A stretch of DNA of 64,000 nucleotides, from positions 1 through 64,000 of the forward strand of contig JACPXC010000029.1 of assembly GCA_016196755.1 (NCBI GenBank). Direction: 5' to 3'. The DNA is from Elusimicrobiota bacterium (GTDB lineage Bacteria; Elusimicrobiota; Elusimicrobia; UBA1565). Under the pieces are notes generated by a model. The model saw only the letters and a program-made list of their open reading frames with translations. It had not been told where the DNA came from and made no database searches. This document shows, one piece after another, positions 1 through 64,000 of this stretch. The position numbers and the translations under genes are program-made. Positions within the stretch are counted from its first letter, which is position 1; every line of letters starts with the position of its first letter.

Positions 1-1395
1 AAGCAGGCGCTGGCCCACGAGGTCGAGGACGCGCTCGTCGACGCCGAGCTCGACAAGAAGATCCGCAACGGGGACAAGGTCACGGTCGACTGGGACGAGG
101 CGGCGGGCGCGCTGACGGCGAAGCCCGAGCCCAAGATCACGAACATGGGCGGCTTCGGCCTGTTCGGCATGGGCTTGGCGGGCGTCACCCTCGGCGGCAC
201 CCAGCTCGGGCTGGCCTTGGCCGGCGCGGTCCTCATCGGGATCGGCGTCGGCTACGTGGTCGCCAGCGTCGCCTACCGCTACGCGATGAAGAAACTGCGC
301 AAGAAGTACCGCCTGCCGGAGCCGCCCAAGAAGTTCTCGGGCTTCAACGCCGGGGTGATCGGCGGGCTGTTCGGGGCCGCGCTGGGACCCTGGCTCTGGG
401 GCATGGCGCCGATCCACACCGCCGTCCCGTCGGTCACGCTGGGGGCCCTCGGCCTCATCTCCTTGCTGGCGGTCTACTACACGGCCAAGGGAGCGCTGGC
501 CATGGCGCGCTGGCTGGCCCGCGTCGTCATGCGCCGCGGCCCGCCGCCGCCCAAGGCCGCGCGCCGCTTCTCGCGCTGGGCCAAGGCCGGGCTCGTCGCG
601 GCCGGCCTGGCGCTGGGCGTCACGATGGGCGGCGTGCCGTACGTCGCCTCCCAGCCGCTGCAGGCCCGCCTCGGCGCCGTCGTCTCCCCGGAGCTCAAGA
701 TCCATGCCATGCCCCAAGCCTTCACCGACGAGGTCCGGCTCCTCATGGAGGCCAACCCCGTGGGCCGGGATGTCCTCGAGGGCTTGCGCGACCGCGGCGG
801 GGTGGTGCGCATCCCGGCCATGCTGATGATGGTCGAGGATGAGGGTGTCGGCGCCCACTACCAGGCGATGCTCGACCATGTCTCCATCCCCTTCGATAGC
901 GTCAAGGACCACGGCTGGACGATGGAAGAGTTCATGGCCAGCCCCGACAAGCAGCGCCAGCTGGCCCGCGAGTATCGGGCGACCCTGTCCCATGAGCTGC
1001 GCCATGCGATGCAGTATCGGCGCTCCATCCTCTCGCCGGGCGTCATCCTCGGCAGGGCCATCGAGTTCGAGTGGGAGGCCTACCTCACCGACCACGACTT
1101 CGTCCACGCGGAGCTCTTGGCCGACCCGCAGGCCGACATCGGGTCCGAGGTCTGGGGGTACGAGGCCTTCCTCGACAGTTTCGACGGCCGCCTCAAGGAC
1201 ATCGAGAACAGCGGCATCTACAAGCACGACAGCCGGATCGACGCCCCGTTCTTCAACGACATGATCGCTAGGCGCCGCGCCGACTGGCCGCGCCACGCGG
1301 CCGAGGGCTATCTTCTGTTGGCCCAGCGCTCCCCGGCCCGCGCGACATACTACCTCGGCAAGGCCGCGGCCGCCGAAGCCGGGATCCAGAATTAG
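1..1395 (+). CDS. ClpA/ClpB-like AAA+ C-terminus fused to membrane segments and an HExxH domain (5' partial)
   Basis: The frame is open from base 1, so the gene starts left of the window; the ATG at 145 is probably internal. Visible residues 1-46 resemble the C-terminal small subdomain of ClpA/ClpB ATPases (VEDALVDAELDKKI, then GDKVTVDWDE). Hydrophobic segments follow at about residues 52-84, 115-166 and 195-216, then a soluble domain with HELRH at 331-335 and a second acidic motif IEFEWEAY about 25 residues later, which could give the third zinc ligand of a gluzincin-like site. An AAA+ unfoldase joined to a membrane-embedded protease would work like FtsH, with the protease part unrelated; that is inference. 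If the ClpB match is chance, the gene is simply a membrane protein with a zincin-like domain. Confidence 0.6.
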   Translation, partial: KQALAHEVEDALVDAELDKKIRNGDKVTVDWDEAAGALTAKPEPKITNMGGFGLFGMGLAGVTLGGTQLGLALAGAVLIGIGVGYVVASVAYRYAMKKLRKKYRLPEPPKKFSGFNAGVIGGLFGAALGPWLWGMAPIHTAVPSVTLGALGLISLLAVYYTAKGALAMARWLARVVMRRGPPPPKAARRFSRWAKAGLVAAGLALGVTMGGVPYVASQPLQARLGAVVSPELKIHAMPQAFTDEVRLLMEANPVGRDVLEGLRDRGGVVRIPAMLMMVEDEGVGAHYQAMLDHVSIPFDSVKDHGWTMEEFMASPDKQRQLAREYRATLSHELRHAMQYRRSILSPGVILGRAIEFEWEAYLTDHDFVHAELLADPQADIGSEVWGYEAFLDSFDGRLKDIENSGIYKHDSRIDAPFFNDMIARRRADWPRHAAEGYLLLAQRSPARATYYLGKAAAAEAGIQN

Positions 1396-1442
1396 GCCGA
1401 ACGACCCAGGCGCTCCCGCTCTCGAAGGGCTACGCTGAGTCC

Positions 1443-2303
1443 GTGACGTCCTGGCTCCTCGGCCTTCTCCTGCTCGCCGCCCCCGCGCGGGCCCAATTCC
1501 TCGCCCCCGTCCTGCCGCCCGGCCGCGTCCTGGCCGCGGTCCCGCCCTGGATCGCGATGGAGAAGCCCGGCCTCGAGGAAGCCCGCGACAAGCTGCTGCG
1601 CGCCCTCGAGCTCCTGCGCCGCTCGCCGTCGGGCCGGGCCCTGCTGGGCGAGCTCGGCGTCGGCCGCGTCCTCATCGAGGAGAACGGCTCGCTCTACGTC
1701 ACCGACGGCACGAAGACGGTCTTCGCGGGCGCTAACTTCGTCGACGAGTACCCGGAGGACGTCCTGGCCGTGCAGATGGCCCACGAGCTCGAGCACGTTC
1801 GCCAGATCCGGCTCGGCGTCACCGGCTCGGGCAACCTCGCCCTGCGCGAGCTGGCCGCCGTCCTCGTGCAGACCCGGGTATGGGTCGAGCTGGGCGGGAC
1901 GATCCACGACGAGCACTGGAAGGGGAACCGCGGCAACTCCTGGGACATGACCGCCGCGCTCGACCATCCCTACACCGCCCTGGCCGCCATCGCGGCGCGC
2001 GCCGGGCACCAGCTGGCGTTCAACACGAAGGCCGGGCGCCGCTACTGGGAGGACGTCCTGGCCTCCGACGCGCGCTGGCGCGGCCAGTGGCGCGAGCGCT
2101 TCCCGCGCGGGCGCGACTCCCGCGAGGCGGCGATGCTGGCCCTGCGTCAGGCCGCCAGCTTCATGGACCCGCGTCCCGAGGGAGAGATCACCGGCGCCCT
2201 GCCCGCGGCGATCGAAGCCGCGGCGGCCGGCCGGCCCCTGCCCAAGGGGACCGAGCTGTCCCCGCTCGAACGCGAGATCCTCTCTCGCCTCGTCGCCCGA
2301 TAA
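1443..2303 (+). CDS. secreted HExxH (zincin-like) protein
   Basis: GTG-start gene of 286 aa. A signal peptide (hydrophobic LLGLLLLAAPARA, cleavage near AQF) leads into a soluble domain with HELEH at residues 114-118 and a downstream ELAAVLVQ segment that may supply a third ligand. No Shine-Dalgarno sequence is present. A TACGCT box at 1431-1436 lies 6 nt before the GTG, fitting a leaderless transcript. It follows the preceding HELRH gene by 47 bp and may share its role in envelope proteolysis. The family is not recognised beyond the zincin-like motif, and the substrate is unknown. Confidence 0.6.
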   Translation: MTSWLLGLLLLAAPARAQFLAPVLPPGRVLAAVPPWIAMEKPGLEEARDKLLRALELLRRSPSGRALLGELGVGRVLIEENGSLYVTDGTKTVFAGANFVDEYPEDVLAVQMAHELEHVRQIRLGVTGSGNLALRELAAVLVQTRVWVELGGTIHDEHWKGNRGNSWDMTAALDHPYTALAAIAARAGHQLAFNTKAGRRYWEDVLASDARWRGQWRERFPRGRDSREAAMLALRQAASFMDPRPEGEITGALPAAIEAAAAGRPLPKGTELSPLEREILSRLVAR

Positions 2304-2356
2304 ATTGGGCTCTTGGCGCTGAACTGTGGGCTCCCAGGGCTGAGAGGCAGAGCAAA

Positions 2357-2554
2357 TTTACGCGCCTCGGGCGCGTGGATCGAAGAATCGCAAACGGCGC
2401 GATTCTTCGATCTCGAACAGAGGACGGCAGGAGGAAAGGGCGAAGCGTGCACGCAGCCTCGCCCGATCCCACTGCCGTTTGCCGTACATTGCTCCAGATC
2501 GAAGGATTGCGGCCGTATCGCAATCCTTCGATCCACGCGCCCGAAGCGCGTAAA
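2357..2554. repeat. 198-bp long-inverted-repeat (MITE-like) element
   Basis: This occupies most of the 364-bp gene-free stretch 2304-2667. The outer arms 2357-2385 and 2526-2554 are inverted copies with one mismatch over 29 bp. Each arm contains its own perfect hairpin: 14-bp stem 2378-2391/2399-2412 with 7-nt loop, and 15-bp stem 2497-2511/2519-2533 with 7-nt loop. The inner sequence is also partly self-complementary, so translating the two strands gives matching peptides starting ASGAWIE. No transposase is nearby. It could be a non-autonomous mobile element, a REP/BIME-like element or a transcribed structured RNA. Confidence 0.65.
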
Positions 2555-2667
2555 CTAATTTCGTAGAGGCGTTTCAGGACACTATCCATACCTGCCATGA
2601 GCCATAAATTGAATAGAATCGTATCAGGCCGACCATCGGCGGCCCCGGTCAATTTATTGGAGGAACG

Positions 2668-3249
2668 ATGAAAAACACGATGCGTGTCTTATTAACGGCG
2701 GTGCTGTCCCTGGCGGCGGGCCCTCTCTTCGCGGCCACCTACGAGATCGACGCGGTGCACTCCGAGGTGGGCTTTAAGGTCCGGCACTTGATGGCCGGCA
2801 AGACCTCCGGCCGCTTCACCAAGTTCTCCGGCACCATCGAGTACGACGCCAAGGAGCCCGCGAAGTGGGCTACCAAGGCCGTCATCGACGCCAACTCGAT
2901 CGACACCTCCAACGAGAAGCGCGACGGGCACTTGAAGAGCCCCGACTTCTTCGATACGGCCAAGTTTCCGACCCTCGAGTTCGTCTCCACCGGGGTCAAG
3001 GACTGGAAGGCCGGCAAGGGCAAGCTGCTCGGCAAGCTGACCATGCACGGCGTCACCAAGGACGTCGCCATGGACCTCGAGACCGAGTCCGATGCGGCCG
3101 GCGACCATGTGGGCTTCACGGCTCGGACCAAGATCGACCGTCGCGAGTTCGGCGTGGTCTGGAACAAGGTCCTCGACAAGGGCGGCGTGGCGGTCGGCAA
3201 CGACGTCGAGGTCACCCTCGAGATCGAAGCGGGGATAAAGAAGAAGTAG
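2668..3249 (+). CDS. YceI family periplasmic protein
   Basis: This 193-aa protein has a signal peptide ending near LFAA and then the full YceI-like lipocalin fold: YEIDAVHSEVGFKVRHLM, GRFTKFSGTIEYD, a HLKSPDFFD segment and the terminal VTLEIEAG strand. YceI proteins bind polyisoprenoid-type lipids in the periplasm and are often induced by stress or pH; the ligand here is unknown. A strong Shine-Dalgarno GGAGG at 2659-2663 fixes the ATG. It stands alone, downstream of the palindromic element and followed by a short hairpin, so it is probably monocistronic. Confidence 0.9.
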   Translation: MKNTMRVLLTAVLSLAAGPLFAATYEIDAVHSEVGFKVRHLMAGKTSGRFTKFSGTIEYDAKEPAKWATKAVIDANSIDTSNEKRDGHLKSPDFFDTAKFPTLEFVSTGVKDWKAGKGKLLGKLTMHGVTKDVAMDLETESDAAGDHVGFTARTKIDRREFGVVWNKVLDKGGVAVGNDVEVTLEIEAGIKKK

Positions 3250-3250
3250 T

Positions 3251-3267
3251 CCCTTAGGTCCTAAGGG
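3251..3267 (+). terminator. short hairpin after the yceI-like gene
   Basis: CCCTTAG and CTAAGGG form a perfect 7-bp stem around a GTC loop immediately after the stop codon. There is no T-run, so termination here is uncertain. A similar word forms the GGGCCTAGGCCC palindrome at 56455-56466. Confidence 0.35.
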
Positions 3268-3345
3268 CCCGCCGGACCTTCTCCTTTGGTCCCCGGCGCT
3301 TTGGCGGCCCGCGGCCCATACTACCCCTAGACGTTTGGAGGTGGT

Positions 3346-4620
3346 ATGGGCCGCACCTTTTCCGTCATCTTAGCCGCAGCGCTGGTCCTCGGGACGCCCG
3401 GCAGCCATGCCGCGGCACAGACCGTGGCGCGCTCGGTCCCCGGCACGGTCGTCGTGCCGGCGGCCCCCATGGCCGCGGCTTACGGCGCGGCCGCCGCCCC
3501 GCTGTCCTCTCCGCTGGGCGCTTCCGCCCTTCCCGGCTCCTCGGTCCTTCCCTCGGCCGCCACGTTTTCCCCGCGCGCGGCGGCGGCCGCCCCTGCCGCC
3601 GTAGCCGCGCCGGTTGCCGTTTCCCAGCCGGCGATTGCCGTCCAAACGGCCATCTTGTCCGCCGTCGCCGCCGAACGGACGCTGGCGGCCGCCCCTAGCG
3701 CCGCGGCGCCGCTGGCCGCCGCGATGAAGAAGGGGGGCGCTCCCTCCGCTATCTCCTTCTCGGGCCTGCGCCGCATGTTCGACGGGGGCGGGGCGCGGCA
3801 GGACTCGGAGGGCGCGGGCGGCGTCTCCACGACACCTCGCGGGCCGGCCCGGCCCGCCCTGGGGGCCGCTCGCTCCGGGGCGCGCAACGGCATCTTCGAC
3901 TCGATGCCGGCGCCGCTGTCGCGGATTTCGAAAAGGCTCTCCGAGACTCCATGGTGGAAGAAGCTGATAGGCGGCACAGCGTTAGGGCTGGCCTTGTTCG
4001 TCGGGATGCCCGCGGCCTATCGCACCATGGACGACTACGGCAGCGCCGCGCCGTACGCCGGACTTCCCGACGATTTCCTGGTACGCGAGCGCCCCTTCGC
4101 GTGGACCGATTCCTTCTATATCAAGGCGGGAGATTTAAACTTCGGTCGCATCGACCAGGAGGTCTTCGCCTGGGGGAAATCCTTCCGCTTGACGGATTCG
4201 GACGGCAAGCATGTGGCCGAGGCCAAGGCCAAGGTGTTCACTTGGGCCTCCACCGTCGAGGTCTTCGACGCCCAGGGCCGAAAGATCGGCGAGATCAAGG
4301 AGGACATCCTCAAGTCTCTCTTCAAGGTCTACACGACCTACCACATCTACGACGCGCAGGGGAGGCTGGTAGCGGACTCGGAGAAGGCCGAGTGGTTCAA
4401 CACCGACATCACACTGCGGGCTCTGGACGGCCGCGTCGTCGCCACGCTCCATCGGCCGCGCCTTACCTGGCGGCCCACCGACCGGTGGCAGGTCGCCGTT
4501 AAGGACCCGGGCGCGGTCGACAAGCGTCTGCTCTCGATGATAGCGGCTTATAAGACCTCGGTGGACAATGACCGCGAGAGCGCCGAGCGCAGGCAGGCGG
4601 ACGACGATTCGAACGATTAA
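3346..4620 (+). CDS. exported LURP-one-related (YxjI/scramblase-like) protein with Ala/Pro-rich leader
   Basis: Of 424 aa, residues 1-25 are a signal peptide and residues 26-135 are almost entirely Ala, Pro, Val and Ser. A motif ISFSGLRRMFDGG follows at about 137-150, and a hydrophobic segment (GTALGLALFVGM) at about 207-225. The rest, from about 245, is a LURP-one/YxjI-like barrel with alternating strands such as RIDQEVFAWGKSFRLTDSDG and AEAKAKVFTWASTVEVFDA. That fold is related to Tubby and phospholipid scramblases, so a lipid-facing role is plausible; this is inference. GGAGG upstream of the ATG supports the start. A strong terminator follows. The leader and FDGG motif recur in the next gene. 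Confidence 0.65.
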   Translation: MGRTFSVILAAALVLGTPGSHAAAQTVARSVPGTVVVPAAPMAAAYGAAAAPLSSPLGASALPGSSVLPSAATFSPRAAAAAPAAVAAPVAVSQPAIAVQTAILSAVAAERTLAAAPSAAAPLAAAMKKGGAPSAISFSGLRRMFDGGGARQDSEGAGGVSTTPRGPARPALGAARSGARNGIFDSMPAPLSRISKRLSETPWWKKLIGGTALGLALFVGMPAAYRTMDDYGSAAPYAGLPDDFLVRERPFAWTDSFYIKAGDLNFGRIDQEVFAWGKSFRLTDSDGKHVAEAKAKVFTWASTVEVFDAQGRKIGEIKEDILKSLFKVYTTYHIYDAQGRLVADSEKAEWFNTDITLRALDGRVVATLHRPRLTWRPTDRWQVAVKDPGAVDKRLLSMIAAYKTSVDNDRESAERRQADDDSND

Positions 4621-4646
4621 ACGGCGCTTACCAGTTCGTCGAACTT

Positions 4647-4676
4647 GGGGCCCAGGAAAACCTGGGCCCCTTTTTT
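4647..4676 (+). terminator. rho-independent terminator
   Basis: Perfect 10-bp stem GGGGCCCAGG/CCTGGGCCCC with an AAAA loop, followed directly by six T. It separates the LURP-one-like gene from the giant membrane protein gene and argues against any start for the latter upstream of about 4700. Confidence 0.95.
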
Positions 4677-4750
4677 GGTGTGCCCAACCGAAGGCCCCAT
4701 GCAATGGAAGGCGCGCCGCGCCTACAATGATCTCCGTCGTCCGGAGGATC

Positions 4751-7700
4751 ATGAGCAACTTCCCGCTGAGCCGTCTCGTCGCCGCCGTCTTAGCTTGGGC
4801 GCTGGTCGTCACCGCCCCCGGCCTCGGCTCCTACGCCGCCGCCCAAGTCGTGGTGCGTTCCGGCCCCGGCACCGCCGTCGTCCCGACCGCCCCCGCCGGC
4901 GCCGCGCGCGGCGCCGCCGCCGTCCCGCTCTCGCCCTCCCTTGGAACCGCCGCCCTGCCCGGGGCCGCAAGCCTGCTCGCCCCCGCCGCGCTGACGCCCC
5001 GCGCGGCCTCGCTGACGCCCGCCGCCGCGCAGGCCGCTCCTGTCGCCGCCGCAGCCTCGCCCGTCGCCGCGCCGATTGCCGCCCCGACCCGCCTCTCTCC
5101 CGCGGCCCAGACGGTCTCCGTCGCCGACCGAGCGTTATCGCGAGGAAGCGCCGCCTCCGAGGTCTTGGTGGCGGCCGCCCAAGCCGCCGCGAAGGTCGCC
5201 CCCAACGCCACCGCTCCGCTGGCCGCCGCCTCCAAACTGGCCGGGGCGCCCTCCGCGTCCTCTTTCTCCGGCTTCCGCCTCGTCTTCGACGGCGGCGTGG
5301 TCTCGGGCGCGCAGTCCGGCTCCGTGCTCGCGGGCCAGCTCCCCGGTCGGGTCGTCAGCGGTCTCAACGCCGTAGCGCCCGAGCTGCCTGACGCGGAGGC
5401 AAACTCCGCGGTTCCGGCTCCGAATTCCGAAGTGAAGTCCGTCGAGCGTGCCGCGGCCCCCTACGAGGTGGTAGCACTCCTGGCGGCCGTGGGCGGCGCG
5501 GCGGCATATTTCTTGATACCGGTTCTGTTGCCCATGCTCCCGACCCTGCCGGTCTGGCTGGCGGCCAACCCCCTGCTCCTCAAGGGAGGCCTGATCGCCG
5601 CCGGCGTCGGCGTCGGGGCCGCCCTCTCGGAGTACCGCCTGCTGCTCGACTGGCCGTCCCAGCTCGCCCAGGGCGCGCTGTCGACCGGGAAGACGGCTTT
5701 CCGGTTCTGGGCCCGCTTCGGCCGCGTGTTCGCCTCGGTCCTGACCGCCTCCTCGATGGACGAAGCGATGAAGGCCGAGCTGCCGGCGGGCTTCTGGCGC
5801 TACCCCGTCCTGGCCTGGCCGGCCGTCTTGGTCGGCTACGCCTTCGCCCCGGTTCTTTTCGTCCTGGGCGGCGTCTATAAGGCGGTCGAGGTGCCGGTCC
5901 TGGCCGCCTTCCGCGGCCTGCGCCGCGTCGTCGTCGAGCTCCTGCCTTGGCTGGGCGACCTCTTGGACTTGGCGATCCGGTTCATCCGGAATTTCTTCCC
6001 CGCGCTCTGGCGCTTGATCACGCGCGGCGTCGCCATGGCGTTCTACACCGCCGCCGGCGGCGCCGTCGTCCTGGCCGCTCCGGTGTGGAACGGCGCCGTC
6101 TACGCCCGCTACGCGGTCGACGGCACCGGGAACCCGATGAAGCTATCCCAGGTCCCGGCCGTGGCCGGAATGCTCGTCGGCCGGCTGCTGGGGCTCGTCG
6201 CGGCGGGCGTCCTCGGCGTCGTCGGGGCCGCGGTCGGCCTCGTCGCCGGCCTGCCGCTGACCGTCACCGACGCCTTGCTCGGGATGCTGGCCCGCGTGTC
6301 GCCGGGCGGACGCCTCGACCGCGCCGACAAGCGCTGGACCGCGGCCCTCAAGGCCGCCGCCGACATGGCGGCGTTCACCTTGGTCATGCCAGGGCCGGCC
6401 TCCGGCGACGCGGCCAGCCTGCCGCGCGTCCTGGCCCGCGTGGGCGCCGCCGTCCCGGGCGCGCTCTACGCCCTGCCTCACGGCGTCTTCAGCGCCCTCG
6501 TCCTTTGGGTCGCCGGCTTGGCCGCGGCCCTCGGCTACGCCCGCGAAGCGGCGAAGGCCGAGCCGTGGGCGGCCGAGCCCCGCTCCAGCCGCGAGGACAA
6601 ACCGGCCGAGGAGATCACCGGCTCGCCGTGGGCGCCGATGGCGCTCGGCCTCGGCGGCCTGGCGGCGGGCTGGTATCTTGCCCCGCTCTCCCTGCCGCTG
6701 CTCGCGACCGCCGCTATCGCCCTCATCGGCGGCCTGGCGGGCCTCTCGCTGAGCCAGCCCGGCGTCTGGCTGGCGGCGCCCGCGGCGCTGGCCTCCGGGG
6801 CGCGGGCCGGCGGCGACGTATTCCGCCTCGGCGCGCGCTTGGGCTTGGCCGCGGATTCGACCCTGCGCGGCCGCCGGGTCGACCAGGCGCTGTTCAAAGC
6901 GGCGCCTGTCTCCTTGACGCAGTACCCCGTGCTGGCTTGGCCCGGCCTGCTTCTGGGCGCCGTGCTCGCCCCGCTGGGAGCCGTCGTCGGCGCCGCTGCC
7001 GCGGCGCTGGGCGTCCCGGCTGCGGCGGCTTGGCGCGCCGCGGTGGTCGTCCTCACCGCCGGAGTCATCCGGCGGATCCTGACCGGGCTAAAAAACGTCG
7101 CGGTCCACGGCCTCCCGTTCACGCTCGGGTTGGTCCTCGGTACGCTGTGGGGCGCCATCAAGGGCGCGGCCTTGAGCGCCTGGACCCTGGCCGTGACGGT
7201 CTGGCGCGCGGTGATCGCCCTCGCCGACGAGAATCCGTACCGGTATACGGGCCTCACCGGCTTGGCGACCAAGCGCCTGGTCCAGGCGCTCGGCGGCGTG
7301 GTCGGACTGGCGGCCGGCGTCGTCGGCGCGGCCGTGGGCCTGGTCTCATTCGCTCCCTCTGCTCTGACCGAGGGCCTGGCGCTCGGCCTCGAGTGGGCGG
7401 GAGCGAAGGGCGGCGTCCCGGCCTGGCTGCGGCGCTGGCGGCAGAACTTCCAGCGCGACCTGAACGACGGGGCGGGTCTGCGCCTGCTGACGCTGGCCTA
7501 TCCTTACGCGCAGAACGAATCCGGCCTCTGGCAGGGCGTTCTGCGGACCGTCAACACCGGGCTATACGCCCTCCTGTCGCCGCTCTGGTTCCCGGTCGCG
7601 GCGACGGCGATGTACGTCCGGGCGGCCTATCGCGCCTCGACCTCGCTGCAGCCCGCCGCCAAGGAGTGGAAGAAGATCAGGCTCGACTCGGCCCCGCGGT

Positions 7701-8857
7701 ACCGCCCCGACAGCTGGCTCATGGCGATCAATATGGAGGCCATGGACGCTTTCTATGGAACGGCCGGCTTCTGGTCGGCGGCCGGAGCGGCGCTCTCCTG
7801 GGCCGTGCTCCGTCGCGACGATACGATGCTGGGCTGGCCCCATGAGGCGCTGGCCTGGGCCGCCGGCATCGCGGCGGGGGCGTCCGGTGCCTTGGCCGGG
7901 GCCTTCGAATACCCGGCGCGCGGCGTCCTGGCCTTCATCAAGAAGTGGGCCCTCAAGCTCGTGCCGTACCTCGAGAGTCTCTTGAACGTCCTCAAGCGCA
8001 TCGCCCTGCGCATCTTCCCGTTCATGGGAGGCCTCATCGGGGGCGCCGCGCTGGGTGTGGTCGGCTCGGCGGCCTTCGGCGCCGTCCTGCTGGCCCGCCC
8101 TTGGTTCAAGTACGTCGTCGCCGAGAACTACGAGACCTCGAGCCTCGGCCGCTTCCTCGGCACGGCCGCCCTGCGCGCGGTCGCCGCCCTGGCGGGCGTG
8201 GGCTTCGGCGCGCTCGGCCTCGCCTTCGGGCTCCTGGCCGCGCTGCCGTACTCGGTGACCTTCATGGTGGCCACCGCCTTCGACTGGGGCGGCATCGGCG
8301 GAACCAGCGAGCGCTTCTTCCTGCACTGGAAGCGCGGCTCGCTGCCCGCCGAGATGAAGCGTTTGAGCAAGCTAACCGACTCCTTCGAGTTCTCGGAGAA
8401 GCGGGTCAACGGCGAACTCGACCCGATGGCGGGCTGGATCCGGCTCGGGATGGTGTTCGCGGCGACCTTCGCCGCGGCCCTGGCCGCGACGATCGCCGGA
8501 CTGGTGGCCTACGGGCGCTCGATCCTGGCCGCGGCGACGGCGACCCGGACCGGCGCCGAACCTCCGGCATGGAGCGGCCCGAGCGCGTCGGTCATCAGCG
8601 GCTCGGTCCGCGACGGCGCCAAGTATGGGGGCGGCATCGGCGGCTGGGTCGGCGGCCTGGCGGGAATCGTGCTGGTCGCGATGATCGCGTTCAGCGCCGT
8701 GCCCTCGTTCCTGCTGGCGGCCGCGCCGCTGGGCGTCATCGGGCCGCTGCTTCTCGGCGCCCCGCTCGGCTGGCTGGCGGGGGTCGTCGTCGGGACGGCG
8801 CTCGGCGCCTTGACCGGGATGCTGCTTTGGCTGGACCGGCTGGTCAGGGCTTCTTGA
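4751..8857 (+). CDS. giant Gly/Ala-rich membrane protein with three internal repeats
   Basis: About 1368 aa. I chose the ATG at 4751 because GGAGG lies at 4743-4747 (spacing only 3 nt) and a TACAAT box at 4723-4728 would start transcription between the two; the in-frame ATG at 4727 overlaps that box. After a signal peptide comes an Ala/Pro-rich leader with the SFSG...FDGG motif at about 172-182, shared with the preceding gene. From about residue 235 the protein is many Gly/Ala-rich hydrophobic segments arranged as three related units of about 350 residues: near 235-610, 625-960 and 970-1350. YPVLAWP recurs in units 1 and 2 and a variant in unit 3. No family is recognised. It overlaps the convergent lipoprotein gene by 14 bp. 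Confidence 0.65.
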   Translation: MSNFPLSRLVAAVLAWALVVTAPGLGSYAAAQVVVRSGPGTAVVPTAPAGAARGAAAVPLSPSLGTAALPGAASLLAPAALTPRAASLTPAAAQAAPVAAAASPVAAPIAAPTRLSPAAQTVSVADRALSRGSAASEVLVAAAQAAAKVAPNATAPLAAASKLAGAPSASSFSGFRLVFDGGVVSGAQSGSVLAGQLPGRVVSGLNAVAPELPDAEANSAVPAPNSEVKSVERAAAPYEVVALLAAVGGAAAYFLIPVLLPMLPTLPVWLAANPLLLKGGLIAAGVGVGAALSEYRLLLDWPSQLAQGALSTGKTAFRFWARFGRVFASVLTASSMDEAMKAELPAGFWRYPVLAWPAVLVGYAFAPVLFVLGGVYKAVEVPVLAAFRGLRRVVVELLPWLGDLLDLAIRFIRNFFPALWRLITRGVAMAFYTAAGGAVVLAAPVWNGAVYARYAVDGTGNPMKLSQVPAVAGMLVGRLLGLVAAGVLGVVGAAVGLVAGLPLTVTDALLGMLARVSPGGRLDRADKRWTAALKAAADMAAFTLVMPGPASGDAASLPRVLARVGAAVPGALYALPHGVFSALVLWVAGLAAALGYAREAAKAEPWAAEPRSSREDKPAEEITGSPWAPMALGLGGLAAGWYLAPLSLPLLATAAIALIGGLAGLSLSQPGVWLAAPAALASGARAGGDVFRLGARLGLAADSTLRGRRVDQALFKAAPVSLTQYPVLAWPGLLLGAVLAPLGAVVGAAAAALGVPAAAAWRAAVVVLTAGVIRRILTGLKNVAVHGLPFTLGLVLGTLWGAIKGAALSAWTLAVTVWRAVIALADENPYRYTGLTGLATKRLVQALGGVVGLAAGVVGAAVGLVSFAPSALTEGLALGLEWAGAKGGVPAWLRRWRQNFQRDLNDGAGLRLLTLAYPYAQNESGLWQGVLRTVNTGLYALLSPLWFPVAATAMYVRAAYRASTSLQPAAKEWKKIRLDSAPRYRPDSWLMAINMEAMDAFYGTAGFWSAAGAALSWAVLRRDDTMLGWPHEALAWAAGIAAGASGALAGAFEYPARGVLAFIKKWALKLVPYLESLLNVLKRIALRIFPFMGGLIGGAALGVVGSAAFGAVLLARPWFKYVVAENYETSSLGRFLGTAALRAVAALAGVGFGALGLAFGLLAALPYSVTFMVATAFDWGGIGGTSERFFLHWKRGSLPAEMKRLSKLTDSFEFSEKRVNGELDPMAGWIRLGMVFAATFAAALAATIAGLVAYGRSILAAATATRTGAEPPAWSGPSASVISGSVRDGAKYGGGIGGWVGGLAGIVLVAMIAFSAVPSFLLAAAPLGVIGPLLLGAPLGWLAGVVVGTALGALTGMLLWLDRLVRAS
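5123..5176 (+). repeat. 54-bp in-gene repeat, copy A
   Basis: About 91% identical (5 mismatches) to the reverse complement of 15374-15427. It lies in the low-complexity leader of the giant membrane protein and encodes ADRALSRGSAASE in frame. Its length is a multiple of three, so insertion or loss keeps the frame. Confidence 0.75.
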
Positions 8858-9470
8858 ACTCGAGCGAGTTCATGATCCGCTCGTAGACCGCGGCCTCGCG
8901 CTTGGCGTCCGGGTCGAGCCCGTTGGGCGCGCGGCCCAGCGAGAGGATGCTCAGGGCCTCGAGGCGCCGCCCCGCGGCGTCGTCGCACTGGGTCTTGTAG
9001 AACGGCGTGTAGCAGGTTCCCTGCCCGTTGAACGGGGCGCGGTCCGGGCAAGGGTCGCCGGCCGACGAGATGATAAGCGCGCCGAGACAGCGCCCGTTGA
9101 CCACGTCGAACTCCTTGGGGCCGACGAGCAGGAGCCCGCCCTTCTCCAAGTCCGGACGCAACTCGGATTGGATGGCATCGCGCAGGATCATGCCCTTGTT
9201 CTTTCCGTCGAGTTGGATGGCCAGCCCGCCGTGCACGGTGCCGGGGACCGTGGGCGGAGGGATGATGGCCAGCGACGGATGGGCCGGGTCCTGGCGGCCG
9301 TCGACGGCGCCCACCACCTGGCTGCCCGTAGGATACGAGGCCTTGATCCAGTCGTCCTCGTAGGTCTGCCAGCCGGCGGCGCCCGTCGGCGCGGCGGGCG
9401 GCGCGGATTCTATCTTGCAGGCCGCCAGCAGGAGAGCCGCGACGGCGAGACAGGAGGGGGCGCGCTTCAT
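8844..9470 (-). CDS. putative lipoprotein
   Basis: This 208-aa protein starts MKRAPSCLAVAALLLAAC, with LLAAC as a plausible lipobox (Cys18). The mature part has several Cys (ISSAGDPCPD, GTCYTPFYKTQCDD) and ends in a helix, IMNSLEFKKP. The ATG at 9470 is preferred over the upstream one at 9485 because TATACT (9477-9482 on this strand) sits exactly 6 nt before it, a leaderless arrangement seen at many genes here. The C-terminal pattern resembles that of the lipoprotein at 21626-22234, a weak similarity that may reflect a PsbP-like fold. Function unknown. Confidence 0.6.
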   Translation of the reverse strand: MKRAPSCLAVAALLLAACKIESAPPAAPTGAAGWQTYEDDWIKASYPTGSQVVGAVDGRQDPAHPSLAIIPPPTVPGTVHGGLAIQLDGKNKGMILRDAIQSELRPDLEKGGLLLVGPKEFDVVNGRCLGALIISSAGDPCPDRAPFNGQGTCYTPFYKTQCDDAAGRRLEALSILSLGRAPNGLDPDAKREAAVYERIMNSLEFKKP

Positions 9471-9495
9471 CGCTGGAGTATACAAATCGCGCCGC

Positions 9496-10635
9496 TCAGG
9501 GCAGTTTGCCGCGGCCGGTGGAGTTGATGAAGGTGGCGAAGCGCGCTTTCTCCGTGGACTGGGGATTCTTAGCCAGGATGTTCACGATCCCCATGTACGA
9601 GCCGTCCTTGCCGGCGTAGACGTGGACGTTCTTGTCGTAAGGGGCGGCGGGCAGGTCGAGGAGCCTGCGCTGAATCGCTATGTCGTTGTCGGAGGGGTTC
9701 TGGGGGCGGTCGATGGCGTCGCTCGGGGCCAACTCCTTATGGGTTCTCGCTCCCGCGAGCCAGCCGCCCACCACGGACTTGAGCCAGGCGACCGTCGAGT
9801 CGTCGCGGTTGAGGTTGGCCTGGGTCAGCCCGTTGGCGAAATGGGCGGCCATCCGCGCGTCGGAGCCCATGGCGTCCGGACGCACGAAGACCGTGTAGGT
9901 GCCCGCCTCACGGTCGATCGCCAGGCGCACGGCCCCCGCCTGGTCGGCGGCGGCGGGACGGAAGTGGATGCCTTGGCGGGCCAGGTCCTCCAGCGAGCGC
10001 GCCTGGCGCAGGGCGCCGTCGAGGGTCTCGCTCCGGCCGCGCAGGCCGAAGGCGCGCTCGAGCTTGCGGCCCAACTCGGGCGGCACGCCGGCCGGCAGGA
10101 CGCCCGGCCGGACCGGCTCGGCCGCCGCGGCGGGAGACGGCGGCGGGCCCGCGGACGGCTCGCGGGAGAGGCGGATCGCCGTGTCGACCAGGCCGCGCTG
10201 CGGGTGCCCGGCCGGGAGCCGCGCGAGGATGGCCCGCGCCTCGGCGGTCTGGCCGAGCCCGGCGAGGACGCGGGCCTTCACGCCCAGCGCGTCGGGGTTG
10301 GAATAGTCGCGGAGCAGGGCCGCCTCGGCCAGCGAGAGGGCGCGCGAGGAATCGCCCAGGCTCATATAGGCCTCGCTGAGGGCCGCCGACTTCGCCGGGT
10401 CGTCGTCGAAGGAGTCCTGCCGGGAGGCCAAGAGGCGCAGGGCCTCCTCTTTCCGGTCGGCGGGCAGGCCGGAGAGGAAGGCGCTCAGGCTGCCGCGCGA
10501 GGCGCGCTGGGCCAGGTCGGGGGGGAGGGAGGAGGCGACCGTGCTGCGGATGGACGACTCGGCTTGGGAACGGGCGTCGGCGGCGCGGGCCGCGGACGGG
10601 CAGAGGAAGACGGCGGCTATCAGGAACGACCGCAT
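9496..10635 (-). CDS. exported TPR-like protein of unknown function
   Basis: This 379-aa protein has a clear signal peptide (MRSFLIAAVFLCPSAARAAD). Residues about 65-150 are helical pairs of TPR type (AALSEAYMSLGDSSRALSLA, then a second repeat with LAGLGQTAEARAILA). A Pro/Ala linker precedes a C-terminal domain from about 185 with no recognised family. The start is supported by a near-ideal promoter ending 6 nt before the ATG. TPR domains normally bind partner proteins; the partner is not evident. Confidence 0.6.
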   Translation of the reverse strand: MRSFLIAAVFLCPSAARAADARSQAESSIRSTVASSLPPDLAQRASRGSLSAFLSGLPADRKEEALRLLASRQDSFDDDPAKSAALSEAYMSLGDSSRALSLAEAALLRDYSNPDALGVKARVLAGLGQTAEARAILARLPAGHPQRGLVDTAIRLSREPSAGPPPSPAAAAEPVRPGVLPAGVPPELGRKLERAFGLRGRSETLDGALRQARSLEDLARQGIHFRPAAADQAGAVRLAIDREAGTYTVFVRPDAMGSDARMAAHFANGLTQANLNRDDSTVAWLKSVVGGWLAGARTHKELAPSDAIDRPQNPSDNDIAIQRRLLDLPAAPYDKNVHVYAGKDGSYMGIVNILAKNPQSTEKARFATFINSTGRGKLP

Positions 10636-10641
10636 GAACTC

Positions 10642-10670
10642 AGGGTAGACCCGCGGGCGGGGATTTTCAA
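10642..10670 (-). promoter_or_regulatory. promoter of the TPR-like gene (leaderless type)
   Basis: Minus-strand TTGAAA (10665-10670), 17-nt spacer, TACCCT (10642-10647), then 6 nt to the ATG at 10635. Transcription should begin at or next to the start codon. Confidence 0.6.
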
Positions 10671-10714
10671 GGGGCCGGAGACTGGCCTGTCCGCGCGGAC
10701 GGCTGCCCGCGGTC

Positions 10715-11257
10715 CTAGAGCTTTCCGAGCTTGAAGGTCATCGCCAGCGTCGCCGTGGCCGCGTGCACTTCCCGCGAATCCGAGTTCGAACGCGCCGCGA
10801 ACAGGTAATCCGCCCAAGCCGCCAGGCCCAGGTCCGGCGTCAGCGAGTAGTCCACGCCGAGCCCCGTCCGCACCGCGAACGACGTCTGCGAATCCGTATC
10901 CCGCGGCCGCGCCTGGTGGACGATGACCGGTCCGGCGCCGAAGCGAACCGCGGGGGTCCAATACCCGGCGCCCCGCCAGGAGCGCGTCGCCGAGAGCAGG
11001 AACGGCTCGAGCCGCAGCCGGCGGGTCTTGAACATGTTCAGCGAGTCGTAGGAGAACGCGGCGTCCCAGCTCTCGCTCAGGGCCAGGCTGACGGCCCCGC
11101 CGCAGCCGGGGCCGAGCTTCGCGTTGCGGCGCACGGTGGCGCCGCCGAGCGGGGCCGCGGCGCCGGCGCTCAGCGAGAGCGAGACGAGGCCGGCTCGGTC
11201 GTCGGCGCGGACCGGGGCGGCGGCCAGCAGCGCGGCCAGGACGATGAGTTTTACCAT
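10715..11257 (-). CDS. small outer-membrane beta-barrel protein
   Basis: The 180 aa begin with a signal peptide (MVKLIVLAALLAAAPVRAD) and continue as amphipathic alternating strands typical of an 8-stranded barrel, for example AAFSYDSLNMFKTRRLRLEPFL and VRTGLGVDYSLTPDLGLAAWA. It ends in a strand, ATATLAMTFKLGKL, though it lacks the usual terminal aromatic residue. Size and pattern fit OmpW/OmpX-like proteins, but no specific family is certain. The ATG at 11257 has TAACCT 7 nt upstream and is divergent from the esterase gene. Confidence 0.6.
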   Translation of the reverse strand: MVKLIVLAALLAAAPVRADDRAGLVSLSLSAGAAAPLGGATVRRNAKLGPGCGGAVSLALSESWDAAFSYDSLNMFKTRRLRLEPFLLSATRSWRGAGYWTPAVRFGAGPVIVHQARPRDTDSQTSFAVRTGLGVDYSLTPDLGLAAWADYLFAARSNSDSREVHAATATLAMTFKLGKL

Positions 11258-11317
11258 GGCCGGGAGGTTACGACATTTGCCGTGCGCCCAACAACACGGG
11301 TCTGATAGAATCCCGCG

Positions 11318-12010
11318 ATGAGGAGTTTGGCCCAACCCCGCGTGCGCCGCCTCGGCGGGCTCGAGGTCGTGGAGTTCCCGGCTTCGCCCGAGGCCCCGAC
11401 GATCGTCTGCATGCACGGCTACGGGGCCGACATGCGCGACCTGGCGGGGTTCGCGTTGGGCCTCGAGCTCAAGGCGCCGGCGCGCTGGCTCTTCCCGAAC
11501 GGCCCCCTGGAATTGTCCTGGGGCGGACGAGCCTGGTTCCCGATCGATGAGCAGCGGCTCAACGCCTACGGGCGCGGCGAAGGCGCCTTCGATCTCTCGG
11601 GACTGAGGCCGCCGGGCATCGACGCGGCCCGCGACGCCGTGCTCGAGCTCGTCGCCGCGGCGGAACTGCCGTGGGACCGCGTCATCCTCGGAGGCTTCTC
11701 GCAGGGCGCCATGCTCGCGGTGGAACTGGCGCTGGCCTCGCCCGAGGCGCCGGCCGGGGCGTTCCTGCTCTCGGGGAACCTCGTCGACGCCGCCGGCTTG
11801 GCCGCGCGCGCCCCGGCGCGCAAGGGACTGCGCTTCTTCCAGAGCCACGGCACGCTCGACACGGTGCTCGGCTTCTCGGGCGGCAAGCGCCTGCACGAGG
11901 CGCTGACCGCGGCGGGCTGGCAGGGGACCTTCCTCGACTTCGAAGGCGAGCATGGGATCCCGCGCGAGGCTCTGGACGGCCTGGGGACCTTCCTTGATTC
12001 GCTCCTATAG
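11318..12010 (+). CDS. alpha/beta-hydrolase, carboxylesterase/phospholipase type
   Basis: The 230-aa protein has the complete triad of the acyl-protein-thioesterase/carboxylesterase group: nucleophile in GGFSQGAM, Asp in HGTLDTVLGF and His in GEHGIP. CMHGYGAD near the N-terminus forms the oxyanion region. There is no signal peptide, so it is probably a cytoplasmic esterase of short acyl or lysophospholipid substrates. TAGAAT at 11306-11311 lies 6 nt before the ATG, with no Shine-Dalgarno site. Confidence 0.85.
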   Translation: MRSLAQPRVRRLGGLEVVEFPASPEAPTIVCMHGYGADMRDLAGFALGLELKAPARWLFPNGPLELSWGGRAWFPIDEQRLNAYGRGEGAFDLSGLRPPGIDAARDAVLELVAAAELPWDRVILGGFSQGAMLAVELALASPEAPAGAFLLSGNLVDAAGLAARAPARKGLRFFQSHGTLDTVLGFSGGKRLHEALTAAGWQGTFLDFEGEHGIPREALDGLGTFLDSLL

Positions 12011-12095
12011 AGACGGCGTTCTGGGCCCTAAGGCCTATGCTTCGATGGGTCTTCGGAACGTGTTTTTTCCAGGCTTCGGGTGCTATCCTGGCGCT

Positions 12096-12956
12096 ATGAC
12101 GGGCTTGCTCCTCCTGGTTCTCTTAGGCGCGCCGGCTCCCGCCGGCGCGCAGGAAGGGACGACCATCGAGGCCATGGCCAGCGGCCTCAAGGACGCCGAA
12201 CAGCTGCTCAAGAAGAAGGAAGGCGCCCTCAAGCGCGCCGGCATCCTCTCGCCGAGCGGCTCGGTGGCCGGCGAGATGGCCCGCGTCATCGAGCTGGCCG
12301 AGGCGGCCCGCGAGAAACGCCCGCCCAACGCCCCGCCGGCCGACTCCCGGCTGGGTTTCGGCGGCGCCGGCGCGGCGGCGATGGGACAGCTGACCGGCTC
12401 GCCGGGTGCAAAGTCGGCCAAGCCAGGCGAGCTCGAGGGCGCGGCCCTCAACTCCCGCGGCCAGCCCACCCCCGATGAGATCATGGCCGAGCGCATCGAC
12501 CTCATCACCGACGCGAAGGTCTCGGCCTCCGTCGCGCGCGAGGCCTTCAAGCGCCTGCTTTGGGTCGCCTACAAGGCCCCCGAGGGCGCGGGCGCCACGC
12601 CCGAGGTGCAGGGCCTGCTGAGCTTCCTCAAGGGCCAGCTCGACGCGGAGGTGATGGGCAAGAACCTCTGGCCGGTGCAGTGGGAAGGCGACATGCCGCC
12701 GAACATCCTCGCCACCTACAGCGGGCTCATCAAGGTCGGCCCCAGCTTCTCGCGGATGGGCCTGGTCGGCAAGATGACGACGATGTTCCACGAGATGCTG
12801 CACGGCCACGACGACGGCGGCGACGAGTCCCCGATCGAGCACAACCGCATGCGCGGCGCCTACGCCTACCGGCCCGACCACCCGACGCCGGCCATGCACA
12901 ACGCCGCCGAGATGCTCGCCTACACCGACATGGCCCAATGGGTCGCGGCACTCTGA
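12096..12956 (+). CDS. secreted HExxH (zincin-like) protein
   Basis: A 286-aa protein with signal peptide MTGLLLLVLLGAPAPAGAQ. A Lys/Glu-rich helical stretch and a Pro/Gly linker follow. The C-terminal domain from about residue 125 carries HEMLH at 232-236, then HDDGGDESPIEHN and AAEMLAYTDMAQ, whose Glu could be the third metal ligand. TATCCT at 12084-12089 is 6 nt before the ATG, which supports this start. It resembles the other HExxH proteins in the window only in general layout. Substrate unknown. Confidence 0.6.
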   Translation: MTGLLLLVLLGAPAPAGAQEGTTIEAMASGLKDAEQLLKKKEGALKRAGILSPSGSVAGEMARVIELAEAAREKRPPNAPPADSRLGFGGAGAAAMGQLTGSPGAKSAKPGELEGAALNSRGQPTPDEIMAERIDLITDAKVSASVAREAFKRLLWVAYKAPEGAGATPEVQGLLSFLKGQLDAEVMGKNLWPVQWEGDMPPNILATYSGLIKVGPSFSRMGLVGKMTTMFHEMLHGHDDGGDESPIEHNRMRGAYAYRPDHPTPAMHNAAEMLAYTDMAQWVAAL

Positions 12957-12966
12957 GCCGGGCCCG

Positions 12967-13749
12967 GTGAGCGGGCTCGAGTCCTTCTCCTCATTACAGC
13001 TGGCCGCCTTAGCCCTCCTGGTCTTCATCGCCGGCGTGCTCGACTCGCTGGCGGGCGGAGGCGGCCTCATCACCCTGCCCGCGTATCTCGCCGTCGGCCT
13101 GCCGCCGGGCCTCGTGCTGGGGACCAACAAATGCGCCTCGTCGATCGGGACCACGGCGTCGGTGGTGCGCTACTTCCGGACCCTCGAGCTCGACTGGCGG
13201 CCGGTGGCGCCGATGATCGCGGCGGCCCTCATCGGCTCGGCCGCCGGGGCCGAGCTGGCCCTGCTGCTCGACCCGTCATGGATCCGCCCGCTCATGCTGG
13301 CGATCCTGCCCTTCGTAGCCTGGTCGGTGCTCTCGAAGCACCACGTCGGGCTGGGCGATCGCTCCTCCGAGCTGAGCCCGGAGTCGCTCTCGCGGCGCGC
13401 CGTGGGCGTGGCCCTGCCGGTCGGCGCCTACGACGGCTTCTTCGGGCCCGGGGCGGGGACTTTCCTGGCCTTGGGCCTGGCGCGCTTCTGCCGCTACGAC
13501 CTCCTGCGCGCCACCGGCTACGCGAAGGCGCTCAACCTGGCCTCCAACCTCGCGGCCCTGGTCTCCTTCATGATCGCCAAGCGCGTCAACCTGCCGCTGG
13601 GCGCGGCGATGGGGGCGGTGAGCCTGCTCGGCAACCTGGTCGGCGCCCACCTCGGGCTCAAGCGCGGCGCGGCGGCCATCCGTCCCGCCATCGCCCTGAT
13701 CTGCGCGGGCCTGTTCCTCAAGATAGCCTTCGACTTAAGCTCCGGTTAA
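12967..13749 (+). CDS. TauE/SafE family anion exporter
   Basis: This 260-aa, GTG-start membrane protein has about eight hydrophobic segments and the family signatures: GVLDSLAGGGGLITLPAYL near the N-terminus, GTNKCASSIGT, and GAYDGFFGPGAGTFLALGL at mid-length. TauE/SafE proteins export sulfite, sulfoacetate or related organic anions; the substrate cannot be told. It starts 10 bp after the HEMLH gene and is probably co-transcribed. A terminator-like hairpin follows. Confidence 0.88.
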   Translation: MSGLESFSSLQLAALALLVFIAGVLDSLAGGGGLITLPAYLAVGLPPGLVLGTNKCASSIGTTASVVRYFRTLELDWRPVAPMIAAALIGSAAGAELALLLDPSWIRPLMLAILPFVAWSVLSKHHVGLGDRSSELSPESLSRRAVGVALPVGAYDGFFGPGAGTFLALGLARFCRYDLLRATGYAKALNLASNLAALVSFMIAKRVNLPLGAAMGAVSLLGNLVGAHLGLKRGAAAIRPAIALICAGLFLKIAFDLSSG

Positions 13750-13775
13750 GACCCGCCCACCCTCGTCGGAATTAG

Positions 13776-13797
13776 CCCGCGTCCAGCGGGATTTTTT
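13776..13797 (+). terminator. rho-independent terminator after the TauE/SafE gene
   Basis: CCCGC and GCGGG form a 5-bp stem around GTCCA, followed by A and six T. A second hairpin (GCGGGAT at 13805-13811, ATCCCGC at 13822-13828) follows at once and may strengthen termination or act upstream of the next gene. Confidence 0.65.
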
Positions 13798-13871
13798 CTC
13801 TTAAGCGGGATTTCACTCGGCATCCCGCATGAGCGGCCCCATCCTGATTTCACGGGGGGAGGGAGGCGGTC

Positions 13872-15158
13872 ATGAGAATCCGCAAGGGACTCGAAGGGAT
13901 GCTGGTCGCGGCGCTCTTGGCGCTGTCGGGTGCGGCCTGCGCGGCGCAGAACGAGATCTCGAAGATCGTGCTGTTCGCGCCGGGGACGCCGCCCGAGGTG
14001 CGGGCGGCGAAGATCGAGGCGGCCGGCGGGCGGGTCAAGCGCCAGCTCGACCTGGTCGACGGCGTCGAGGCGGTCTTTCCGGCCTCGGAGTCCGCCGTCC
14101 TCGCCATGGAGAAGGGGACGCCGCTGCCCGCCGAGCAGGGAGCCGGCGGCCTTTCCGAAGGCCGCGACGGCGTCTCCGGCATCGAAAGCAACGAGAGGGA
14201 GAACGTGCTCGAGCAGCGCGCGCCCTCCTTCGGTTCCTTCCCCTCGGTGCGCGACTTCCTCAATAGGGGAGGCGCGGAGGCGCCGGCGGTCGGCGGCGTC
14301 CTGCTCGGCGCCGAGGACGCCGAGCCGGTCATCCCCTGGGGCGTTACGGCCGTGAAGGCGCCCGACCTCTGGGCACGGAGCAAGGGCCGCGGGGTGCGGA
14401 TCGGGATCATCGACACCGGCATCGACGGCGAGCACGCGGCCCTCAAGGAGAACTATAGAGGAGGCTACAACGCGGTCACGGAGGACGGCGCTCCGACCGA
14501 CGACCACGGCCACGGCACCCACGTGGCGGGGACGGTGGCCGCCAACAGCCGCGAGGTCATCGGCGTGGCGCCGGAGGCCTCGCTCTACTCGATCAAGTCG
14601 ATCGACTCGCGGGGCCAGGCCGCCACGGCCGACATCATCAAGGGCCTGGAGTGGGCGGTCAAGAACAAGCTGCAGGTGGTCAACATGAGCCTCCGCAAGC
14701 CCCATACCGAGGCGCTGGAGCTGGCCGTGGCCAGGACCCTGGCGGCGGGCGTCATCATCGTGGCCGCGGCCGGCAACGGCAGCGGCGCGGCGGTCGAGGC
14801 GCCGGCACGCTACGCCGGGGTCATCGCCGTCAGCGCCAGCAACGCCGACGGCGGCCTGGCGGACTTCTCGAACAAGGGGCCCGAGGTCGCCTTCATCGCC
14901 CCGGGCGCGGAGGTCGTCTCGACGGCCATGGGCGGCGGCGTCACCACCAAGTCGGGCACCTCGATGGCGGCGCCGCACGTCGCCGGTCTCGTGGCCCTGG
15001 CGATCGGCCTCGGCCATGCCGACGGCGCGTCGGTCCGCCGCGCGCTCGACGGGGCCGCGGCGCCCCTGCCCGGAGTCACCGAGGAGGGTGGGCAGGGCGG
15101 CGGCATGATCGACGCCGGCCGCATCGCCGCGCCGCGGGGCGGAGCCCGCGCCCGCTAG
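13872..15158 (+). CDS. secreted subtilisin-like serine protease (S8)
   Basis: The 428-aa preproprotein has a signal peptide, an inhibitor-I9-like prodomain (EISKIVLFAPG...AAGGRVKRQLDLVDGVEAVFP) and a complete S8 catalytic domain: Asp in GIIDTGIDG (about 180), His in DDHGHGTHVAGT (about 214), oxyanion Asn in AAAGNGS (about 300) and Ser in SGTSMAAPHVAGL (about 362). GGAGG at 13862-13866 with 5-nt spacing fixes the ATG. A paralogue lies directly downstream; both begin MRIRKGL, so they probably arose by tandem duplication. It should be a secreted, self-processing endopeptidase. Confidence 0.93.
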   Translation: MRIRKGLEGMLVAALLALSGAACAAQNEISKIVLFAPGTPPEVRAAKIEAAGGRVKRQLDLVDGVEAVFPASESAVLAMEKGTPLPAEQGAGGLSEGRDGVSGIESNERENVLEQRAPSFGSFPSVRDFLNRGGAEAPAVGGVLLGAEDAEPVIPWGVTAVKAPDLWARSKGRGVRIGIIDTGIDGEHAALKENYRGGYNAVTEDGAPTDDHGHGTHVAGTVAANSREVIGVAPEASLYSIKSIDSRGQAATADIIKGLEWAVKNKLQVVNMSLRKPHTEALELAVARTLAAGVIIVAAAGNGSGAAVEAPARYAGVIAVSASNADGGLADFSNKGPEVAFIAPGAEVVSTAMGGGVTTKSGTSMAAPHVAGLVALAIGLGHADGASVRRALDGAAAPLPGVTEEGGQGGGMIDAGRIAAPRGGARAR

Positions 15159-15228
15159 CGCGGAAACATGACAATATGGGCCCAATGCCCCAGGCACAGC
15201 TGGGTCCATTGAGCCTTTCGAGAAGGGC

Positions 15229-15256
15229 CCTTCGGGGGTAATAGTACCCCCGAAGG
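15229..15256. repeat. strong hairpin between the two subtilisin genes
   Basis: A perfect 12-bp stem, 15229-15240 with 15245-15256, closes on a 4-nt ATAG loop. There is no T-run. It could slow or partly terminate read-through from the first protease gene, or act in the leader of the second. Confidence 0.5.
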
Positions 15257-15305
15257 ACCCAGATGTCTTATAGGTCCTTCGGTCCGCGGGGGGAAGGAGG
15301 CGGGC

Positions 15306-16598
15306 ATGAGGATTCGAAAAGGGCTCTTCGGGGTGTTGGCCGCGGCGGTCTTAGCGACGGCGGTGGCGGCGCAGGCCGCCAGCAATGCCTCGGAGGCGGC
15401 ACTTCCTCGCGATAGCGCTCGGTCGGCTGCCGCGAAGGAAGTCTCCAAGATCGTCATGTTCGAGGCCGGCGTCTCGAAAGAGGCGCGCGCCGAGGCCATC
15501 CGCCAGGCCGGGGGCCGCGTGGTCCGCGATCTGGCCCTGGTGGGCGGCGTCGAGGCCGTGTTCCCGCCGGTCCGGACCCGCTTGGCGTCCTTCTCCGCGT
15601 CGACCGTCGAGGGCGGCGCCGAGGCTCTGGCCAAGGGCCGGCGCGGCGTGGCCGAGATCGAGCTCAACGAGGAGCAGTACTGGCTGGTCCAGCTCTCCCC
15701 GGCCTTCGGCGCCTTCCCCGCGGTCGGCGAGTTCCTGCGCAAGGGCGCGGTCGGGGCTCCGGCCATCGGCCAGGAGGAGGCCAAGTCCGAGGAGGCCGGC
15801 GTGCCCTGGGGCGTGACGCGCGTCAACGCCCAGGCCGCCTGGGGCCGCTCGCGCGGCGGGCGCGGCGTCCGGGTCGGCGTGATCGACACCGGGATCGACT
15901 GCTCGCACGAGGCTCTCAAGGCCAACTGCAAAAGCGGCTTCAACACCGCCGAAGAAGGGGGCTCTCCGGCCGACGACCACGGCCATGGCACCCACGTGGC
16001 CGGCACGATAGCCGCGGCCAGCCCCGAGGTCGTCGGCGTGGCCCCGGAGTCCTCGGTCTTCCCGATCAAGGTGCTCAACGCCCAGGGCCGCGGCACCACG
16101 GCCAACATCATCAAGGGCCTTGAATGGGCGGTGGAGAACCGCATGCAGATCGTCAACATGAGCCTGGGCGGCGGCGCCAGCGAGGCCCTGGAACTGGCCA
16201 TCCGCAAGACCCTCGAGGCCGGCATCGTCATCGTGGCGGCCTCGGGCAACAACCCCAACGCCGGGGTCTCGGCTCCGGGCCGCTACCCGGGCGTAATCGC
16301 CGTCAGCGCCAGCGCCTCCGACGACTCCCTGGCGGGCTTCTCCAGCGTGGGGCCCGAGGTGGCCTTCATCGCCCCCGGCCAGGACGTGGTGTCGACCCTC
16401 AAGGGCGGCGGGACCGGGCCCAAGTCTGGCACCTCGATGGCTACCCCGCACGTGGCCGGCCTGGCCGCGTTGGCCATCGCCATGGGCAAGCAGGGCCCGG
16501 CCGCCGTCCGCCAGGCCCTGACCCGGGCGGCCAAGCCGCTCGAGGGTCTGGAGGGCCCCCAGCAGGGCGCCGGCATGATCGACGCCTCCCGCCTGTAG
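15306..16598 (+). CDS. secreted subtilisin-like serine protease (S8), paralogue
   Basis: This 430-aa protein has the same plan as its upstream neighbour: signal peptide, I9-like prodomain (VSKIVMFEAGVSKEARAEAI) and S8 domain with Asp in GVIDTGIDC (about 195), His in DDHGHGTHVAGT (about 227), Asn in AASGNNP and Ser in SGTSMATPHVAGL (about 374). Two Cys near the catalytic Asp (DCSHEALKANCKS) may form a disulfide absent from the paralogue. AAGGAGG before the ATG fixes the start. Between signal peptide and prodomain is a 54-bp repeat found in inverted orientation in the giant membrane protein gene. Confidence 0.93.
   Translation: MRIRKGLFGVLAAAVLATAVAAQAASNASEAALPRDSARSAAAKEVSKIVMFEAGVSKEARAEAIRQAGGRVVRDLALVGGVEAVFPPVRTRLASFSASTVEGGAEALAKGRRGVAEIELNEEQYWLVQLSPAFGAFPAVGEFLRKGAVGAPAIGQEEAKSEEAGVPWGVTRVNAQAAWGRSRGGRGVRVGVIDTGIDCSHEALKANCKSGFNTAEEGGSPADDHGHGTHVAGTIAAASPEVVGVAPESSVFPIKVLNAQGRGTTANIIKGLEWAVENRMQIVNMSLGGGASEALELAIRKTLEAGIVIVAASGNNPNAGVSAPGRYPGVIAVSASASDDSLAGFSSVGPEVAFIAPGQDVVSTLKGGGTGPKSGTSMATPHVAGLAALAIAMGKQGPAAVRQALTRAAKPLEGLEGPQQGAGMIDASRL
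15374..15427 (-). repeat. 54-bp in-gene repeat, copy B
   Basis: Inverted copy of 5123-5176 with 5 mismatches. In the protease it reads as SNASEAALPRDSARSA between signal peptide and prodomain, a place where extra residues are tolerated. The complementary strand is also open here. Confidence 0.75.
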
Positions 16599-16615
16599 AC
16601 TGGTACAATCTACGT

Positions 16616-18169
16616 GTGGAAAAGGCTTCCGCCGAGACGGGGACCTCCCGCGAGGACATGCTGCGCGCGGCCGAGGTCCTCGAGGCCCTGGTGCGCGACC
16701 GGCGTATCGTCACCTGCCTCAGCGACGAGGAGCGCATCCGCCTGACCCGGGCGGCCGGCCTGTTCTCGCGGCCCTCGCGCAACGAGCTCATCGCCGTGTC
16801 GCGCGCCGTGCGCAGCAGCCGCAACGCGAAGCGCCAGGCCGCGGACCGCGAGACGCGGGCCGCCACCGGCATCCGCCAGGCCCGTCAAGAGAAGGTCTTC
16901 GCCGAGCCCGGCTTCATCCCGCCCGGCGACCCGCGCCGGACCACGGCGGGCAAGGTCTCCAAGCCGCGGCACTGCTACTGCTGCAAGGAGCTCTTCGACG
17001 CCCTGCACTTTTTTTACGACGCGCTCTGTCCGTCCTGTGCCGAGCTCAACTACGGCAAGCGCTTCCAATCGGCCGACCTCGAGGGCCGGGTCGCCCTGGT
17101 CACCGGGGCGCGGGTCAAGATCGGCTACAACATCGCCCTCAAGCTCCTGCGCGCCGGCGCCAAGGTCGTCGCCACCACGCGCTTCCCGCACGACGCCGCC
17201 CAGCGCTACTCGCTCGAGCCCGACTTCTCGGACTGGAAGGACCGCCTTATCGTCCACGGTCTGGATCTCCGCCACGCGCCCTCGGTCGAGCTCCTGGCCC
17301 GCCACCTCGATGCGACCCTGGACCGGCTCGACCACATCGTCAACAACGCCGCCCAGACCGTGCGCCGGCCGCCGGGCTGGTACTCGCATCTCCAGGCCCT
17401 AGAGGCCGCGCCGGCCTCGAGCCTGGCCCCGGAGCAGCAGGCCCTGCTCTTTGACCGCGAGGCCCTGCTCTCCGGCCTCGGAGGCCGCCTGGGATTTGAG
17501 GCCCCGAAAGCCGCCGACGGGGCCGTGCAGGTCTGGTCGGGAAATCGCACGGCGGTGGGCCTGCGCGCCAGCGCGGCGCTGGCCCTGGTGCCCTACACCC
17601 ACGACCAGGAGGAGGCGCTGGCCGCCGAGGCGTTCCCGGCCGGCAAGCTCGACGCCGACCTCCAGCAGGTCGATCTGCGCCGGCGCAACACCTGGCGGCT
17701 CTCCCTGGCCGAGGTGGCCACGGCCGAGATGCTCGAGGTGCACCTCGTCAACGCGGTGGCTCCTTTCATCCTCTGCGCGCGGCTCAAGGCCCTCATGCTG
17801 CGCGACGGCGCGCGCGACAAGCACATCGTCAACGTCTCGGCCATGGAGGGGATATTCTCCCGCGGCACCAAGACCGATAAGCACCCCCATACGAACATGG
17901 CCAAGGCTTCGCTCAACATGCTGACCTTGACCGCCTCGCGCGATTACGTCAACGACGGCATCCACATGAACGCGGTCGACACCGGCTGGGTCACCGACGA
18001 GGACCCCCAGCACCTCTCGCTCTTGAAGCAGGCCGTGCACGATTTTCAGCCGCCGCTCGACATCGTCGACGGCGCGGCCCGGGTCTTGGACCCGATTTTC
18101 TCGGGCTCGAACACCGGCGAGCACCTTTGGGGCAAGTTCCTCAAGGACTACAAGCCGGCCGCCTGGTAG
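16616..18169 (+). CDS. SDR-family protein with N-terminal zinc-ribbon-like segment
   Basis: The GTG at 16616 (517 aa) lies 6 nt after TACAAT, which supports it over longer open frames. Residues about 1-115 are basic and helical. A Cys cluster HCYCCKEL...CPSC at about 120-142 looks like a zinc ribbon. The Rossmann domain then has the nucleotide motif VTGARVKIGYNIA, an NNAAQ motif and VSAMEG. At the catalytic YxxxK position the sequence is TNMAK: Lys is kept but Tyr is replaced by Thr. A roughly 120-residue insertion separates the NNAA motif from the active-site region. It may be a non-classical or inactive dehydrogenase; the substrate is unknown. Confidence 0.7.
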   Translation: MEKASAETGTSREDMLRAAEVLEALVRDRRIVTCLSDEERIRLTRAAGLFSRPSRNELIAVSRAVRSSRNAKRQAADRETRAATGIRQARQEKVFAEPGFIPPGDPRRTTAGKVSKPRHCYCCKELFDALHFFYDALCPSCAELNYGKRFQSADLEGRVALVTGARVKIGYNIALKLLRAGAKVVATTRFPHDAAQRYSLEPDFSDWKDRLIVHGLDLRHAPSVELLARHLDATLDRLDHIVNNAAQTVRRPPGWYSHLQALEAAPASSLAPEQQALLFDREALLSGLGGRLGFEAPKAADGAVQVWSGNRTAVGLRASAALALVPYTHDQEEALAAEAFPAGKLDADLQQVDLRRRNTWRLSLAEVATAEMLEVHLVNAVAPFILCARLKALMLRDGARDKHIVNVSAMEGIFSRGTKTDKHPHTNMAKASLNMLTLTASRDYVNDGIHMNAVDTGWVTDEDPQHLSLLKQAVHDFQPPLDIVDGAARVLDPIFSGSNTGEHLWGKFLKDYKPAAW

Positions 18170-18177
18170 GGGAGACC

Positions 18178-18513
18178 ATGAGATTTCTCGTCGCCGCGCT
18201 GGCCGCCGTCAGCCTGACCGGCTGCCTCTATACCGACGTGCGGATGCCGCGCGCCTATCGTTCGGCTACCCCGGCCGACGTCAAAGCGGCGCCCGCCGAC
18301 GCCGCCGTCACCGGCCGGTCCTGCATGCGTTCCCTGCTCTTCCTCTTCGCCTGGGGCGACGCCGGCTACGCGGCCGCGGCGCGCGACGCGCTCAAGGAGA
18401 GCCCGGACGCCGTCCTCTACGACGTGAAGTCGGACGTGAAGCTCAACTCCTACCTGCTCGGCCTCTACTCCCAGTCCTGCACCATCGTCACCGGCCGGGC
18501 CGGACGGCCTTGA
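18178..18513 (+). CDS. TRL-like family lipoprotein
   Basis: This 111-aa protein has a lipobox (AVSLTGC, Cys19) and the TRL-like domain pattern: a conserved Cys (GRSCMRSLLFLFAWGDAGYAAAARDAL), a YDVKSDVKLNSYLLGLYSQ segment and a final CTIVTG. The function of TRL-like lipoproteins is unknown. GGGGAG before the ATG gives a reasonable Shine-Dalgarno site. The stop codon overlaps the next start (TTGA), so the two are translationally coupled. Confidence 0.65.
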   Translation: MRFLVAALAAVSLTGCLYTDVRMPRAYRSATPADVKAAPADAAVTGRSCMRSLLFLFAWGDAGYAAAARDALKESPDAVLYDVKSDVKLNSYLLGLYSQSCTIVTGRAGRP

Positions 18514-18944
18514 ACCTCCCGGTCTTAGCGCTGGCGGCGGCGCTCGTCGCCGCTCCCGCGGCTGCGCAGAACGAGGAGGGCGAGGCCGCCCGCCCCAGCC
18601 TGGTCCGCCCCGGAGGGTTCCTGCTCTTCTACGATTCGCAGGGACCGCTGTCCTTCGTAGCCCCCACTCGGCGCGAACTGCCCCCAGACGCCGTGGACAT
18701 CGGCGAGGTCCGCGCCTCGGCCTGCCAGCACGGCTTGTCGATCCCGCTCTCGCTCTCGCTGCGCGCCTCCAGCATCTCGGCCGCGGCGGGGCGCGGCGGC
18801 TTCGAGAGGACCATGGAAAAGCTCAAGACCACCCACCCCGACCTGCGCGGCGTCTACGACGTGAAGGTCGACGAGCGGATCACCTCGATCCTCGGCGTCT
18901 GGCGCCGTGTTTGCGCGGAAGTCACGGCGCGCGGCTTCCGCTGA
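18510..18944 (+). CDS. exported TRL-like protein, divergent paralogue of its upstream neighbour
   Basis: TTG start overlapping the previous stop (TTGA); 144 aa. The signal peptide ends near APAAAQN. The mature domain follows the neighbour's pattern: Cys in RASACQHGLSIPLSLSLRA, then GVYDVKVDERITSILGVWRR and a second Cys in VCAEVTARG. It is processed as an ordinary secreted protein rather than a lipoprotein. The tandem arrangement suggests duplication and perhaps a heteromeric complex. Function unknown. Confidence 0.55.
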   Translation: MNLPVLALAAALVAAPAAAQNEEGEAARPSLVRPGGFLLFYDSQGPLSFVAPTRRELPPDAVDIGEVRASACQHGLSIPLSLSLRASSISAAAGRGGFERTMEKLKTTHPDLRGVYDVKVDERITSILGVWRRVCAEVTARGFR

Positions 18945-18986
18945 CACCCTAATTTGTTTCAATCCGGGCAAGGAGGAAGTCCCCCC

Positions 18987-20135
18987 ATGCCCAAGAAGCC
19001 TTCTCCCGCCGCGAAATCCGCCGTCGCCCTCTTGGTCGCCACGCGCAAAGGCGCATTCATCGTCCGCTCCGACGCCGCTCGGCGTTCCTGGAAGCTCTCG
19101 GCCCCGCTTTTCCTCGGCCACATGATCCACCACGTCGTCCAGGACCCGCGCGACCCGCGCGTCCTGCTGGCCGCCGCGCGCACCGGGCACCTCGGCCCGA
19201 CGGTGTATCGCTCCAAGGACTTCGGCCGCACCTGGAAAGAGGCGGTCCGCCCGCCGGCTTTCAAGAAGGCCGCCGACGGGAAGGGCCGGGTCGTCGACCA
19301 TGTCTTCTGGCTGACTCCCGGCCATCCCTCCGAGCCCGGGGTCTGGCTGGCGGGCACCTCGCCGCACGGCCTGTTTCGGACCGCCGACGGCGGCGCGACG
19401 TGGGACGGGCTGGACACGTTCAACGAGAGCCCGCGCTACTCCGAGTGGTGCGGCGGCGACGCCACGCCCGACGGCCCCAAGATGCACTCGGTGACCATCG
19501 ACCCGCGCGATCCCGCCCATCTCTACATCGGCATGTCCTCGGGCGGCATCATGGAGTCCCCCGACGGCGGCCGGACCTGGACCTCGCTCAACAAGGGCCT
19601 CGACGTCGTGGCGGGCTTTGACGCCTCCGATCAGCTCGTCCACGACCCGCACTGCCTGCGCCAGCATCCCGCGAACCCCGACCGGCTCTACCAGCAGAAT
19701 CACTGCGGCATCTATCGGCTCGACCGCCCGGGCGACACCTGGGTCCGGATCGGCCGCAACATGCCCAAGCAGATCGGCGACGTGGGCTTCCCGATGACGC
19801 TCCATCCGCGCAACCCCGACGCCTGCTGGGTCTTCCCGATGGACGGCACCGACGTCTGGCCGCGCACCAGCCCCGGCGGCAAGCCCGCCGTCTACGGCAC
19901 GCGCGACGCCGGCAAGACCTGGAAGCGGCTCGACAAGGGCCTCCCCAAGAAGGACGCCTGGCTGACCGTCAAGCGCCAGGCCATGTGCGCCGACGCCCAC
20001 GACCCGGTGGGCCTCTACTTCGGCGCCACGCAAGGGAGCGTCTGGGGCAGCCGCGACGAGGGCCGGAGCTGGGCCAAGCTGGCCGAGCATCTGCCGCACA
20101 TCTACGCCGTCGAAGCGGCCGCGGTCCCGCGCTAG
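18987..20135 (+). CDS. BNR-repeat (sialidase/sortilin-type beta-propeller) protein
   Basis: A 382-aa protein without a signal peptide. Repeated Asp-box motifs (SKDFGRTWKE, TADGGATWDG, SPDGGRTWTS, TRDAGKTWKR, SRDEGRSWAK) mark a six- or seven-bladed propeller like those of exo-alpha-sialidases and VPS10/sortilin proteins. Catalytic sialidase residues are not evident, so sialidase activity should not be assumed. AGGAGG at 18971-18976 supports the ATG at 18987. The MoaD/ThiS-like gene follows 2 bp downstream, a pairing I recall from other bacteria, and the two presumably act together. Confidence 0.75.
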   Translation: MPKKPSPAAKSAVALLVATRKGAFIVRSDAARRSWKLSAPLFLGHMIHHVVQDPRDPRVLLAAARTGHLGPTVYRSKDFGRTWKEAVRPPAFKKAADGKGRVVDHVFWLTPGHPSEPGVWLAGTSPHGLFRTADGGATWDGLDTFNESPRYSEWCGGDATPDGPKMHSVTIDPRDPAHLYIGMSSGGIMESPDGGRTWTSLNKGLDVVAGFDASDQLVHDPHCLRQHPANPDRLYQQNHCGIYRLDRPGDTWVRIGRNMPKQIGDVGFPMTLHPRNPDACWVFPMDGTDVWPRTSPGGKPAVYGTRDAGKTWKRLDKGLPKKDAWLTVKRQAMCADAHDPVGLYFGATQGSVWGSRDEGRSWAKLAEHLPHIYAVEAAAVPR

Positions 20136-20137
20136 CC

Positions 20138-20398
20138 ATGCGCGTCATCATCCCGTCGGCGCTGCACTCCTACACGGGGGGCAAGCGTCAGGCGGAGGCT
20201 GTTGGCAAGACGGTGGCCGAGCTCATCAAGGACCTCGACCGCCAGTTTCCCGGCTTCGGCTTCCGCATCGTCGACGAGCAGGGGGCCTTGCGTCCCCACA
20301 TCCGGGTCAGCGTCAATCTGGAGGTCGTGGCCTCGCTCGACTCCGTCGTGAAGCCGACCGACGAGGTCGCCCTCATCCAAGCCTTCAGCGGCGGCTGA
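20138..20398 (+). CDS. MoaD/ThiS family ubiquitin-like protein
   Basis: The 86-aa protein has a beta-grasp layout and ends in FSGG, the Gly-Gly tail that is adenylated or thiocarboxylated in sulfur-carrier proteins. It starts MRVIIPSALHSYTGGKRQ and carries IRVSVN and TDEVALIQAFSGG, all typical of the family. No molybdopterin or thiamin genes are nearby; the only partner is the BNR propeller gene 2 bp upstream. It may supply sulfur or tag a protein in an uncharacterised pathway. Confidence 0.85.
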   Translation: MRVIIPSALHSYTGGKRQAEAVGKTVAELIKDLDRQFPGFGFRIVDEQGALRPHIRVSVNLEVVASLDSVVKPTDEVALIQAFSGG

Positions 20399-20408
20399 CA
20401 TCGGTGCG

Positions 20409-20459
20409 ACTCATTGAGAACCTTGAGAAGTCTCAAGCTTCTCAAGGTTCTCAATGAGT
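20409..20459. terminator. perfect 22-bp inverted repeat (possible bidirectional terminator)
   Basis: Arms 20409-20430 and 20438-20459 are perfectly complementary with a 7-nt loop. It begins 11 bp after the MoaD/ThiS-like stop and ends 20 bp before the next promoter. No T-run follows. Besides termination it could be an RNA-stabilising 3' end or a mobile-element scar. Confidence 0.5.
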
Positions 20460-20478
20460 GGCACCGTAGAGGCACCCC

Positions 20479-20507
20479 TTGAAATGAGGGAATTCGGGGT
20501 CAATACT
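20479..20507 (+). promoter_or_regulatory. promoter of the HELYH gene (leaderless type)
   Basis: TTGAAA (20479-20484), 17-nt spacer, AATACT (20502-20507), then 6 nt to the ATG at 20514. No Shine-Dalgarno site is present. Confidence 0.6.
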
Positions 20508-20513
20508 GAGGCG

Positions 20514-21629
20514 ATGGCCCCTCGCCTCCTTAGATTGGCGTTGGCGTTGGCGCTGGCCGTCCCGGCCATGGGGGCGACGCCCCAGGGCGACCAGCGCGAG
20601 CCGACGGCGGCCCCCGAGGGGCGCGAGCTGCCGCCCTGTCCGAAGCCGGCCGAGGCCGTCCCCGGCCAGCCGCCCCAGCAGCCCGAGCAGCCTTGCACGC
20701 CCGCGGTGGAGCCGGACGCCCCAGGCGGCCTCTCGGAGGCCGGGCGGTCCGGCGTCGCCAAGCCTAGAGGCCCGGAGCGCGCCGGGCGCGAGGCCGCGGC
20801 GATGGGGACGGCCACGGACGGGGCCCGCGCCTTGCTCGGCGCCTTGCGCCAAGGCGCGGGGACGGGCCGCCCGGGTGGCGTGACCGGCGCGCCGCCCAGC
20901 GGCCAGACTCCTGACATCGCCGCCCTCAACCGCACGCCGGGCGCGCAGAGCGCCTACGCGAGCACCCTGCAGACGTCCGACGTGCCGGGCCCGGCCGCGC
21001 ACGGCCCCGGTCCCGACCTGCATGCGATGGGGGACAGCCTCCTGGCCCCGGCGCCCACCCTCTTGGGCCGCGCGGCGTCTTTGGCCTATCGTAGCGGCCC
21101 GGTGGTGGCGCAGGACCTGGCGGCCATGCGCGCCGGGCTGGAGGACTTCTCGCTGCCCGCCAGCCAGGCCGAGGGACTGGCCTCGAGCCAGGCCCCGCTC
21201 GGCGAGTTCGTCAGTTGGGCCAAGACCGTCAAGGACGGCGCCCTGCCGAGCATCTCCTACGGCATCCTTTCCGAGGGCGAGGTGGGCCGCTACAGCCCCG
21301 GCCTGCTCGGGCCCGGCTCGATCACGCTAAACCACTACATCCGCGACCTGCCGGCCGCCGAGCGCTCGGCGGTGCTGTTCCACGAGCTCTACCACTATTG
21401 GGACAATAAGGTGGCGCGCCTGCACTACGCCAACGTCAGCTACGGCTTCATCGACCCCGCGCACATGGCCGAGCACGAGTACGACGCCTACTACATGACG
21501 GCGCAGTATTGGCGGCAGACCAAGCCCGAGGGGGCCTCGAGCCGCCTGGCCCAGTTCCTCGACAAGCTGCCGGCCGACCCGACCGCCGTGCGGGCGATGG
21601 TCGACGGGGCCGTACGCAGGCCCAAGTGA
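20514..21629 (+). CDS. secreted HExxH (zincin-like) protein
   Basis: A 371-aa protein with signal peptide (LLRLALALALAVPAMGA), a Pro/Gly-rich region to about residue 150 and a C-terminal domain with HELYH at 290-294. About 25 residues later AEHEYDAYY resembles the IEFEWEAY motif of the first protein in the window, which suggests a shared fold with a Glu third ligand. The promoter places transcription start at this ATG. The stop overlaps the next GTG (GTGA), so the lipoprotein downstream is coupled to it. Confidence 0.65.
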   Translation: MAPRLLRLALALALAVPAMGATPQGDQREPTAAPEGRELPPCPKPAEAVPGQPPQQPEQPCTPAVEPDAPGGLSEAGRSGVAKPRGPERAGREAAAMGTATDGARALLGALRQGAGTGRPGGVTGAPPSGQTPDIAALNRTPGAQSAYASTLQTSDVPGPAAHGPGPDLHAMGDSLLAPAPTLLGRAASLAYRSGPVVAQDLAAMRAGLEDFSLPASQAEGLASSQAPLGEFVSWAKTVKDGALPSISYGILSEGEVGRYSPGLLGPGSITLNHYIRDLPAAERSAVLFHELYHYWDNKVARLHYANVSYGFIDPAHMAEHEYDAYYMTAQYWRQTKPEGASSRLAQFLDKLPADPTAVRAMVDGAVRRPK

Positions 21630-22234
21630 GGCGGCTCCTGCTGGCTGTCCTGGTCGCCATGGGCTGCTCCAAGCCCGCCGAGTACGTCCGGCGCGAGGAC
21701 GGCTCCAATACATTCTCGGCCGAGCTGCCGTCGAGCTGGCAGGCCGACGGAGACAAGGACCTCGCCCGTCTTCCGATCGCCGTGGTGTCCTACGTCGGCG
21801 CGGTGGACTCGCGCGACGAGTCGATCCCCCTCGGAGCCGTCATCAACGTCACCCGGGTCACGCGGGTGGCCGCCGAGCAGCCTCCCGAGTCTAAGGGCCG
21901 CAAGGCTTTCCTGGCGGCCTGGATATTGCCCTCCGAGGTCGTCTTCGGCGCCTCGCCCGAGGGCCTGCGGGCCGAGCTGCGCAAACACCTGCCGGCGCGC
22001 GTCGAAGACGCCACCCTGGGCGGAAAGCCCGCCCGGACCTATTCGCGCGACTATGTCCACGAGAACCCGCTCCACATGCGCGGCCCGGTCAGGATGCGGC
22101 TGACCGACTACGTCGTGCGCACCGACGCGGCCTTCTACATCGTCGAGTACCGCGCCACCGCGAAGCGCTACGACGAGTTCAAGCCGGTCTTCGAGCGCTT
22201 CCTAAAGAGCTTCACTTTCGGCCCGCGGGCCTAG
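21626..22234 (+). CDS. putative lipoprotein, PsbP-like
   Basis: GTG start overlapping the upstream stop; 202 aa. A short signal with lipobox LVAMGC puts the lipidated Cys near residue 14. The mature domain has NTFSAELPSSWQAD near its start and ends FYIVEYRATAKRYDEFKPVFERFLKSFTF, a pattern like PsbP/DUF1795-type proteins (an antiparallel sheet closed by a C-terminal helix). Function unknown; coupling suggests it works with the HELYH protein in the envelope. Confidence 0.55.
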   Translation: MRRLLLAVLVAMGCSKPAEYVRREDGSNTFSAELPSSWQADGDKDLARLPIAVVSYVGAVDSRDESIPLGAVINVTRVTRVAAEQPPESKGRKAFLAAWILPSEVVFGASPEGLRAELRKHLPARVEDATLGGKPARTYSRDYVHENPLHMRGPVRMRLTDYVVRTDAAFYIVEYRATAKRYDEFKPVFERFLKSFTFGPRA

Positions 22235-22360
22235 TCGGCGCCAATCGAGGTCCAGTCTGAGCCTGGCCCGGCAGAGCGCGTTGGCCATGTCGTGAGCCCA
22301 GCGGCTGGTCATGATGTGGGAGGGCTCGATGTCTATTCTGGCTGTCAATCCTAGCGGCAT
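22202..22360 (-). CDS. candidate 52-aa small protein
   Basis: A perfect AGGAGG (22369-22374 on this strand) lies 8 nt before an ATG that opens a 52-codon frame beginning MPLGLTARIDIEPSH and ending ESEAL. The end overlaps the 3' end of the upstream lipoprotein gene by 33 bp in antisense. It contains a helix-like MTSRWAHDMANALCRARLRL. I see no convincing promoter. The full-consensus ribosome site is the main reason to list it; it may be chance. Confidence 0.35.
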   Translation of the reverse strand: MPLGLTARIDIEPSHIMTSRWAHDMANALCRARLRLDLDWRRLGPRAESEAL

Positions 22361-22451
22361 GTCCGTTTCCTCCTGTCCATACTGTTAGTACGCTGAAGGG
22401 GTCGATTTTGTTCCCTCAACAACCTAGGACCGGGCCCTCGGAATAGGACCC

Positions 22452-22480
22452 TTGACGGTATAGGGGAAGAGGAGTAAAAC
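22452..22480 (+). promoter_or_regulatory. promoter of the coiled-coil protein gene
   Basis: TTGACG (22452-22457), 17-nt spacer, TAAAAC (22475-22480), 8 nt to the ATG at 22489. An inverted copy of the recurrent GGGAACTAAATCG-type word, with one change, lies upstream at 22403-22415. Confidence 0.55.
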
Positions 22481-22488
22481 TACCTTAG

Positions 22489-23901
22489 ATGAGCTTCCGC
22501 CGACTGGCAGGCATGGCCTTATTGACCGCCCTGGCGCTCCCCGCCTGGGCCGGACGGGTTCCCACCATCCAGGACCAGTACCAGGAGGAGATGCGCGAGC
22601 CCGAGATCCGGGACCCCAACCGCCGTCATCTGCCCGCCCTGACGAACTTCCTCTACTCCCACATCACCGACCAGGGCCAGCAGGAAGTCCCCAGCATCGA
22701 CTATTACATCAAGGGCCTCGATGAGGTCCTCTACAAGGGCAGCGACCGGCCGCGCTACGAGATCCTCAAGAACGCCGAGAAAGCGCGCAACGAGCTGCGC
22801 GACGGCTACGACGACCTGCGCAAGGTCATCGAGCCGCTGCGCGAGGCGCACCGGCTCATCAACGAGATCGGCGAGATCCTCGTCCCGGCCGTGCTGGGCG
22901 AGGTTGACGACTCCGGCCGCATCCGCGAGGCGGCGACCTCGATCAAGACCGCCGCCGACCCGATCGAGACAGACCCGCCCAAGGCCGACGGCCCCGACCC
23001 CGATGCCCAGGGAGTGGCCTCGATCGAGCCGCGCAAGGACGACCTCGAGCCCATCGAGGAGAAGCTCGCCGAGGCGGCCAAGCGGGTCAAGGAAGCCAAG
23101 CCCTGGGCCGAGAAGGCCAAGGCGCGCGCCAAGACCGTCGAACTGCTCGGCAAGAAGGCCAAGGAGATGGAGGAGATAGTCGCCGACCAGCTCGGCCAGG
23201 GCCGCACTCGGGGATTTAAGCGCGACATCAATCTGCCCTTCAACTCGGCCAAGGTCATCGAGAACACCAACAAGTGGCTGATCATGGCCTCGAAGCTGGC
23301 CCTGAAGGCCATCGAGGAGCTCGAGAAGCAGACCACGCCCGACAAAGGCCTCGGCAAGGTCAACAAGCTGGCCAAGGCCTCCGACGGCAAGAACATGTTC
23401 GGCAAGAGCGCCGACGAGCGCTCGGCCCAGAAGGTGACGGCCGCGATCAAGGCGGTGGGCGGGCAGATCAAGCAGGAGTGGGAGCAGGCCGACCAGATGG
23501 AAGAGCCCCAGCGCACCGAGAAGAAGCGCGAGGCGGTCGATAAGGCCACCCAGCAGAAGACCGGCGCCGACGACGCCGCCAAGCGCGCCGAGGACGCCGC
23601 CGAAAAGGCCGAGGAGGGGGCGCGGGCCGCCAACGACGAGTTGGAAAAGGCCGTCCCTGGCCTCAAGAAGCTCAAGGACATGCTGGGCCCGGAGCCGCCC
23701 GAGGACCAGCTCACCGACATCATGGACGTCCTGCTGCGCTCCCCCGAGCCGCGGCCGGGACCGCGGGCGCCCACTCAGGGCGGCGGGCCCAAGCAGGCCA
23801 AGTCCAAGGGCCTCAAGTATCCTAAGGTTCTGGACGTCGAGGGCTCCAAGGTCCTCGACGAGTACGGCGAAGGGGAGTACGGCTCCCTGCGCGGGCAGTA
23901 A
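22489..23901 (+). CDS. exported coiled-coil protein of unknown function
   Basis: A 470-aa protein with a signal peptide (LAGMALLTALALPAWAGR). The rest is highly charged and helical: Glu/Lys/Asp/Ala-rich stretches at about 75-130, 185-245 and 320-390 look like coiled coils, with Pro-rich linkers between them. The C-terminus is Pro/Gly/Lys-rich with LKYPKVLDVEGSKVLDEYGEGE. No enzymatic motif is seen. It could be a periplasmic scaffold. No family recognised. Confidence 0.6.
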   Translation: MSFRRLAGMALLTALALPAWAGRVPTIQDQYQEEMREPEIRDPNRRHLPALTNFLYSHITDQGQQEVPSIDYYIKGLDEVLYKGSDRPRYEILKNAEKARNELRDGYDDLRKVIEPLREAHRLINEIGEILVPAVLGEVDDSGRIREAATSIKTAADPIETDPPKADGPDPDAQGVASIEPRKDDLEPIEEKLAEAAKRVKEAKPWAEKAKARAKTVELLGKKAKEMEEIVADQLGQGRTRGFKRDINLPFNSAKVIENTNKWLIMASKLALKAIEELEKQTTPDKGLGKVNKLAKASDGKNMFGKSADERSAQKVTAAIKAVGGQIKQEWEQADQMEEPQRTEKKREAVDKATQQKTGADDAAKRAEDAAEKAEEGARAANDELEKAVPGLKKLKDMLGPEPPEDQLTDIMDVLLRSPEPRPGPRAPTQGGGPKQAKSKGLKYPKVLDVEGSKVLDEYGEGEYGSLRGQ

Positions 23902-23904
23902 GGC

Positions 23905-26115
23905 TTAGTCCTTAAGCCCCACCGCGCGCCTGAGGGCGCGCTCCAGACCCGGCGTCAGCGGTCCGGGGTAGGTTCCCGACCCCAAGATGCGCACGCTCCC
24001 GTCGGGCAGCAGCCACATCGAGAAGCCGCGCATGTCGGAGGCGTCGGCCCCCTGCGGCAGGAGGTCGTGGTGGCCGCGGGCGATCCCCTCCGCCAGCGGG
24101 GCGACGACCACCACCTCCTCGCGCGACACCGAGCTCAGGAAGAGGACGGGGTGGTTCTCATCGGCCAGGGAGTCGAGCAGGTACTTGGCGCCCCAAGCCG
24201 ACCGCTCGACGCGGCTGCGTCCCACGCGCTGGTACTTCTCGTCGTAGGTCTGCGGCGCGGCGCCGAGGGCCGCCTCCAGGTAGCGCATGACGGCCAGGGT
24301 CTCTTCGTCGCGGGAGAGGCGCCCGGCGTCGAGTCGCGTCGAGACGCGGTCGAAGACCAGGAGCGGCTCGCTGAGGAAGGTGTCTTTGGGGATGCCGATC
24401 ATCTTGGGCAGGCGTCCCTCGTCGAAGTCGATCGAGATCGCCGTGGGGTTGCGGGCCAGGCCGGTGATGAAGGCCTGCCTCAGGAACCCCGAGTCCAGGC
24501 GGAACGGGATCAGGACGTCGCCCATCCGCGAGCTGATGAGGTTCGGGTGGCGCTCGCTCAATAGGTCGTAGAGGTTATGCTCGGAGGAGCGGAACATGTA
24601 GACCTTGTAGGCTCGGTCGGCGTTCATGTCGTACTGGATGGCGATGTTGCCCATCGTGGCCTTGATGCCGCCGCCTTCCAGGTACTGGTCGGGCCGCCCT
24701 CCGTGCAGGTTGTAGTGGAAGCCGATCTCCTCGGTCTTGTGGAGCTTCTTGACCGCGGTCACGACTTGTTCCCCGACGCCGCGCAGATAGGCCGCGCGCT
24801 CGGCCTTCGGCATGGCGCGGAGCTTGGCCAGCTCGGGGCCGACGGCGCCTTTGACCGCGTCCCAGGCCGGGTCGGGCTTGAGCGGCGGGAAGAAGAACTC
24901 CCAGGCGGCCCGCCACCACGGCGTGGGGGCGGCGACGTCGGGCGCGGGGACGGCGGCCTCGGAGACGCCGTTGGCGGCCTTGGGAGTGGGCGCCAGCCGC
25001 AGGGCGCGGCGCAGCGGGGCGTAGGTGGCGTCGTCGGCCGCTTCGCCGAGCGAAGCGGTCAACTCCTCTCTGCCGGAATCCCTGGCCAAGTCCAGGGCCT
25101 CCCCGAGCAAGGCGTTCTTGATCGCCGCCTCGGAGCGATAGATGCGGGTGACGTCATGGGCGGTCGTCTTGGCGTCGACGTGGCGCTCGAAGAGCGCGCT
25201 GAGCTCGCCGAAAGTGCCGATGAAGACCGTGGGGATCTCGGCTGGGGCCTTGGCGCCGCCGAAGAACTGGCGGATCGAGGGGTCGACGACCAGGAGCTCT
25301 CCGCCGAGCCGGCGCAGGAGGTAGACGTGGGTCTCGGCCTCCACGACGTCGACCGGCACCTCGGCGCGGCGCAGGAGCGCCCCGAAGATCGGCGCGGCCA
25401 CCCCGCAGCAGGGGTCGTCCAGCGTCATGGGCCGGCCCGCCAGCGTGCGCGCGCTCACGGCCTTGGCCGCAACGGGCCGGGCGGCCGCCACGGCGGCGCG
25501 CAACTCGGCGCGCGCGGCCTCGAGGCCGGCGCCTGGCGGGGGCGCCATGAGAAGCCTGAAGAGGCCGTTGAGCTTCAGGCCGTCCTGGGAGAGGTCCAGC
25601 GGCAGGCCGGCCTTGCCGTCGAAGAGCGCGTCGAGCGCGGCGGGCGCCGCGCGGCCGCCGGCCTGCCGCCCTCGACCCTGACCGACCGCCGTCTGGAGAG
25701 CCGCCTGCACGTCCGTGCCGGTCAGGATCGCGGCTGGTTGGGCCTCGAGCGCCGGTCGCGGTGCCGCATGGTTTGCCGCCTCAGGGCGCGCCAAGGACCG
25801 GCCGTCGGGGCCGAGCAGGCCGGAGGCCTGGACTCCGTTGGCCGCCGCCGGGGCGGCAAGGGCCGCGGCGGGAGCGGCCTGGGCCGAGGCAGCGGCGCCG
25901 CGAGGCGTCGGCAGGGCCGGGCTGGGCAGAGAGCCGGTGAGGGAGAGGCTGGGTGCCGCTCCGACCAGGGGGGCCGAGAACGCCGGCGCCGCGGTGGGAG
26001 CGAGCGGCGTCCCGCGCCCGGCGCTCTCAGCGACGGGGCCGGTCCGGACGACCGGGTTGGCCGCCGCGGGGACCGACAGCGCCAGCAGGACGGCCAGGGC
26101 GGCTCGCGACCTCAT
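23905..26115 (-). CDS. exported protein with Ala/Pro-rich leader and transglutaminase-like Cys/His/Asp domain
   Basis: A 736-aa protein. The signal peptide (MRSRAALAVLLALSVPAAAN) is followed by about 140 residues rich in Ala, Pro and Leu ending in AALDALFDGKAGL, reminiscent of the FDGG leader motif elsewhere. At about 235-290, DDPCCGVAAPIF, VVEAETHVYLLRR and LLVVDPSIRQF give a Cys, His, Asp order like the transglutaminase-like/papain fold. A separate C-terminal domain from about 440 (IGFHYNLHGGRPDQYLEGGG, then SSRMGDVLIPF) has no recognised family. TATCCT (26122-26127) lies 6 nt before the ATG. It may be a cysteine hydrolase; activity is inference. Confidence 0.5.
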   Translation of the reverse strand: MRSRAALAVLLALSVPAAANPVVRTGPVAESAGRGTPLAPTAAPAFSAPLVGAAPSLSLTGSLPSPALPTPRGAAASAQAAPAAALAAPAAANGVQASGLLGPDGRSLARPEAANHAAPRPALEAQPAAILTGTDVQAALQTAVGQGRGRQAGGRAAPAALDALFDGKAGLPLDLSQDGLKLNGLFRLLMAPPPGAGLEAARAELRAAVAAARPVAAKAVSARTLAGRPMTLDDPCCGVAAPIFGALLRRAEVPVDVVEAETHVYLLRRLGGELLVVDPSIRQFFGGAKAPAEIPTVFIGTFGELSALFERHVDAKTTAHDVTRIYRSEAAIKNALLGEALDLARDSGREELTASLGEAADDATYAPLRRALRLAPTPKAANGVSEAAVPAPDVAAPTPWWRAAWEFFFPPLKPDPAWDAVKGAVGPELAKLRAMPKAERAAYLRGVGEQVVTAVKKLHKTEEIGFHYNLHGGRPDQYLEGGGIKATMGNIAIQYDMNADRAYKVYMFRSSEHNLYDLLSERHPNLISSRMGDVLIPFRLDSGFLRQAFITGLARNPTAISIDFDEGRLPKMIGIPKDTFLSEPLLVFDRVSTRLDAGRLSRDEETLAVMRYLEAALGAAPQTYDEKYQRVGRSRVERSAWGAKYLLDSLADENHPVLFLSSVSREEVVVVAPLAEGIARGHHDLLPQGADASDMRGFSMWLLPDGSVRILGSGTYPGPLTPGLERALRRAVGLKD

Positions 26116-26127
26116 CCTATGAGGATA

Positions 26128-26144
26128 GGGGGGCCTTGCCCCCC
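26128..26144. repeat. G/C hairpin between two minus-strand genes
   Basis: GGGGGGC and GCCCCCC form a perfect 7-bp stem with a 3-nt loop, directly against the -10 box of the 23905-26115 gene. It could terminate transcription arriving from the 26194-27594 gene or affect the promoter. Confidence 0.35.
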
Positions 26145-26193
26145 CGGGGAGGGTCTACTGGGTCTTCTCGTCTTAGGCCCGGCGGCCCCCCTG

Positions 26194-27594
26194 TCAGCGC
26201 GTGAGCTTAAGCTCGTCGTTGAGGGTGGGCAGCCGGCTCTCCGAGCCGGGCTTGAGCAGGCCGCGCGCCCAGAGGTAGGCCTCGGGGAACAGCGGGACGT
26301 GCTTGAAGATCCAGAACGCCCAGGCCCACTTCCCGTAGTCCATCATCGAGTCGAGCAGGCGGAAGGCCTCGGTGGTGCAGGAGTGGAGGAAGATGTTGTA
26401 CGGCGTCTGCATCGCGTCCTCGTGGCTGTCGAGGATGGCGGCCGCGAAGAGCGCCTGCTTCCTGTCCTCGGGCAGAGCCAGCTCCCACTGGTGGATGACG
26501 CGGCCGTCGTCGACGATGCGCTCGGCGACGTCCTGGGCCAGCGACTTAAAGCGCCGCACGGCGACGAACTCGCCGGTGCTCCCGCCCTTGAGGCCGAACA
26601 CGGCCTGCTTGGGGCCCACGGCCTCCACCGAGGAGATGAGGTCGGCGATGCGGTGGACAGGCTCGGCGCCCGCCCCGGCCTCCTGGGAGTAGAGCTCGAT
26701 GGCCGTGCCGGGCTTGAGCGTGAAGCGGATCTCGGTGTGGGCCAGGTGGAAGAGCTCGAAGTCGAGCAGGGTCCGGCCGAAGAGCTTCCAGGTGATGCGC
26801 TTCTCGCCGAAATCCCACTTCTGGAAGATGACCCTATCGATGGCGTCCTTCGGGAACTTGGCCACCCAGAACTTCCGGTCGTGGGAGAAGTTGGCCGCCA
26901 CGACCTCGCCCTCGCGCGGGGCGTAGCGCGCGGCCGCGGCGGCGTCGAGTATGGTCAGCGAGCGCCGCGCGTCGGTCAGGATCGGCTGGCCCTCGAGCGG
27001 CCCGGAGGGCATCAGCGGCTTGGGGTCGTAGAGGTCGACGGGGGCCGGTGCTGGGGCGGCCGTCGTCATGGACGCCGCTTTCTGGAGGAGGCTGGGACGA
27101 TCCGTGCCCGCGGGCAGGCCCACTGGCTCCGGCGTCTCGGCGGCCACGGCGTTGCCGGCCCAAAAGCCCGAGAGCAGCGGCATGAGCGTTCCGAGCGACC
27201 GCGGGCCCTGAGTCCGGGCGATGCCCGCGCCGAGGTTCCCTAGGGCGCCGCGCGAGGACGCTGCGGGTGCTTTCGGCTCGGGGGCCATCCGAGGCTGGTG
27301 GGCCGCCGCGGGAATGGCCGGAGGCAAGGCTGCCGCCATGACGGGAGCGGCGGCGGCCTGCGCGGCGGCCGGCAGGACCGCGGCGACTAGGCGCGGCGCC
27401 GACAGCGTCGGCGTCAGGGAGGGGGCGGCGAGCGACGGCGCGGCGACGAGCGTCGGGGTCGCGGTCACGCTCAGCGCGCCCAGCGGCGCGGTAACCGGGA
27501 CGCCGGCGACGGAGGCGCGGGCGGCGGCGACTACGCCGGGGGCGGCCCAGACGTCGGCGGGCAGGAGGAGAAGGGCGGCTAAGAGCCTTGCCAT
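26194..27594 (-). CDS. exported protein with Ala/Pro leader, Lnb/DUF4105-like domain
   Basis: A 466-aa protein with a signal peptide (LLAALLLLPADVWAAPG) and about 130 residues of Ala/Pro/Val/Thr low complexity. From about 190 a folded domain contains FELFHLAHTEIRF, AVFGLKGGSTGEF and DSHEDAMQTPYNIFLHSCTTEAF. The last resembles the conserved Cys-Thr-Thr region of the Lnb N-terminal periplasmic (DUF4105) family, a papain-like fold. Its leader matches in style, not sequence, those of the neighbouring exported proteins. The ATG at 27594 has TACCAT 7 nt upstream. Function unknown. Confidence 0.5.
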   Translation of the reverse strand: MARLLAALLLLPADVWAAPGVVAAARASVAGVPVTAPLGALSVTATPTLVAAPSLAAPSLTPTLSAPRLVAAVLPAAAQAAAAPVMAAALPPAIPAAAHQPRMAPEPKAPAASSRGALGNLGAGIARTQGPRSLGTLMPLLSGFWAGNAVAAETPEPVGLPAGTDRPSLLQKAASMTTAAPAPAPVDLYDPKPLMPSGPLEGQPILTDARRSLTILDAAAAARYAPREGEVVAANFSHDRKFWVAKFPKDAIDRVIFQKWDFGEKRITWKLFGRTLLDFELFHLAHTEIRFTLKPGTAIELYSQEAGAGAEPVHRIADLISSVEAVGPKQAVFGLKGGSTGEFVAVRRFKSLAQDVAERIVDDGRVIHQWELALPEDRKQALFAAAILDSHEDAMQTPYNIFLHSCTTEAFRLLDSMMDYGKWAWAFWIFKHVPLFPEAYLWARGLLKPGSESRLPTLNDELKLTR

Positions 27595-27684
27595 GACGGA
27601 TATGGTAGCCCAAGCGCGCCGGATTTCTTTGGGCCAAAGGACCCTATTGGGATTTTTCTGGATTTTGCTAGCATCGCCGCCTTC

Positions 27685-28449
27685 GTGACAAAGACCCCCG
27701 GGCGCTTCCTCCGGGTCTTTGTGGTTCTAATAGCCGCAACCGCCGAGGCTCCACGGGCCCAGATGCCTCCCGACGCTCAGTCCCTCTCTCAAAGAGGGGC
27801 CGGGCGTCCGGTCCTGTTCGCCCAGTTGCGGACGGCGGTCTCCGGCGCCATGGGCTGGTCGCAGTGCCAATCCTTTTTCGACGCGGCGGCGGCGCGCCGG
27901 CCCGATCTGCCGACGCCGTCGGTGATCGGCGCCGGGCGGGCCGTCCGACCGGCCTTAGGGCGCGCCGCCGTCCTCCCCGCTCCGGCTAAGCGGCTGGCGC
28001 GCGAGGTGCCGCCGGTCCGCCGTATCGTGCGCTACGACGGCATCGTCGCGAAGTACGCGGCGCGCTACGGCCTCGACCCCCGGCTCATCAAGTCCGTCAT
28101 CGCCGCCGAGTCGAGCTTCCGCCGCAACGCGGTGTCCAAGGCCGGCGCCCTGGGCCTCATGCAGCTCATGCCCGCCACGGCCGAGGAGATGGGCGTGCCG
28201 CGCGCCCTGCTCGTCGATCCCGAGCACAATATCCGCGCCGGCGCGGCTTACCTCGCCCACCTGTTCAAGCGTCTCTTCAAGCGTTTGGGGCTGGCGGGGC
28301 GCGACTACCGGCGCGCGCCGCGCTGGATGGTCGCCAAGGTGCTGGCCGCCTATAACGCCGGGCCGCGGTTCTTGACCCGGACGACGGTCTATAAGGTCAC
28401 CCGCGCCTACATCGCGAAAGTCATCGCCTACTACTCCAGCCTGTATTGA
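27685..28449 (+). CDS. lytic transglycosylase (SLT domain)
   Basis: GTG-start, 254 aa, with an N-terminal hydrophobic signal (FLRVFVVLIAATAEA). The C-terminal SLT domain (about 110-250) has the catalytic Glu in IAAESSFRRNAVSKAGALGL, then MQLMPATAEEMG, the AGAAYLAHLF helix and LAAYNAGP. It cleaves peptidoglycan glycan strands to 1,6-anhydromuropeptides in the periplasm. Upstream is a TGCTAGCAT extended -10-like box (TAGCAT at 27669-27674). It is divergent from the Lnb-like gene. Confidence 0.92.
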   Translation: MTKTPGRFLRVFVVLIAATAEAPRAQMPPDAQSLSQRGAGRPVLFAQLRTAVSGAMGWSQCQSFFDAAAARRPDLPTPSVIGAGRAVRPALGRAAVLPAPAKRLAREVPPVRRIVRYDGIVAKYAARYGLDPRLIKSVIAAESSFRRNAVSKAGALGLMQLMPATAEEMGVPRALLVDPEHNIRAGAAYLAHLFKRLFKRLGLAGRDYRRAPRWMVAKVLAAYNAGPRFLTRTTVYKVTRAYIAKVIAYYSSLY

Positions 28450-28462
28450 TATCATCGGGGCC

Positions 28463-29362
28463 GTGCTCAACCCGGCCCTCTTCGCCGTCCTGGCGCTGTT
28501 TTGGGGCGGCTCCTTCGTCGCCATCAAGTACGTCGTGGCCGAACTGCCGCCGTTCACGGGCGCGGCGATGCGCGTCATCGTCGGCCTGGCCACGCTGTTC
28601 ACGGTCCTGCGCGTCATGGGCCGCTCGAGCGCCCTCCCCTGGAGGCGCCGCAAGGGCCTGTGGCTGGTCGGCCTGTTCTCCCAGGGCTTCCCGTTCGCCC
28701 TGCTGTTCTGGGGCGAGCGTCACATCTCGGCCGGGCTGGCCGGGCTCATCAACGGCACGGTGCCGCTGTGGACCTTCCTGCTCGGCGTGGCGCTGGGCCT
28801 GGAGCCCGCCGCGCGCTCGCGCCGAGCCTGGACCGGCATGAGCCTGGGGCTGGCCGGGACCCTGCTCATCTTCGCCTCGGTCCTGACCTTCGCCGGCGGC
28901 CGCGAGGAGACCCTGGGCGCGGCGGCCTGCCTGGGGATGGCGCTCTGCTACGCGGTGGGCTCGCTGCTCGCGCGCCGTCAGCTCGTCGGCGAAGGCGCCG
29001 TCGACGTCAACGTCGGGGCGCTCCACCAGCAGATGGCCGCCACGGCGTTCTTGGCCGTCCTGGCTTTGGGCGTGGAGGGCTCGCCGGCCGCCTTGGCGCC
29101 CTCCTGGGCGGCCTTGGGGGCGACGCTCTACCTCGGCGTGCTCTCTACCGGGGTGGCCTTCCTCATCTTCTTTCGCCTCATCCGCGACTGGGGGGCGCTC
29201 AAGACCAGCGCGGTCACCTACGTGATGCCGGTCGTCACCTTGGTGCTCGACCGGGTATTCTTCGGCCGCTGGCCGCGCCCCATCGAGGCCGCCGGGGCCG
29301 CGGTGGTGTTGGCCGGCGTCCTCGTGCTGCACTCAGGCAAGCTCGAGAGGACGGCGGCGTGA
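28463..29362 (+). CDS. EamA/DMT-family transporter
   Basis: GTG-start, 299 aa, with ten hydrophobic segments in two EamA repeats. The N-terminal motif LALFWGGSFVAIKYVVAELPP and second-half LYLGVLSTGVAFLIFF are typical of drug/metabolite exporters. The substrate cannot be inferred. TATCAT lies 7 nt before the GTG. The stop overlaps the start of the next membrane-protein gene (GTGA). Confidence 0.9.
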   Translation: MLNPALFAVLALFWGGSFVAIKYVVAELPPFTGAAMRVIVGLATLFTVLRVMGRSSALPWRRRKGLWLVGLFSQGFPFALLFWGERHISAGLAGLINGTVPLWTFLLGVALGLEPAARSRRAWTGMSLGLAGTLLIFASVLTFAGGREETLGAAACLGMALCYAVGSLLARRQLVGEGAVDVNVGALHQQMAATAFLAVLALGVEGSPAALAPSWAALGATLYLGVLSTGVAFLIFFRLIRDWGALKTSAVTYVMPVVTLVLDRVFFGRWPRPIEAAGAAVVLAGVLVLHSGKLERTAA

Positions 29363-29883
29363 ACCGGCGCCTCATCGCCCCTGAGAAGGCGCAGCTCGCC
29401 GCCGTCGTCTTGCTCGCGGCGGTCTTCGTCGGAGGAGCCCTGCCGACCCAGCTGGCCCTCGATCCCGCACAGGCGTTCACGCTGGCCTTGACGCCCTTCT
29501 GCGTCATCGCCTGCGGGCTGCTGGGCGCGTGGCGGGGGAAGCGCTTCGGGATCAAGGGCGAGGGCGCCCAACTGGCACTGCCCGGCCCGAGTGAGGCCGG
29601 GGTGCCGTTGCGGCCCAGACTACTGCCCCGTCTGACATCGCCGTGGCTGTGGCTGACGATAGCGACGGCTCTTCTCTATGCCGCGGCGGCCACCGCGGGG
29701 ATCTTGCCGGACCCGAACGTCGCTAGAGGAATCTACGACAAAGACGGCGCGCTGACGGTCTTCAAGGTGCAGCCGGAGGTGTTGGGAGTTCTGGCGGGCA
29801 AGTTCTGGATTTTGCTGGCCGCCTCCGCCGTGACGGGCCTCCTGGCATTCTGCGCTTGGCTCGACGACGCCGCCGAGGACTGA
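29359..29883 (+). CDS. small membrane protein of unknown function
   Basis: GTG at 29359 overlaps the transporter stop. The 174-aa product has about four hydrophobic segments (AQLAAVVLLAAVFVGGALP, AFTLALTPFCVIACGLLGAW, PWLWLTIATALLYAAAATAG, KFWILLAASAVTGLLAFCAW) with a loop around residues 65-95. No family recognised. Coupling suggests co-production with the DMT transporter. Its stop abuts the convergent metallopeptidase-like gene. Confidence 0.55.
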   Translation: MNRRLIAPEKAQLAAVVLLAAVFVGGALPTQLALDPAQAFTLALTPFCVIACGLLGAWRGKRFGIKGEGAQLALPGPSEAGVPLRPRLLPRLTSPWLWLTIATALLYAAAATAGILPDPNVARGIYDKDGALTVFKVQPEVLGVLAGKFWILLAASAVTGLLAFCAWLDDAAED

Positions 29884-31038
29884 CTAGTCGAATTTGGGGC
29901 GCGCCAGGGTGGGCCCCAACGCTGCCGGCAGGGAGTTGTGTTCGACGGCGCGCGCCGCGGCGGCGGCTTCGTCGGCCGTCAGGGTCCGGCGCACCAGCCG
30001 CCAGGCGTCGGAGAAGCTGCCCATCGAGCCGCCCTTGAGCGCGGCCCACAGGCGGGGGAATCCCAGCGCGATCCCGTCGCCGCCGTCGGGGTGCGAGTCG
30101 TAGAGGTCCCAGAACGCCGCGGCCACGCGCCATTCGTTGTTCTCGCCCTTGCAGACGTCCTCGGGGACGTTCTCGAGCCGGATGGGGGCGCGGCGCGGGA
30201 CGAGGTACTCGAACTTGGCGTCGGCGTCGTCGGGCGAGAGCCGCACCACGCCGGCAAAGAAGGTGGCCCAGCCCTCGGAGAGCGCCAGCCCGCCCGTGTA
30301 GCATTCGTCGATCTTGTGCGCGCCGCCGCCGCCGCGCGCGTTCATCGCCTTGGCCATGACGGCATGGCCGAGCTCGTGGAGGTTCACGTCCCAGGCCCGG
30401 GCGTCGCTGAGGTGGAGGGCCCAGCCGGAATAGTAGTCCGAGGAGGCGGGGTAGTTCACGGTCAGCGGCCGGTCCCACCAGGCCAGGTCGAGGCCCAAGC
30501 GGCCGAAGGTGCCCAGGGCCTCGAGGTAGAGGAGGTGGATCAGCGGGATGCGTCCGTTCTCGCTGGCCGGGTCGGGGCGGAGCTCGCCCAAGTCCACGCC
30601 GCCCGTAGACAGGTCGACGTCGCCGGCCTTCCACTCGTGGGGCTTGCCGGAGTCCTCGTCGACCAGCGACCAGCGCGCGTTCTCGAGCCGCAGGACGGCC
30701 GTGTACCTGCCGGCCTTCGGGGCGGTGAGCTTGAAGGAGCCGTCCGAGCCGGTGACGACGCGGGCGGCTTCCTTCTTCCCCTGCAGGAGGACGGCCACGG
30801 CCTCGCGGCCCGGCGCGGAGTCGCCCTTGGGGTCGGTCAGCAGGAAGCGGCCCGACACGGTCAGGGCGGTCCCCTCCGGCTTGGGCGCCGCGGCGGCCTT
30901 GAGCGCGAAACGGCGCGGGGCCACGGTCTCGGAACTCAGGGCGGTCTTCGAGACCTTGCCGCCGCCCGAGATGTCGGAGTCGTCGACGGCGGCGCGGACC
31001 GGAAGGGCGACCAGCAGGCTCAGCAGGGCGGCTCTCAT
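29884..31038 (-). CDS. exported HELGH metallopeptidase-like protein with carboxypeptidase-type regulatory domain
   Basis: A 384-aa protein. The ATG at 31038 has AAGGAGG upstream and overlaps the preceding stop as ATGA, which settles the start although the frame is open further upstream. A signal peptide (ALLSLLVALPVRA) is followed by a CarboxypepD_reg-like beta domain at about 55-130 (VSGRFLLTDPKGDSAPG, SDGSFKLTAPKAGRYTAVLR). The C-terminal domain has HELGH at 221-225, then GGLALSEGWATFFAG, whose Glu can act as third zinc ligand. This is a gluzincin-type layout. Substrate unknown. Confidence 0.7.
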   Translation of the reverse strand: MRAALLSLLVALPVRAAVDDSDISGGGKVSKTALSSETVAPRRFALKAAAAPKPEGTALTVSGRFLLTDPKGDSAPGREAVAVLLQGKKEAARVVTGSDGSFKLTAPKAGRYTAVLRLENARWSLVDEDSGKPHEWKAGDVDLSTGGVDLGELRPDPASENGRIPLIHLLYLEALGTFGRLGLDLAWWDRPLTVNYPASSDYYSGWALHLSDARAWDVNLHELGHAVMAKAMNARGGGGAHKIDECYTGGLALSEGWATFFAGVVRLSPDDADAKFEYLVPRRAPIRLENVPEDVCKGENNEWRVAAAFWDLYDSHPDGGDGIALGFPRLWAALKGGSMGSFSDAWRLVRRTLTADEAAAAARAVEHNSLPAALGPTLARPKFD

Positions 31039-31676
31039 CGCGCCTCCTTGAACGTCGGCGTCCCGTGCGTCTTGGGGACCAGGATCACGCGGAACGGGCG
31101 CGCGTCGCCGGCCTCCTCGCTCTTGGGCTCGGCCACCTTCCAGCGCACCTCGAAGCGCCCGCGGTCGGGCTTTCCGACGGTGAGCGCGATCTTGCTGCCC
31201 GCGGGACGCGTCCCCGCGAAGACGGCCACGCCGAGATAGCGCGCCCAGTCGACCACTGGCATGTCGTGGCCGCCGGTCTCGCGCCAGAGCGCATCCCACT
31301 CCTTCTTGGTGCGGATGAGCCGTGTGCCGGCCCGCGCGGGGCCCGTGTCGCCGTCGTAGGACAGGGGCGGCTCGGGGCGCGAGTTCGCCATCGGGCCCCT
31401 CACTGCCACGCCGGAGTAGTCCTGGGAGCGCTTGACCATCTCGAGACTGTCGACCGGGCCGGCCTCTTCTTCCTTCTTGGGGCCGCCGGGCAGAGGATCA
31501 GGTCTGGCCAACGCCACCTCGGCCTTCAGCGTGGGCTCGGCGGCGGGGGTCTGCCGGGCTTGATAGGCCTTGATGGCCAGGAAAGCGCCGCCGACGAGGA
31601 CGGCGCCTACGACTAGCGTTCCGAATCCGGAGGATTCGGGCTTAGGGCCCCGAGCGCTCGGGTTGGGAACCTCCAC
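31035..31676 (-). CDS. membrane-anchored PrcB-like protein
   Basis: GTG start at 31676, supported by TATAGT (31683-31688) exactly 6 nt upstream; 213 aa. One transmembrane segment (FGTLVVGAVLVGGAFLAIKA) near the N-terminus is followed by a charged linker and, from about 110, a domain resembling the PrcB C-terminal family: LIRTKKEWDALWRETGG, MPVVDWARYLGVAVFAGTRP and a final FRVILVPK strand. PrcB was described in a spirochaete surface protease complex as a partner of the subtilisin-like PrtP. The stop overlaps the start of the HELGH gene, so the two may form an envelope protease and partner. Confidence 0.7.
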   Translation of the reverse strand: MEVPNPSARGPKPESSGFGTLVVGAVLVGGAFLAIKAYQARQTPAAEPTLKAEVALARPDPLPGGPKKEEEAGPVDSLEMVKRSQDYSGVAVRGPMANSRPEPPLSYDGDTGPARAGTRLIRTKKEWDALWRETGGHDMPVVDWARYLGVAVFAGTRPAGSKIALTVGKPDRGRFEVRWKVAEPKSEEAGDARPFRVILVPKTHGTPTFKEAR

Positions 31677-31694
31677 GCCCCGACTATAACTAAA

Positions 31695-33494
31695 TCAGCT
31701 CGCGCTACGGGAGCCCGAGAGCCAGCGCAGGAAGGCTTCCTCGGAGGGCTCGCGGCCGAGAAAGTCCCTCAGGGACTCGTCCTCGCCGCGGCTCGACCCG
31801 CGCTCGAGGACGGCCTCGCGCCAGCGCCGCCCGACCTCGGCCGAGAGCCCGCCGGCGGCCTCGAACACCGAGAAGACGTCCTGGGCGAACACGCGCGACC
31901 ACAGATACCCATAGTAGCCGGCCGCGTAGCCGCCCATGATGTGGCCGAAGCGGGCCGGGAAGTTGGTGCCCGGAGCGGGGGGCTTCCCCGTGAACGCCTT
32001 CATGATGCGGGCGTAGATGGCCTTGGCGTCGGCTTGGCCGGTGGAATGGACCGCCATGTCGAAGGCGGCCATGGCGGCCTGGCCCAGGGCGGAGGAGGCC
32101 GGGCCGAAGGCCTCGGAGGCGATGATGCGCTCGGCGGTCTCGCGCGGGAGCTTGCGCGACGGGTCGGACCAGTGTCCGGAGAGGCGAACCAGCGTCTCGG
32201 GCCGCCAGACGAAGTTCTCCATCATCTGCGAGGGCGCCTCGACGAAATCGCGGGCCGTGGCCGAGCCGGACTGGCTCCAGTTGGGGGCGGTGGTGAGCAG
32301 CTGATGCATGATGTGGCCCAACTCATGGAACAGGGTCTTGACCTCGCCGGGCTTCAGGACCGACGGGCGCCCCCCGGAGGGTCGGGTGAAGTTTCCGACC
32401 AAGGCCGATACCGGCTCGCGATAGGAGCCGTCGGGGAGCCGGCGGCCTTTCACTATGGTGAAGGCCGCCATGTGGCCGTACTTGCCCTCGCGGGGGAACA
32501 TGTCCATGTAGAAGCGGCCCAGGCGCGCCCCGGTGGCCGCGTCGTGGACCGACACGAGCTTTACGTCTGGGTGCCAGGGTTCCCCGGGACCCTCGGTGAA
32601 CCGCACGCCCAGCAGGTGCTCGTACATCGAGAAGGTCTCGGCGACGACCTTGTCCATCGGGAAGTACTCTCGGGCCTCCTCGGGGTCGTAGGCGAAGCGC
32701 TCGCGCTTGAGCTTGGCCTCCCACCAGGCGGCGTCCCAGGGGCGTAGGCGCTCGGGGCCGCCGTTGGCCTTCACGTAGGCCTTGAGCTCGGCTCGCTCGG
32801 CGTCGCGGCCGGGCCTCAGCGAGCGCCGGAGCTTGAGGAGGAAAGACCAGACCTTGCCCGGGGCGCCCGCCATACGGCTCTTGAGCGCCATGGTCGCGTA
32901 GTTCCGGTAGCCGAGCCGGTTGGCGCTCTCGTGTCGGAGCTTGAGGGCCTCATTTAAGATCGGCATGTTCTCGAGCGCGGCGGCGTTGATGCGCTTGTAG
33001 TAGGCCGCGCGGCGCAGCTTGCGGTCCTCGGCGCGCTCCATGATGAGGCCGTAGGTGGGGGCGTCGAGGCGGACCTTGCGGCGGCCGTCGGGGAGGAGCT
33101 CGAAGCCCTCGATGGCCGCGCGCGGCAGGCCGGCCAGCCGGGCCTCGGCGGCCGGCAGGGAGAGGTCGGCGTCGTTGAGGTTCTTGCTGAAGGCCTGCGC
33201 CAGCTCGGCCAGGCGCCGGTCGGCCGCGGCCAGGCGGGCGCGCTCCTCGTCGCCGAGCCCCAGGCCGGAGTGCTCGAAGCTGCGCTGGGGAACCGGCGTG
33301 CGGGCGATGGCGTCGAGGGCTGTGGTCAGAGACGCCCGGGTCTCGCCGGCCATGGCGGCAAGGCGCTCTGGCGTATATGAGAAGCCCAGGCCGCCGAGCG
33401 GCACCCTGGGCCCGGCCGGCGTCGGCCGCGAGAGCGAGACGACCTGGGCCGAGTTCGGGGCGGCCAGGAGAAGGGCGAGAAAGAGGCTGCGCAT
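31695..33494 (-). CDS. secreted M3-family oligopeptidase
   Basis: A 599-aa protein with a signal peptide (MRSLFLALLLAAPNSAQ), unusual for this mostly cytoplasmic family. The thimet-oligopeptidase zinc site is intact: HELGHIMHQLL at 390-400 and FVEAPSQMMENF about 25 residues on supplying the third ligand Glu. Upstream SVHDAATGARLGRFYMDMFPR and downstream HIMGGYAAGYYGYLWSRVFA are also typical of M3A peptidases. It probably degrades short peptides outside the cytoplasm. TACAGT lies 7 nt before the ATG. Confidence 0.92.
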   Translation of the reverse strand: MRSLFLALLLAAPNSAQVVSLSRPTPAGPRVPLGGLGFSYTPERLAAMAGETRASLTTALDAIARTPVPQRSFEHSGLGLGDEERARLAAADRRLAELAQAFSKNLNDADLSLPAAEARLAGLPRAAIEGFELLPDGRRKVRLDAPTYGLIMERAEDRKLRRAAYYKRINAAALENMPILNEALKLRHESANRLGYRNYATMALKSRMAGAPGKVWSFLLKLRRSLRPGRDAERAELKAYVKANGGPERLRPWDAAWWEAKLKRERFAYDPEEAREYFPMDKVVAETFSMYEHLLGVRFTEGPGEPWHPDVKLVSVHDAATGARLGRFYMDMFPREGKYGHMAAFTIVKGRRLPDGSYREPVSALVGNFTRPSGGRPSVLKPGEVKTLFHELGHIMHQLLTTAPNWSQSGSATARDFVEAPSQMMENFVWRPETLVRLSGHWSDPSRKLPRETAERIIASEAFGPASSALGQAAMAAFDMAVHSTGQADAKAIYARIMKAFTGKPPAPGTNFPARFGHIMGGYAAGYYGYLWSRVFAQDVFSVFEAAGGLSAEVGRRWREAVLERGSSRGEDESLRDFLGREPSEEAFLRWLSGSRSAS

Positions 33495-33565
33495 CGCCGT
33501 GACTGTACTACGAGGGGGGAAGTCGGGAGCGGGGCTTTGGTCCCAGGGCAGCGGCGATATTCGGC

Positions 33566-34759
33566 CTAGATGCCGAAGAGACCCTTGAAGCCGCGCACGG
33601 CGCCCTCCAGCTTGAAGGTCTTCACCGTGCCGTCGACGGGGTTCGACTTCTTGGGATTGGGCAAGGACCCCGCCCAGGCCGCGGCCGAAGTCTCAACGGC
33701 GATCGACTTGTCGATGGCCTTGCCCAGGCCGGGCTGGTTTTCGGGCTTCTTGGCCTGGCCGGCCAAGGCCAGCGCGCCCGTTATGAGCCGCTCGGCGCCC
33801 AGCCTGGCCCCGCTGGCCGCGAAGGCGGCGGCCAATGTAGCCTTGGGGCCCAGGTCCGAGCCCAGGTTGAAGGTGGCGGCGGCGGTCTTGGTCCAGGCGT
33901 TGGGCAGGAGCTCCTTGAAACCGTTGACGGCGTTGCCCCAATCGGTTTTGCCGGTGTCGTCGGTGGTGGCCTCAAGCGCCTTCTCCCAGTTCTTGAGCAG
34001 GGCTTCCTTGTCGGGTTCCTTGAGCTTGTCGGCCAAGGAGGGGGAGTCCAGCGCGGCGCGCAGGGTCTTGATGGCCGCGGAGAGGGCGTCGCTTTTGGGG
34101 CCCGGCCGGGCGATGACCGGGTCGGGCAGTCTGGGCTTCTTGACGGCCGTCTTGAGTGCCGGCTTCTCGGTCTTTTCCGCGGCCGCCGGCTTGGCCTTCG
34201 CGGCCTTCTTCGGCTTGGCGACGAGCAGAAGGGGATCCTTTGGCGCGTCTTTGGCGATGCCGCAGGCCGGCCCGAAGACGGTGAACAGGTTGCGGCGAAC
34301 CGCGGGCGGGACGTCCTCGAGCCGGGTACTCCAGTCCTTGGCGTCCAGCGGGGCCCCGTCGGGGCCGCGCAGGCGCTCGGTCTCGGGCTCGAGGTTGACG
34401 CCGTCCTCGAGCAGCTTGGCCCGCAGGGGCTCGTAGCGCGCGGCCAGGGCGTCGTCGCCGGGCGACTCCACGTCGAGGGCTTGGGCCAGGGTGCGCAGGC
34501 CCTCCTCGAGCGACTCGGCGTCGGCGTAGGTCAGGGCGCCGCGGAACTCGGCCAGACCCTCGGCGGCCTTCCTGGCCCCGTCCCAAGCGGGGTCGGAGGG
34601 CCACTGGGCCTCGGCGGCCTCCCAGCGCGCCATGTCGATGGGCTTGAGGAGGTCGGCGGCGATGAGCCGGCGTTTGACCTCGCCGCGCAGGAGGACGCCG
34701 GGGGTGCTGGCGGCCCCGGCGGGGGCGGCGAGGAGAACGGCTAGGACGGCGGAAAGCAT
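33566..34759 (-). CDS. exported protein of unknown function
   Basis: About 397 aa from the ATG at 34759, preferred because AACACT lies 6 nt upstream; an ATG two codons earlier is also possible. A hydrophobic signal (LSAVLAVLLAAPAGAA) precedes a helical, acidic N-terminal half. A Lys/Ala/Pro-rich linker sits at about 190-215, and the C-terminal half (about 230-390) is Ala-rich and helical, ending GAVRGFKGLFGI. No catalytic motif or family is recognised. It lies upstream of the M3 peptidase on the same strand. Confidence 0.5.
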   Translation of the reverse strand: MLSAVLAVLLAAPAGAASTPGVLLRGEVKRRLIAADLLKPIDMARWEAAEAQWPSDPAWDGARKAAEGLAEFRGALTYADAESLEEGLRTLAQALDVESPGDDALAARYEPLRAKLLEDGVNLEPETERLRGPDGAPLDAKDWSTRLEDVPPAVRRNLFTVFGPACGIAKDAPKDPLLLVAKPKKAAKAKPAAAEKTEKPALKTAVKKPRLPDPVIARPGPKSDALSAAIKTLRAALDSPSLADKLKEPDKEALLKNWEKALEATTDDTGKTDWGNAVNGFKELLPNAWTKTAAATFNLGSDLGPKATLAAAFAASGARLGAERLITGALALAGQAKKPENQPGLGKAIDKSIAVETSAAAWAGSLPNPKKSNPVDGTVKTFKLEGAVRGFKGLFGI

Positions 34760-34808
34760 CGGCATAGTGTTGCAGGGGGGGCGGAAACGGCGCAAGGCCT
34801 CTGGGCCC

Positions 34809-34836
34809 TTGACAAAAGCATGCTTTGAGCTATACT
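34809..34836 (+). promoter_or_regulatory. strong sigma-70-type promoter of the nucleotidyltransferase pair
   Basis: TTGACA (34809-34814), 16-nt spacer, TATACT (34831-34836). It is the closest to consensus in the window, as is common for autoregulated toxin-antitoxin operons. A downstream operator (34847-34885) could silence it. Confidence 0.8.
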
Positions 34837-34846
34837 ATACATGAAG

Positions 34847-34885
34847 TTGTATTAATAAATACAAAAATTGTATGGATAAATACAG
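34847..34885. promoter_or_regulatory. tandem operator overlapping the start codon
   Basis: An 18-bp palindrome TTGTATTAATAAATACAA (34847-34864) is followed 21 bp later by the imperfect copy TTGTATGGATAAATACAG (34868-34885). The two sites lie on the same face of the helix and the second covers the ATG at 34872. This is the layout of an autorepressed operon; the repressor is unknown but may be one of the two gene products. Confidence 0.6.
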
Positions 34886-35447
34886 AATCGATAAGCAAGG
34901 TCTTTGGGACATACTTGAAGCCTGGGGTCCATTTTTTCCGAAAAAAGTTCGCGTCGTCGCCTGCGGTGGGACGGCACTCACCATCCAAGATTTGAAGGAG
35001 TCTACCAAGGACGTGGACTTTCTCGTTCCGGACGTGGAGGACTATAAAGCGCTGCTCGGTACGATTGAGCGACTGCATTATCGACAGGTCACGGGAAGTG
35101 GTTGGGCGCGAGACGACGGGTTTATCTTCGACCTCTTCAAGGGCAAGGTAATCTTCCAGACGGAGTTGCTCGATTCTCCGCTCGATGAGGGAAACCATAT
35201 CCCAATCAAGACTTTCAAGAAGCTCGAGGTAAGCGCCTTAAACGACTTGGATCTGATCATCTCGAAGATGTTCCGAGGTGACGAGGTAGACGTGGAAGAT
35301 TGTCTCAGGCTGATCGCGGGGCGCGGAAAGGCATTCGATCTGGACAAGCTCAAGGAGCGTTACAAGGAAACGGCTTCCTACACATTGAGACCGGAATCGA
35401 TGATGAAAAACCTCGATTTGCTCTTGGCCGAATTGAAGGACGAATAG
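34872..35447 (+). CDS. nucleotidyltransferase-fold protein (DUF6036/AbiEii-like)
   Basis: A 191-aa protein with the minimal nucleotidyltransferase signature ACGGTALTIQDLKESTKDVDFLV (quoted in parts: CGGTAL, then STKDVDFLV), i.e. Gly-Gly followed by Asp-x-Asp for metal binding. The remainder fits DUF6036-type proteins, with a helical C-terminal half. Such proteins occur as toxins or antitoxins in two-gene systems. It is under a strong promoter and an operator overlapping the start, and 9 bp upstream of a partner gene. Lower GC than its surroundings suggests transfer. Confidence 0.7.
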   Translation: MDKYRIDKQGLWDILEAWGPFFPKKVRVVACGGTALTIQDLKESTKDVDFLVPDVEDYKALLGTIERLHYRQVTGSGWARDDGFIFDLFKGKVIFQTELLDSPLDEGNHIPIKTFKKLEVSALNDLDLIISKMFRGDEVDVEDCLRLIAGRGKAFDLDKLKERYKETASYTLRPESMMKNLDLLLAELKDE

Positions 35448-35456
35448 GGAGCGGCT

Positions 35457-36143
35457 ATGCTGCAGGGAACCGACGCCGTTCTCTTGTCCTCCTTAGCCCA
35501 GTACGGCTATTCGCTGCTGAACCCCGAGAGGATGAGCGATCCCAATGAGCTCCTCGCCAGACTGGCGAAGAGCCGGGATTCTCGTTTGCTCGAAGGCTTC
35601 CCGGTGGTTCTTGCGAACGCGCTCGAGAAGCATCGGGAAAAAGTGGATATGTCCGCGGCCGAGGGCTTGCTCGACGCAAGCGAGCTCAGACGTTTCCGAA
35701 AACTGACGGCTTTGTCGACCTACTTGTTCGGGAGTTTCGGTTTGGACGCCCTCAAGGCCGCGGCGCGCGAAGCGGGAGCCGATCATCCGGACTTGCTGGC
35801 GGAACTGAGAAGCAGCGTCGAAAACGACCGCTCCCTCGAATTGGGACCCGGCACCCTGAACCTGGCGCGGGTCAAGAAGACCTTCCTAAATTACTATGTC
35901 CACGGCCGTGAGCTGGAGACGGCGGAGAACAAGGCGCGGCTGCGGGAAGACTTCCGGCGCGAGTACAACCTCTCGCTCTTTTTCGCCCCGCGGCAACGGG
36001 ACTTGTTGGGCAAGAAGCTGAGAGGGGAGGCTATGACAAAAACGGAGCGCGAGTATTTTTCGCGGGTGGTTAAGAAGAAGCTGCTCGCGTTGGCCGATCC
36101 GGATCTGCACCGGCTGGCGCAGAAGGCTTTGCAGGAGACTTGA
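35457..36143 (+). CDS. partner of the nucleotidyltransferase-like gene, unknown family
   Basis: A 228-aa, all-helical, charged protein with GGGAG before the ATG and only 9 bp after its partner, so the pair is an operon. The C-terminus EREYFSRVVKKKLLALADP is a distinctive basic helix; I believe I have seen similar C-termini next to such nucleotidyltransferases but cannot name the family. By position it is either the toxin or the antitoxin. No catalytic motif stands out. Confidence 0.55.
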   Translation: MLQGTDAVLLSSLAQYGYSLLNPERMSDPNELLARLAKSRDSRLLEGFPVVLANALEKHREKVDMSAAEGLLDASELRRFRKLTALSTYLFGSFGLDALKAAAREAGADHPDLLAELRSSVENDRSLELGPGTLNLARVKKTFLNYYVHGRELETAENKARLREDFRREYNLSLFFAPRQRDLLGKKLRGEAMTKTEREYFSRVVKKKLLALADPDLHRLAQKALQET

Positions 36144-36175
36144 CTGACGCTGAGGCCGGGTCGTTGAAGGCCGTC

Positions 36176-37333
36176 TTAGGCCAGGTCGGGGAAAAGGACG
36201 GCCGCCATCTCCGCCGATATGTCGAGGCGCAGGGCGCCGTAGGCCGTCTGGCTGCGCGTCGTCTTGGACTCGAGGAGCTCCTTGACGATCTGCGTGGCGC
36301 GGCGCGGCTTGACGCCGCAGATGCGCTGGACCTCCCCGCGGGGGACCTCGCCGTGGAACAAGAGGCGCTCGAGGACCTTGGCGCCGGCCTTGGACAGCTC
36401 GCCCTCCGCGACTAAGCCGGACACGAAGCGGCGGTAGCGCCGCTCGAGGTCGGCCAGCCTCAGCATCTCGGTCATGAACCGGATCTGATCGGCGCAGCAG
36501 GCGAGGAAGAACTCGCAGAATCCGATGAGGTCCTCCTCCGAGAGCGGGCCGCGGCCGTCGAGGTCGTTCCGGCGCGTCCGGTCGGCGCGGGAGAGGTGCT
36601 CGTCGTATTCCGCCCGGCGGCGGGCGAAGGCGCGCGAGACGGTCCACAGCATCCCTTCGCCGAGTCCGATCCGGATGCCGTAGGCGGTGGTCATGAGGCG
36701 GGCGACCCGCCCGTTGCCCTCTGGGAAGGGGTGGATCCAGAGGAACCGGTGGTGGGAGGAGGCGAAGCCGAGGAGCTTCCGAGTGCCGGCGAGGCGCTCC
36801 GGACTCAAGAGCTCCTCGAATCTGCCAAGGTGCGCGCGGATCTCGCCGCTCGTCTCGGGCGCGTGATGGAGGCCGACCGTGACCCCCCGGTCGCGTAGGT
36901 GTCCGGGCTCGACCGGCACGGCCTCGCCGCCGACGGTCTTCGCCAGTCGCAATTCATCAGGGAGGTTGAGAAAGAACCTTTCGTGCAGCCAGCGGAGGAA
37001 CTCTTCGGAGCAGACGCTCAGTCCAGGTTCCTCGCGCAGGCGCTCGCGCATGTCCCGTTGGACCTGAATGTGGGCGAGGTGCTCGAGTTGGAAGTTCCGC
37101 GCGGCGTTGTCTTTAGAGAACTCCTTGTTCAGGGCGGCGTCGATGTCCTTTAGCTTGGAAGGATTGCCCTCCATGGCGTTGGTGTAGTAGCTGTCGACTC
37201 TGAGCATGAGCCGGGCGATTTCGTCAAGGATCAGCGGGTGCAGGCCCTTCCCCATCGCCGCCGAGGAGGCAAGAATGGTGACGGCAAGCTCCTCCAGTTT
37301 GGGCGTGGAGTGCGAGGGTAGGGCCGGGGGCAT
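36176..37333 (-). CDS. Fic family protein (class II, with winged-helix C-terminus)
   Basis: A 385-aa protein. The inhibitory helix motif (S/T)xxxE(G/N) is present as TNAMEG at 51-56. The catalytic Fic motif is complete, HPFPEGNGRVAR at 201-212, so AMP transfer (or another nucleotidyl/phosphoryl transfer) onto a protein hydroxyl is expected, self-limited by the helix. Residues about 300-385 form a helix-turn-helix-like domain (GEVPRGEVQRICGVKPRRATQIV) that may bind DNA and regulate its own gene. The upstream region is strongly AT-rich and shared with a divergent macrodomain gene. Confidence 0.92.
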   Translation of the reverse strand: MPPALPSHSTPKLEELAVTILASSAAMGKGLHPLILDEIARLMLRVDSYYTNAMEGNPSKLKDIDAALNKEFSKDNAARNFQLEHLAHIQVQRDMRERLREEPGLSVCSEEFLRWLHERFFLNLPDELRLAKTVGGEAVPVEPGHLRDRGVTVGLHHAPETSGEIRAHLGRFEELLSPERLAGTRKLLGFASSHHRFLWIHPFPEGNGRVARLMTTAYGIRIGLGEGMLWTVSRAFARRRAEYDEHLSRADRTRRNDLDGRGPLSEEDLIGFCEFFLACCADQIRFMTEMLRLADLERRYRRFVSGLVAEGELSKAGAKVLERLLFHGEVPRGEVQRICGVKPRRATQIVKELLESKTTRSQTAYGALRLDISAEMAAVLFPDLA

Positions 37334-37466
37334 GCTTTAGTATTGGCGATAAAGTGCTACTTGTCAATGCTGCTTTGTTTTATAAAAATATATATTAGAT
37401 ATAAAGTTTTATTTTAATTATATACGTAATAGTATTATAAAAAATGCTAGATTGTTGTGCGCGATT
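37334..37466. promoter_or_regulatory. AT-rich divergent promoter region between fic-like and macrodomain genes
   Basis: These 133 bp are by far the most AT-rich stretch in the window, with long A/T runs in 37377-37445. They contain several TATAAT-like words, too many to assign one. The composition contrast marks the edge of an acquired island or a nucleoid-protein target. Confidence 0.5.
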
Positions 37467-37955
37467 ATGAAAGCCACCCTAGGCGATATTACCCAGTCCG
37501 ACGCCGACGCCATCGTCAACGCGGCGAACTCCTCGCTGTTGGGCGGCGGCGGCGTGGACGGGGCCATCCACGACGCGGCGGGGCCGGAGCTTTTGGAGGA
37601 GTGCCGGAAGCTCAAGGGCTGTCCAACGGGGGAAGCCAAGGCCACGAAGGGCTACCGCCTGGCCGCGCACTGGGTGATCCATACCGTGGGGCCGGTCTGG
37701 AAGGGCGGCTCAGCGGGCGAGGAGTCCTTGCTCGCTTCCTGCTATCGGAACTCACTGACGTTGGCCAAGGAGCTGGGGGCCAAGAGCGTGGCGTTCCCGG
37801 CGATCTCGACGGGGGTCTATCGCTTCCCGCCGCTGCGCGCCGCGGAGATCGCGGTCCGGGAGACCGCGGCGTTTCTTTTGAAGTACCCTGGATTGGACGT
37901 GCGCTTCGTCTGCTTCGACCGCGCCACCTACGCGCTCTACCAGGGCCTGCTCTAG
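37467..37955 (+). CDS. macrodomain protein (ADP-ribosyl/O-acetyl-ADP-ribose hydrolase type)
   Basis: The 162-aa protein is a complete single macrodomain starting [21 protein letters not shown], with the ligand loops [19 protein letters not shown] and [12 protein letters not shown], as in YmdB/MacroD enzymes that remove ADP-ribose from proteins or hydrolyse O-acetyl-ADP-ribose. It is divergent from the Fic gene and convergent with the OPT transporter. Next to Fic it could act in a protein-modification/demodification pair, but Fic enzymes usually add AMP rather than ADP-ribose, so this link is speculative. Confidence 0.92.
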
Positions 37956-39779
37956 CTACTTCGCCAGCACGCCGGTGACGACCAGGGCCTTGATGAGGAT
38001 CCCCATCAAGCTCTCCCCGGCGATGAGCCCCGACGACGCCGGGAAATTGAGCTCGTCGCCGCGCTTGCCGAGCTTGCGCCGCAGGACCTCGGCGATGGCC
38101 GCCCCGACGAACATCGAGATGGAGTTCGACGCGGGGATGACCATGGCGATCCCAAGCCCCGACGGCGCCGGTATATACGCCTTGAGCCGCGGCGGCGCGA
38201 ACTTCTCCGCCGCAGCCAAGACGCCTCCCAACAGAAACCCGATCAGCGCCGCCCACCGCGCCGTAGGATGCAGCCCTCCGATGCCGTCGGCCAGCATCTT
38301 CGACACCCCGGCCCAGACCTGTACGCCCGGCGCCGGAAAGGCCTCCGACCCGAGGATGTCCGCCGTAGGCACCAGCAGGTTGAACGCCGGCACAACGATG
38401 GCCGCCCCGGCCAGGACGCCGAAGAGCTGGCCGTAGAGCTGCTGGCGCGGGTTAGCGCCCAGCAGGTAGCCGGACTTGAGGTCGGTGAGAAGGTCCGCGG
38501 CGTGCAGGCCGACGCCGCCGGTGACGTTGGCGCTCATGAGGTTCCCCACGAGTTGATTGGGCAAAAGCCCCCCGTAGATGAGCTGGGTGACCGGCCCCAG
38601 GGCCTTGGTGGGGGTGACGTCGGTCTCGCCGGTGACGCGCGAGGCGATGACCCCCATGACCAGGGCCAGCGGGATGGCGATCATGCCGGCCCAGACGGGG
38701 ATCTTGAACAGGTACCACATGAGGAAGACCAGGGGCGGGGAGAGGGCGATGAAGCCCAGCGGGAACCAGTACGGGGGGCATTCCACCGCGGCGAGAGGGT
38801 CGGCCGCGGCGGCGGGGTCCTTTCTCTTTAGGAGCAGGGAGAGCTCCTTAAAAGAGCGCGCGACCATCCGCCACTCGAAGGCGAAGGAGAGCAGTCCGCT
38901 CGAGACCAGGATGGCGGCGCCGCACCACAGGGTCCACTGGACGATGGGCTTGTAGCCCGCCTCGGCGATGACGCCGCGCGCCACCATCTCAGGGGCCAAG
39001 AAGCCGTAAGTGAAGATGGCCCCCAGCAATAGCGACCAGCCGATGCGAAAGGACATGAGCGCACCCGCGCCGACGAGGAGCAGGCCGCCGTCCAAGGCCA
39101 GGGTCCACTTGGCGGCGGGCAGGCCGCCCACCGAGAACGGCAGGCCGTAGGCCGAAGGCAGATTGCCGGGCATCCAGGAAGCCTTGGCGTCGCGCGCCCA
39201 GGCGATGACGGCGCCGAGGACGGAGCTCAGGCCCAACAGCTTGGCTTTCTTGGCCCCTTCTTCCCCGTGGGCGTGCAGGGCCCGCAGGGTCTCGGCGGTG
39301 GCGATGCCGGTGGGGAAGGGGATGCGCTCGACGTTGATGAGCTGGCGCTTGATGGGGATGGCGGCGAAGACCCCCAGCGCGGCGATGAGCAGGAACCACA
39401 GGAACATGGACAAGGCGTCGGGGCGCATGCCGGTCAGCATGAGAAGCGCCGGCACGGCGGCCATGTTCCCCCCGCCCGTCATGTAGCCGGCCGCCGAGGC
39501 TACCGAGCTCATGGCGTTGTTCTCCAAGGGCCCGAAGGCGGGGCTGTCTATCTTTGCCAGCCCCAACAGCTTGCGCCACAAGCCGAAGCCGGCGAAGGCC
39601 AGGATGCAGGCGGTGATGGTGACGCCGAGGCTCCAGCCGGTCTTGAGGACGACGTAGAGGTTGGAGAGGCACATGAGCATGCCGATGAGCATGCCGGAGA
39701 AGACGGCGCGGGCGGTCAGCTGGGGGGCGTGGGGCCGGTAGACGTCGCGGAGCCACTCGAGCTCGGGATTTTTCTCCAC
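37956..39779 (-). CDS. OPT-family oligopeptide transporter
   Basis: A 607-aa membrane protein with some 14-16 hydrophobic segments and the OPT pattern: RAVFSGMLIGMLMCLSNLYV near the N-terminus, ENNAMSSVASAAGYMTGGG, VTGGVGLHAADLLTDLKSGY, and a terminal SGLIAGESLMGI. OPT proteins import oligopeptides or metal-chelate complexes with protons. The GTG at 39779 is fixed by a promoter ending 6 nt upstream. It is transcribed separately from the two-component genes just upstream. Confidence 0.92.
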   Translation of the reverse strand: MEKNPELEWLRDVYRPHAPQLTARAVFSGMLIGMLMCLSNLYVVLKTGWSLGVTITACILAFAGFGLWRKLLGLAKIDSPAFGPLENNAMSSVASAAGYMTGGGNMAAVPALLMLTGMRPDALSMFLWFLLIAALGVFAAIPIKRQLINVERIPFPTGIATAETLRALHAHGEEGAKKAKLLGLSSVLGAVIAWARDAKASWMPGNLPSAYGLPFSVGGLPAAKWTLALDGGLLLVGAGALMSFRIGWSLLLGAIFTYGFLAPEMVARGVIAEAGYKPIVQWTLWCGAAILVSSGLLSFAFEWRMVARSFKELSLLLKRKDPAAAADPLAAVECPPYWFPLGFIALSPPLVFLMWYLFKIPVWAGMIAIPLALVMGVIASRVTGETDVTPTKALGPVTQLIYGGLLPNQLVGNLMSANVTGGVGLHAADLLTDLKSGYLLGANPRQQLYGQLFGVLAGAAIVVPAFNLLVPTADILGSEAFPAPGVQVWAGVSKMLADGIGGLHPTARWAALIGFLLGGVLAAAEKFAPPRLKAYIPAPSGLGIAMVIPASNSISMFVGAAIAEVLRRKLGKRGDELNFPASSGLIAGESLMGILIKALVVTGVLAK

Positions 39780-39785
39780 GGCGAG

Positions 39786-39814
39786 AGACTAGTTTAAAGG
39801 TCCGGGGCGGTCAA
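39786..39814 (-). promoter_or_regulatory. promoter of the OPT transporter gene (leaderless type)
   Basis: Minus-strand TTGACC (39809-39814), 17-nt spacer, TAGTCT (39786-39791), then 6 nt to the GTG at 39779. The -35 box overlaps the stop codon of the response regulator gene. Confidence 0.65.
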
Positions 39815-40248
39815 GACGCGGGCTTTCCTCGCACACAGCTCGGGTATTCGTTGAAGCGCAGCCAGAAGGACTTAAGCGCGGAGGCCAGCTCCTTAAGTTC
39901 CATGGCGCTGGAGGGCTTGACCAGGTAGGCGTTGACGCCGTGCTCGTAGCAGCGATCGATGTCGCCGGGGTGCAGCGAGGAGGTGAGCATGAGGACGGGC
40001 AGGCAGCGCCAGCGCGGCGAGGCGCGGATCCACTTGAGGGTCTCGAGGCCGTCCTTGTAGGGCATCTTGATGTCGAGCAGGGCGATGCCGGGGACGGGAA
40101 CGCCGGGCTCAGTTCCGGCGCGGCCTAGGTACTCGATGGCCTTGGCGCCGTCGTCGACCATGACGTAGCGGTCGGCGATGCCGGCGTCCTTGCTGGCGGC
40201 CTTGAGCAGGAACTGGTCGTCTCGGCTGTCGTCGGCGTATAGGATCAT
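39811..40248 (-). CDS. single-domain response regulator (CheY/Rcp1-like)
   Basis: A 145-aa receiver domain with the acidic pair in YADDSRDDQF, the phosphoacceptor Asp in ALLDIKMPYKDG, Thr/Ser in MLTSS and Lys in YLVKPSS. There is no output domain, so it acts through protein contacts. I prefer the ATG at 40248 because AGGAG lies 5 nt upstream. It starts 18 bp after the histidine kinase stop and is surely its partner. Confidence 0.9.
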   Translation of the reverse strand: MILYADDSRDDQFLLKAASKDAGIADRYVMVDDGAKAIEYLGRAGTEPGVPVPGIALLDIKMPYKDGLETLKWIRASPRWRCLPVLMLTSSLHPGDIDRCYEHGVNAYLVKPSSAMELKELASALKSFWLRFNEYPSCVRGKPAS

Positions 40249-40265
40249 CTTGTCTCCTGGGAGCA

Positions 40266-42128
40266 TCAGTCCGCCGCGGGCAGCTCGAGCCAGAACCGGC
40301 TGCCGTTCCCTTCCCTCGACTCGACGCCGACGGTCCCGCCCATGCGCTCGACGGCCTTCTTGACGATGGCCAGGCCGATCCCGGTGCCCTCGTAGCCGGT
40401 ATGGAGGCGCTGGAAAGGCGTAAAGAGCTTGGGAAGCTGCTCCTTCGGGATGCCGATGCCGTGATCCTCCACGACGAGGCGGACCCGGTCGCCGGAGCGC
40501 TCGGCGCGGAGTTCGATATGCGGAGTCTGCTCTGGGGGGACGAACTTGGCGGCGTTGACGAGCAGGTTCGAGAGGGCCTGGGTGAGGAGGGAGTCCTGTC
40601 CGATGACGCGCCCCAGGGGCTTGTTAAGGTCGACCTGGGCGGCGGCCAAGGCGGGGTACTGTTCCAGGACGTGGTCGACGATGGGCTGAAGGGCGACGGG
40701 GTACATCTTGTAGTCCTCGCGCGAGAGGCGGCCGAACGCCAGGAGGTCCTGGATGAGCCGGTCCATCCGGGTGGCGGAGTCGGCGATGCGTCCTAGGAGC
40801 CTGGCGCTTTCCATGCCGAGCCCTTTCTCGGTCTCGGCGAGGAAGTGCGCGTAGCCTTGGATGGCCCGGAGGGGAGCCCGCAGGTCGTGGGAGACCGTGT
40901 AAGAGAAGGCTTCGAGCTCGGCGACGGTCTCTTCGAGCTTGGCCGTGCGCTCGCCGACTATCCGCTCGAGCTCGTTCTCGACGCTCTTGCGGTCGGTGAT
41001 GTCGGTGACGAAGACGAAGAACCCGGTGACGTTCCCGACGGCGTCCATGTGAGGGGCGTAATGGCCGTGGACCCAGCGCCTGCCGGAGGAGGGGGAGTCG
41101 AGCTCCTCCTCGTAGCTGACGACCTTCCCGGACAGCGCCTCGACGATGCGCGGCTTGAGCTTTTCGTAGGCGGAGGCGCCGATCACCTCCTTTACATGCT
41201 TCCCTTTGATGGCCTCGGGCGCGACGCCGAACCAGGCCTCGTAGGTGCGGTTGTTGAAGACGTAGCGGAGGTCCCTGTCGATGTAGGCGACCAGCGCGGG
41301 CTGGGCGTCGATGATGGCCCGGAGGTAGCGTTCCCGGGCGGCCTCGTCGGCGCGTCTCCTTTCCGTCAAGTCCCGCACGATCTTGGAATAGCCGACGACA
41401 AAGCCCATCTCATCCCTTATGGCGGTGATGACGACGCTGGCCCAGAAGCGGGTGCCGTCCTTGCGCAGCCGCCAGCCCTCGTCCTCGACGCTCCCTTTCT
41501 CGGCGGCCAAAGCGAGGAGCTTCTGGGGCTTGCCTAAGGCGCGCTCCTCGGGCGGGTAGAAGAGATCGAAGTGCTTCCCGAGGATCTCTTTGGCGGAGTA
41601 CCGCTTGATCCTCGCGGCTCCGAGGTTCCAGGTGGCTATGGCGCCTTCGGCGTCGAGCATGAAGACGGCGTAGTCGCGCACGCCCTCCACGATGGACCGG
41701 AAGCGCTGCTCGTTGCTGCGCAGGAGGCGGACGGACCTGTGGAGGTTGTGGGAGACGTAGCTGATCGCGACGCCGACGGCCATGAAGACGGCGGCGGGGA
41801 CGTTGAGGCCGGGGTCGTTGATCGGGACGTGGGAGGTGGCGACGGCCAGGCAGGCGATAGAGGAGAGGCCGGTGGCCACGAGACCGGGGCCGAAGCCGCC
41901 GTAGATCCCGGAGATGACGACGGCGAAGGTGTAGACCAGGAACGGGGAACGGGCCACGGCGTCGGCGACGAAGAGGTGGGTCAGGGTGGTGACGGCGGTG
42001 ACGGCCAGGGCGACTATGTAGCGCGACGACCACGGCATGGAGCTGACGGCGCTGGGGGCGGGGGCTGGATGGAAATGGATGTCGCGCAGGAGGGTGGGGT
42101 AGCGGCGTTGGAGGTTGAGGGCGGGCAC
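40266..42128 (-). CDS. membrane PAS-sensor histidine kinase
   Basis: A 620-aa kinase. The N-terminal membrane domain (about 33-130) has four hydrophobic segments of the DUF4118/KdpD type. Two PAS domains follow (about 140-260, with a PAC-like SKIVRDLTERR, and 270-385, with VFVTDITDRK), then HisKA with phosphoacceptor His in TVSHDLRAPLRA and a HATPase_c domain (N-box LSNLLVNAAKFV, DHGIGIPKEQ, GTGIGLAIVKK). The PAS pair suggests sensing by ligand or cofactor. The GTG at 42128 has TACACT exactly 6 nt upstream. The response regulator follows in the same transcript. Confidence 0.92.
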   Translation of the reverse strand: MPALNLQRRYPTLLRDIHFHPAPAPSAVSSMPWSSRYIVALAVTAVTTLTHLFVADAVARSPFLVYTFAVVISGIYGGFGPGLVATGLSSIACLAVATSHVPINDPGLNVPAAVFMAVGVAISYVSHNLHRSVRLLRSNEQRFRSIVEGVRDYAVFMLDAEGAIATWNLGAARIKRYSAKEILGKHFDLFYPPEERALGKPQKLLALAAEKGSVEDEGWRLRKDGTRFWASVVITAIRDEMGFVVGYSKIVRDLTERRRADEAARERYLRAIIDAQPALVAYIDRDLRYVFNNRTYEAWFGVAPEAIKGKHVKEVIGASAYEKLKPRIVEALSGKVVSYEEELDSPSSGRRWVHGHYAPHMDAVGNVTGFFVFVTDITDRKSVENELERIVGERTAKLEETVAELEAFSYTVSHDLRAPLRAIQGYAHFLAETEKGLGMESARLLGRIADSATRMDRLIQDLLAFGRLSREDYKMYPVALQPIVDHVLEQYPALAAAQVDLNKPLGRVIGQDSLLTQALSNLLVNAAKFVPPEQTPHIELRAERSGDRVRLVVEDHGIGIPKEQLPKLFTPFQRLHTGYEGTGIGLAIVKKAVERMGGTVGVESREGNGSRFWLELPAAD

Positions 42129-42258
42129 GGTGAGAGTGTAGATGCCGGAGCGGGGGGAAATCCGTAGAGGATCGGCAAAATAATCTTGACGGCGGGAGTC
42201 TTCGTAGCGTTACGCGACGGCTATGTTTGGAAGGGGCGTGGAGGCCTACTATTGAACG

Positions 42259-42630
42259 ATGAGATACCTAGCGGTGGTCCTGTTGCTGGCGGGCTGCATG
42301 GGGCCGGGGAGCCGGATCAAGAAGAACCCGGCGGTCTTCAACGCGCTGCCGGCCGAGGCGCGGGAGAAGATCAAGGCGGCCAAGATCGACCTGGGGTTTA
42401 CGACGGAGATGGTGAGGCTGGCGTTCGGGGAGCCGGGGCGGCGGTTTAGAAAGGTGTCGGCTGGGGGGGAGGAGGAGGTCTGGGTTTATAGGAATCTGGA
42501 GCCGGGGGGCGGGACGTATATCCGGCCGCACCGGTATGGGGGGGTTTCGCAGGTGGTGCATTATTACGACGCGGTGAGAGTGACGTTCAAGGATGGGAAG
42601 GTGGCGGGGTTCGAGGAGGTGGAGAGGTAG
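42259..42630 (+). CDS. small lipoprotein, BamE/SmpA-like
   Basis: The 123-aa protein has a lipobox LLLAGC (Cys14). Its mature domain begins with a helix, then FTTEMVRLAFGEPGRRFRKV and EEVWVYRNLEP, which follow the BamE/SmpA pattern of a conserved Gly-Glu-Pro turn and Trp-x-Tyr strand. The match is short, so a role in outer-membrane protein assembly is only suggested. TACTAT (42247-42252) lies 6 nt before the ATG. Confidence 0.55.
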   Translation: MRYLAVVLLLAGCMGPGSRIKKNPAVFNALPAEAREKIKAAKIDLGFTTEMVRLAFGEPGRRFRKVSAGGEEEVWVYRNLEPGGGTYIRPHRYGGVSQVVHYYDAVRVTFKDGKVAGFEEVER

Positions 42631-42656
42631 GCATCTCTATTCTCTATAATGCGGCG

Positions 42657-43952
42657 ATGATCGCCCTCTTCAAGAAGGTATCCGCCGCCCTCTCAAGGGT
42701 CGTTGTAATCCTTCTCGTGACCCCGCCGCTCTATTCCCAGTCGACCCAAGCCGTCCAAGGCCGCCCCATCACCCTCCAAGAGGCCTTCCACTTCACCAAG
42801 CAGAACAGCGAGACGATCGCCGCCTCACAGGCCGGCATCGAAGAAGCCAAACACCGCGTCAAAGAGCTCTGGGGCACCGCCCTCCCCCAGATAAACCTTC
42901 AAGCCACCGAGTTCATCCAAGACTCCGCCACCGCCGGCGGCGGCGTCCAAAGCACCTTCAACAGACGTGAGCGCCCCGAAGCCAAAATCACCTTCAACCA
43001 ACAGATCTTCTCCGGATTCAGAGAATTCCTAGGCATCAAAGCCCTTCGCTTTAGAAAGGAAGGCCTGGAGCTCGACCTGGCGCGCGCCACCTCCCTCCTT
43101 TATATGGACGTGGCCCGCGCCTACCTGGACCTCCTTGGCGCCCAACGCGAGCTAGCCACCCGCCAAACCACCGTCGAACTGACCAAGGAGCGCGTCAAAG
43201 ACCTCGAATCCAGGGCCAAGCTAGGCCGTTCCAGGAACTCCGAGGTCCTGGCCGCCAAGGTCCAGCTCTCGAGACTCGAAGCCCAGCTCCCCGAGGTGGC
43301 AGGCAGGGAAGCCGCCTCCCAGGCCGTCCTCGGGTACATGACCGGCATCGAGCAGCGCCTGGCCCCGCAGGAGCCCAAGCCCCCGACCCAGACCGATCTG
43401 ACGCACTCCCTCAATCTAGCCCGCATACGAAGCGACGTCGAGTCCCTCCGCAGGCAGTTCTACGCCGCCGAGTTCATCGAGAAGGCCCAGCGCCGGGAGC
43501 GCTGGCCCACCCTCAGCGTCGGAGGCGCCTGGTACTTGAAGCGCGTCGGTTTCCAGGAAGACATCAACTGGGATATGACCTTCGCCGCCAATCTGCCGTT
43601 GTTCACCGGGAACCAGATCACCAGCCGCATCTCCCAGGCCGAGCTTAGAAGGAAAGCCGCCGAGTTCAATCTCAGGGGAACGGAACGCCTGGCCCAGAGC
43701 GAGGTCAAGGCCGCCTGGACCCAGCTGGCTTCGTCCATAGAGAGAATCGGGTCCCTCATGGCCGCCGTGGACTTAGCCGAACGCAACGCCAGGGCCCAGA
43801 GCGAGGACTATCGTCTCGGCGTCGTCACCAACCTCGATGTATTAGCCGCCCTCACCCAGCTTCAAGACGCCCGACTCGACCTCGAGAACGCCAAGCTCTC
43901 CGCCGCCTTGTGGGCCGTCCAGCTCGAGACCGCCGCGGGGGGCCCCAAGTGA
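42657..43952 (+). CDS. TolC-family outer-membrane efflux protein
   Basis: A 431-aa protein with a signal peptide and two TolC repeats: ITLQEAFHFTKQNSETIAAS at the first helix start, SLLYMDVARAYLDLLGAQRE, and in the second half AELRRKAAEFNLRGTERLAQ and SEDYRLGVVTNLDVLAALTQL. It forms the trimeric outer-membrane exit duct of an efflux pump. A consensus TATAAT (42645-42650) lies 6 nt before the ATG. The RND pump gene overlaps its stop (GTGA). Confidence 0.93.
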   Translation: MIALFKKVSAALSRVVVILLVTPPLYSQSTQAVQGRPITLQEAFHFTKQNSETIAASQAGIEEAKHRVKELWGTALPQINLQATEFIQDSATAGGGVQSTFNRRERPEAKITFNQQIFSGFREFLGIKALRFRKEGLELDLARATSLLYMDVARAYLDLLGAQRELATRQTTVELTKERVKDLESRAKLGRSRNSEVLAAKVQLSRLEAQLPEVAGREAASQAVLGYMTGIEQRLAPQEPKPPTQTDLTHSLNLARIRSDVESLRRQFYAAEFIEKAQRRERWPTLSVGGAWYLKRVGFQEDINWDMTFAANLPLFTGNQITSRISQAELRRKAAEFNLRGTERLAQSEVKAAWTQLASSIERIGSLMAAVDLAERNARAQSEDYRLGVVTNLDVLAALTQLQDARLDLENAKLSAALWAVQLETAAGGPK

Positions 43953-46900
43953 ATATTTCCGAGCTCTCGATACGAAACCCCGTCTTCGCCTGGATGCTCA
44001 TGGCCGCCATGATGCTGTTCGGGTGGATCGGGTTCTCCCGGATGGGGGTGTCTCTTAACCCCGACGTCGACTTTCCTGTCGTCACCGTGTCTCTAGCCTG
44101 GGACGGCGCCGCGCCCGAGATCATGGAGACCGAGATCGTCGACATCATCGAGGACGCCATCACCACCGTCGAAGGCGTCAAGGAGATCACCTCGAGCTCC
44201 CGCCAGGGCGCCGCCTCCGTCACCGTCGAGATGGGGCTCGACCGCAACGTCGATGTCGCCGTCCAGGAGATCCAGTCAAAGCTCTTGCAGGCCCAGAGAA
44301 GACTCCCCCAGGAGATGGACCCGCCCATCGTCACCAAGAGCAACCCCGAGGACCAGCCCATCATGTGGCTGGGGTTGTATGGGGATCGCCCCGTCCGGGA
44401 CCTCATGATCGAGGCCCGCGACCACGTCAAGCAGGCCTTCCAGACCATCCCCGGGGTGGGGGAAGTCTTCCTAGGCGGCTTCCAGGACCGCGCCCTGCGC
44501 GTCTGGCTCGACAGCGACAAGCTGGCCGCCAAGGAGCTCACCGTCCAGGACGTCATAGCCGCCATCGGCCGCCAGCACCATGAGGTGCCCGCCGGCCAGC
44601 TCGAGACCGCCACCAAGGAGTTCAACGTCCGGACCTACGGCGAGATCGTCTCCCCCGAGGCCTTCGGCGACCTCCTGATAACCCACCGCGGCGGGGCCCC
44701 TATCCACGTCCCCATCCCCCTGAAGATGGTGGCCCGCATCGAGGACGGCCTGGCGGACTTCCGGCGCATCACCCGCGTGAACGGACAGCGCGCCGTGGGC
44801 TTGGGGTTGAGAAAGCAGCGCGGCGCCAACGCCGTGGCTGTCGCCAAGGCCGCCCGCGAGCGCATGGTCGAGGTCGAGAAGCGCCTCCCTCAGGGGATGC
44901 ACCTGGGCGTCAATTTCGACTCCACCCGCTACATCGAGGAGTCCGTCAAGGAACTCAACCACCACATGGTGCTGGCGGCCGTCCTGACCGGCATCGTCTG
45001 CTGGCTGTTCCTCGGGTCGTGGTCGTCGACCCTGAACGTGCTCATCGCGATCCCCACGTCCGTCCTAGGCACATTCATAGTCGCCTACTTCCTGGGATTC
45101 ACCCTCAACACGTTCACGATGCTCGGCCTCACCCTCTCGATCGGCATCGTCGTCGACGACGCCATCATGGTCTTGGAGAATATCGTCCGTCACGGCGAAG
45201 CAGGGGCCGGCAAAGAGGAGGCCGCCAGGTCCGGCACCTTGGAGATCCAGAGCGCCGCCGTGGCCTCCACCATCGCCATCCTCGCCATCTTCATCCCCGT
45301 CGTGTTCATGCAGGGCATCATCGGCAAGTTCTTCTTCCAATACGGCATCACCATATCGACCGCCGTCGCCTTGTCGCTCTTGGAAGCCCTTACGCTTACC
45401 CCCTCCCGCTGCGCCCAGTTCCTGGCGGTGCGGCACGACAAGGGGAAGCTTCTCCAGACGGTCGACGCCGGCTTCGACGCCCTGTCCGACGCCTACAAGC
45501 GCTCCCTGCATTGGTGCCTGGACCGGCGCTGGACCACGATCGGGCTGGCCTTCGCCGTGTTCGGTCTATCTTTGTTCCTCGCCCGCGACCTCAAGCGCGA
45601 GATGTCGCCCCACCAGGACCAGTCCATCTTCATGCTTCGCTTCGAGACCCCCGTCGGCACCTCGCTCGACGCCACCGACGGGATGGTCAAGCCCCTCGAG
45701 GCCTGGCTCAAGGAGAACCCCGCCGTCAGGCGCTACCTCTCGGCCATCGGCGGCTTCGGGGGAGGCGAGGTCAACACCGGCCTGTTCTTCGTCACGATGA
45801 AGGACCGCAAGGACCGGCCCAAGGACAAGGATGGTAACACCCTCACCCAGCTGGCCTTCATGAACGAGGTGCGCGAGAAGGTCAAGGCCAGCCCGCCGGT
45901 GCGCGGATTTGTCATGGACATGTCCCAGCAGGGCTTCTCCTCCGGCCGCGGCTTTCCCATCGAGTTCACCGTGCGCGGCCCCGATTGGGAGAAGCTCGTC
46001 GAGCTCTCGAGCACGCTTCGCAAGCGCCTCGAGGACGCCCCCCTGCTCCAGGACGTCAACACCGACTACAAGACCGGCATGCCCGAGCTCCGGATCCTGC
46101 CCGACCGCTCCAAGGCCTACCGGCGCGGCGTGGCCGTCGACGTCATCGGCCAGACCATCAACGCCATGGTGGGCGGCGTGCGCGCCGGCTGGTTCACCGA
46201 GGGCGGGCACCGCTATGAGGTGCGCGCCCGCGGCGAGGAGAAGTTCCGCCTCACCCCCGAGGACATCGGCCGCTACTACGTGCGCAACACCCACGGCGAA
46301 CTGACCCGCCTCTCCGACGTCACCCGGATGGAAGAGCGCACCACCCTCCTCACCATCACGCGCAAGGACCGCGAGCGCGCGATAGGCCTCATGGCCAACG
46401 TGGCCACCGGGGCGTCTCAGGCCGACGCACTGTCCGAGGTCGAGCGCATCGCCAAGGAGGTCCTGCCCGAGGGCTACCGGATGGTCTGGTCCGGGTCGTC
46501 GCAGTCCTTCAAGGAGTCCTTCCGGAGCCTCATGTTCGCCATGGTGCTCGGCATCATCGTCGCCTATATGGTGCTCGGCGCCCAGTTCAACAGCTTCATC
46601 CACCCCGTCACCGTGCTCTTGGCCCTGCCGTTCTCCATATCCGGCGCTCTGCTGGCTCTCCGGATCGGCGGCATGAGCATCAACGTCTACTCGATGATAG
46701 GACTCATCCTCCTGATGGGCATCGTCAAGAAGAACTCCATCCTGCTGGTGGACTTCGCCAACCAGCGCCGGGAAGGCGGGCTCTCGCCCGAGGCCGCCAT
46801 GCTGGAGGCCGGACCGGTGCGCCTGCGCCCCATCATCATGACCTCGGTGGCCACGGTGGCCGCGGCCATCCCGTCGGCGCTGGCCTGGGGGGCGGGCTCC

Positions 46901-47023
46901 GAGACCAGCCGGCCCATGGCGGCCTCGGTCATCGGCGGAGTCCTGCTGTCGACCGTGCTGACCCTGCTGGTCGTGCCCTGCGCCTACTCGCTCTTCGCGA
47001 AGCTCGAGTCCAAGACTAAATAG
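43949..47023 (+). CDS. RND efflux transporter (AcrB/HAE1 type)
   Basis: GTG start overlapping the TolC stop; 1024 aa. Topology is typical: TM1 (NPVFAWMLMAAMMLFGWIGF), a large periplasmic loop, TM2-6 with the proton-relay motif GIVVDDAIMVLENI in TM4, a second loop and TM7-12 with GIVKKNSILLVDF. It exports hydrophobic compounds or lipids using the proton gradient. Unusually, no membrane-fusion (HlyD-type) gene accompanies it, so the adaptor must be encoded elsewhere. The 3' end overlaps the convergent kinase gene by 8 bp. Confidence 0.95.
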   Translation: MNISELSIRNPVFAWMLMAAMMLFGWIGFSRMGVSLNPDVDFPVVTVSLAWDGAAPEIMETEIVDIIEDAITTVEGVKEITSSSRQGAASVTVEMGLDRNVDVAVQEIQSKLLQAQRRLPQEMDPPIVTKSNPEDQPIMWLGLYGDRPVRDLMIEARDHVKQAFQTIPGVGEVFLGGFQDRALRVWLDSDKLAAKELTVQDVIAAIGRQHHEVPAGQLETATKEFNVRTYGEIVSPEAFGDLLITHRGGAPIHVPIPLKMVARIEDGLADFRRITRVNGQRAVGLGLRKQRGANAVAVAKAARERMVEVEKRLPQGMHLGVNFDSTRYIEESVKELNHHMVLAAVLTGIVCWLFLGSWSSTLNVLIAIPTSVLGTFIVAYFLGFTLNTFTMLGLTLSIGIVVDDAIMVLENIVRHGEAGAGKEEAARSGTLEIQSAAVASTIAILAIFIPVVFMQGIIGKFFFQYGITISTAVALSLLEALTLTPSRCAQFLAVRHDKGKLLQTVDAGFDALSDAYKRSLHWCLDRRWTTIGLAFAVFGLSLFLARDLKREMSPHQDQSIFMLRFETPVGTSLDATDGMVKPLEAWLKENPAVRRYLSAIGGFGGGEVNTGLFFVTMKDRKDRPKDKDGNTLTQLAFMNEVREKVKASPPVRGFVMDMSQQGFSSGRGFPIEFTVRGPDWEKLVELSSTLRKRLEDAPLLQDVNTDYKTGMPELRILPDRSKAYRRGVAVDVIGQTINAMVGGVRAGWFTEGGHRYEVRARGEEKFRLTPEDIGRYYVRNTHGELTRLSDVTRMEERTTLLTITRKDRERAIGLMANVATGASQADALSEVERIAKEVLPEGYRMVWSGSSQSFKESFRSLMFAMVLGIIVAYMVLGAQFNSFIHPVTVLLALPFSISGALLALRIGGMSINVYSMIGLILLMGIVKKNSILLVDFANQRREGGLSPEAAMLEAGPVRLRPIIMTSVATVAAAIPSALAWGAGSETSRPMAASVIGGVLLSTVLTLLVVPCAYSLFAKLESKTK

Positions 47024-48041
47024 ACAGGAGCCGTTTCTCCAGCGTCGCCGCGTCGGCCAAGCGGCGCTCGGGGGCGGGCTGGAGCAGGTCGTCTAAGAGT
47101 ATGTCCACGGCGGGGGGGACCCCCGGGACCGTCCGCGCCACCATCTTGCGGATCGGATCGGTGGAGGGCGACCAGCCGTCGGAGCCGAAGGGCAGATCCC
47201 CCGTCAGCGTCTCATAGAGGCAGACCCCGGCCGAGAACAGGTCCCCTCGGGGGGTGATGAGCCCCGACAGCGCCTCCGGCGGGATGTAGGCCGGCGTGCC
47301 GACCAAGGTGCTCGTGCGCGCCTCTTGTATCCGCCGCGGGTCGTCCTTGCGGGCCGGGCCCACCGTAGGCGCATGGGGGTCGGGGTCCAGCGAGCGCGCC
47401 ACGCCGAAATCCATCACCTTCACCATCCCGTCGTCGCCGATCATGATGTTGGCGGGCTTGAGGTCGCGATGCACCACGTTGCCGGCATGGGCGGCCGTGA
47501 GGGCGCGCGCCACCGCCACGAAGATGGCCCGCGAGGCCTCCCAATCCAGGCGCTTCTGCTGGACCAGGATCTGCTGGATGGTCTTGCCCGAGACGTAGGC
47601 GAAGACCAACGCCAGCGCGTCGCCGTCGGGGACCGCCTCGAAGAACTCCACCACGTTGGGGTGTTTGAGTCCCGAGAGCGCGCGGGCCTCGGCCAGGTAG
47701 ATGTCGCGCAGGACCTTGCGGGTCTCGACGTCGGCCACCTCCACCGTCTTGACCGCGATGCGCCGCCCGGTCTTGCGGTCCACCCCTTCCCAGACCCGGC
47801 CCATCCCGCCGCGGCCGATGACCCGGCTCATGGCCCAGCGGCCGGCCAGCACCTGGGCGGCGTCTTCTTTCTGGGGTTGGGCGCGCTTTCCCTCGCTGAG
47901 CCCCGTCACGCGGCGGCCGGCATGGACCACGGAGGAGCGGCGCCTTTGGAGGAAGGGTTTCACGCGCGGCCAAGCCCAGGCCGCCGCCGCCACGAGCAGC
48001 GAGGCGTTGAGCATGGCCAGCCCGATCGTCCCGGAGGTCAA
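47016..48041 (-). CDS. membrane-anchored Ser/Thr protein kinase (Hanks type)
   Basis: 341 aa from a TTG at 48041; an ATG at 48014 is the alternative. A single N-terminal transmembrane helix (MLNASLLVAAAAWAWPRV) precedes a cytoplasmic linker and a complete kinase domain: P-loop GRGGMGRVWEG, Lys in IAVKTVEV, catalytic HRDLKPANI, DFGVARS and APE-like GTPAYIPPE. No extracellular sensor domain follows, unlike PknB. It lies just downstream of the Hsp90-like operon on the same strand, with its own promoter. Confidence 0.92.
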   Translation of the reverse strand: MTSGTIGLAMLNASLLVAAAAWAWPRVKPFLQRRRSSVVHAGRRVTGLSEGKRAQPQKEDAAQVLAGRWAMSRVIGRGGMGRVWEGVDRKTGRRIAVKTVEVADVETRKVLRDIYLAEARALSGLKHPNVVEFFEAVPDGDALALVFAYVSGKTIQQILVQQKRLDWEASRAIFVAVARALTAAHAGNVVHRDLKPANIMIGDDGMVKVMDFGVARSLDPDPHAPTVGPARKDDPRRIQEARTSTLVGTPAYIPPEALSGLITPRGDLFSAGVCLYETLTGDLPFGSDGWSPSTDPIRKMVARTVPGVPPAVDILLDDLLQPAPERRLADAATLEKRLLSI

Positions 48042-48056
48042 GGTGGCACCCCCCTG

Positions 48057-48085
48057 ATTTTAGACGCCGAGTCGGGGGGCATCAA
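48057..48085 (-). promoter_or_regulatory. promoter of the Ser/Thr kinase gene
   Basis: Minus-strand TTGATG (48080-48085), 17-nt spacer, TAAAAT (48057-48062), then 15 nt containing a G-run before the TTG at 48041. Confidence 0.6.
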
Positions 48086-48105
48086 GGGTCCGGCCTGAAC
48101 GCCGC

Positions 48106-51100
48106 TCACGGCGCGCCGCTCTGGTCGAGGCTCTCGGCCAGGAGTACCTGCAGGAGTGCGTCGTGGGCGTCCGTGGCGCGCTCCGACTCGCGGTTGACCG
48201 CCGAGGCCAACAGCGAGAGGAGGAACGGCGCCCGTCCCGCGGCGGCCGGGAGGCCCTCCATGACCGGGCGCGCGGCCGGGTGCTTCACGTCGATGGCCCA
48301 GCGCGTGCCGTTGCGGAACATGAGCCGGCGGCCGTCGCCCTCGAAGAGTTCGAGCTCGCCGGCGGCCGGCAGGATTGCGGGGTCTAGTCCCCGCCGGCCG
48401 CGCAGCTTGGCCAAGAGGCCCTCCAGCGCGTCGAGGAGCGGGTCGCCCGTGGACGCGGGGGCCGGGGCGGCCTGCTCCTCATGGGCCACCAACGGGATGT
48501 TGAGCGCCGCCGAGGCCAAGCGCGGCAGGCGGACGACGGGCAAGCCGGCGTCGGCCGGCTCGAAGGCCGCGCCGGGGGCCTTTGCGTAGCGCACGCAACC
48601 GTCGGTTTGGGCGCGGCCGCGCAGGTCGGCCAGGGAGACCGCGCCTCCGCCCAAGGTGGGGAACAACGGGGCGGCCTCCAGGCGCTGGCGCAGGGGTTCC
48701 CAGGCCTCCTGAGCCTCGCGGCGGGGCGCGGCGAAGAGCAGGAAGTAGGCGCGCAGGCCGTCGGCCGCCGGCCCCTCGGCCAGGCGCGGCCAGTCGTCGA
48801 CCAGGTCGCAGAGGAAGCGCTGGTAGAGGGCCACGGCAGCCTTGGCCAGGGCCGGGTGGATGGCGCCGTCCTTCTCGACCGGGCCCTGCCAGGCCGAGAC
48901 CTCGAGGAGGATGCGGCCGGCCCCGGCCAGCCCCGGGGTGGGCAGGGGGAACTCGAAGAGCTTGCGGCCGCCGACGACCGTGACGCTGACCCCCGGCAGG
49001 GGCTCGGGCGGCAAGCCGATCCAGGCACGCAGGGTCCCCCCCTCCAGCTCGCGGTTGACCAGCATCGGCTCCTCGAAGCCCGAGGCGGCCGCGGCCGGCG
49101 CCGGCGCGGCGTCGGCCGCGCGCCGGGTGGCCGAGGCGCGCGACTTGCGCGGCGAGGCCGCCGGAGCGGGCGCCAGCGTGCGCTGGGCCGCGGGCCAGAG
49201 GGCGTTTAAAAGCTTGACCTCCCGCTCGTCGAGCACGGCGTCGGCGGCGCCGCCCTCGGCGGCGTAGGTGAACGGCCGGCCCGTGCTGAGCCGGGCGTCG
49301 AGCTGGAGCGGGTTCCAGCCCCCGCCGCGGTGGCGGCGCACGAGCGGCATCGCGCAGAGGTGCTCGCGCACGCGGTGCCAGCGCGCCAAAGAGCGCGGGG
49401 CGCCGATCCAGGGAGTGAAGAGCTTGGCGACCGCGGAGAGGACGAAGACCCGCTCGGGGTCCTGGGGGGCGTCGAAGAGGGTGCCGCGCCGGCGCAGGAG
49501 GTCCTCGAGCTTGGCCAGGACGTCGCCCTCGGCCAGCGGCGCCTCGGGGACCTTCTCGGGCCTGCGCCAGGCCGCGCGCAGGTCGGGGCGGCCGGGGACG
49601 CCGGACGCCTCGGCTCCAGGCAGCAGGCGCTTGAGGAACTCCAAGGTGAAGGACTCGTGGCGGAAGCTCAGCGCGGGAGTGGGGAAGCGCGCGCGGCGGC
49701 GCAGAAAGAACAGGGTCTCGCCCCAGGAGAAGCGCGTGAGCAGGCCCTGATAGTCGAGCAGGCCCGCCTCGCAGGGGAAGAGCGGCACGGTGCGCAGCCA
49801 GGTCGGGAGCTTCTCGGGAGCGCCCTTGGCGGCCCACCAGGCCAGGGCGTCGAGCAGATGCGCGCGCAGGGCCGAGGCTCCCGACGAGTCCTCCTCGGGC
49901 GAGAACTCCGCGGCGGCGGCGGCGTAGAGCGAGGGGATGGCATCGAGCACCGCCGATTGGGCGACGGCGACGCGCTGGGGGCTCAGCGGCATGTCGGCGT
50001 CGAGGACGGCGATGAAGCGCAAGTCGGCGGGGGCCGGGGCGCTCTGGTCGGGCGCGCCGTTGATGAACATGTGCAGGCGCGCGGCGTCGGGGCGGTGCAG
50101 GGGCAGGCCGACCTCGCCGCGCCAGGGTTCGGAGAGGGGGCGGCGCACCAGCACCTGGTCGACGCCAAGGCGCTCGAGCGCCACCGCCGAGCCGGTCTCG
50201 AGGCCGGCCAGGCGGCGCGCGCGGTCAAGGGCGGCGTCGGCGTCCTCGGCGGAGACGCCCGGAAAGAGCCGGGTCAGCGACTCGCGCTCGGCGCGGCCGG
50301 AGAGCAGGATGACCGGAAACGCGCCGGGGGCCGAGGGCTCGCCCGAGCGCGCCACGGGAACGTAGCCCAGGGCTCCCGCGGTGCGGAGCAGTTCCTCGTG
50401 GCTGCGCAGCGACAGGTCGGGGGAGACGTAGACCGGGGCCGACAGCGCCGCGCGGGCGGGGTCGTCGGCGGCGCCGCGCGCGGCGCGCGACGCCGCCTCG
50501 CGCAGCCAGCAGACGCGCTTGGCATCGGCCAAGAGGACCTTGGCCAGCTCGCGGTCGGCGCGCGGCGGGTCGGCCAGGAAGCGGCTGAGCGCTCCCAGGA
50601 GGCCCGAGGCCGGCGGCTCGAGCCAGCCGCGCACCGCGTCGGCCCAGAACTTGTAGAGGACGCCGTCGGCCAGCAAGCGCGCCAGCGCCGGGGCGCGCTC
50701 GGCCTGCAGGCGCGCGCATTTGACGGTCATCTTGCGCACCGCGGCCTCGACGGCGGCCAGCGCGCGCTTGTAGCGCTCGTCGCGCACCACGGCGGTCTGC
50801 GAGGCGTTGAGCCGGAAAGCCGGGTCGTCGACCCGGCCGAAGACCCCGGCCCCGGCAAGCTGGAGCGTCACCTCACCGACGCGCACCCCCAGCCGGTAGA
50901 ACTGCAGGCGGCTCAGGGGCTCGATGCGCGTCGGCATGACGACGATGCCGCGCAGGCCCGAGCCGGCCAGCGGCACGCCCTCCTCCACGAGCTCCTCGGG
51001 CAGGGCCGAGGCGAGCCGGTCGTCGTCGAGGAATATCGGCATCGTCGCCATCCCGCAGTTCTCGCGCAGGGCCTCGGCGAAGCCCTTCCCCCAGAGCCCG

Positions 51101-51573
51101 CGGCGGGTGTCGGGGCCGGGGAGGAGCTTGACCGCGGTGTCGAGACCGACGTCCTCGGGGCGAGCCTCGACCTTCTCGTGCTCGGAGGCGCTGACCGTGA
51201 GCTGGGCGCGCGCGGCGCCGGTTCCCGAGCGCACCAGGATGCGCGAGGGCTTCAGGCGCAGGAGGGTCAGGAGGGCCACCGAGAGCTCGCGCGCGCGGCG
51301 GGTCTTGGGCGAGGCCCTCTGGAACAGCGCGTCATAGGGCGAGGCCAGCTCCTCGGCCGAGAGCGGCAGCCCGTCGAAGTAGACGCTGAGCCCGCCGTCG
51401 CGCTCGCGGCGGATGCGGACGCGCGAGGCCTCCGAGGCGGCCGCGCAGCGGACCAGGAGGAGGACGGCGTGCGAGGGGTCGGGCAGGGCGAAGCGCATGA
51501 GCTTCTCGAGCGCCCGCTCGCGGTCGACCTTAAAGACGCCCGAGCCGACCAGCACCTCCCGTTCACCCGCCAT
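48106..51573 (-). CDS. very large degenerate GHKL/Hsp90-like protein (paralogue 2)
   Basis: A 1155-aa cytoplasmic protein. It begins GSGVFKVDRERALEKLMRF, matching paralogue 1 upstream. Residues about 15-130 follow the course of a GHKL ATP-binding domain, but the Asn of the N-box is missing (VRCAAASEASRVRI replaces ELIQNSIDAGSNRI), and DxGxG and GxxGxG have become YFDGLPLSAEEL and RARELSVALLTLL. ATP binding is therefore unlikely. The middle is Ala/Arg/Leu-rich with no known domain. The C-terminus (LLSLLASAVNRESERATDAHDALL) again matches paralogue 1. The start overlaps the previous gene by 11 bp. Probably a structural partner of the Hsp90-like ATPase. Confidence 0.6.
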   Translation of the reverse strand: MAGEREVLVGSGVFKVDRERALEKLMRFALPDPSHAVLLLVRCAAASEASRVRIRRERDGGLSVYFDGLPLSAEELASPYDALFQRASPKTRRARELSVALLTLLRLKPSRILVRSGTGAARAQLTVSASEHEKVEARPEDVGLDTAVKLLPGPDTRRGLWGKGFAEALRENCGMATMPIFLDDDRLASALPEELVEEGVPLAGSGLRGIVVMPTRIEPLSRLQFYRLGVRVGEVTLQLAGAGVFGRVDDPAFRLNASQTAVVRDERYKRALAAVEAAVRKMTVKCARLQAERAPALARLLADGVLYKFWADAVRGWLEPPASGLLGALSRFLADPPRADRELAKVLLADAKRVCWLREAASRAARGAADDPARAALSAPVYVSPDLSLRSHEELLRTAGALGYVPVARSGEPSAPGAFPVILLSGRAERESLTRLFPGVSAEDADAALDRARRLAGLETGSAVALERLGVDQVLVRRPLSEPWRGEVGLPLHRPDAARLHMFINGAPDQSAPAPADLRFIAVLDADMPLSPQRVAVAQSAVLDAIPSLYAAAAAEFSPEEDSSGASALRAHLLDALAWWAAKGAPEKLPTWLRTVPLFPCEAGLLDYQGLLTRFSWGETLFFLRRRARFPTPALSFRHESFTLEFLKRLLPGAEASGVPGRPDLRAAWRRPEKVPEAPLAEGDVLAKLEDLLRRRGTLFDAPQDPERVFVLSAVAKLFTPWIGAPRSLARWHRVREHLCAMPLVRRHRGGGWNPLQLDARLSTGRPFTYAAEGGAADAVLDEREVKLLNALWPAAQRTLAPAPAASPRKSRASATRRAADAAPAPAAAASGFEEPMLVNRELEGGTLRAWIGLPPEPLPGVSVTVVGGRKLFEFPLPTPGLAGAGRILLEVSAWQGPVEKDGAIHPALAKAAVALYQRFLCDLVDDWPRLAEGPAADGLRAYFLLFAAPRREAQEAWEPLRQRLEAAPLFPTLGGGAVSLADLRGRAQTDGCVRYAKAPGAAFEPADAGLPVVRLPRLASAALNIPLVAHEEQAAPAPASTGDPLLDALEGLLAKLRGRRGLDPAILPAAGELELFEGDGRRLMFRNGTRWAIDVKHPAARPVMEGLPAAAGRAPFLLSLLASAVNRESERATDAHDALLQVLLAESLDQSGAP

Positions 51574-53998
51574 AGCGCTCCAGGGTCAGGGCGGCCAAGG
51601 CCTCGATGAAGAGCGCGTCTTGAGTGTCGGTGACTCCCGAGAGCGCGCGGTTGAGCCCGCTGTGGGCCAGCGAGGCCAGATAGGGCACGGAGTCGGCCGG
51701 GGAAAGGTCGACTAAGGGCAGCGCCACGGGATGGGCGGCGTCGAGCTCCCAGCCGCTCTCCGGCATGAAGCGCAGGAACGCCCCCGCCCCGTGCGCCGTC
51801 ACCTTGAGCGATTGCAGGGCGGCGTCGGGGAGCTGGCAGCCCCCGCGGCGCTTGAGCACCGACAGCCAGGAGCGCAGCTCGCCGCCGGGGTCGACCACCA
51901 GCTCCTCGGGCGGCTGATAGGCGGGCTCCAGGCGGGCGGTCTTGGGCGGATGCAGGGCCTCGTCGGGCGCGGGCGGGAGCTCGACGCGCTTGGTCTTGGG
52001 CAGGGCCAGCCCCACATCGGGCTTGGGGGTTGGGGGGACCTCCCCGGCCAGCTCGACGAACTCGGAGTCGCCGAAGAGCAGGCGCACGTGGTCGGGATAG
52101 CCGTCGACGAGCGGCGCCAAGCGCTCGGGATGGATCGACGCGCGCAAGAGAGTCTTCTTGCCCACGGCGGCACGCGCGCGGAGGTCTTCGAGCGAGAGCC
52201 GGCGCCCCTGCCTGTCGAGCAGGAGCGGCAGGCCGGCCAGCCACGGCACGCCCACGGTGTCGAGGCGCTTGTGATCGCAGCTCAGACGCATGAGGTCCAT
52301 GAGGTGCTCGCGGATGACGGCCATGCGCGGGGTATCTTGGTCGGGGACATACTCGCGGGCCAGGAGCTGGTAGAGGGCCGGCGCCGCTCCCAGGAGCGCG
52401 GCCAAGGCCGAGCGGGCGTGGTCCGAGGGGGCGCCCTCGCGGGGCGCCGCGACGAGCTGGGGATGAAACAACGCGGCCTCGATGCGCAGGCCGCGCATCT
52501 CCCAGGCCGAGGCCCCAAGAGGGCCCGGAGAGCCGATCCAGCGCAGGCGTGAGCGGCGGGTATGCGGGGAGATCGACAGCCCGGCCTCGCCGCTGACCGG
52601 GCCGGACATGAAGGGCAGGCGGACCAGGAGGCTCGAGTCGTCGAGCACCGGCCGGGCGGCCGAGTCGAGCGGGGCCATGTCGCGCGCGCGCAGGGTCCGG
52701 ACCCGATCGGGGAAGAAGGCTTCGAGGAAGCGCCGGTCGGCCTCGCGCACCACCCAGGCCGAGGTCAGGGGGCCCGGGGGGCTGGCGTGCCGGTTGTCCA
52801 CCGTCGGCACGTGTCCCAGCCAGCGCGCCTGCGCCAACAGCGGCCGTAGGGCCAGCGGGCGGCCCAGGGCGTCGTAGAGGATCGGCGCCTCGGAGAGCAG
52901 CGCCGGCAGGCCGTCGCCGGCCTTCTCGGCCTCGATGTCGGCCTTGCGGTGCAGGCAGGCTTGGCGCAGGGTGGAGACCAGGACCGACTGCTCGCGCAGG
53001 GCGGCGGCCTTCTCGGAAGCCTCGCCCGGCCTCGGGGCGATCAGCGCCCCCAGCCGCTCGGAGAGGTTGGCGGTCTCCCAGGGCATCCACGAAAGCCTCA
53101 GGCCCTCGTCGGCCAGCGCCTCGGCGCAGGCCCGCGAGAGCTCCCAGGCCCGGGCCGCGGCGCGCTTGAGGAGAGCCTGGGAGTGCTCGACTAAGACGCC
53201 GGAGGCCTGGTGATAGAAGTTGTCCTTGACGACGCCCATCTGGGACAGGGTCTTGCGGAAGCCGTCGTTGCGGACCCAGCCCTCGACCTGGGCTCCCGGC
53301 AGGCGCAGCCATTCCTCGGCCACGATGACGCCGTGGGTGACGAGCTCGACGCGGCTCTGCTCGGGGGCGTAGTCGGGCAGGCGCAGGACGCCCGAGACGC
53401 CGTCCTTGTGGAAGCTCTCGGCCAGGACCGCCGGCGGCTCGGGGCCGAGCTCGAGGCGCGAGCGCTGTATGGTGATCGGGATCGGACAGCGCTTGGCCAA
53501 GCGCACGAGGAAGTCGCGCTCCTTGGCGAAGCTGGTCTTGACCGACACGAACAGCGTCATCGCCGGCGCCTTGGAGTCGTAGCTGGCGGCCGGCTCGATA
53601 TGCTCCTTGGTGATGTCGCTCATGTGGAGGACGTACTGAGCGTCCTCGTGGGTGAAGGTGGCGGTGACGTGCTCGGGCGGCACGCGCAGGGCGGTCAGGA
53701 TGCCGATGGCCAGCTCGCGCTGGCGGGTCTTCGAGCCGTCGACGTCCTCGTCGAAGAGCGGCTTGTAGGGGTCGGCCAGGTCCTCCAGGCTCCAGGGCAG
53801 GCCGTCGAAGGAGAACTCGAGGCCGGCGGGCTGGGGGACGACGCGTATCCACCCGGCCCGGCTGGCCACCGCGGCCTGGACCCAGGGCAGAGGGTACATG
53901 CGCGCGTCCGGGAGCTGGAAGCGCATGAGCTTCTCGAGCGCGCGGCTGCGGTCGACCCGGAAGCTGCCCGAGCCTACCAACTTGCCGCGCGGCTCCAT
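51563..53998 (-). CDS. large degenerate GHKL/Hsp90-like protein (paralogue 1)
   Basis: 811 aa, with ATG overlapping the preceding stop as TGATG. The N-terminus GSGSFRVDRSRALEKLMRF and region to about 130 parallel paralogue 2 and, more remotely, the active Hsp90-like neighbour, but N-box Asn, DxGxG and the Gly lid are missing (FSFDGLPWSLEDL; RQRELAIGILTAL). The centre resembles the second Hsp90 domain only in length. The C-terminus PYLASLAHSGLNRALSGVTD is shared with paralogue 2. Two such relatives following an intact ATPase suggest a heteromeric chaperone-like assembly; this is inference. Confidence 0.6.
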   Translation of the reverse strand: MEPRGKLVGSGSFRVDRSRALEKLMRFQLPDARMYPLPWVQAAVASRAGWIRVVPQPAGLEFSFDGLPWSLEDLADPYKPLFDEDVDGSKTRQRELAIGILTALRVPPEHVTATFTHEDAQYVLHMSDITKEHIEPAASYDSKAPAMTLFVSVKTSFAKERDFLVRLAKRCPIPITIQRSRLELGPEPPAVLAESFHKDGVSGVLRLPDYAPEQSRVELVTHGVIVAEEWLRLPGAQVEGWVRNDGFRKTLSQMGVVKDNFYHQASGVLVEHSQALLKRAAARAWELSRACAEALADEGLRLSWMPWETANLSERLGALIAPRPGEASEKAAALREQSVLVSTLRQACLHRKADIEAEKAGDGLPALLSEAPILYDALGRPLALRPLLAQARWLGHVPTVDNRHASPPGPLTSAWVVREADRRFLEAFFPDRVRTLRARDMAPLDSAARPVLDDSSLLVRLPFMSGPVSGEAGLSISPHTRRSRLRWIGSPGPLGASAWEMRGLRIEAALFHPQLVAAPREGAPSDHARSALAALLGAAPALYQLLAREYVPDQDTPRMAVIREHLMDLMRLSCDHKRLDTVGVPWLAGLPLLLDRQGRRLSLEDLRARAAVGKKTLLRASIHPERLAPLVDGYPDHVRLLFGDSEFVELAGEVPPTPKPDVGLALPKTKRVELPPAPDEALHPPKTARLEPAYQPPEELVVDPGGELRSWLSVLKRRGGCQLPDAALQSLKVTAHGAGAFLRFMPESGWELDAAHPVALPLVDLSPADSVPYLASLAHSGLNRALSGVTDTQDALFIEALAALTLERYGG

Positions 53999-55710
53999 CA
54001 AGCGCCTTTGGCGGCCTCGACGTCGAGGCGGACCGCGCCCTCGAGCAGCCTAGCCTCGGTCTTCTCGGCCAGGTTCGAGAACTCGCTCTCGCGCTCGGAC
54101 GGCACCGTGCCGTCGTGCAGGTGGAGCATCTTGAGGCAGAGAAAGGCGGCCAGGCCCGGACGCTTGGCGTGCAGGCGGGCCAGGGTGCGGAAGGTGGCGT
54201 GGCCGGCGTGAAGCAGGGCCCAGCGCTTGGCGCGGCCGAAGGAGAGCAGGGAGGACACCGGGGCCTCGTCGACGGCCGAGAGCGCGCCGGGGTCCTTCTG
54301 GGTGACGAAGAACTTCTCGCGCACGCAGGAGCCCTCGTAGGCCAGGTCGGCGGCGCCGATGCCGCGGTACTTGGCCCCCGAGCGGGCGTCGAGCGCGCGC
54401 AGGGTCTCGAGGAAGGCCCGCGCGTCGGCCGGCAGGGCGGCGTCGGAGATCGGGGCGGGGCGCATCAAGCTCGCCGAGGCCTTGACCGCCGGGGCCTTGA
54501 TCCAGGCCGCCAGGCAGTCGGTCCAGACCCCGGCCGGCAGGACCAGGATGCCGCGCTTCTCTAGCTCCTCGGTGACGGCGTTGGGGGCGTCGTCGTAGTA
54601 GATGCGGTCGTCGGCCTCGTCGGCCGAGTCCTCGAGCTCGTCGAGGCTGGCCGGCTTGCCGGAGAGGGTGGGGAACACCGGCCAGTCGGAGTGCTTCCAG
54701 CGCGCCAGCATCCCCCCGTAGACGACGCGCAGGAAGGCGGCGCGCTCGCCCCAGCCGGCGGCCCAGCGGTCGCGCTGGGCGGCCTCCTCGGGGGTGCGCG
54801 CGGGACGGGCCGAGGCCGCGGAGAGCTCGGCGGCCAGCTTGGTCAGCTCTTCGAGCAGCCGCTTGGGCAGCTCGGTCTCGACTAAGCGTCCGACGATCTT
54901 CATGAGCTTCGTGTAGTTCTCATCCATCATCACGTTGTCGCGCGTGAGGGTGTGCTCCAGATAGCGCGACTTGGCCTTGAAGGCCACGCCGGGGAAGAGC
55001 GACTCCTGGCCTTCCTTGAGCGTCAGCCCGCGGTTGTAGAAGCCGAAGAACGGCTTCTCCTCGGCGCTGAAGGCCAGCTCGATGACGGTGCCCTCCTCCG
55101 TGTAGTTGAGCGAGGAGCCCTCGAGCCGGAACGGCTCGCTCAGGAGCTCGAACTCGGGGGCGGCAAAAGAGCGGAAGTAGATGCGGCAGTCGGCGTGGCG
55201 GCACCAGTGGCGGATGGTGTCGCGCGCCTCCTTGGCCAGCTTCTCGGCGTCGGGCTTGGATGCCTTCTTTAGGAGCTCGACGAGGGTCCCCTCGCGCATC
55301 TTGGAGAGCTTGTACTTCTCGTAGCGCCGGTAGTCGGGGAAGTCCAGGCGCCAGGACTCGCCGTTCTTGGCCGAAAAGACGCGCACCAGGTCCGGGCGCA
55401 AGGCGAACACCGAGACGAACCCGATGCCGAACTTGCCGATCTTCGTGAAGTCCTCTTCCTTCGTCGAGCGGAAGAGGACCAGCAGGAAGTTGTCGATGAT
55501 GTACTCATCCATGCCCTCGCCGTCGTCCTCGATGTGGATGACGGCCTTCTCGCCGTCGTAGTCCACGGAGACGTCGATGCGGTTGGAGCCGGCGTCGATC
55601 GAGTTCTGGATCAGCTCGCGGAAGAAGTCCAGCGGCCGGTCGAACTGGTCGACTAAGTCCTTGACGATGGAGGGGACGGCGGAGGCCGACTTCGGGGTCT
55701 GGCGGGCCAT
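53998..55710 (-). CDS. Hsp90-like GHKL ATPase
   Basis: 570 aa. The ATG at 55710 is chosen because the longer TTG frame (55755) would start inside the promoter -35 box. The Bergerat fold is intact: N-box FFRELIQNSIDAGSNRI, DDGEGMD, and lid GKFGIGFVSVFAL. The middle domain carries the Hsp90-family stretch SRYLEHTLTRDNVMMDENY. It is shorter than HtpG and its C-terminus differs from the dimerisation domain; LLHAGHATFRTLARLH instead echoes the two downstream paralogues. First gene of a three-gene overlapping operon. An ATP-driven clamp is expected; the client is unknown. Confidence 0.85.
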   Translation of the reverse strand: MARQTPKSASAVPSIVKDLVDQFDRPLDFFRELIQNSIDAGSNRIDVSVDYDGEKAVIHIEDDGEGMDEYIIDNFLLVLFRSTKEEDFTKIGKFGIGFVSVFALRPDLVRVFSAKNGESWRLDFPDYRRYEKYKLSKMREGTLVELLKKASKPDAEKLAKEARDTIRHWCRHADCRIYFRSFAAPEFELLSEPFRLEGSSLNYTEEGTVIELAFSAEEKPFFGFYNRGLTLKEGQESLFPGVAFKAKSRYLEHTLTRDNVMMDENYTKLMKIVGRLVETELPKRLLEELTKLAAELSAASARPARTPEEAAQRDRWAAGWGERAAFLRVVYGGMLARWKHSDWPVFPTLSGKPASLDELEDSADEADDRIYYDDAPNAVTEELEKRGILVLPAGVWTDCLAAWIKAPAVKASASLMRPAPISDAALPADARAFLETLRALDARSGAKYRGIGAADLAYEGSCVREKFFVTQKDPGALSAVDEAPVSSLLSFGRAKRWALLHAGHATFRTLARLHAKRPGLAAFLCLKMLHLHDGTVPSERESEFSNLAEKTEARLLEGAVRLDVEAAKGA

Positions 55711-55726
55711 GGCGGGGTGCCCACTA

Positions 55727-55755
55727 AATTTAGCCTTGGAGCGCCCGGGGCGCAA
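55727..55755 (-). promoter_or_regulatory. promoter of the Hsp90-like operon
   Basis: Minus-strand TTGCGC (55750-55755), 17-nt spacer, TAAATT (55727-55732), then 16 nt to the ATG at 55710. A copy of the recurrent AACTAAATCG word lies just upstream (55780-55789). Confidence 0.5.
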
Positions 55756-55792
55756 GGGGGTAAAGCTGATAAAAAGCTGAACTAAATCGGAG

Positions 55793-56395
55793 TCAGAATC
55801 TGCCGGCGGCGATGTCTCGGACCCGCTGCTCCAAGGCCGCCTTCCGCGCGGGGAGGCTCTCGGCTTGCTTCACGTAGTCCGCGCCGCCCAAGCCGATGGC
55901 CGACGTGATCCGCGCCATCCCGACGTAGACGTGCCGGGTGAATCCGACTCCATCGGTGACCGCTTCGGCATAGCGCAGCGGCGTCGAGATGTACGCCTGC
56001 GCCTGGGTCTCGATCCTGCGCGTCTCGACGAGCAGGGCATCGGCCCCGCCGCCGCCCGCCTTTATCGCGGCGGCGACGCGCGCGGATAGGTCGTGGAGCC
56101 GCGTGGACAGCGCGGCGCCCTGTTGGAGGTAGGCGACGCGCAGGTCGTCGTCGGCAAGGGCGCTGGAGACCGCGGCGATGACGATCCGGCCGTCGGCGTG
56201 GTCCGGGTCGAAGGCGACGCGGACGCGGCCGAGCCGCCACGCGGCCTCGCCGAGCCCGCGCGCCTCGCGGGCCTGGCTCCAGTCCTGCATGCCGATCGAG
56301 GCCTGGACGAAGGAGTGGTCGATCCCGCGGACGGCTTGGGCGTTTTGGGCGTCGGCTGAGCCGGCCACGAGCAAGGCGAGAGCGAGGGCGTTCAT
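55793..56395 (-). CDS. exported protein of unknown function
   Basis: A 200-aa protein with signal peptide MNALALALLVAGSADAQ and a GGAG site before the ATG. The mature protein starts with mixed strands (VRVAFDPDHADGRIVIAAV) and continues as amphipathic helices (DLSARVAAAIKAGG, ALLVETRRIETQAQAYIS). It ends ALEQRVRDIAAGRF. No family or motif recognised. It lies downstream of another exported-protein gene on the same strand, separated by a palindromic stretch (56447-56466). Confidence 0.5.
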   Translation of the reverse strand: MNALALALLVAGSADAQNAQAVRGIDHSFVQASIGMQDWSQAREARGLGEAAWRLGRVRVAFDPDHADGRIVIAAVSSALADDDLRVAYLQQGAALSTRLHDLSARVAAAIKAGGGGADALLVETRRIETQAQAYISTPLRYAEAVTDGVGFTRHVYVGMARITSAIGLGGADYVKQAESLPARKAALEQRVRDIAAGRF

Positions 56396-56446
56396 GGTGT
56401 CTCCATCCTGCCCCGATAGGATGGCGGTGCAGGGCGGCGCGGTATA

Positions 56447-56466
56447 GGGCCTAAGGGCCTAGGCCC
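56447..56466. repeat. nested palindrome, possible terminator
   Basis: GGGCCT (56447-56452) pairs with AGGCCC (56461-56466), and the last 12 bp (GGGCCTAGGCCC) are a perfect palindrome. It lies between two minus-strand genes just after the 56485-57513 gene. Confidence 0.35.
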
Positions 56467-56484
56467 GGACGGGACTTTGGCTTA

Positions 56485-57513
56485 CTATCGGTTGAAGCGG
56501 ACCTTGTCGCTGGCGTCGCTGGGCTTGTCGCCCTTGCCGAGCGTGCTGATCTGCTGGTCGCGCTGGGAGCCCTCGCCGATCTTGAGCTCGCCGTCGGGCA
56601 GGGCCGGGATGTCGGTGCCGGCGATCTTCTCGCCCTTGTGGGTCTCCGAGGGTTTCTTCGACACGTTGACGGAGGTCGGCCCGCCGCCCGGCGGGGGTGC
56701 TACGCCGTTGGCGCCGATGTTGAGGTCCTTGGCGAGGCCTTTGAGCGCGGCCATATCCTGCGGGGCGTCCTTGATGATCTGCGGGAGCACCTGCGGCAGG
56801 ACCTTGGTCGCCAGCGCGGGGGCGATCTCCTTGGAGAGGTCGGCGGCGAACCCGCGGACCTCCTTGTCCTCGGTAAAGAAGCGCTTCATCTCATCGTAGA
56901 GCGGCTTGGGCGGCTTCTGGCGTAGGCCCTCGGTCACCATCTTGAGCGTCACCTTCCAGATTTTGGGGTCCATGGCGTACTTGACGATGGTCTTGCGGAC
57001 CTCGGGCAGCTTGATGGCGTCGTGGGCGAAGGCGTAGGCGTCGTGGTCCTCGAGGTATTTCTTGCGCACCGCCATGTAGCGCGGCAGCTTACCGAAGGCC
57101 AGGTCGACCTCCTTGACCTTGGGTTCCGATTTGCGGTAGCGGCCGGTGATCTTGGTGAGCCGCACGAGCTCCTTCTGGACCATGGTGTCGACTTCCGATG
57201 TCTCCTTCTTGGCCAGCACCTGCTTGCCCTTGGGCTCGTCCTTCTCCTTGTCGGGGTCGACGTGCATGTAGCGCGCGCTGCCCTCTGGGATGAGCGCGTT
57301 CGGGATCTCGCCCTGGCGGTCCAGGAGCTCTTGCTCGGCCGCGGAGATGTAATTCTCGTGGGGCTTCTCCGAGCCCTGCGGGACCTCGGCGAAGTCGAGG
57401 CTGCCCAGCGAGTCCGACCGGTTCAGGCTCTTGAAGCCGAACCAGAGCACGAACAGGGAGATCGCCGCAACGGCGGCTAGGTGGCGTCCTTTGGGCGCGG
57501 CGGGGCCGTCCAT
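56485..57513 (-). CDS. membrane-anchored or exported protein of unknown function
   Basis: A 342-aa protein with one N-terminal hydrophobic segment (LAAVAAISLFVLWFGF, residues 12-27), then a highly charged Lys/Glu/Asp-rich region and a helical core at about 100-260 (RKKYLEDHDAYAFAHDAIKL, KVTLKMVTEGLRQ). A Pro/Gly linker (APPPGGGPT) and a polar tail finish it. No catalytic motif. A near-consensus promoter ends 8 nt before the ATG. Probably a bitopic envelope protein; nothing more can be said. Confidence 0.5.
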   Translation of the reverse strand: MDGPAAPKGRHLAAVAAISLFVLWFGFKSLNRSDSLGSLDFAEVPQGSEKPHENYISAAEQELLDRQGEIPNALIPEGSARYMHVDPDKEKDEPKGKQVLAKKETSEVDTMVQKELVRLTKITGRYRKSEPKVKEVDLAFGKLPRYMAVRKKYLEDHDAYAFAHDAIKLPEVRKTIVKYAMDPKIWKVTLKMVTEGLRQKPPKPLYDEMKRFFTEDKEVRGFAADLSKEIAPALATKVLPQVLPQIIKDAPQDMAALKGLAKDLNIGANGVAPPPGGGPTSVNVSKKPSETHKGEKIAGTDIPALPDGELKIGEGSQRDQQISTLGKGDKPSDASDKVRFNR

Positions 57514-57521
57514 GTCTCAAA

Positions 57522-57550
57522 AGTGTAGACCCGTCCCCGTCGGGCGTCAA
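57522..57550 (-). promoter_or_regulatory. promoter of the 56485-57513 gene
   Basis: Minus-strand TTGACG (57545-57550), 17-nt spacer, TACACT (57522-57527), 8 nt to the ATG. The 13-bp word GGGAACTAAATCG (57557-57569) adjoins it upstream. Confidence 0.65.
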
Positions 57551-57556
57551 GGGCAG

Positions 57557-57569
57557 GGGAACTAAATCG
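57557..57569 (+). repeat. 13-bp direct repeat, left copy
   Basis: GGGAACTAAATCG, identical to 57928-57940. The pair flanks the ORF6N remnant. Confidence 0.6.
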
Positions 57570-57597
57570 AGATTCTACGGCGCGTCTAAATCAGCAG

Positions 57598-57821
57598 ATG
57601 AGCAGGAATAGGAAGCGGTTCCCTTCAGACTTTGCGTTCGACTTGACGAAGCGGGAGTGCGCGAACTTGATGTTGCAATCTGCAACATCAAGTTCGGGAT
57701 ACGGAGGACGCCGGAAGTTGCCCTTCGTGTTCACCGATCGCTCTTCGACGCCATCCGGCAGATTATGGAACCACCGATTGAGCCGAAGCCGCGCATAGGG
57801 TTTGATCCGGACAAAAAATAG
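57598..57821 (+). pseudogene. remnant of an ORF6N-domain phage-antirepressor-like gene
   Basis: In the frame at 57598 the translation contains NRKRFPSDFAFDLTKREC and GYGGRRKLPFVFTD, matching the middle of ORF6N domains (family pattern: RFPxDFxFxLT, then GGRRxLPxxFTE). Just after, in another frame from 57741 to a stop at 57819-57821, LFDAIRQIMEPPIEPKPRIG matches the typical C-terminus of the same proteins. The N-terminal ORF6N part and the central helical region are missing and the frame shifts between the pieces. This is therefore a decayed, internally deleted gene, and it accounts for the gene-free stretch 57514-57990. Confidence 0.7.
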
Positions 57822-57927
57822 GCGTCCGACTGCAGTGAAGTGGGGTGCGGGCCGCGGGGTCCGACAGAGGCGGGTGACTCCCGAAATCTGCGCCATCCCA
57901 TTTTCCTTTCGGGCCCCTCGTCGGGAA

Positions 57928-57940
57928 GGGAACTAAATCG
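57928..57940 (+). repeat. 13-bp direct repeat, right copy
   Basis: GGGAACTAAATCG, identical to 57557-57569; spacing between copies is 371 bp. Too long for most transposon target duplications, it may be an attachment-site or recombination relic. Confidence 0.6.
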
Positions 57941-57990
57941 GGGGGTAAAGCGTACTAGCGGGGGAGGCTAGTCCTCGGGAGGTTTCACCC

Positions 57991-58380
57991 ATGGCAAACC
58001 TGAACAAGGTCGCGCTGATCGGCCGGCTGACCCGCGACCCGGAGCTCAAAGCGTTCGACAACGGCGGCAAGGTGGCTCAACTCGGCTTCGCGGTCAACAA
58101 CCGGAGAAAGGACCCGCAGAGCGGGAAGTGGGTCGACGTGCCGGTCTGGCTCGATGTAAAGGCCTTCAACCGGGAGAACGGCCGCAAGCTGGCCGACCTG
58201 GCCGGCGAGCACCTGCGCAAGGGACAGCAGGTGTACATCGAGGGACACCTCGTCCGGGAGGAGTGGACCGGCAAGGCCGACGGCAAGAAGCAGGCCAAGC
58301 TGGTGGTCTACCTCGACGAGATGCAGTTTCTCGAGAAGAAGGTGAAGGAAGGCACGCTGGTCGAGGATATCCCATTCTGA
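57991..58380 (+). CDS. ssb: single-stranded DNA-binding protein
   Basis: A 129-aa single OB-fold SSB: NLNKVALIGRLTRDPELKAF at the start, VPVWLDVKAFNRENGRKLADL, and GQQVYIEGHLVREEW. It ends EDIPF, matching the acidic protein-interaction tip DDIPF, but lacks the long disordered linker, so it is shorter than E. coli SSB. GGGAGG upstream of the ATG is a good ribosome site. It may be the main SSB or an accessory copy; no replication genes are nearby. Confidence 0.95.
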   Translation: MANLNKVALIGRLTRDPELKAFDNGGKVAQLGFAVNNRRKDPQSGKWVDVPVWLDVKAFNRENGRKLADLAGEHLRKGQQVYIEGHLVREEWTGKADGKKQAKLVVYLDEMQFLEKKVKEGTLVEDIPF

Positions 58381-58392
58381 TGGAAAGTCCGC

Positions 58393-58421
58393 TTGCCGAG
58401 AATGCGTCTGTCGGTTATCCT
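58393..58421 (+). promoter_or_regulatory. promoter of the 58429-59580 gene
   Basis: TTGCCG (58393-58398), 17-nt spacer, TATCCT (58416-58421), 7 nt to the ATG at 58429. Confidence 0.55.
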
Positions 58422-58428
58422 GGGGGAC

Positions 58429-59580
58429 ATGCTGCCCTGGGTCCTGGCCCTCCTACTCGTCCCCGCGGCCCGCGCGGTCGACATCCCCGAGGACTGGCGC
58501 TGTTCCAAGGGGGAGGTGGGGCTCCATTGGAAAGGGATGCGGCAGATCCCTCAGACGACGGGCCCCAACTGGGGCGAGCCGCTCAACGAGAACGCGCCTA
58601 CGCCCTACGTCTGGTTGGCAATCTATAAAGAACGCGACCGCGACATCGCCGAGCGCCGGGCGCCCATTTTCCAGCGCTGGAGCGAGTTCACCCCCGCCGA
58701 GCGCTGCGCCTACCTCAAGCACTTCGCCAAGGAGGCCCAGGCCAGGAAGCGCGAATACGACGCGTTGACGGGCTGGCGCGCGGACGGCGGGCTCGGCAAG
58801 AAGCTCGCCAAGCCCAAAGGCGACGAGGTGATCGCCGTGCAGGACAAGGAGCCGCTGGCCGGGATGCGAGCGCGCTTCGACGCCATGCGCGCCTGGCTGA
58901 GCGACAACGGGATGCGCGAGGACGTGCCCGATTCCGAACGCGCGGTGGGTGTGCTCATCAAGCTCGGCCTGCTCGAGGTCGCGGCGCTCGAGTTCCTCAT
59001 CGAGTCGGGACACTTCCAGGCCAAGGTCCGGATCCGCTTCCAAGCCGCGCTCAAGGACAAGGAGGCGCTCGAGCTCGAGCCGGAGCTGGCCAAGCTCTTA
59101 GACGACCCCGCGGTCCAGAGCCGCGTCATCGACGACATCTCCCTGCAGCTCGCCAAGGACTGGCGCAACGAGACCATACTGGGCGGCGACTTCGAGCGCC
59201 GCCTGCGCGAGGCCCTGGAGGCCGCGCGCCGCCAGCGCGTAGTCGAGGCGGCCAGCGCCCGCGCCGGCCAGGTCCAGCGCTCGGCTTCGGAGCGCAAGGC
59301 CCTGCGCAAGCGCACCGAGGCGCAGGTGGAGAAGCTCGAGGGTGAGCTCAAGGACGAGAAGCTCCTGTTCCCGGCCGCGGCCGACCCCCAACTGCTCGTC
59401 TCGCTCGAGGAGTACCGCCAGGGCAAGAGGGCGCTCTACGAGCTCATCGAGTCGAAGGCCGACATCAGCCTCGAGGAACTGCGCGCCGCCGAGCTCAAGC
59501 TCTTGAAAGAAGTCTGCCTGACCCACTACCGCAGCATCCGCTACAAGGCCGAGGTCATCAAGACCCTGTGCGGAGAATGA
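58429..59580 (+). CDS. exported protein of unknown function
   Basis: 383 aa from the ATG at 58429, chosen because the promoter ends 7 nt before it and the protein then begins with a compact signal peptide (MLPWVLALLLVPAARAV). The mature part has an N-terminal region with two Cys (DWRCSKGE, AERCAYLKH), then long charged helices (ALEAARRQRVVEAASARAG, TEAQVEKLEGELKDEK). No family recognised. Its stop overlaps the start of the VanX-like gene (ATGA), linking it to cell-wall metabolism by position only. Confidence 0.55.
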   Translation: MLPWVLALLLVPAARAVDIPEDWRCSKGEVGLHWKGMRQIPQTTGPNWGEPLNENAPTPYVWLAIYKERDRDIAERRAPIFQRWSEFTPAERCAYLKHFAKEAQARKREYDALTGWRADGGLGKKLAKPKGDEVIAVQDKEPLAGMRARFDAMRAWLSDNGMREDVPDSERAVGVLIKLGLLEVAALEFLIESGHFQAKVRIRFQAALKDKEALELEPELAKLLDDPAVQSRVIDDISLQLAKDWRNETILGGDFERRLREALEAARRQRVVEAASARAGQVQRSASERKALRKRTEAQVEKLEGELKDEKLLFPAAADPQLLVSLEEYRQGKRALYELIESKADISLEELRAAELKLLKEVCLTHYRSIRYKAEVIKTLCGE

Positions 59581-60209
59581 AGCGATTTCTCGCCGCGGCC
59601 CTGCTGTTCTCGGCCTGCGCGCTGTCTCCAGCGGGAAAGGATCCGCTGGTCGACGTGCGGACCGTCGTGCCCGACGCCGTCCTCGACGTGCGCTACGCCA
59701 CGGCTGACAACTTCCTTAAGAAGCCGGTCTACCCGTACGCCGCGGTCTACCTGCGGCGCAGCGCGGCGCGGCGGCTCAAGGCCGCCGCCGACGTCCTGCG
59801 GCCCCAGGGCTACCGCCTCAAGCTCTTCGACGGCTACCGGCCGCTGTCGGTGCAGAGGCAGATGTGGGCCCTGGTCCCCGACCCGCGCTTCGTGGCCGAC
59901 CCCGCCAAGGGCTCGATGCACAATCGCGGGGTGGCCGTCGACCTCACCCTGGTCGACCGCGACGGAAAGGAGCTCGAGATGCCCTCGGCCTACGACGACT
60001 TCACGCCGCGGGCCTTCCACGACCGCGCCGACGCCGCGCCGGCCGCGGCCGCCAACGCCAAGCTCCTGCGCGCCGCGATGGAGGCGGCCGGGCTCAAGGC
60101 GCTGGCCACCGAGTGGTGGCACTACCAGGACATGAAGGCCCGGGAGTACCCGGTCCTCGACGTCCCGTTCGAGACCCTGGCCGATCCCGGCCGGCGTCGG
60201 CGCCTCTAG
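59577..60209 (+). CDS. D-alanyl-D-alanine dipeptidase, VanX/DdpX type (M15D)
   Basis: The 210-aa product has the VanX signatures: DVRYATADNF, the Arg in FDGYRPLSVQ, zinc ligands in SMHNRGVAVDLTL (SxHxxGxAxD), and the catalytic Glu and last zinc His in EWWHY. A short signal with a lipobox-like LFSAC suggests a periplasmic lipoprotein, so the likely role is peptidoglycan or D-Ala-D-Ala turnover rather than vancomycin resistance; no vanHA genes are present. It is translationally coupled to the gene upstream. Confidence 0.9.
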   Translation: MKRFLAAALLFSACALSPAGKDPLVDVRTVVPDAVLDVRYATADNFLKKPVYPYAAVYLRRSAARRLKAAADVLRPQGYRLKLFDGYRPLSVQRQMWALVPDPRFVADPAKGSMHNRGVAVDLTLVDRDGKELEMPSAYDDFTPRAFHDRADAAPAAAANAKLLRAAMEAAGLKALATEWWHYQDMKAREYPVLDVPFETLADPGRRRRL

Positions 60210-60210
60210 C

Positions 60211-61803
60211 TCAGGCCGGGGGCGCGGCGGGCGTCCCAAAGGCGCCCAGCGCGGCCCGCTGGGCGGAAAGGTGGAGGTGGATTTCCTCAACGCGGCGCTT
60301 GAAGCGCTCCTGGTCGGCGGCGGTCTGGGAGTCCTTCTCGAAGCGCACGTGCTCCTCGATGAGGGTCTTGAAGCGCGCGGCCGGCACCTTGCGCGAGAGT
60401 TCGCCGATCATCTTGCGCTTCTCCTCGAAGGAGAGCGCGAAGTACTCCTCGGGTTCGTCGAAGTCCTCGATCTCGGTGAGGACCCGTCCGGAGATGGCGT
60501 CGGCCGAGCGCCCCGAGAGCCCGGTCGACACGCAGAGCGCGCCGACCTCCAGCCATTCGGCGTCCGTGAGCGGCAGCCAGGGGCCGCGGCCGCGGAGCTT
60601 GATGTCGCGCATGAGCCTCACGAAGTGCTCGGGGGTGGTCGGCCCCAGGACCTTGAGCGGGGTCTGGTTCAAGCGGCTCGTCATCGCCTCGTCCATGTTC
60701 ATGTTGTTGGCGTCGCAGATGAGGAACCAGCGCCCGTTCTTGGGGCCGATCGTGCCGTCGAGGATGCCGAAGAGCGTGGCGAGGTTGGCCTTCTCCTCGT
60801 TGCGGATGTCGGCGTCGCCGCGCGCGGCGAAGGCGGTGTCGATGTCGGGCCAGTAGACCCCGGCCACCCCGGGGGCCTCGAAGACCTCGGTCTTGAATAT
60901 CTCGAGCAGGCGCGAGGCCGAGGCGTTCTGGTAGGAGGAGGCCCAGTCGGTGCGCCGGATGACCCGGGCCTGCGCCGGCAGGCCGGCCTTGGCGCAGATC
61001 CCCAGGAAGTCGTTGAGCAGGGCATGGGCGGTGACGGTCTTGCCGCAGCCCGGCGTGCCCAGCGCGAACATGATCTGGTTGCGGACCTTCTTGGGGTTCT
61101 CGCCGCGGGCCAGGTCGAAGCCCGCCACGTCGCGGACCAGGCGCTTGCCCAGCCGCAGCATCTCCTCGTTGCCCACCACGTCCTCGGTGGAGACCTGGAG
61201 CAGGCCGGTCGGCTCGTCGGAGGCGGCCGGCTGGGCGCGGTAGCCGTGGAGCTTGAGGTCCGGGGTGAGGACGGCGGTGTCCTCCTTCTCCGAGCCCAGG
61301 CGGCGCATGGCGTTGGCCAGCAGGCGGAAGTAGGAGCGCAGGCAGAGCACGGCCTCGGCGTCGCGCGCCGGGCGCTTCTCGGAGAGCGGATGGGCCTTGT
61401 AGAAGCGCAGGAAGGCCGCGGCGTCGCGCAGGACGGCTTCGGCGCAGTCCTCGGGGCGGCGTTTGTCGGTCAGGTCGCGGTAATCCCCCGAGGGCAGGGA
61501 GCCCGAGGGCTCGGCGGCCTTCTGGATCTGCTGGAGCTTGGCCAGGCGGAGGGCGCCGTGCTCGGCCAGGAGGTAGCCCGCGAAGACCCCGCCGGCCGCC
61601 GCCACGCGCGGCAGGCGGCCTGCCGCCAGGGACGTGGCCACGGCGAAGGAGACCTCGCCCAAGGCCTCGAGGTTGAGCGGGGTGGTCCCGAACGCCCCGC
61701 AGTCGACCTCGGCCAGCGCCTCCGGGATTCCCGAGCGGGCGAGGAGGCGCCGGGCCTGGACCAGTTCCTTCTCCACCTCTTGGGGCGAGATCTTGTCGCT
61801 CAT
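60211..61803 (-). CDS. AAA ATPase with degenerate Walker B
   Basis: A 530-aa protein. Residues 1-220 are a helical, Ala/Leu-rich region of unknown type. The AAA domain (about 225-420) has EDVVGNEEMLRLGKRL, Walker A ALGTPGCGKT and sensor-1 FLICDANN, with a possible arginine finger in MTSRLN. The Walker B region reads GVYWPDIDTAF: relative to the usual FIDEID pattern, Asp is replaced by Pro and Glu by Asp, so hydrolysis may be weak. A long charged C-terminal tail follows. The ATG overlaps the upstream stop (ATGA); third gene of a three-gene operon with a TelA-like protein. Confidence 0.75.
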   Translation of the reverse strand: MSDKISPQEVEKELVQARRLLARSGIPEALAEVDCGAFGTTPLNLEALGEVSFAVATSLAAGRLPRVAAAGGVFAGYLLAEHGALRLAKLQQIQKAAEPSGSLPSGDYRDLTDKRRPEDCAEAVLRDAAAFLRFYKAHPLSEKRPARDAEAVLCLRSYFRLLANAMRRLGSEKEDTAVLTPDLKLHGYRAQPAASDEPTGLLQVSTEDVVGNEEMLRLGKRLVRDVAGFDLARGENPKKVRNQIMFALGTPGCGKTVTAHALLNDFLGICAKAGLPAQARVIRRTDWASSYQNASASRLLEIFKTEVFEAPGVAGVYWPDIDTAFAARGDADIRNEEKANLATLFGILDGTIGPKNGRWFLICDANNMNMDEAMTSRLNQTPLKVLGPTTPEHFVRLMRDIKLRGRGPWLPLTDAEWLEVGALCVSTGLSGRSADAISGRVLTEIEDFDEPEEYFALSFEEKRKMIGELSRKVPAARFKTLIEEHVRFEKDSQTAADQERFKRRVEEIHLHLSAQRAALGAFGTPAAPPA

Positions 61804-62783
61804 GCGGTGTACACCACGTTGACGGTCTTGGCCTGGGCCAGCCGCGTCCGCAGAAGCGGCGCGGCCTGGGGCGTGGTGGCGAACTTGCGCTCCTTGTGCA
61901 CGCGGTAGCCCAGGCGCTCGGCCACCTCTTCGACGAGCGGGCGGCTGTCGGCGGAGAGGTAGTCCTTGTACAGGGTCGAGAACGGGTCCATGTCCTGGTC
62001 GGCCTCCATGCCCAGCGAAGCGCGGTCGAGCGGGCAGTGCAGGACGTAGCAGTCGCGCGCGTCGTCGGGGAACCAGCCGTCGGGCGCCGGGCAGATCGGG
62101 CTCCAGAAAGGGCCGAGCCGGCCGCGCACGACCTCCTCGACCTTGAGCCCGGGGTGCTTGCCGAGGAGGAGGAAGGTGATCTCGGAGTCGTCCTGGGCGT
62201 ACTTCTCCATGAGGGCGCGGAAGGCCGCGGTCTGTTCGGTGTAGTCGCCGGAGCGCGAGAGCAGAGAGCCTCCGCCCCAGGACGCGTCGCTCTGCTCGAG
62301 GAGCAGGGTGTAGCGCACCCAGAGGTCCTCGGCGGCGTCGAAGCGGTCGAAGACCACCTCGAAGGAGGCCGCCTTGCGGTCGGGGAACACCCGGCGCAGC
62401 TTGATGTCGAGGCGGTGCAGAGGCGGCAGCTCGACGCGCGTCAGCTCGCGGTAGTAGGCCAGCTTCGCCGCGAAGCGCGGCGTGGCGGCGCGGCCGGCCC
62501 GGCCCGCGGCCTCGCGCAGGAAGTCGGGGGCGTTTGCGCGGTCGGCGTGGACGGCGACGACGTCTTTGAGGCGGGGGAGGCCGCTGGCGCGGTCGAGCAC
62601 CAGGCCGTCGTAGATCCCGCCCCGCAAAGACGGCGCCATCAGGCGCAGGGTGTCGGCCACGCCGAACGGGTCGGGGAAGAACTTGTTGAGGCGCGCGGCC
62701 AGGACGAGGCGCGAGGCGGCGGCGCACCAGCGCTCGAGCGGGTCGCCCGAGGCCAGCATCCAGCGCTCGCGCGTCTGGGACAT
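61800..62783 (-). CDS. conserved-looking protein of unknown function in the AAA/TelA-like operon
   Basis: A 327-aa soluble protein without signal peptide or membrane segment. Notable stretches are LNKFFPDPFGVADTLRLMAP, RFDAAEDLWVRYTLLLEQS and GRLGPFWSPICPAPDGWFPD. No domain or catalytic pattern recognised. Its start overlaps the stop of the TelA-like gene (TGATG) and its stop overlaps the AAA gene start (ATGA), so the three proteins are made together and probably form one complex or pathway. Confidence 0.55.
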   Translation of the reverse strand: MSQTRERWMLASGDPLERWCAAASRLVLAARLNKFFPDPFGVADTLRLMAPSLRGGIYDGLVLDRASGLPRLKDVVAVHADRANAPDFLREAAGRAGRAATPRFAAKLAYYRELTRVELPPLHRLDIKLRRVFPDRKAASFEVVFDRFDAAEDLWVRYTLLLEQSDASWGGGSLLSRSGDYTEQTAAFRALMEKYAQDDSEITFLLLGKHPGLKVEEVVRGRLGPFWSPICPAPDGWFPDDARDCYVLHCPLDRASLGMEADQDMDPFSTLYKDYLSADSRPLVEEVAERLGYRVHKERKFATTPQAAPLLRTRLAQAKTVNVVYTA

Positions 62784-63844
62784 CAGGCCGGCGACGAGCC
62801 GCCGTACTCCTTCTTGGCCAGCTCGATGGTCTCGTTGATGCGCTGTTCCTTGATCTCGCGCTCGGCGGCGAGGTTGGAGGCCACCATATCCTCGGTGGCC
62901 TTGTCGTAGACCTTCATCTCGCTGGTCAGCTTGTCGATGTTCTGGGTGAGGTAGAGCGAGGTCTCGGAAGCCAGGACGGCCAGCTTGTTGACGCTCTTCT
63001 TGAGCGACTCCATCGACTTGTGCATCTCCACCGAGAGCTCGCCGGCCTTCGAGATCGAGGACAGGCCCGCCAGGTTTCCGTGCAGCTCGTTGAGCACCTC
63101 GTTGCCGGCCTCGTAGAGGGTCTGCATGTTGGAGTGGAGGTTGGTCATGATCTCCAGGAAGTTGTTGTTCATGTTGACGATGGCGACCAGGCGCTCCTCG
63201 GCGTTCGAGTAGAGCCTGAGCTTGGCGCCATGCTCCCAGATCAGACGCTTGACCTCGCTGACCTTGGCCAAGAGCTCGCGGGCCTCGAGGCTCTTGGGGT
63301 CGGCGAGGGCGGCCATCTTCTTCTCGAGCTCGCCGCGGTAGGCCTCGAGCTCGAGCACGTAGCGCGCGGCCTTCTCCTCGTTCTGGGCCGCCGCCACCAT
63401 CTTCTTGTTGAGGCGGACGATGTCCTCCTGCAGGTTCTTGATGTCGGTCTGCAGGGTGTCGACGTAGTCGCCGACCTCCTGGACGCGGCGCTGGGCCACC
63501 TCGATCTTCTCGCCGAGCAACTCTTTTAGGTCCCGGCTGGGGGTCAGATCGCGCAGGAGGGGGACCTTATAAAGGAGGCCCTTGAGGTTGGTGCCGATCT
63601 CGTTGAAGGTCAGGACGTTCCCGAGGTACTCCATGACCGATTTCTGCTCGGCGATGTCGACGGTCATCTCGGTGGAGAGCCGTTCATAGGCCCCGGAGAG
63701 TTCCTCGAACTTCTTGAGGTTGAGCGAGTGCTTGGCCTGGTAGTCCCCGAGCATCCCCTCGATGGACTGGCGGGTATAGCCGTCGCCATCGTAGACGACC
63801 TGCTTCGTCATGACGTCCGCGTTGACCTTGGGTTGGTCGGCCAT
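62783..63844 (-). CDS. TelA-like (toxic-anion-resistance family) helical protein, tentative
   Basis: The 353-aa protein is nearly all helix. AGGAG precedes the ATG. The region from about 180, EARELLAKVSEVKRLIWEHG, NMNNNFLEIMTNLHSNMQTL, then GELSVEMHKSMESLKKS, resembles the C-terminal half of TelA/KlaA proteins; length also fits. TelA was named for tellurite resistance but its mechanism is unknown. A generic coiled-coil protein is the alternative. First gene of the operon with an unknown protein and an AAA ATPase. Confidence 0.45.
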   Translation of the reverse strand: MADQPKVNADVMTKQVVYDGDGYTRQSIEGMLGDYQAKHSLNLKKFEELSGAYERLSTEMTVDIAEQKSVMEYLGNVLTFNEIGTNLKGLLYKVPLLRDLTPSRDLKELLGEKIEVAQRRVQEVGDYVDTLQTDIKNLQEDIVRLNKKMVAAAQNEEKAARYVLELEAYRGELEKKMAALADPKSLEARELLAKVSEVKRLIWEHGAKLRLYSNAEERLVAIVNMNNNFLEIMTNLHSNMQTLYEAGNEVLNELHGNLAGLSSISKAGELSVEMHKSMESLKKSVNKLAVLASETSLYLTQNIDKLTSEMKVYDKATEDMVASNLAAEREIKEQRINETIELAKKEYGGSSPA

Positions 63845-63948
63845 GGGAGGCTCCTGGGGGTCCTATGAGAATCTGTCGGAAGTATAAGGCTTGTCCTATA
63901 CCCGCGCAAGGCTGTTTCGGGAGCGCGGTGGGAGTGCGCCTCACTCTA

Positions 63949-63977
63949 TTGACACGTACGGACTTTCGCCGTACACT
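63949..63977 (+). promoter_or_regulatory. strong promoter with internal palindromic operator
   Basis: Consensus TTGACA (63949-63954), 17-nt spacer, TACACT (63972-63977), 6 nt to the ATG at 63984. GTACGG (63956-63961) and CCGTAC (63969-63974) form an inverted repeat in the spacer reaching the -10 box, where a repressor would block RNA polymerase. Confidence 0.8.
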
Positions 63978-63983
63978 TTGTAC

Positions 63984-64000
63984 ATGCGGAAGCCGTACGG
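63984..64000 (+). CDS. start of a gene running out of the window (3' partial)
   Basis: Only MRKPY and part of a sixth codon are visible. The start is inferred from the promoter ending 6 nt before the ATG, as at many leaderless genes here. The palindromic operator between -35 and -10 suggests an autoregulated gene, for example a TetR-type repressor; that identity is a guess. Confidence 0.4.

Follow-up and report, generated by a model that had tools for sequence, protein, structure and literature searches.

Selfish DNA inside unbroken bacterial genes is best documented in Rickettsia, a bacterium with a reduced genome. The Rickettsia palindromic elements (RPEs) are described as short palindromic repeats that have inserted in frame into numerous protein genes, conserved ones among them, and that the proteins tolerate (PMC2229807, PMC3767692); their length is given as about 100-150 bp (PMC3767692). 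The CGTC REPs, which include RPE-4, RPE-6 and dRS3, are hairpins that are in some cases intragenic and that have no dedicated transposase; they are described as a single stem of 8-9 bp with CGTC at its foot and a short tail, REPs in general as mostly intergenic, and the GTAG REPs and REPINs as high-copy short hairpins, some of which are intragenic (PMC3733652). The MITE-like repeats of Neisseria, enterobacteria and Yersinia (Correia/NEMIS, ERIC and RU-2) are small, contain open frames and sometimes form in-frame fusions with genes (PMC2229807).

The element described in the present work, two copies of which lie in a window of 64,000 nucleotides from an Elusimicrobiota genome (the window being the whole stretch of DNA that was analysed), is a new family showing a known kind of behaviour. 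An earlier interpretation made from the letters alone (the sequence-only reading) had likened the repeat to RPEs. The analogy holds for behaviour, with in-frame insertion into otherwise conserved genes encountered here in IleS, ArgS, GlgA and SMC, but it does not extend to sequence, structure or phylum, and the element does not belong to that family: an RPE is a long hairpin of about 100-150 bp with inverted ends, whereas the Elusimicrobiota element is 51-54 bp long, has two separate hairpins and a tandem G-A step, carries no CGTC tag and belongs to another phylum. It likewise has neither the tag nor the single-stem architecture of the CGTC REPs. The GTAG REPs and REPINs differ from it in being mostly intergenic, in their GTAG tag and in having a RAYT gene flanked by copies, of which none was found for the element; GTAG was not found at the foot of its hairpins, where the bases are CGAC/TGAC and AAGT/AAAT. 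The Correia/NEMIS, ERIC and RU-2 repeats exceed it in size and in most cases are bounded by terminal inverted repeats and flanked by target duplications. Neither feature is seen in the element: its left end, CGACC, is not an inverted repeat of its right end, GCGGC, and at the two empty sites resolved at the DNA level the only shared bases are a C or GGC, with no further duplication of the target. No account of such an element in Elusimicrobiota was found in a literature search that covered subscription journals little. Rfam covariance models applied to six loci, with E up to 1, gave no match at the element; the four sub-threshold matches that were obtained are unrelated, and one of them (RF02133, at 1380-1460 of L026) stops before the copy at approximately 1501-1554.

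Our main reading, to which we assign a probability of roughly 0.8, is that the repeat is a small non-autonomous mobile DNA element of Elusimicrobiota genomes whose main habitat is protein genes. This reading is based on about 70 near-identical copies in both orientations, on two covarying hairpins carried on one strand, on clean 51-bp gains relative to orthologues, on an abundance which is patchy and lineage-specific, and on the preservation of the reading frame. The 17-residue linker added to host proteins, some of them essential enzymes, looks harmless, the copies lying almost always in coding genes whose frame is unbroken.

Positions 5123-5176 of the plus strand and the reverse complement of 15374-15427 are identical at 49 of 54 positions and lie on opposite strands, as the sequence-only reading had reported. 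The match is real, but the ends are better set at 51 bp (5125-5175 and 15375-15425), as judged from column conservation over 70 copies and from the empty sites in IleS and ArgS. Copy A, at 5125-5175 on the plus strand, is read in the sense frame as ADRALSRGSAASEVLVAA within a large exported or membrane protein (plus-strand ORF 4568-8857, with a likely start near 4751 and no Pfam match). Its first hairpin, H1, occupies 5128-5145 on the plus strand (CC-GA-GCG-TTAT-CGC-GA-GG, identified from covariation), and its second, H2, occupies 5150-5175 on the same strand (GCCGCCTCC...GGTGGCGGC), with the 3' arm forming the right end of the element. Copy B, at 15375-15425 on the minus strand, has H1 at 15405-15422 and H2 at 15375-15400, both on the minus strand, and is read by its host gene from the plus strand as AASNASEAALPRDSARS; the host is a subtilase (PF00082; 15306-16598, plus strand), in which the copy follows the signal peptide and precedes the propeptide. 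The translations given earlier for these two ORFs, ADRALSRGSAASE and SEAALPRDSARS, are correct. A neighbouring subtilase paralogue at 13872-15158 on the plus strand is without the insert, its matching empty site lies near 13948/13949, and the gain relative to it amounts to about 20 residues, 17 of which are the element. The two tandem paralogues, one with the element and the other without, are approximately 55% identical.

A 40-base pattern derived from both copies, allowing up to 3 mismatches, occurs at exactly 2 places in the window and at none in 100 shuffles. Both copies encode Ala/Ser-rich peptides, as would a conserved protein motif or domain common to the two proteins by descent or convergence, but such a motif is extremely improbable, since the copies are read from opposite strands and it is therefore the DNA that is shared and not the peptide; the antisense copies refute a shared motif, and the same DNA is present within IleS, ArgS, DnaG, GlgA, MurD and other genes. 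The source genome comprises 4.59 Mb in 67 contigs (the window is on contig C60), and it contains 70 copies, 37 forward and 33 reverse, of a 26-base pattern when at most 3 mismatches are allowed, compared to 0 and 1 matches for the reversed control pattern. A chance match of the two window copies was rejected on the basis of the shuffles and of this control. The covariance model R1, which was built from 18 copies in relatives, finds 72 copies in the genome at E<=0.01, two of which score below the rest, and BLAST at E<=10 gives at least 43 matches, with 40 of its 127 candidates scored. The sequence-only reading had staked its interpretation on the existence of further copies, and about 70 more were found on the two strands; 70 were examined in detail, and their orientation is mixed over short distances.

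Comparison with orthologues locates the insertions precisely. In the IleS of the source genome 17 extra residues follow VAFGPG, and these are absent from all 12 genomes in which the orthologue extends across that point (19 genomes have a match, and the 7 outside this count are the source genome, G013 with a partial match, and five with unaligned distant homologues); at the DNA level G001 reads CCGGGCGGCGTCGAG where the source genome has a 51-bp gain. In ArgS exactly the 17 residues of the insert are absent in 5 of 5 relatives, and in GlgA the insert is without counterpart in solved homologues. The orthologues of the copy A membrane protein in G002 and G004 are also without the element, at an empty point which is uncertain because the low-complexity, Ala/Pro-rich sequence makes the alignment doubtful. 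The segment is thus not ordinary conserved protein sequence, the outcome that the sequence-only reading had named as fatal to its proposal, as the orthologue check it suggested yields empty sites at precise points in IleS and ArgS. In SMC the copy of the source genome is antisense and follows VEFRK, and that of G007 is sense and lies slightly beyond this point; the opposite orientations at points a few residues apart imply independent insertions, so that the same tail has been hit twice. Other hosts identified by Pfam include DnaG, MurD, PolyA_pol, a histidine kinase, an amidohydrolase, an FtsX permease, a ketoacyl-synthase/KR protein, and radical SAM and SPOR proteins, and the element is not limited to exported proteins. 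At L018 the gene that hosts the copy at 1501-1560 is 6-phosphogluconolactonase-like; its domain match ends at the insert, and the motif expected to come next is missing. This insertion may have inactivated the host gene, or sequence may have been lost at insertion, and the case counts against neutrality. Structure prediction of the ArgS and IleS segments gave mean pLDDT values of 51 and 48 and was set aside.

The unit of the element is 51 bp, CGACC...GCGGC, and its flanks are variable; of the 70 copies, all have C at position 2 and 69 have C at position 52. On one strand it consists of H1, CC-GA-GCG-NTAN-CGC-GA-GG, in which the GA steps form tandem G·A pairs, followed by AAGT and then by H2, GCCGC...GCGGC, whose 3' arm closes the element. 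H1 and H2 covary between species. Changes on both sides are found in 5 of 15 pairs among 18 aligned copies and in 9 of 15 pairs among 74 copies from named loci and genomes; in the latter alignment, which was fitted to the structure, the 55 double-change cells exceed the mean of 23.1 obtained in shuffles, and pairing is found in 90.7% of cells, compared to at most 55.3% with slid partners. The tandem G-A step is GA/GA in 72 of the 74 copies and GC/GC in 2, and is never mixed, as expected of paired tandem G-A. Single-sequence folding of the element strand barely improves on shuffles (z from -0.4 to -2.1), so that the evidence for the hairpins is their covariation and not their folding energy. 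Among the 74 copies the length is 54 in 47, 51 in 13, 55 in 5 and 57 in 4, with other lengths seen once or twice, and it is a multiple of three in 65. Tandem copies are spaced at 51 bp in the source genome and at 54 bp in one relative, as would follow from use of the right end as a target. At L065 (G007), on the minus strand near 1007-1060, two successive H1 hairpins 26 nt apart precede H2, from which it appears that H1 may be a module able to duplicate. Three copies in G007 (C51:7172, C139:13421 and C144:16541) share the variant GAAGTGTGACC, which could be the same double-H1 arrangement.

The copies of the source genome sit in genes in proportion to coding density: 66 of 70 are in an ORF with flanks that score as coding under a codon model trained on the window, and the coding share of the window under the same kind of model is 0.936. 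Both flanks are clearly coding for 43 copies, and 42 of these use just two frames, with 17 in the sense frame (DRALSRGSAASEALGA), 25 in a single antisense frame (AAPKASEAALPRDSARS) and 1 (L201) in another; 20 of the 23 one-sided copies are also in the locked frames and 3 are in others. Compared to equal use of 2 of 6 frames, 42 of 43 has P = 3e-19. The sequence-only reading had described the repeat as divisible by three in length, in frame, placed in tolerant linkers and palindromic, in the sense of hairpin-forming, all of which agrees with these data; its statement that both strands are open needs the correction that, in the source genome, not all six frames are open, one antisense frame usually containing a stop codon when the loop has its common base. 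It is a real, if minority, possibility that the frame-locking arises at insertion and not from later selection, because the enzyme prefers a codon-phased site: when insertions are simulated with a target profile derived from the flanks alone, a fraction of 0.63-0.68 falls in the two frames that are used, and 0.75-0.80 once the stop-bearing frame is removed. Against this, the observed 42 of 43 has P = 1e-6 relative to the profile from all copies (0.68), or 9e-4 after the stop-bearing antisense frame is dropped, values obtained with a profile that is partly circular, being taken from the same copies, and with three tandem pairs that are not independent. The frame-locking reads as targeting plus the stop codon plus some selection, and selection probably adds to the effect of the first two; the element offers a test of whether frame choice stems from targeting or from selection. 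Frames are less locked in the named relatives than in the source genome, the 32 two-sided copies there being distributed as +2 9, +1 8, -0 7, -2 6, -1 1 and +0 1, with codon models trained on few loci. The flanks of the 42 coding copies are richer in Ala+Pro than the rest of their hosts (0.39 vs 0.27) and poorer in hydrophobic residues (0.21 vs 0.28).

Abundance is patchy. A match at E<=0.01 is present in 35 of 57 related genomes (the source genome included), at 1 to 72 copies each, the relatives alone having 0 to 42; the genomes of its own genus have 72, 1 and 17 copies, and two other genera show 41 vs 0 and 11 vs 0 copies, one of the zero genomes being only 78% complete. A scan of the phylum, using at most the best 18 candidates per genome, gives a match at E<=1e-4 in at least 32 of 294 genomes, of which 24 belong to the order, 7 to the class but not the order, and 1 to the phylum but not the class. 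An exact degenerate pattern searched in one genome per species, over 84,980 species, finds 58 stretches, 56 of which are titled Elusimicrobia or Elusimicrobiota and 2 only "bacterium", which does not bear out membership in the Rickettsiales. No match to the element was found in viral contigs or, by blastn, in plasmids. At L080, L085, L101, L105, L133 and L172 the copy flanks are common to loci of several genomes, and the copies at these loci most likely represent a single old insertion that was vertically inherited.

The extreme conservation and the covariation of H1 are also what one would look for in a functional DNA or RNA site which has spread for its own use, in chromosome organisation, RNA-protein binding or post-transcriptional control, and is not a selfish insert. 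We consider such a site very unlikely, given the range of 0 to 72 copies among close relatives (72, 1 and 17 within one genus), the precise insertion into unrelated genes, and the 17 sense vs 25 antisense two-sided copies, which speak against a strand-specific role in mRNA. A role at the level of mRNA was set aside on these similar sense and antisense numbers.

Under the mobile-element reading, a putative trans-acting enzyme would recognise the folded single strand, with H1 as the invariant recognition part, and would join the element beside a GC-rich site similar to the GCGGC of its own right end; GCCGC, which forms the 5' arm of H2, could pair with either this right end or the left target. 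The right end GCGGC, which is able to pair with the GCCGC arm, is conserved in nearly all copies, and the left flank is exactly GCGGC in only 22 of 70, with other left flanks often found in relatives. Insertions in linkers and tails would be tolerated, and would hence persist, because of the multiple-of-three length and the Ala/Ser/Gly-rich linker encoded in the commonest frame on each strand. No dedicated transposase was found beside the copies in a search that covered other enzyme classes to a limited extent, and none of the 14 largest ORF clusters around the copies stood out by eye as a recurring transposase-like gene, the clusters consisting of ordinary families, antisense ORFs and one orthologous region common to six loci. 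A recurrent neighbouring gene as the driver was rejected on this basis.

The movement of short hairpin elements by RAYTs has precedents (PMC3733652, PMC8266576). The source genome has 12 Y1_Tnp (PF01797) matches, 11 of them above the cut-off, and Y1 transposases are found in 44 of the 57 genomes of the order, so that mobilisation by a resident Y1 tyrosine transposase (RAYT), in the manner of REP/REPIN-type elements, must be weighed. This explanation is unlikely: the element has no GTAG tag and its copies are of mixed orientation over short distances, no convincing copy lies near 40 Y1 loci (11 of the 12 in the source genome and 29 in relatives), the best scores being 8.7 and 10.4 bits, and copies are present without any Y1_Tnp match in G008 (37), G048 (16), G033 (9), G042 (9), G043 (8) and G046 (4), of which G008, G033 and G043 are 92-97% complete and G048, G046 and G042 only 72-80%. 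Y1/RAYT transposases thus look unnecessary for the element, and from the Y1 loci and the six Y1-free genomes we propose that its single-strand hairpin is recognised by another, putative enzyme. The Y1_Tnp matches of the source genome (L089-L096 and L211-L213) are mostly frames of about 230-390 aa that are not linked to the element. Non-autonomous elements derived from IS200/IS605 have hairpins at both ends, and guide sequences in IS200/IS605 elements pair with the target. The element may resemble them in having hairpins at both ends and a guide-target pairing, but by co-occurrence it does not need a Y1 gene, no autonomous parent was found, and no replication-strand orientation bias is apparent.

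The unrelated family described here does in large, GC-rich genomes of uncultured Elusimicrobiota, at full coding density and with a strong preference for certain frames, what RPEs do in Rickettsia. It provides dozens of natural experiments on the tolerance of a 17-residue insert in essential enzymes, and it is a lead to a putative new mobilising enzyme. A bolder proposal, which we put forward tentatively and hold to be on balance doubtful, is that the gene interior is the normal habitat of the element, that its sequence is adapted for its wobble positions to coincide with those of the host on either strand and for it to encode a soluble Ala/Ser-rich linker, and that it is moved by a putative non-Y1 enzyme which reads a GCGGC-like site together with the tandem-G-A hairpin; the element would then be a natural inserter of peptides in frame. 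At L198 and L204, whose hosts are Ala/Pro-rich exported proteins, partial remnants of a second copy (SEAVGA and TASEVMGAA) lie near an intact or altered copy, which suggests decay of the element into new protein sequence.

Follow-up and report, generated by a model that had tools for sequence, protein, structure and literature searches.

An Hsp90-like ATPase encoded with ATP-site-deficient relatives in some Elusimicrobia: a gene set that looks like an undescribed protein-remodelling machine

On the minus strand of the window, by which we mean the whole stretch of 64,000 nucleotides that was analysed, three genes lie at positions 48106-55710, and reading both junctions confirms that they overlap, as the preliminary description had claimed: the ATG of ORF2 lies in a TGATG shared with the ORF1 stop, and ORF2 and ORF3 overlap by 11 nt. 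That span holds the trio and misses related genes at 60211-63844, which make the system larger by three upstream genes. The features are, in order along the minus strand:

62783-63844, minus strand: C3, predicted coiled-coil protein, 353 aa
61800-62783, minus strand: C5, conserved protein of 327 aa, overlapping both C4 and C3
60211-61803, minus strand: C4, AAA+ ATPase, CDC48-like, 530 aa (Pfam AAA, 3.8e-7; NCBIfam CDC48, 0.0011)
55793-57513, minus strand: two genes of 200 and 342 aa between the ORF1 and C4 halves, outside the conserved unit
53998-55710, minus strand: ORF1, intact GHKL/Hsp90-like ATPase, 570 aa (Pfam HATPase_c_3, 4.7e-15; SACS, 1.5e-9)
51563-53998, minus strand: ORF2, predicted pseudo-Hsp90 partner, 811 aa from the ATG (hhalign, Foldseek)
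48106-51573, minus strand: ORF3, second predicted pseudo-Hsp90 partner, 1155 aa (AlphaFold and Foldseek of the N-terminal part)
47016-48041, minus strand: Ser/Thr protein kinase with an N-terminal hydrophobic segment; keeps HRDLKPAN and DFG (Pkinase, E 1.1e-47)

ORF1 consists of an N domain with the ExxxN, DxGxG and Gly-lid motifs, an Hsp90-type middle domain with a TRD motif, and a further C-terminal part. The eight ATP-site residues E32, N36, D62, G64, G66, G92, G95 and G97 are invariant in our residue table in 13/13 ATPase homologues, and the arginine of the TRD motif, R257, is likewise kept in all 13; we take it to correspond to the arginine of the Hsp90 NVSRE motif, a catalytic residue of the middle domain, and it would accordingly be expected to act in ATP hydrolysis. 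As judged from these residues, ORF1 retains a complete Hsp90-type ATP site, middle-domain arginine included, and its first reading as an intact ATPase of this kind stands. Its matches also include sacsin: the Pfam SACS match reaches 38.5 bits against a cut-off of 32.8, over short stretches only, the NCBIfam sacsin N-terminal domain (5.5e-13) falls just under its cut-off (49.2 vs 50), and sacsin chains are found among the PDB matches. Searched at E<=0.01, the window genome has no match anywhere to PF00183, the canonical Hsp90/HtpG family.

The two large proteins are related to one another, with one match over ORF2 residues 5-596 (E 7.5e-41) and a second, separate match over the last ~140 residues, and a Pfam search returned nothing for either at E<=1. 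ORF2 is laid out as an N+M module (about residues 1-300), “PLF..G..SL” segments and a C-terminal domain with an NR..TD..DA pattern; the shared start (GSGxFxVDRxRALEKLMRF) and shared end noticed earlier are borne out, in that the start and this C-terminal domain recur across the family. Aligned by hhalign, the ORF2 family matches the ORF1 family over 246 columns with 97% probability (E 2.8e-11) and a score of 92, whereas 20 column shuffles reach 13-20, the reversed profile 16.6 and an unrelated family 16.7. The AlphaFold model of ORF3 residues 1-310 is moderate (pTM 0.64, pLDDT 63), and the best 50 PDB hits of Foldseek to it are Hsp90 N-M structures (TRAP1, GRP94 and HSP90) together with two of MutL, the best E being 1.4e-12 (TRAP1 ~1e-12) and TM at most 0.69. 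For ORF2, a low-confidence model (overall pLDDT 46), the hits listed are Hsp90s and two GyrB. Hsp90 middle domains of GRP94 and Hsc82 were also matched by profile, not significantly (best E 0.035). ORF2 and ORF3 thus share, on the evidence of these models and profiles, the same predicted N+M fold as ORF1; a GHKL-like fold is predicted for both, and almost every Foldseek hit is an Hsp90 N-M structure.

What the partners lack is the ATP site. E32, N36, D62, G66, G95 and R257, fixed in 13/13 ATPases, are largely or wholly gone from 32 partners: D62 is replaced by F in 31/32, G95 by A in 30/32 and R257 by Q or L in 31/32, while N36 has mostly become A or C and E32 mostly P or L. In the alignment of the ORF2 family, a few residues of short rows are still misplaced. 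The preliminary description had noted the loss of the N-box Asn, DxGxG and the Gly lid; the loss is wider than that, extending to the middle-domain arginine, and both large proteins are, by their residues, without those needed for binding and splitting ATP.

ORF2 and ORF3, first described as two paralogues, are real as such; both belong, however, to a multi-copy family found mostly outside the operon. A profile of their N+M module (hereafter the dead module) recovers 8 dead copies in the whole window genome and then ORF1 alone (E 9.4e-8); 6/8 of the copies stand alone. Among relatives, some stand-alone copies have either membrane helices or an additional N-terminal domain, and in one genome (G070) the ATPase itself is fused to the C-terminal domain that the dead proteins have. 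Many dead modules lie far from any ATPase gene. No model for the family exists in Pfam, NCBIfam or PADLOC.

The three upstream genes lie ~4.5 kb from ORF1 in the window genome and are not adjacent to it within the window's genus. In seven other genomes (G024, G098, G104, G080, G109, G096 and G264), C3-C5-C4 directly precede the ATPase gene, and an eighth (G310) has the same order from C5 onward. C3 is the best conserved of the set, at 67-89% identity; a relationship of C3 to TelA was considered and has no Pfam support. C5 homologues in the same gene position are 48-60% identical, and C5 has no Pfam, NCBIfam, PADLOC or PDB relative. C4 has an intact Walker A (GTPGCGKT) and an altered Walker B (GVYWPDIDTAF). 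The 200- and 342-aa genes between the two halves did not recur in the neighbourhood comparison and match no Pfam family above cut-off.

Among 147 genomes of the class Elusimicrobia, the dead module is present in 13, C3 in 12 and C4 in 11, as nested sets. C3 occurs in 12/13 genomes with a dead module and is absent from all others, and an ORF1-type ATPase is found in the same 12. Furthermore, every ATPase locus with downstream sequence has an adjoining dead paralogue. The idea that the trio is conserved together holds to this extent, that the ATPase stands beside a dead paralogue wherever contigs allow; outside the genus, the strict trio occurs in one further genome only. On gene content, then, the ATPase never comes without a dead paralogue, C3, C5 and C4 are usually there as well, and the conserved core is the ATPase and one large partner. 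Since the conservation lies inside one bacterial class, common descent may be part of its cause. One genome, G123 (78% complete), carries dead modules but no ORF1-family ATPase, C3 or C4 that could be detected.

Hsp90 is in textbooks a symmetric dimer, and an Hsp90 with a dead partner has usually been studied through engineered heterodimers. Here the active and inactive roles appear to have been split by nature into different genes, with the inactive one multiplied (8 copies in the window genome), and a heteromer of ORF1 with the large proteins is plausible. We give an even chance to an Hsp90-type remodelling machine in which one ATP-burning subunit works with inactive paralogous partners. ORF1 and a dead paralogue would dimerise at their N termini, through the interface that Hsp90 uses, and the resulting clamp would be asymmetric, with ORF1 the only subunit to fire; the dead subunits would be adaptors that set place and client. 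More loosely, the AAA+ protein C4 and the coiled-coil protein C3 might have a part in the same process, be it assembly or disassembly. What tells against this machine is the remoteness of many dead modules from ATPase genes, the case of G123, the separation of C3, C5 and C4 from ORF1 in the window's genus, and the share that common descent may have in the conservation. A broader proposal, which we hold more tentatively, is that the ATP-dead paralogues across the genome are interchangeable adaptors, either soluble or membrane-bound, all served by one active Hsp90-like subunit and coupled to an AAA+ ATPase and a conserved coiled-coil scaffold, together an undescribed kind of machine.

The gene set shares with the Hsp90 family (TRAP1, GRP94, HtpG) the predicted N+M fold of the dead proteins and the N-box, DxGxG, lid and TRD motif of ORF1, and differs from it in unrelated C-terminal parts, in inactive subunits encoded separately in overlapping genes, and in the missing PF00183 match. 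TOPOVIBL is a degenerate GHKL partner of an active enzyme that has lost its ATP-site residues and stays in the complex. The dead proteins resemble it as GHKL-fold subunits without those residues; unlike it, they have no topoisomerase or Spo11-type partner in view, and their fold is nearest Hsp90, not Top6B. C4 matches the AAA family with CDC48/p97 nearest, yet the match is a weak one to a single AAA domain, and the protein has a different N-terminal half besides the altered Walker B.

The sacsin matches of ORF1 raise the thought of a sacsin-like chaperone, whose bacterial counterparts would hold or fold clients with no obligate active/inactive heteromer; sacsin repeats are made of Hsp90-like N domains and the long segments between them, and “PLF..G..SL” segments are found in ORF1 and both large proteins. 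Sacsin is, however, of giant size, and its single chain holds three Hsp90-like modules along with ubiquitin-like, DnaJ and HEPN domains (PMC3710099), whereas here the modules are separate genes. Pfam finds none of those three domains in ORF1-3, no sacsin family match is detectable in ORF2 or ORF3, and a strictly linked pair of separate genes with an AAA+ neighbour is foreign to sacsin, so that we regard this explanation as unlikely. No more probable, in our estimation, is a signalling module in which dead modules are ligand- or protein-binding receptors, ORF1 is the regulatory ATPase of a kinase pathway, and (pseudo)kinase and beta-propeller neighbours are the output. It would fit the membrane helices on stand-alone copies in relatives, the kinase that comes after ORF3 in the window, and the kinase-like genes, several of them degenerate and several with a fused beta-propeller, that are immediate neighbours of dead-module genes at about 11 of roughly 60 loci; some of the 11 are orthologous, which brings the independent count to about five, and the chance rate of 2% for such adjacency is our own estimate. 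Against it, these genomes hold 11-42 kinases, and the core operon is free of a kinase outside the genus and f15. The same-strand membrane kinase of the preliminary description is real, hydrophobic segment included, but is no fixed member of the operon, its adjacency to the trio, seen also in G078, being conserved in the genus only.

Very improbable, finally, is a system for defence against phages, akin to the Hsp90-like MzaB/TmtA ones. The N domain of ORF1 matches PADLOC TmtA models, and MzaB weakly, and the kinase matches PD-T4-6 models; these matches are nevertheless partial, mainly to the general GHKL or general kinase domain and not full-length, and PADLOC is blank for ORF2, ORF3 and C5 and weak for C3 and C4. 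Neither ORF2 nor C5 has relatives in the plasmid collection, nor ORF2 in phage collections, and the identity of C3, together with presence in 7/8 sampled genomes of the family, suggests a lineage-core role.

The remodelling machine remains the reading we prefer: the gene set in some Elusimicrobia, an ATPase with dead relatives and usually an AAA+ protein and two conserved proteins, looks like one that is undescribed. None of the titles and abstracts listed for sacsin and GHKL proteins in bacteria, for degenerate pairs of GHKL proteins, or for Elusimicrobia together with Hsp90 or AAA+ describes such a system. The set defines a large protein family for which those three model collections have no entry, and a conserved multi-gene unit with directly testable members, in bacteria of which most tested genomes are without an ordinary HtpG.

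A scan of genome contigs for ORF2 peptides found one congeneric genome and, using exact peptide patterns, says little on wider distribution. A match on a viral contig (L144) was rejected as a viral gene; its N-terminal domain is identical to one in the Elusimicrobia genome G080, and the contig is, in our reading, a fragment of a chromosome that carries a serine recombinase.

The three overlapping genes of the preliminary description are indeed found on the minus strand of a high-G+C genome of the Elusimicrobia (G000; 4.59 Mb in 67 contigs), with 'Elusimicrobia bacterium NC_groundwater_1680' as the nearest named relative identified. The start of ORF2 overlaps the stop of ORF1 in TGATG, and ORF2 and ORF3 share 11 nt, so that all three are probably translated together.

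Features of the Hsp90-like locus
53998–55710, minus strand: ORF1, GHKL ATPase by Pfam (4.7e-15)
51563–53998, minus strand: ORF2, dead module (Hsp90-like N plus middle domain without ATP-site residues); start overlaps the ORF1 stop
48106–51573, minus strand: ORF3, dead module; overlaps ORF2
60211–63844, same strand as ORF1–ORF3: C3 (predicted coiled-coil protein), C5 (conserved protein) and C4, mutually overlapping, ~4.5 kb upstream
60211–61803, minus strand: C4, AAA+ ATPase; Walker A normal, Walker B altered

Behind its top Pfam match, ORF1 matches the sacsin, MutL and Hsp90 models; ORF2 and ORF3 have no match in Pfam, NCBIfam or PADLOC. Canonical Hsp90 (HtpG, PF00183) is absent from G000 and from most relatives tested. 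Of the protein types described so far, sacsin is one of those nearest to ORF1, but its gene architecture is unlike that of the ORF1–ORF3 system (PMC3710099).

The large proteins had been proposed to follow a GHKL course at their N-termini, and profile comparison, structure prediction and motif alignment agree on this; homology is well supported. The alignment between a profile of 33 dead modules and one built from 13 ORF1-type proteins spans 246 columns, with a probability of 97% and a score of 92, against scores of 13–20 for 20 column-shuffled profiles, 16.6 for the reversed profile and 16.7 for the unrelated C5 family; searched against the whole of G000, the dead-module profile recovered its own eight members, then ORF1 and nothing else. 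The AlphaFold model of ORF3 residues 1–310, built from a shallow alignment (pLDDT 63, pTM 0.64), matched Hsp90 N–M structures (TRAP1, GRP94, HSP90) and two MutL structures in Foldseek, with a best E of 1.4e-12 and TM up to 0.69. The ORF2 model, likewise from a shallow alignment, is poor overall (pLDDT 46); among the 50 matches listed for it, all are Hsp90s bar two GyrB.

The motifs of the two groups can be aligned residue by residue. E32, N36, D62, G64, G66, G95, G97 and the Hsp90-type middle-domain arginine R257 are invariant in 13/13 ORF1-type proteins. Across 32 dead modules, E32 is mostly replaced by P or L, N36 by A or C, and G66 by P, while 31 have F at position 62, 30 have A at 95 and 31 have Q or L at 257; all 32 retain G64, and an aspartate stands at 63 in 29. 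Loss of the ATP site, originally reported for ORF2 and ORF3 as missing N-box Asn, DxGxG and Gly-lid motifs, is well supported. It is uniform, and the substituted positions are conserved in their own right, suggesting that they have come under a new constraint instead of decaying. At one contig start (L049 1–3011, G096:C117; G numbers denote genomes, L numbers loci), fragments of a broken ATPase gene and of a dead-module gene lie beside two intact dead-module genes, reflecting either decay or an assembly artefact.

Dead modules occur in 13 of the 147 genomes of the class-level sample, and a profile search of 295 genomes of the phylum likewise found 13, two of them from a further family. Of the eight in G000, two belong to the operon and six stand alone. 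Some stand-alone copies in relatives carry two to four hydrophobic segments resembling membrane helices; in G100:C161 (L115 1–6451) they lie in tandem, most with predicted N-terminal membrane helices. The shared end motif of the preliminary description corresponds to a C-terminal domain (NR..TD..DA) common to the large proteins; G070 has it fused to the ATPase, and in G000:C14 (L017 6017–6340) it stands as a lone gene of ~107 aa. Other stand-alone copies in relatives share a ~220-residue N-terminal domain with no Pfam match, fused to the dead module at L062, L065, L079, L080, L085, L108, L139 and L144, the last being an IMG/VR viral-collection entry that is apparently a piece of Elusimicrobia chromosome with a serine recombinase.

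The ATPase and a dead paralogue are linked in relatives: wherever the contig extends past the 3′ side of the ATPase, a dead-module gene adjoins it, convergently in G070 and elsewhere on the same strand, 3′ of the ATPase. C3, C5 and C4 lie immediately upstream of the ATPase in G024, G098 (with an interrupted C4 frame), G104, G080, G109, G096 and G264; in G310 the contig begins inside C5. Within the class sample, every genome with C3 (12) or C4 (11) is also a carrier of the dead module and, to the extent covered, of the ATPase, which was searched for in 14 of the 147 genomes and in 248 genomes sampled from the phylum. This co-occurrence is partly explained by common descent, but we favour a functional unit because of the patchy occurrence within one family (f2) and the conserved gene order. 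In C4, Pro or Ala appears to replace the usual Asp of Walker B (GVYW[P/A]DIDTAF, aligned with p97 by eye), and this is conserved across genomes in the members where it is readable.

Closure of an Hsp90 clamp accompanies the dimerization of two N domains with ATP. In the simplest reading, ORF1 would be the ATP-driven half of such a clamp, and its passive half would be a dead paralogue, which may also bring the client or location. A single active gene lineage next to many dead ones, of which some have membrane segments, fits interchangeable adaptors. The AAA+ protein C4 and coiled-coil protein C3 probably act in the same process.

The kinase gene previously described as following ORF3 is there in the window and is conserved in G078, but lies outside the core unit. 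Kinase-like genes directly flank dead-module genes at ~11 of ~60 loci, against 11–42 kinases per genome; several of these flanking genes have no catalytic motifs and several are fused to beta-propellers. With about five independent cases, the association is suggestive only. Degenerate kinases fused to WD40 or Reg_prop beta-propellers adjoin dead-module genes at L011 4170–6665, L079 10412–12322 and L134 4973–6847.
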